Shown here: piece after piece, positions 1 to 13,547 of the stretch
How the letters are laid out: each line of letters begins with the position of its first letter
How positions within the stretch are numbered: position 1 is the stretch's first letter
NCBI GenBank assembly: GCA_937925895.1
Contig: CALANC010000243.1
Span: forward strand, 1 to 13,547
Direction of reading: 5' to 3'
Length of the DNA stretch: 13,547 nt
From: an uncultured Desulfobacterales bacterium
Lineage (GTDB): Bacteria; Desulfobacterota; Desulfobacteria; Desulfobacterales; UBA11574
Position numbers and translations under genes: made by a program
Notes under the pieces: generated by a model
Databases searched by the model: none
Told to the model about the DNA's origin: nothing
The model's input: the letters and a program-made list of their open reading frames with translations, nothing else

Positions 1-1
1 A

Positions 2-166
2 AAGATAAGCAAAGCTCTTTTACGAATTGAAAACAACACATTCGGAATTTGTGATAAATGCGAGGAAGAAATTGCTTTTAAACGTCTTGAGGCCAGACCA
101 GTTACAACTCAATGCATTGACTGCAAAACTAAAGAAGAAGCCTATGAGAATGCCCGTGGAGTATGA
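2..166 (+). CDS. DksA/TraR-family zinc-finger protein, C-terminal part (5' end outside window)
   Basis: This is the C-terminal end of a DksA/TraR-type protein. These proteins bind RNA polymerase through the secondary channel and adjust transcription, often with ppGpp. The open frame starts before the window, runs for 54 codons and ends in TGA at 164-166. Visible residues include two CxxC knuckles, CDKC and CIDC, separated by 17 residues. This CX2C-X17-CX2C spacing is the classic DksA zinc finger. The linker reads EEEIAFKRLEARP, which matches the conserved DksA zinc-finger core. The coiled-coil N-terminal half cannot be seen, so true DksA cannot be told from a short TraR/YbiI-type relative. 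Confidence 0.88.
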   Translation, partial: KISKALLRIENNTFGICDKCEEEIAFKRLEARPVTTQCIDCKTKEEAYENARGV

Positions 167-569
167 ATATACAATAAAAGGGTTGTAGTGATCCACAAAG
201 GGTTCAAGGGGCCAAGGGTTCAAGGATTCGAGTGAAATGCTTAAAAATTTTTGGGATTTGGTAGTCTGGTAAGAGCCCTAAGGCCGCTGTTTTTATCCTA
301 AAAAAATTACACAGTAATTTCCAAAAGAAGGAAGATTTTGAGACCTTGGTCCTGCTTCCAGGTGATTTAATTTATGTAAATAAAGAAAATTAAAGGGCTC
401 TCAAGGATAATACAGTGGAAGATAAAAGAGCTCAAGGCGTTGAAATAATCACTGTTGAACAAACACTTGGACCCTTGACCCCTTGAATCCTCGAATCCTC
501 TTCTCCAACTAAATTGGAGAAGAACCTACTATATTTATTAAAGTTTTCAACCTCACGAAAATAGCCCTA
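167..569. other. Gene-free region between the DksA-like gene and the radical SAM gene
   Basis: About 400 bases with no convincing open reading frame on either strand. It holds an element of roughly 300 bases bounded by imperfect inverted repeats (listed separately). The interior is AT-rich and carries a further inverted pair, AGAGCCCT at 272-279 and AGGGCTCT at 394-401. No clear intrinsic terminator was found for either flanking gene, although their 3' ends converge here. Confidence 0.6.
200..490. repeat. Noncoding element with imperfect terminal inverted repeats (TTCAAGGGG type)
   Basis: The left arm at 200-224 and the reverse complement of the right arm at 466-490 match at about 22 of 25 positions. 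The shared core is TTCAAGGGG-C/T-CAAGGGT. Outside or inside the arms sits another short repeat, GGATTCGAG: at 224-232 on the left, and on the opposite strand between about 490 and 500 on the right. The arms are themselves built of degenerate TTCAAGG units, so the element resembles a dispersed palindromic or MITE-like repeat rather than an insertion sequence. No transposase and no clear target-site duplication are visible. Confidence 0.5.
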
Positions 570-2333
570 TTAATGGGAACCCGATTTTGAAGAAGCACAG
601 GATCCAGGTGTTGGTCTTGGCACCGACCAGTTAATTCTTATGGCTTTTTTCTTTCTGATGGATTCGGTCTGTTCCAGAGACAGTGCAGCATCGTTCTTGT
701 CGTAAAAAGTTTTGGGCTCATAGCTCCACCCGTTTTTTAGGCGTCTTTCTTCATTCATAATTGCTGTTAGGCAATATATTCCTATGATGGGTGCAATGGC
801 CCGTGTTTTCCATCCAAATTCCTGGTAAAGATCCTTGAGAAGCTCTTTTAATTTGTGTTGCACAGTTTTATTTTTCCGAAACCGTTTTTTCATAGCCCAG
901 ACAGCACCCGCATAGGTGGTTCGAATGGGGGCTGTATCCCATTCATATCGACCCCGGATCCGTTCGTCCGGGTTATTCTTGTAACGTTGCCAGCCTTTCA
1001 ACATTGTCCGTATCAACCTGCTTAAGCTGGGGCCGTTGACATGGAAATCGCGTTTGAAGGCATTTATTAAAAATTGACCTTCTTGGCCTTTCGATATATG
1101 GGGGTGTCTATAGTTAAAACGGTACTGCCCATGTGCATCTGCCATGGAAAATTCCGATTCGTTAAAAAGTGTTCCTGCCTTTTTATGTTGTTCATATAAC
1201 GGAGTACCCGGATTGGGTGTATAAAGCATGAACTGATGAAAATCTGTTTCATGACTGACAGCATATTCGATCGTATCGTTGATGTTTTCTGGCGTGTGGT
1301 TTTCCAGTCCGATAATAGTGGAGCCCAACACCCTGATTCCATGGGATTGTAAGTTTCGAACCAGATCTCGGGTAGCTACGTCGTTTAGTTTTCGATAGCG
1401 ATTGGTCTTTCCTTCCAACCCCATCCAGACCCAGATTATGCCAAGGCCCACCAGCTGTTCAATCGTATAGGACTTCAATACCCGTGCTGAACTGAAAACA
1501 CTAAGTACCCAGCTTTTTCGATGTTCCTCAATCAGTTCAAGTAGGCGAAGTGCACGTTTCCGGTGAAGCAAAAAGTTTTCATCCAGTATGAAAAAGGAGC
1601 GCACTTTCAGTTTGCTCTCCATTTCGCACATGACATTAAACAGTTCGTCTCCGGTTTTAAAGAAATTGATGAATCGGCCTTTTCCCCCGAACAGGGAAGA
1701 CGTGGAACAGAAATTGCAGCCGATTGGGCACCCCACTGAAGGAATCAGAATGGCAGCAACATCTCCAGGCTTATCTCTTAGAGAAAGACCTACGATTCGA
1801 GTCCCGAATGCTGAATAGACCATGGGATGCTTTAATGGCGCTTCCAGGTCTTGGCCGAGGAAGTTCCTAAACCACGGAATACCGTCTCCCTTTACGATCT
1901 GGTCGGCGTCGATCATTTCTTGAAGATTCTCTATAGATGCGATATGGCCGCCGACAATGATCCTTGCATTCGGCTGATGCCTGCGAATCAGTTTACACAT
2001 TATCCTAACCTTTTCAATATTAGGCGCAATAGAGCTGATACCGATGATTTCGTATGAATTAGCTTTAACTTCATGGGTAAAGCGGTCAAGGGATGGAAAA
2101 TCCAGTACTGTGCAAGGAGCATCAATATTGGCTTGAATCATCAAAAGTGCAAACGTTCGGTGAAACATTCTTAGCGAGTAGGCGCCTTGTACACGTGTTA
2201 CCTGGTTTTGATAAAGTTCCATTGGATTGATTTTCCTGCTTCCGTATTCATCATCCTGCGCATAGGGCCCAAAAACGCTTGACAATAAAACCCTGACATC
2301 TGTTCCGTGGGGGTGAACAGTTTCTGTCTTCAT
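570..2333 (-). CDS. Radical SAM protein with N-terminal B12-binding-like domain
   Basis: The 587-residue product has the layout of B12-binding-domain radical SAM enzymes, which cleave S-adenosylmethionine with a 4Fe-4S cluster and often use a cobalamin. Residues about 60-160 look like the Rossmann-type B12-binding fold (IIGISSIAPN, then ARIIVGGHIAS near 123-133). The classic DxHxxG base-off motif is not seen. The cluster motif CPIGCNFC supplies C202, C206 and C209. A radical SAM barrel follows to about residue 400, with MGLEGKTN near 304 and LGSTIIGLENHTPEN near 336. The C-terminal 180 residues are basic and unassigned. I chose the ATG at 2333 rather than one 11 codons upstream because AAGGAG lies 6-7 bases before it. 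The substrate cannot be told from sequence. It appears to be transcribed alone. Confidence 0.85.
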   Translation of the reverse strand: MKTETVHPHGTDVRVLLSSVFGPYAQDDEYGSRKINPMELYQNQVTRVQGAYSLRMFHRTFALLMIQANIDAPCTVLDFPSLDRFTHEVKANSYEIIGISSIAPNIEKVRIMCKLIRRHQPNARIIVGGHIASIENLQEMIDADQIVKGDGIPWFRNFLGQDLEAPLKHPMVYSAFGTRIVGLSLRDKPGDVAAILIPSVGCPIGCNFCSTSSLFGGKGRFINFFKTGDELFNVMCEMESKLKVRSFFILDENFLLHRKRALRLLELIEEHRKSWVLSVFSSARVLKSYTIEQLVGLGIIWVWMGLEGKTNRYRKLNDVATRDLVRNLQSHGIRVLGSTIIGLENHTPENINDTIEYAVSHETDFHQFMLYTPNPGTPLYEQHKKAGTLFNESEFSMADAHGQYRFNYRHPHISKGQEGQFLINAFKRDFHVNGPSLSRLIRTMLKGWQRYKNNPDERIRGRYEWDTAPIRTTYAGAVWAMKKRFRKNKTVQHKLKELLKDLYQEFGWKTRAIAPIIGIYCLTAIMNEERRLKNGWSYEPKTFYDKNDAALSLEQTESIRKKKAIRINWSVPRPTPGSCASSKSGSH

Positions 2334-2673
2334 ATTAGACTCCTTGATGTTTTTGATTGTTTGCACTCGGGGTTTCAGGAATTGCCCGAACGGGGGATAT
2401 TTTATCTTTAGCCCTAGATGCGGTCATTGTGTTTATATTCAATTATACAAACATATCCATTAAAAACCATAATAGAATTGTGGTTTTACAAAAGTTTTAC
2501 ACGTTTATAGGCAACACGATAAGAAAAGGTTTTTGGGATTGATTAAGCGGTTTAGGACATAACATATCGGCTTAGAAAAATGAGGCGTCTTTCATTTTTT
2601 TCGAGGTTGGTCTCAAGCCAGAAACCACCTTAGGATTAATTGCCAAATCTTACCTTTTAAAAATTCCCTTGCT
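2334..2673. other. Intergenic region upstream of the radical SAM gene
   Basis: About 340 AT-rich bases with no supported gene. On the minus strand there is a TATAAT at 2442-2447, about 110 bases before the radical SAM start. Its -35 region is poor, so I do not call it as a promoter. Otherwise I see nothing that can be named. Confidence 0.4.
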
Positions 2674-2716
2674 AAAAAAAAGGGCAGCCCCTCATATTTT
2701 GGGGATTGCCCTTTTT
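2674..2716 (-). terminator. Rho-independent terminator of the cold-shock gene
   Basis: On the minus strand the hairpin has arms GGGCAATCCCC and GGGGCTGCCC (2682-2711) around an AT-rich loop, followed by a run of eight T. It begins about 23 bases after the cold-shock stop codon. A shorter T run also follows on the plus strand, so it could act in both directions. Confidence 0.85.
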
Positions 2717-2733
2717 CTGATTAATACTGCGAG

Positions 2734-2934
2734 CTAAACTACAGTGACATTTACCGCAGCAGGACCTTTTTGACCCTGCTCTATGTCAAAAGTAACACTG
2801 TCGCCTTCTTCAAGAGTCTTGAAACCGGTTGTATTGATTCCTGAATAATGAACAAATACATCCGCACCATCTTCTTGCTCAATAAATCCATAGCCCTTGC
2901 TACTATTAAACCACTTTACGATTCCATTAGCCAT
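2734..2934 (-). CDS. CspA-family cold-shock protein
   Basis: This 66-residue protein is a single cold-shock domain, the usual full length for the family. Such proteins bind single-stranded RNA and DNA and act as RNA chaperones in the cytoplasm. RNP1 is KGYGFIEQ (residues 13-20) and RNP2 is DVFVHYS (25-31); the start [10 protein letters not shown] is typical. A strong AGGAGG lies eight bases before the ATG. About 200 bases separate it from the upstream lon-like gene, so a long 5' leader of the kind common in csp genes is possible, but I could not place its promoter. It is monocistronic, with its own terminator. Which paralogue it is (CspA, CspC or another) cannot be decided here. Confidence 0.95.
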
Positions 2935-3134
2935 AGTGACACCCTCCTTTCAAAAAATTCTCATAGTTCCAAACTTCAGGTTGCCGCTTTGACAAATGGA
3001 GCTTTCCTTCAGAACGAAACCGAGCCGCCAATTATGAATAGGCCTTTATTAATTGTTTGAATAATAAGATATTGTTGAACAAAATTAAGCTGATTATAAG
3101 GTTAACAATTGCCAAAATATTATATCCCATTCTA

Positions 3135-5138
3135 TTAATTTAAAACCAAATCGATGATCTCTTCTAATTCATTGATTTTATAAATCTTGAGATCTTTACT
3201 TATATCCTCGGGGATATCTCTGATGTCCGCTTCGTTTTTGGCCGGAAAAACCACGGATTTAACACCGGCCCGGTGTGCGGCCAGGACCTTTTCCTTGACG
3301 CCACCCACCGGCAGAATTCTTCCGCTCAACGTCAACTCACCGGTCAGCGCCACATTTCTTTTGCAGGAACGCTCCGTTATCAAACTGATGAGTGCAATGG
3401 CGATGGTCAGGCCAGCCGAAGGCCCGTCTTTCGGGATGGCTCCGGCCGGAACGTGAATGTGAATATCATGGGCCTCGAACATGCTGTCCGGAATATTCAA
3501 GGATTCGGCATGGCTCCGAATGTAGCTCATTGCTGCATGGGCCGACTCCTTCATCACATCACCCAATGACCCGGTGAGGAGAAGATTTCCTTTTCCTTTC
3601 ATCTTGGCAGCCTCAATGAAAATAATTTGGCCGCCGGCTTCCGTCCATGCCAGTCCGGTGGCCACCCCCACCCGTTCTTTGGCTTCCAAAACTTCAAAAT
3701 AAAACTTTTTTGGGCCCAGAAAATGTTCCACCATTTCCGGAGGTATCGTATACTGTCCATTCTTATGCTGACCGCTTAAGGTTTCACGAGCGAGTTTGCG
3801 GCAGATGGAAGCGATCTGACGTTTGAGATTTCTCAAACCTGCTTCTCGAGTGTATTCCCGGATGATTTTGTGGATGGTCTCTGAAGCAAAAACAGGGGGA
3901 TTTTCGGAAAGCCCGGCTTCTTCGATTTCTTTGGGGATTAAATAGTACGTGGCGATTTTTTCTTTTTCTTCTTCCGTATATCCCAACAGGGTAATCACCT
4001 CTAGCCGATCCAGAAGCGGTCCGGGAATCAGGTCCAACGCGTTTGCGGTGGCGATGAACATGACCCGAGACAGGTCAAACGGAACATCCAGGTAATGATC
4101 CATGAAATGGGAATTCTGCTCGGGATCGAGAACTTCCAGTAACGCCGCCGCCGGATCCCCTTTGAAGTCTCTACCGATTTTATCGATTTCATCCAGCATA
4201 ATGAGCGGATTTTTCGTTTCCGCACGCCGAATTTCCTGGATGATTCTCCCCGGCAAGGCACCGACATAGCTTTTGCGATGTCCCCTTATCTCGGCTTCGT
4301 CCTTCATGCCGGCCAAAGACATGCGGACGAATTTCCGTTCCAAACTCGTGGCGATCGACATTCCCAAAGATGTTTTCCCGGTGCCGGGGGGGCCGGCAAA
4401 ACATAGCACAGGGCCTTTGGGCTCCAAACGAACCTTTTTCTTAAAAAGTGCATTCTGAATGGTTGACCGGATTTCATCGAGCTTTAGCGGTTTTGTCAGG
4501 TAGTGGTACGACCCCTTTTTCATGGCTTCAATGGCCGTCGACACCGTGGCGTATCCTGTGATGATAATCACTTCGGTACTTGGATTGACGTTTTTGGCTT
4601 TTTCCAAGACAGTCATACCGTCGACTTTGCCCATTTTAAGATCCGTTACAATAACATCAAAGGCGCTTTTTTCCAAAAAATTCAATGCTTCCATCCCGTT
4701 GGAGGCGGTATTGACTTGATAGCCGTCTTTTTTAAAGACATGCTCCAGATTCTGACGGGTAATTTTTTCATCATCCACAACCAGTATCTTATGCTGGTGC
4801 GACATTTTGAGTATTCTGACCGAAAGATGCTCCAGGATACGGTCCTTTATGTTGGTCAGTCCAAAATGATCTTCATTGAGAATCGACTCGGCCCGTTTAA
4901 TATCGAGATTGTCGTCCGTCATTTTGTTCCAGGGTAAACTGATCAGATAATCGATATAGTTGATGCCGATGGTATATTCAGCGCCCGAAGGGGCGGTTTT
5001 TGTCAATCGTTCTATTTCTTTAAGAGCGACTTTTTCCACCGGTTCGGGCATCTTGGCTTTTTGGATTTCTTCTTTTAATTCATCAAGTTCCGATGCCAGT
5101 TCTTTCATTTGTTCTTTTTCTTTTTTAAATATGCGCAT
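3135..5138 (-). CDS. Lon-type ATP-dependent serine protease with an embedded response-regulator receiver domain
   Basis: The 667-residue protein is a Lon protease of unusual build. Residues 1-110 match the coiled-coil/helical middle of Lon (MPEPVEKVALKEIERL, YLISLPWNK, ILNEDHFGL). Residues 117-235 are a full CheY-like receiver with acidic D122/D123, phospho-acceptor D166, T194 and K216. The Lon AAA+ module resumes at KGPVLCF: Walker A GPPGTGKT (249-256), Walker B D316/E317, sensor-1 N366, arginine finger R378 and sensor-2 R436. The protease domain has catalytic S574 in KDGPSAG and K617 in GGVKEK. The usual N-terminal LAN substrate-binding domain is absent. An in-frame TAA at 5163-5165 with no start codon in between shows the short N-terminus is real. 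The Shine-Dalgarno is weak. Known for the family: ATP-driven unfolding and degradation. Inferred: phosphorylation of D166 gates the ATPase. An internal MSHQHK at residue 112 looks like a former receiver start. Confidence 0.92.
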   Translation of the reverse strand: MRIFKKEKEQMKELASELDELKEEIQKAKMPEPVEKVALKEIERLTKTAPSGAEYTIGINYIDYLISLPWNKMTDDNLDIKRAESILNEDHFGLTNIKDRILEHLSVRILKMSHQHKILVVDDEKITRQNLEHVFKKDGYQVNTASNGMEALNFLEKSAFDVIVTDLKMGKVDGMTVLEKAKNVNPSTEVIIITGYATVSTAIEAMKKGSYHYLTKPLKLDEIRSTIQNALFKKKVRLEPKGPVLCFAGPPGTGKTSLGMSIATSLERKFVRMSLAGMKDEAEIRGHRKSYVGALPGRIIQEIRRAETKNPLIMLDEIDKIGRDFKGDPAAALLEVLDPEQNSHFMDHYLDVPFDLSRVMFIATANALDLIPGPLLDRLEVITLLGYTEEEKEKIATYYLIPKEIEEAGLSENPPVFASETIHKIIREYTREAGLRNLKRQIASICRKLARETLSGQHKNGQYTIPPEMVEHFLGPKKFYFEVLEAKERVGVATGLAWTEAGGQIIFIEAAKMKGKGNLLLTGSLGDVMKESAHAAMSYIRSHAESLNIPDSMFEAHDIHIHVPAGAIPKDGPSAGLTIAIALISLITERSCKRNVALTGELTLSGRILPVGGVKEKVLAAHRAGVKSVVFPAKNEADIRDIPEDISKDLKIYKINELEEIIDLVLN

Positions 5139-5230
5139 GGTGAAGTCCCATTTGTTTTTTTGTTATAAAACCAGATTCAACTCCGGCACGCAATAATTTT
5201 TTCTTAAGGGAGACATGAGAAGCCTTTTGA

Positions 5231-5247
5231 CGTTACAATATGCAACG
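5231..5247 (-). promoter_or_regulatory. Candidate operator, copy 1 (CGTTGCATATTGTAACG)
   Basis: Read on the minus strand this is an imperfect palindrome. It matches the copy at 5317-5332 at 14 of 16 positions. It lies about 95 bases upstream of the lon-like start. A regulator-binding site is an inference from symmetry and repetition; no regulator can be named. Confidence 0.4.
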
Positions 5248-5316
5248 GAACCTCCTTTTTTTGCAATATGATATAATATATTAATATTAATGCATATTTT
5301 TTTCTTCTCGTAGAAA

Positions 5317-5332
5317 CGTTGCAAATTGCAAC
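5317..5332 (+). promoter_or_regulatory. Candidate operator, copy 2 (GTTGCAAATTGCAAC palindrome)
   Basis: The 15 bases at 5318-5332 form a perfect inverted repeat around a single central A. With copy 1 it makes a pair of near-identical sites about 86 bases apart, in the control region shared by the lon-like gene and the stress operon. The copy sits about 90 bases upstream of the -24/-12 promoter, a usual distance for a sigma-54 activator site, so the NtrC-type regulator at 10803 is one candidate binder (inference). Confidence 0.45.
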
Positions 5333-5411
5333 TATTTTTTACAATTTCCTCATCACACCCATAATGAATTAATCATAGTAATATCAGATAGATAAATTTT
5401 ATCTGGCATTT

Positions 5412-5428
5412 TTGGCACAAGAGTTGCT
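5412..5428 (+). promoter_or_regulatory. Sigma-54 (-24/-12) promoter of the stress operon
   Basis: TTGGCACAAGAGTTGCT matches the RpoN consensus (TGGCAC-N5-TTGCW) at every key base. GG is at 5414-5415 and GC at 5426-5427, exactly 12 bases apart. Transcription would start near 5438, about 45 bases before the ATG at 5483. Sigma-54 promoters need an AAA+ activator, and one is encoded at 10803 in this window. Confidence 0.85.
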
Positions 5429-5482
5429 TTTATGAGTTGCCAAAGGCAAAAAAAATAAACCGCAAAAGGGAGAAATTCAACC

Positions 5483-5659
5483 ATGTTTAAATTTAAAAAG
5501 ACTTTCGACAGATTGATGGCAGCCATCACCTTTGCCGAAGCCAATGAACATGAGACTGCGCTCGATATCATGCACGACCGGCCGGAAAAGGAAAGCCGAA
5601 AAAGAACCGATGCCCGCATCCGGCGTAGCGAAGAAACCCGACCGGAGATGCGTGTTTAA
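5483..5659 (+). CDS. 58-residue TFAEA-motif protein, first gene of the stress operon
   Basis: The frame starts at ATG 5483, with GGGAG about ten bases upstream, and ends in TAA at 5657-5659. The first 31 residues (MFKFKKTFDRLMAAITFAEA, then NEHETALDIM) form an amphipathic helical segment. The remainder is charged, rich in Arg, Glu and Lys, and probably disordered. Residues 15-29 recur in the two following gene products, as FAEAGEHETALDI and FAEAGESEYAMET. It is the first gene after the sigma-54 promoter and lies 36 bases before the next gene. I do not recognise a named family. A role as a stand-alone version of the shared motif, perhaps for binding the Usp-like partners, is inference only. 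Confidence 0.75.
   Translation: MFKFKKTFDRLMAAITFAEANEHETALDIMHDRPEKESRKRTDARIRRSEETRPEMRV
5528..5569 (+). repeat. TFAEA-motif coding repeat, copy 1 of 3
   Basis: This is the coding segment for TFAEANEHETALDI. Related segments start at 5900 and 6327. The DNA for ACC-TTT-GCC-GAA-GCC is identical in all three copies, so the motif has spread by duplication or is under strong constraint. Confidence 0.65.
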
Positions 5660-5695
5660 CCGGGCCGGTCCGTTAAACAGCCAAAGGGGATAAAA

Positions 5696-6202
5696 ATGGA
5701 AAAAGTTTTGTTGGCCATAGACGGTGGAACTCCCGATCAAAAGGCATTTCGTTATGCAATTGCGCTTTGTAAGCAAATTAAAGCGGAATTGAGCATATTC
5801 CAGATTATCAGGCCCCAATATTATCGGGAATATATTAAAAAAATTCGAAAAAAGGCCTTGCTCGCAAGAACGTATATTGAAGGCTCCATGGTGGCGGCGA
5901 CCTTTGCCGAAGCCGGCGAACATGAGACCGCCTTGGACATTGTGGCCGAGGCCTCTAAACAAATCGAGCACCTCTTGTCGGAATCGAAAAAAGAGGGCGT
6001 TCATTGTCATTTTTCAATAAAATCGGGGAATCCTGAAAAAGAGATTATCAATTATGTGAACGATCATCGGGACGTTGTTTTGGCGATCTTCGATGCCTCT
6101 CATCAAGATGTCAATCGAATCGTCAATGTTTCAGAAAAGAAAAATGCGCTCGCGAGAATAAAAAAAGATCTACCCGTTCCCCTGGTAACTGTTCACAGTT
6201 AG
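5696..6202 (+). CDS. Universal-stress-protein-like protein with TFAEAGE helical insertion
   Basis: The 168-residue product begins like a Usp domain: strand EKVLLAIDGG, helix PDQKAFRYAIALCKQI, strand AELSIFQII. It ends with VPLVTVHS, the usual last Usp strand. Between them (about residues 45-100) lies a long helical insertion carrying MVAATFAEAGEHETALDI (65-82), the motif shared with its neighbours. The Usp nucleotide-binding signature G-2x-G-9x-G-S/T is not present, so it probably does not bind ATP. AAAGGGG precedes the ATG by about seven bases. Usp proteins are cytoplasmic dimers induced by starvation and other stresses. Placement behind a sigma-54 promoter fits a stress role. The exact partner or ligand is unknown. 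Confidence 0.75.
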   Translation: MEKVLLAIDGGTPDQKAFRYAIALCKQIKAELSIFQIIRPQYYREYIKKIRKKALLARTYIEGSMVAATFAEAGEHETALDIVAEASKQIEHLLSESKKEGVHCHFSIKSGNPEKEIINYVNDHRDVVLAIFDASHQDVNRIVNVSEKKNALARIKKDLPVPLVTVHS

Positions 6203-6248
6203 GAACCAATAGAATTAGAGATAAATATAACATAAGAGGAGATAAAAA

Positions 6249-6806
6249 ATGGCAGGAATTTTTGAAAGGATGAGACAAAAGTTGAGCAAAGCAGGCAAAA
6301 AAATGGACAAGTATCAAGAGGCGATTACCTTTGCCGAAGCCGGTGAATCCGAATATGCCATGGAGACGATGGCAGAGCAAACCGAAGAACAGCAAATCAT
6401 GCAACTTCTGGTTGTTGGCAGAGAAAGTACCTTTTCCAAAGAGATTATCGACTATGCGCTTGATATGGCCCAGCGAATGTCCTATGAAATTCTGGCCTTA
6501 AACACCGCTCCCTTGTCTTGCGATACGTTCAAGCTGTTTTCAAATTCACGTGATCAGCTTTGTGGAGAATTTAAAAGCTTGTCAGAAAAAAATGCCGCCA
6601 TGTTTCAGCAAGCAGCTGCTGCAAAAGGAATCGCTTTTAATCATATCGTGATGTTCAGCGAGGCTGAGGAGGCTCTGCAAACAGTTACAAGAGATAATAA
6701 AAACATAGCTTTCGTAGTTTCAGAATCTATTGAAGATCGTGCCGAAAGCAGAATCGAGGAAGGCGAAAGATTGCATAAGCCTCTATACGTATATTCCATT
6801 GTATAA
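6249..6806 (+). CDS. Universal-stress-protein-like protein with N-terminal TFAEAGE extension
   Basis: The 185-residue protein has a helical N-terminus (1-48) with the motif AITFAEAGESEYAMETMAEQ at residues 25-44. A Usp-like alpha/beta domain follows: strand IMQLLVVG (50-57), helix KEIIDYALDMAQRM, strand YEILALN (79-85), and a last strand PLYVYSIV. The ATP-binding glycine signature is missing here too. AGAGGAG lies about eight bases before the ATG. It starts 46 bases after the previous stop and is the last gene before the strong terminator, so it closes the three-gene operon. Together the three genes show the motif alone, inserted in a Usp fold and fused in front of one. Function beyond stress response is not deducible. 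Confidence 0.72.
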   Translation: MAGIFERMRQKLSKAGKKMDKYQEAITFAEAGESEYAMETMAEQTEEQQIMQLLVVGRESTFSKEIIDYALDMAQRMSYEILALNTAPLSCDTFKLFSNSRDQLCGEFKSLSEKNAAMFQQAAAAKGIAFNHIVMFSEAEEALQTVTRDNKNIAFVVSESIEDRAESRIEEGERLHKPLYVYSIV

Positions 6807-6923
6807 TATGGTTGTTTGTTGTTCGCGGCATATCGTTTATTTTACTTTGAAATAGGGTTGGCGATGGCTGTTCGACGACAAGCGGCAGACAGATTGAAAT
6901 TGTACACTTAAATTTATAGACGA

Positions 6924-6968
6924 AGCAGAAAATCCGGGTTTTTATCCCGGATTTTCTGCTTTTTTTTT
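6924..6968 (+). terminator. Rho-independent terminator of the stress operon
   Basis: A perfect 15-bp stem, AGCAGAAAATCCGGG paired with CCCGGATTTTCTGCT, has a seven-base loop and runs straight into nine T. It lies about 115 bases after the last Usp-like gene and cuts the operon off from the transporter genes. Confidence 0.93.
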
Positions 6969-6982
6969 GTAAAAACTTTTTT

Positions 6983-7017
6983 CATATTGTAAAATAATTT
7001 TTTTTATGCACTATATA
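6983..7017 (+). promoter_or_regulatory. Possible sigma-70 promoter for the transporter genes
   Basis: TTGTAA and TATATA-like words stand 18-19 bases apart in an AT-rich stretch just after the terminator, about 35 bases before the small membrane gene. The match is modest and the spacing slightly long. No -24/-12 promoter is visible here. Confidence 0.25.
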
Positions 7018-7048
7018 CCCGGTTAAAACATTAATAAGGGAGGGTGAA

Positions 7049-7138
7049 ATGGATGCACATTTCATTTTTGGTCTGGTATTGGTGGGTTTTTTCTTCTGGC
7101 TTTGTTTTAAATTCAGAAATGAAAACAAAGACAAATAA
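7049..7138 (+). CDS. 29-residue single-span membrane peptide
   Basis: A very small frame (ATG 7049, TAA 7136-7138) follows an excellent Shine-Dalgarno, GGGAGGG, five bases upstream. The peptide is MDAHFIFGLVLVGFFFWLCF plus a charged tail KFRNENKDK. This is one hydrophobic helix of about 17 residues with a positive, then mixed-charge, C-terminus, as in small membrane proteins that bind transporters. It lies 74 bases before the SLC13-type permease on the same strand, after a strong terminator. The good ribosome site and clean helix argue for a real gene. The family is not recognised, and a role as a transporter accessory subunit is inference. Confidence 0.6.
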   Translation: MDAHFIFGLVLVGFFFWLCFKFRNENKDK

Positions 7139-7212
7139 TCGCCCGTGATAATGCTGGGTTTTGAATCCAAAGGCAGTGTGTAAAATTAATATGCAGAAAG
7201 GAATGACTCCCA

Positions 7213-9027
7213 ATGACACCTGAAATGATCCTGACAATGATTGTTCTGGTTTTTGCTATTATCCTGTTTATTTTTGAGTGGGTAAGAGTCGATGTGGTTG
7301 GAATCATAATGATGGTCATGCTCCCTCTTATCGGCCTGGTATCTCCTAAAGAAGCTTTTGTGGGATTGAGCAGTAATGCAGTCTGCTCCATTATTGCGGT
7401 AATCATCATCGGCGCAGGACTCGATAAGACCGGCGTGATGAACAAGGTTGCCGGTCCCATAATCAAACTGGCCGGCAACAGTGAAAAAAAGGTGATTACC
7501 CTCATCTCCGGAACCGTCGGCATCATCTCCAGTATGATGCAAAACATCGGTGCCGCCGCGCTTTTTCTGCCGGCTGCCCAGCGCATTGCCAAAAGAATGG
7601 GGGTGCCCATATCCCGTATTTTGATGCCCATGGGTTTCTGCGCCATCATCGGAGGAACCATCACGCTGGTGGGGGCCAGTCCGACCATATTGTTGAACGA
7701 TTTGATGGTGCTGGGCGGAAAAAAACTGGAACCCTTTGGACTTTTTACCCAAACTCCCATCGGAATCTGCCTGCTCTCAAGCGCCATCGTCTATTTTTTG
7801 TTGTTCGGCAAATTTATTTTGCCAGCGGCCGAAGGCGAGTCGGAAAAGGATGTTACGGCCATGCTGATGGATGAGTATCAGGGACTTGAACATGTATTCG
7901 AACTTCATGTTCCGGAAACTTTTACCAAACCCAGATCCCTGGAAGAACTGGGCGTCAGAGCAAAATTTCTGGTAACCATCGTGGCCATTAGTTATACAGA
8001 CAAAAAAGAAAAACTCTACGTGCCGCGCAGCATCGACGTCATTTCAGCCAATGATGACCTTGCCGTTGTGGGCAGAGCCAAAAAAGTGCGCAAACTGGCC
8101 GAAGAATACGGCTGGATCATCAAAGACGGCCTGGAGGTGTTTGGCGAGTATTTGGCTCCGACCAACGCCGGCATGACCGAAACCGTGGTTTCACCCCGGT
8201 CGGAATTGATCGGCAAAACCATGAGCGAAGTCAACTTCAAAGAGCAATACAGTGTCAATCCGGTGGCCCTTTTTACCGGCCAAAAAATTATCTACAGCGG
8301 CCTGACCCATGTTCGGTTGAGAATGGGTGACACCCTGTTGCTGCACGGCCCCTGGGACCGGTTCCATATTCTGAGAAATAAGCCGCAGCCGCGGGCACTT
8401 ACCTTTGCCACGACCCTGGAAGGTGAAATTATGCGTCCGGAGAAGGCCAAACTGGCGGTGATCTGGCTGGCAGTGGCACTGACGCAAATCATTGTTTTTA
8501 AGACACAGCTTTCAGTGGCCCTGATGTCCGGCGCCCTGGGAATGATCATCACCGGTGTGCTTTCGGTGGACGAAGCCTATTATGCCGTGGACTGGATGAC
8601 GGTTTTTTTGCTGGCAGGCCTGATACCATTGGGAATGGCTTTTGAAAAAACCGGAACAGCCGCTTTTATTGCCAAATATATCTTAGGATTGCTGGGTCAA
8701 CCGTCTCCCATTGTGCTTCTGGCTGCTGTCGGTGTGATGACATCTTTTTTCACCCTGGTGGTTTCCAATGTGGGCGCTACGGTTTTGCTGGTTCCCTTAT
8801 GTATGAACATGGCGGTCATGGCCGGCGGAGACCCCCGGATGGCTGCACTGGTCGTCGGCCTGTCGGCTTCCAACACTTTCGTTTTGCCGACCCATCAGGT
8901 CAACGCCCTGATTATGCGACCTGGCGGGTATCGAACGGTGGACTATGCCAAGGCGGGTGCAGTGATGACCGCCATCTTTTTAGCGGTAGAGTTGGCCATT
9001 CTCTATTTCTTTTACGGGATTCAGTAA
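7213..9027 (+). CDS. SLC13 (DASS)-type permease with two TrkA-C domains
   Basis: The 604-residue protein is a membrane transporter of the divalent anion:Na+ symporter kind. The N-terminal half (1-205) has several hydrophobic spans and the motif SMMQNIGAAALFLP (107-120), the position of the sodium-binding SNT signature. GASPTILLNDL follows near 154. Residues about 220-390 are soluble and contain two TrkA-C/RCK-C-like domains (KFLVTIVAISY...DDLAVVG, and a second ending RMGDTLLLHG). The C-terminal half carries SNVGATVLLVP (518-528) and SNTFVLPTHQVNAL (553-566). AAAGGA stands 10 bases before the ATG. Family members of this layout carry sulfate, other oxyanions or dicarboxylates. The substrate is not decided by sequence, and sulfate is only a reasonable guess for a sulfate reducer. 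Confidence 0.9.
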   Translation: MTPEMILTMIVLVFAIILFIFEWVRVDVVGIIMMVMLPLIGLVSPKEAFVGLSSNAVCSIIAVIIIGAGLDKTGVMNKVAGPIIKLAGNSEKKVITLISGTVGIISSMMQNIGAAALFLPAAQRIAKRMGVPISRILMPMGFCAIIGGTITLVGASPTILLNDLMVLGGKKLEPFGLFTQTPIGICLLSSAIVYFLLFGKFILPAAEGESEKDVTAMLMDEYQGLEHVFELHVPETFTKPRSLEELGVRAKFLVTIVAISYTDKKEKLYVPRSIDVISANDDLAVVGRAKKVRKLAEEYGWIIKDGLEVFGEYLAPTNAGMTETVVSPRSELIGKTMSEVNFKEQYSVNPVALFTGQKIIYSGLTHVRLRMGDTLLLHGPWDRFHILRNKPQPRALTFATTLEGEIMRPEKAKLAVIWLAVALTQIIVFKTQLSVALMSGALGMIITGVLSVDEAYYAVDWMTVFLLAGLIPLGMAFEKTGTAAFIAKYILGLLGQPSPIVLLAAVGVMTSFFTLVVSNVGATVLLVPLCMNMAVMAGGDPRMAALVVGLSASNTFVLPTHQVNALIMRPGGYRTVDYAKAGAVMTAIFLAVELAILYFFYGIQ

Positions 9028-9279
9028 TCCGGGTTCCTGTCCAGGACAAGTGACATCGATCCCAATCTTTGAAATATTTTAATTAATATCGGAAACTTGA
9101 CAATTTTAGATGCCTGTGAAATCATCCGTTTTGCAGTCCGGTATTGCAACATCATATCGAAGAAGCCTTTCAGAAGGACGCAACCCGGCAGTTTAATGAA
9201 ATTACGCCCAACATCCTAGGTAATATTTTTCTTAATGGGCCATCAGTTCCAAAAATCGATGCAGATTGAGTAGCTCACC
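9028..9279. other. Intergenic region with possible gene remnants
   Basis: The 250 bases between the permease and the kinase hold no intact gene. One frame from about 9072 reads NILINIGNLTILDACEIIRF, which loosely recalls the first helix of ferritin-like or rubrerythrin-type proteins. A second frame from about 9147 reads HHIEEAFQKDATRQFNEITP and on to a TGA near 9270. There is no ATG for the first and no ribosome site for either. They may be pieces of one decayed gene or chance open frames. Confidence 0.25.
9097..9125 (+). promoter_or_regulatory. Possible sigma-70 promoter of the kinase-regulator genes
   Basis: A perfect TTGACA (9097-9102) is followed after 17 bases by AATCAT, which matches 4 of 6 bases of the -10 consensus. 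It would give a leader of about 150 bases before the kinase start. Confidence 0.35.
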
Positions 9280-10689
9280 ATGAAAATCAGTATCAGAGGG
9301 AAGATTTTTCTCGCTTTTGCGATATTTATAGGTCTTAGTGCGCTAGTATGGGCGCGCAGTTATTACAGCCAGTATGTTCTCAATCAAAAAATCCAGATCA
9401 TTGAGAGAAAATACGATCTTTTTAATTCCATCCTGGAAGCCCGCCGATATGAAAAAAACTATTTTTTATCCTTTGACAGAAAAAATATTGAAGAGGCCCT
9501 CGACTATGTTCATCAGGCAGAGGAAATCCTTCGTGATATATTGGCCAAATACTCAAAATACACTCTGGCTAAAAATCTCGATGAAAGGGTTGCCGAATTG
9601 GTGGCATATAAGGAGTCTCTCAAAAGTCTCATGAAATTAGATGAAGGATATTTGGTGGTTCCTCAGAACGCCATTGATTCAATCCGAAATCAGGGAAGAA
9701 TTCTTACCGATGAGCTGGAAAAAATTGTAAAAAAAGAGAGCAAATTTACCCAGGATCTGATCGGAAAATCTAGAATGATCCATCTGATCGCCCTTATACC
9801 TGTTTTTATCCTGTCCGTTGTCGTTGCCCTGTTTTTAATTTTTAATGTTAACCGCCCCCTAAAGATCATCGGGGAAGCCATTACCAAAATCTCCATTGGC
9901 GATTTTAAAAGCATTCCTGAAATAAAGAGCGGCGATGAATTTGAATCCCTGGTAGATAGTCTTAACAATATGATCAGTGAGCTGAACAATCGTAGCAAAC
10001 AGCTTGTTCAGGCCCAGAAACTGGCATCTTTAGGGAGATTAACCTCCGGTGTAGCCCATGAATTGAACAACCCCTTAAATAATATTTCCACCTCTATTCA
10101 AATCTTGGTGGAAGAATGGGATGACGCCGATATGGGATATAAAAAAAAGCTTTTGGCCGGTGCTGAAAAAGAGGTGGAAAGGAGCAAAGAAATAGTCAAG
10201 TCACTGTTGGAATTCGCCAGAGAAAGGTCTTTAACCTTAAAAGAGATTAATTTTAGAGCCCTGGTCAACACTGCAGTTGAACATGTTAAATCGGAGATAC
10301 CGAAGAACATTAATCTTATCGTGGAGGTGCCCGAGGACATAAAGGCCACTATCGGGGTTCGGATTAAGAATGTTTTAATCAATCTTATCATTAATGCCGC
10401 ACATGCCATGAAAGATGGTGGCGACATCACCGTCAAAGCATACAAACAGAATGAGAAAAACGGATTTTGTTTTCAGGTGATAGATACGGGCATGGGAATC
10501 CCTAAGGACATCATCTCAAAAATCTTTGATCCTTTTTTCACCACAAAAGAAGTGGGCGCGGGCTCCGGACTGGGGCTGTCCATTGTCTACGGCATTATGG
10601 AACAACACGGCGGCAACATATCCGTTTCCAGCGAGATTGGAAAGGGCACGACATTTACCTGCTTTCTGCCGTTTGATCAGCAGGAATAA
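9280..10689 (+). CDS. Membrane sensor histidine kinase (HAMP, HisKA, HATPase)
   Basis: The 469-residue protein has a transmembrane helix at about 8-25, a helical extracytoplasmic sensor region of about 140 residues, and a second span near 167-189. A HAMP domain follows (NRPLKIIGEAITKISIGDF onward, to about 240). The H-box is LTSGVAHELNNPLNNI with phospho-accepting H260. The ATP-binding module has the N box at N372, G1 DTGMG (402-406), F box FDPFFTTK and G2 GSGLGLS. The HELNNPL form is typical of kinases paired with NtrC-type regulators. The helical sensor resembles four-helix-bundle ligand sensors, and its signal is unknown. It lies 113 bases upstream of a sigma-54 response regulator, its likely partner. 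The Shine-Dalgarno is weak. Confidence 0.93.
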   Translation: MKISIRGKIFLAFAIFIGLSALVWARSYYSQYVLNQKIQIIERKYDLFNSILEARRYEKNYFLSFDRKNIEEALDYVHQAEEILRDILAKYSKYTLAKNLDERVAELVAYKESLKSLMKLDEGYLVVPQNAIDSIRNQGRILTDELEKIVKKESKFTQDLIGKSRMIHLIALIPVFILSVVVALFLIFNVNRPLKIIGEAITKISIGDFKSIPEIKSGDEFESLVDSLNNMISELNNRSKQLVQAQKLASLGRLTSGVAHELNNPLNNISTSIQILVEEWDDADMGYKKKLLAGAEKEVERSKEIVKSLLEFARERSLTLKEINFRALVNTAVEHVKSEIPKNINLIVEVPEDIKATIGVRIKNVLINLIINAAHAMKDGGDITVKAYKQNEKNGFCFQVIDTGMGIPKDIISKIFDPFFTTKEVGAGSGLGLSIVYGIMEQHGGNISVSSEIGKGTTFTCFLPFDQQE

Positions 10690-10802
10690 GACGTATTATG
10701 CCTTTTGTAGCAAAACGCTTTCTCATTAAATTTTTGGTGCCTTTCCGCCTTTGGGAAAAAATGTTTTCGGTTTAACCGGGGTTAGAATTTAGAAGGACAA
10801 TT

Positions 10803-12173
10803 GTGGAAAAGAAAAAAGAAACCATTCTGGTTGTAGAGGACGAAGAAATTGCCCGAAAAAATCTTGAGCATATTCTCCTCAAATCAGGTTACAACGTCAT
10901 TTCCGTCAACAATGGGAGCAAGGCCATCGGCTTGCTGCACTCAAAAAACTTCGATCTAGTGATCACCGATTTGAAAATGGAAAAAATTGACGGTATGCAG
11001 GTGTTACAGAAAACGAAAGAACTCCAGCCTTACACCGAAGTCATTATGATCACCGGCTATGCCACCGTCGATTCGTCCGTTCAAGCCATGCGGGATGGCG
11101 CCTATTATTATATCGCCAAACCCTATAAAATCGAAGAAGTTCGACAGATTACCAAAGAGGCGCTTTTAAAACGGCGACTGCGGCTTGAAAACATTAAGCT
11201 GAAAGAAACACTCAGCAAGCAGCAAAAGATTCCCGCCATTATCGGTCAGAGCAAGGGCATGCTAGATGTTCAAAAAACCATTCATCAGATTGCTTCTTCC
11301 GACATCAACGTCTTGATTTTCGGCGAAAGTGGAACCGGTAAGGAACTGGTTGCCCGCTCCATCCACCAGCTCAGCCCCCGATCTGAAAAAGAATTCATTG
11401 CCTTCAATTGTGGTTCGTTTACTGAAGAGTTAATGGCCAATGAGTTGTTCGGTCATGAAAAGGATGCCTTTACCGGAGCCACAAAGACAAAGGCAGGACT
11501 GATCAGGGTGGCCGACGGCGGAACGGTTTTTCTGGATGAAATCGGAGATATGCCGCCGAGTATGCAGGTGAAGCTGTTGCGCGTCATCCAGGAGAAAGAG
11601 GTTTTGCCGGTGGGCGGCGAGACATCCGTTCCCGTGGATGTGCGTTTCATTGCAGCCACCCATCGCGACCTCAAAAAAGATGTGGAAAAAGGTCATTTCC
11701 GTCAGGATCTGTTTTATCGTTTGAATGTCATCACCATAAAACTTCCTTCCCTTGCCGAAAGAAACGGTGACATACCACTTCTGGCTCATCACTTTCTATC
11801 TCTAAAAAGCAACGCCATGGATAAAGAGGTTGATAATATCCGAAGAGAATCCATGGAATTGCTTTGTCAATACAGCTGGCCGGGAAATATCAGAGAACTG
11901 GAAAATGTCATTGAACGGGCCCTCGCTCTGGCCAACGGGCCGGAAATAACCGTCGGCGATCTGCCGGATTATATCAGCGATCTTTCGGTTGAAACCTATC
12001 GTCGGAAATCTTCCGACATCCCGACCCTTGAAGAGCATGAGAAGAGCTACATTAAATGGATTTTGGAAAAATGTGAGTGGAATAAAACCAAAGCAGCGAA
12101 ATTTATGGGTATTGACCGGGTTTCCCTTTGGCGCAAAATCAAAAGATTCGGACTGGAATCTGAAAGCGATTGA
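10803..12173 (+). CDS. NtrC-family sigma-54-dependent response regulator (receiver, AAA+, Fis HTH)
   Basis: Translation starts at GTG 10803 with AGAAGGA about six bases upstream. The 456 residues form a receiver (E12/D13, phospho-site D56, T84, K106), a sigma-54 AAA+ domain and a Fis-type helix-turn-helix (about 413-452, NKTKAAKFMGIDRVSLWRKI). Walker A is GESGTGKE (174-181), Walker B LDEIGD (244-249), and sensor-2 lies in GNIREL. The sigma-54 contact loop reads DAFTGA (221-226) rather than GAFTGA. It probably receives phosphate from the kinase encoded just upstream and remodels RpoN-polymerase at -24/-12 promoters. The promoter at 5412 and perhaps that at 13446 are candidate targets. Its receiver is about 50% identical, by eye, to the one inside the Lon-like protein, including the shared TDLKM-x-K-V/I-DGM. 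Confidence 0.95.
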   Translation: MEKKKETILVVEDEEIARKNLEHILLKSGYNVISVNNGSKAIGLLHSKNFDLVITDLKMEKIDGMQVLQKTKELQPYTEVIMITGYATVDSSVQAMRDGAYYYIAKPYKIEEVRQITKEALLKRRLRLENIKLKETLSKQQKIPAIIGQSKGMLDVQKTIHQIASSDINVLIFGESGTGKELVARSIHQLSPRSEKEFIAFNCGSFTEELMANELFGHEKDAFTGATKTKAGLIRVADGGTVFLDEIGDMPPSMQVKLLRVIQEKEVLPVGGETSVPVDVRFIAATHRDLKKDVEKGHFRQDLFYRLNVITIKLPSLAERNGDIPLLAHHFLSLKSNAMDKEVDNIRRESMELLCQYSWPGNIRELENVIERALALANGPEITVGDLPDYISDLSVETYRRKSSDIPTLEEHEKSYIKWILEKCEWNKTKAAKFMGIDRVSLWRKIKRFGLESESD

Positions 12174-12221
12174 CATTATAATTTCCATAGGAATATTTTT
12201 GACTATAAAAGGGAGGTTAAT

Positions 12222-12275
12222 ATGGGTGTGATTACAATTTATAGAGGTTGTTATCGTAAGGGGAAAGAATCCTTA
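12222..12275 (+). pseudogene. Truncated 5' end of a cytidylate-kinase-like gene
   Basis: A near-perfect ribosome site (GGGAGG, six bases before the ATG) opens a frame that begins MGVITIYRGCYRKGKE. This resembles the N-terminus of cytidylate-kinase-like (AAA_33/P-loop) proteins, which begin xxITIxRGxxxxGKE. The glycine-rich part is altered. The likeness stops after about 17 codons, and the frame then runs antisense through the next gene to a TAA at 12387-12389. The end of that inverted gene at 12276 marks the break. It lies 48 bases after the sigma-54 regulator, so it was probably the third gene of that operon. The family call rests on a short stretch. Confidence 0.5.
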
Positions 12276-12698
12276 TTATGGTGGAGGCTCATTCAAAACC
12301 ATCCAGTATCTAATTGCTTCCGCCATCTGCTCAGAATCCAATGGCTTACGAATATAGCTGCTGGCTCCCGACAGATAAATTTCACTTAAACCCTGCTCAT
12401 CCGCCGATGAAGTGAGAACAACAACAGGGATTAACTTGGTATTTTCGTCATCGCGCAGACGTCTCAACACTTCCAATCCATCTATTTTTGGCAGCTTCAA
12501 ATCTAACAGGACAACTTGAGGCATATTGCTTAGGTCACGATCTGCATAGGTCCCCGTTCTGAACAGATAGTCGAGTGCTTCGGCTCCGTCTTTCGCAACC
12601 ACGATGTCACTCATAATATCATTTCCCTCAAGTATATCAAGTATCAACTGTTCATCTTCGGAATTGTTGGTCACCAAAAGCATGGTTTTTTTGTCCAC
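12276..12698 (-). CDS. Single-domain response regulator (Rcp1/CheY type) lacking the acidic pair
   Basis: The 140-residue protein is a stand-alone receiver of the Rcp1-like class. Its marks are DGAEALDYLFRTGTYADRDL, then LLDLKLPKIDGLEVLRRLRD and the ending LNEPPP. Phospho-site D66, T96 and K118 are present. The first loop reads LLVTNNSED where the family has LLVEDNPDD, so both Mg-binding acidic residues are replaced (T10, N11). Phosphorylation may therefore be weak or absent. The start is GTG 12698, with AAGGAAAG about six bases before it. Having no output domain, it must act by protein contact. It is convergent with the sigma-54 regulator operon. Confidence 0.9.
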   Translation of the reverse strand: MDKKTMLLVTNNSEDEQLILDILEGNDIMSDIVVAKDGAEALDYLFRTGTYADRDLSNMPQVVLLDLKLPKIDGLEVLRRLRDDENTKLIPVVVLTSSADEQGLSEIYLSGASSYIRKPLDSEQMAEAIRYWMVLNEPPP

Positions 12699-12763
12699 TT
12701 TAACTTTCCTTATACCGGATGCAGCATCAGGTCATTTTTAGCCAATTCCATTCAGTGATGATG

Positions 12764-12793
12764 ATTTTATCAAACTTGAGCATTTGATGTCAA
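12764..12793 (-). promoter_or_regulatory. Probable sigma-70 promoter of the single-domain receiver gene
   Basis: On the minus strand TTGACA (12788-12793) is followed after 18 bases by TAAAAT (12764-12769). It would start transcription near 12757, about 60 bases before the GTG start. So this gene may be expressed apart from the two small genes upstream of it. Confidence 0.5.
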
Positions 12794-12843
12794 ACGGTAA
12801 GTGTCTCCACCGTTACGCCGGCACCTTAAATCTTTAAAGTTTT

Positions 12844-13065
12844 TTATTTTCTCCTATCTTTTCCGCTTCTTCTGTCTTCACCGCTACGTTTTTCAGCACC
12901 ATCATAAGAAGGGTCCTCTTTCTTTCTGCGCTCGTAATCGTCAACAATAATTCCATCTACGACTTTTCTGCGCCTGTCTTTTTTAACACCTTTATCCGAT
13001 TCCCTGCGACGTTTTTTTTGCCACACGTAATCTGGTTTCTTTTCATAATATCTCATGAATTTCAC
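12844..13065 (-). CDS. Highly basic 73-residue protein of unknown function
   Basis: The product is very rich in Lys, Arg, Asp and Glu, with no predicted membrane span. It ends in the repeated unit SGEDRRSGKDRRK (61-73), a kind of Arg/Gly/Asp-rich tail found on various bacterial proteins. Earlier basic runs are KKRRRES and KKDRRRK. AGAGGTG lies about seven bases before the ATG; a second ATG three codons later is possible. The charge suggests nucleic acid or ribosome contact, but this is inference. It lies 70 bases downstream of the CxxC protein gene and may share its transcript. Confidence 0.65.
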   Translation of the reverse strand: MKFMRYYEKKPDYVWQKKRRRESDKGVKKDRRRKVVDGIIVDDYERRKKEDPSYDGAEKRSGEDRRSGKDRRK

Positions 13066-13135
13066 CTCTATTGTTTTTCCAAATCCGGGGGTGTTGATTA
13101 CTTGACCTTGATTTCGTTGAATGTGGCATTGGCCC

Positions 13136-13366
13136 CTAATGAACAGTTATCATTGGGTTAAGTTCGAAACAAATCAAGCATTTAGCGAGATACCCGTTTT
13201 GTGAATCTTCAAATAGAACGCCGCCATTCAATCCAAAGCCTGCAGACGTAGGTGTTATGTCAATGGTGACATCGCACCCGCAATCGGAACATTTGCCTTT
13301 GATGGCAATTGTCGATTTCTCAAGTCTGTCTTCAAATAGTTTTTTCAAGGTTTCTGCCCGAATCAT
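13136..13366 (-). CDS. 76-residue protein with paired CxxC knuckles (zinc-ribbon-like)
   Basis: An N-terminal helix (MIRAETLKKLFEDRLEKS) is followed by CSDCGC (26-31), a Gly-rich stretch (SAGFGLNGGVLFE) and KCLICFELNP (63-66). Two CxxC pairs about 35 residues apart are typical of zinc-ribbon or rubredoxin-type metal sites. I do not recognise a named family. GGAG lies eight bases before the ATG, and a -24/-12 promoter sits about 80 bases upstream. It is the first gene of the inverted cluster. A metal-binding or redox-sensing role is plausible but unproven. Confidence 0.72.
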   Translation of the reverse strand: MIRAETLKKLFEDRLEKSTIAIKGKCSDCGCDVTIDITPTSAGFGLNGGVLFEDSQNGYLAKCLICFELNPMITVH

Positions 13367-13445
13367 TTTTTTTCTCCGTTTGTAATTCTTTTCCTACTGC
13401 CAAACCCAGACATTGGTTTGGCTCTCACCTTTACTTGTTTAATTG

Positions 13446-13462
13446 AGCAAATACTATGCCAG
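13446..13462 (-). promoter_or_regulatory. Sigma-54 (-24/-12) type promoter upstream of the CxxC protein gene
   Basis: Read on the minus strand, TGGCATAGTATTTGCTC has GG and GC exactly 12 bases apart and differs from TGGCAC-N5-TTGCW at one position. Transcription would start near 13435, about 70 bases before the ATG at 13366. Confidence 0.65.
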
Positions 13463-13547
13463 AATAAGTAAATTATTTATAACCTATTGAATATTATGTT
13501 TTTATTTTTTGAAAAGATAAAAAGGATAGAGAGTAAGTCATGCAACC

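Follow-up and report, generated by a model that had tools for sequence, protein, structure and literature searches.

The window analyzed here, a whole stretch of 13,547 nucleotides from an uncultured Desulfobacterales bacterium, encodes a Lon protease that carries a phospho-receiver within its own chain (receiver-Lon; Table 1). The protease is of the LonA type but LAN-less, and the inserted receiver separates the last helix of its N-terminal region from the Walker-A strand. We propose that the receiver-Lon belongs, as the protease arm, to a three-component system in which a kinase shared with a sigma54-type regulator would phosphorylate it and phosphorylation would activate its motor. We put the probability of this whole reading at about 0.55. 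Behind it stand the anatomy of the protein, its conservation, its gene neighborhood and the kinship of two receivers.

Table 1. Features of the receiver-Lon locus, in positions of the window or residues of the receiver-Lon.
Feature	Position	Strand	Remarks
Receiver-Lon gene, 667 aa	3135..5138	minus	ATG start, single frame without internal stop
N-terminal Lon helical segment	residues 1-110		alignment beside canonical Lons
Receiver domain, phospho-acceptor D166	4443..4796	minus	about residues 115-232; coordinates converted from residues
AAA+ domain	residues 245-386		Pfam AAA
Lid	residues 406-459		Pfam Lon_lid
Protease domain	residues 465-666		Pfam Lon_C, 289 bits
Distal imperfect palindrome GTTACAATATGCAAC	5232..5246		probable activator site
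Proximal palindrome GTTGCAAATTGCAAC	5318..5332		spaced 86 bp from its distal partner; probable activator site
Sigma54 -24/-12 promoter match TGGCACAAGAGTTGCT	5413..5428	+	faces the Usp/transporter genes
Small ORF, about 58 aa, with 'MAAITFAEANEHETALDI'	5484..5660	+	first ORF past the sigma54 promoter; stretch also present in the following two genes; read by eye
Usp-family protein	5696..6202	+	PF00582
Small protein without Pfam match	6249..6806	+	neighbor of the system also in related loci
Anion transporter, CitMHS with TrkA_C domains	7213..9027	+	Pfam
Sensor histidine kinase (HAMP, HisKA, HATPase_c)	9280..10689	+	Pfam
Sigma54-type response regulator (receiver, Sigma54_activat, HTH_8)	10803..12173	+	Pfam

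Anatomy, conservation and spread of the receiver-Lon

The initial annotation had reported an uninterrupted frame without giving its strand; the frame is open throughout and lies on the minus strand. The Pfam match to Response_reg spans residues 118-227 (100.8 bits). The protein scores 747.6 bits with the NCBIfam endopeptidase La model TIGR00763, for which the cut-off is 608.05. It has the AAA+ domain with Walker A and B, the Lon lid and the Lon_C domain with a Ser-Lys dyad that mark LonA. The N-terminal LAN domain of LonA is absent, as had been claimed: LON_substr_bdg is not among the Pfam matches of the window protein. We therefore class the receiver-Lon as a LAN-less Lon variant and not as a typical LonA. 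A LAN domain is found in a separate frame of 242 residues elsewhere in the genome (G000:C354:619-1161).

An alignment with two canonical Lons from this genome shows the point of insertion. The receiver-Lon starts within the helical region, shortly ahead of the motor, and its extra residues lie between 'VRILK' and 'KGPVLCF'. The segment ending 'ILEHLSVR' is followed by the receiver, after which the chain resumes with 'KGPVLCFAGPPGTGKTS'. At the same spot a canonical Lon from this genome has just a few residues ('VRKLKPESKGPILCF'). This agrees with the earlier placement of the receiver between the Lon helical region and Walker A, and with the earlier statement that an ordinary Lon passes almost directly to KGPVLCF. 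We take the 'ILEHLSVR' helix to belong with the AAA+ fold, and the receiver would therefore sit inside the motor module and not merely ahead of it. Besides the receiver-Lon, the genome has two canonical LonA genes elsewhere (C123 and C229), which would leave the receiver-Lon free for a special task.

The solved receivers nearest in sequence to the Lon receiver are NtrC-type (PDB IDs: 1zy2, 4l4u, 1ny5). NCBIfam matches to CpdR and RssB models reflect nothing more than the receiver fold.

We aligned 51 chosen receiver-Lons with identities from 94 to 50% (the window protein, 23 of 120 listed homologues, and members from 27 of the 32 receiver-Lon loci described below). Residues D122, D123, D166 and K216 of the receiver are identical in all 51. 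T194 is kept in 49 and is Ser in the other two; the receiver pattern (DD, D, T/S, K) is complete across the alignment. The Walker lysine K255 and both residues of the Ser-Lys dyad, S574 and K617, are identical in 51/51. The complete receiver, intact ATPase and Ser574/Lys617 that had been read from the single sequence are thus found across the aligned members. A purely structural receiver, in which phosphorylation plays no part, is very improbable, because the phosphorylation residues are conserved in members down to 50% identity.

Both the receiver and Lon_C were found in each of the 51 proteins when scanned, and LON_substr_bdg is not among the families listed for any of them. This absence speaks for the receiver as a built-in substrate adaptor that replaces LAN, in which case phosphorylation would alter the proteins caught and not the speed of the motor. 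The receiver is also the sole added domain, and another AAA+ protease is known to use receiver-based adaptors. However, the receiver lies just before the Walker-A strand and not at the N-terminal place of LAN, a position that suits control of the motor at least equally well. We consider the built-in adaptor unlikely; it is nevertheless the rival explanation with the most weight.

In two homologue searches, each represented by its best 120 of 8000 matches, the receiver lies ahead of Lon_C in 240/240 listed homologues. Essentially full-length matches are present in 38 of 296 Desulfobacterota genomes, the genome of the window included; the 296 are an even draw across the phylum. The next best genome matches cover the motor and protease alone, and the score falls from 749 to 631 bits. 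The domain order across genomes, proposed in the initial annotation as a check, therefore holds well beyond the window. A chance fusion, or an assembly or frame artifact joining two genes, is refuted by the recurrence of the same one-frame order in these relatives and genomes. Two copies would fit such an artifact, namely L036, whose frame is broken near residue 112, and the truncated L046; each may itself be an assembly fault.

Eighty loci were drawn from GTDB contigs. They comprise 32 receiver-Lon loci (one with a frame break and one cut by a contig end), the truncated copy in L046, and 47 loci with a Lon that has no receiver. Record titles assign the 32 receiver-Lon loci to Desulfobacterota groups and to Nitrospirae. 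In a tree of 82 Lon cores, one branch parts 33 receiver-Lons from 49 others (SH-aLRT 99; quick search without bootstrap, rooted for drawing only). The tree leaves out L046 and L004-L006, which gave no match to the Walker pattern used; L004-L006 are three Lon_C matches that are not LonA-like. L049, which is cut by a contig end, was counted as a canonical Lon, and the tree agrees with this. The topology is consistent with a single origin of receiver-Lons.

Neighboring genes and the control region

Neighbors were counted in 33 related receiver-Lon loci (the window excluded and the truncated L046 included) and in the 47 canonical-Lon loci. With contigs of unequal length and queries taken from the window, the counts are rough: a strong match to the sigma54 regulator (>350 bits) is present in 26/33 versus 1/47, a strong match to the kinase (>180 bits) in 26/33 versus 0/47, a Usp-like match in 18/33 versus 0/47, and a transporter match in 10/33 versus 0/47. 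Regulator and kinase are both found in 25/33 at a lower cut-off, and the regulator at a lower cut-off of 140 bits is found in 4/47 canonical-Lon loci. Seven of the 33 have no strong regulator match, some of them owing to a contig end. The kinase of the window is the probable phosphate donor for the receivers of both the Lon and the sigma54 regulator.

Some further features of the window were observed. A stretch like 'ITFAEA.E.E.A', seen by eye, is common to 5484-5660, 5696-6202 and 6249-6806. The GAFTGA loop of the window sigma54 regulator (10803-12173) reads DAFTGA; among 36 sigma54 regulators (the window and relatives) 17 have GAFTGA, 8 EAFTGA and 4 DAFTGA, and 7 do not match the pattern. 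A third, stand-alone receiver protein (12276-12698, minus strand) is distant from the other two window receivers (26-27%). A B12-binding radical SAM protein (570-2366, minus strand) has no evident tie to the receiver-Lon system.

Between the lon and Usp genes lie two palindromes and a sigma54 promoter match, which is the only exact match of the promoter pattern in the window. The core TTGCA-N3-TGCAA occurs 26 times in 18/34 receiver-Lon loci and is found in none of the 47 canonical-Lon loci. It is the commonest arm pair of its form in the receiver-Lon loci; the next, A/T runs aside, occurs 7 times. Pairs of this palindrome 85-91 bp apart, counted with two mismatches in sum, are present in 21/34 receiver-Lon loci versus 0/47 canonical-Lon loci. 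They also occur in 4/7 further loci, the species of which may overlap with the first 34. Loci with such pairs include the window, L007, L010, L011, L015, L016, L018, L019, L028, L029, L117, L122 and L123. By subtraction, 93-95 bp separate the sigma54 promoter from the proximal palindrome in the window, L007, L008, L009 and L122; the distance differs in L010 and L034 (202 and 80). The paired palindromes probably form an enhancer pair with putative sites for the sigma54 regulator.

Most receiver-Lon loci scanned have no strict sigma54 promoter match, and strict matches are not enriched (0.15 per 10 kb in receiver-Lon loci versus 0.10 in canonical-Lon loci). The match in the window stands because of its position and because it is the sole exact one, not because of density. 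The matches of a loose GG-N10-GC scan did not exceed chance (62 found, 79 expected). One palindrome variant, with four spacer bases, occurs in 0/116 loci, and no Rfam family reached its gathering score in the window.

Kinship of the two receivers and a candidate phosphorylation switch

Among the genome receivers compared, the Lon receiver has its reciprocal best match in that of the neighboring sigma54 regulator, with 51% identity and 134 bits (next best 108 and 96). One kinase therefore probably serves both, which is the simplest reading of this pair. A tree built from 89 receivers groups 33 Lon receivers with 25 neighbor-regulator receivers in one set (support 96/91). The set leaves out 28 other genome receivers and three regulators of a second kinase pair found in Nitrospirae loci; 11 of the 41 genome receiver matches, for which there was no locus, are not in the tree, and one of these 11 is the distant stand-alone receiver of the window. 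Within the set of 58 the Lon receivers are not a single clade (4 changes; 118 columns only), a topology that allows more than one history of the Lon receiver. Helix-1 specificity residues were also considered as proof of a common kinase. The cognate regulators share 7.6/14 of these residues with the Lon receiver, hardly above the 6.0/14 of non-cognate regulators (three non-cognate pairs only), and this argument was set aside as weak.

The receiver-Lon architecture and the idea of its activation by phosphorylation are already in print. A 2011 paper describes DVU3303 of Desulfovibrio vulgaris as a Lon protease-containing response regulator and places it in a three-component system with the kinase DVU3304 and the sigma54 regulator DVU3305 (PMC3333781). 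The same paper suggests phosphorylation of DVU3303 as a requirement for protease activity, states that DVU3305 controls its own operon and DVU3302-3298, and names orthologues of the system in other genera (PMC3333781). The same DVU3305 targets are listed in a second paper (PMC4641369). A mutant screen from 2023 supports a joint function of DVU3303-3305: the three genes have pairwise cofitness >0.9, loss of DVU3303/3304/3305 aids growth in chlorate, and the targets of the system include the anion transporter DVU3299 (PMC10102598). The initial annotation had known of no characterized example, a statement that these papers correct. For the biochemistry of receiver-Lons (phosphorylation, ATPase, protease), no paper was found in open-licence PubMed Central. 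The present analysis adds where exactly the receiver is inserted, how wide the class is, that the two receivers are related and that the palindromes come in pairs.

Most known control of AAA+ proteases works by way of separate adaptors or by the amount of protease. With a receiver as part of its own chain, Lon would have a switch that acts directly and reversibly on a processive protease. In the proposed mechanism, the kinase at 9280 would pass phosphate both to the receiver of the sigma54 regulator (10803) and to D166 of the Lon. The phosphorylated regulator would turn on the Usp/transporter genes. Phosphorylated D166 would shift the receiver against the AAA+ ring and raise ATPase activity and proteolysis, with the Lon being activated by assembly or by release from an inhibited state. 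One signal would then start transcription and remove particular proteins together. We infer the phosphotransfer, the direction of the switch (activation) and the substrates of the receiver-Lon. More tentatively, we suggest that a receiver akin to that of the partner transcription factor, built in before Walker A, lets one kinase throw two AAA+ machines, with phosphorylation acting directly on the Lon motor.

We favor a switch on the motor because the receiver quintet is kept (T194 in 49/51) together with the Walker residues and the Ser-Lys dyad, because the kinase and sigma54-regulator neighbors are conserved and the receivers related, and because the NtrC-type receivers nearest among solved structures likewise stand ahead of an AAA+ domain. 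The D. vulgaris cofitness (PMC10102598) and the suggestion about DVU3303 phosphorylation (PMC3333781) argue in the same direction. Polar effects may account for part of this cofitness, because the operon described for D. vulgaris contains lon, kinase and regulator together. Direct two-component control, as the initial annotation had proposed, is thus the best reading of the sequences; its conserved quintet, its neighbors and its related receivers are observed, while the phospho-switch itself would follow from them by inference.

Related receivers would also compete for one kinase, as expected if the Lon receiver tuned one of its partners, the kinase or the sigma54 regulator, by serving as a phosphate sink or a docking site, with a constitutive protease that perhaps degrades the system's own parts. 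We regard this as improbable. The ATPase and protease residues are strictly retained, and a sink should act oppositely to its partners, whereas in the D. vulgaris screen loss of the Lon matches loss of the kinase or regulator in fitness, unless the effect is polar (PMC10102598).

If the motor switch is true, a protease ring is gated by a phospho-aspartate within its own chain, and the receiver-Lon would offer a way to ask what turns Lon rings on. Receiver-Lons are widespread in Desulfobacterota and Nitrospirota, and D. vulgaris offers a genetic model with a chlorate phenotype.

Comparison with known systems

The window resembles DVU3303-3305, as published, in having a Lon-containing response regulator, a histidine kinase and a sigma54 regulator together, with a Usp protein and an anion transporter as neighbors. 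The transporter of the window, matched by description, holds the place of DVU3299. The published account of D. vulgaris has one operon for the Lon, kinase and regulator and another for the targets. In the window, by contrast, the lon gene is divergent; the opposite strand carries the Usp/transporter genes and, after them, the kinase and regulator. The probable kinship with DVU3303 is drawn from its published description and from relatives of the type in L117. The relative in the Desulfovibrionaceae-like L117 is 54% identical to the window receiver-Lon and has the same build and neighbors, and P0141 and P0145 from Humidesulfovibrio (Desulfovibrionaceae) are kin matched by the L117 query.

The canonical LonA proteases (PDB IDs: 7p6u, 3m6a, 6u5z; C123 and C229 of the same genome) share with the receiver-Lon the AAA+ domain, the lid, the S16 protease with its Ser-Lys dyad and part of the N-terminal helical region. 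The receiver-Lon differs from them in having no LAN, a shortened N-terminus and a receiver inserted before Walker A. The NtrC/NtrC1-type sigma54 activators also have a receiver ahead of an AAA+ ring. Their output is sigma54 activation and not Lon proteolysis, and the receiver of the receiver-Lon lies inside the Lon frame, past the N-terminal helices. CpdR and RssB are single receivers or receiver proteins that prime ClpXP as adaptors. They too place an AAA+ protease under receiver control, but as separate proteins acting on ClpXP, whereas the receiver of the receiver-Lon is fused into the protease.
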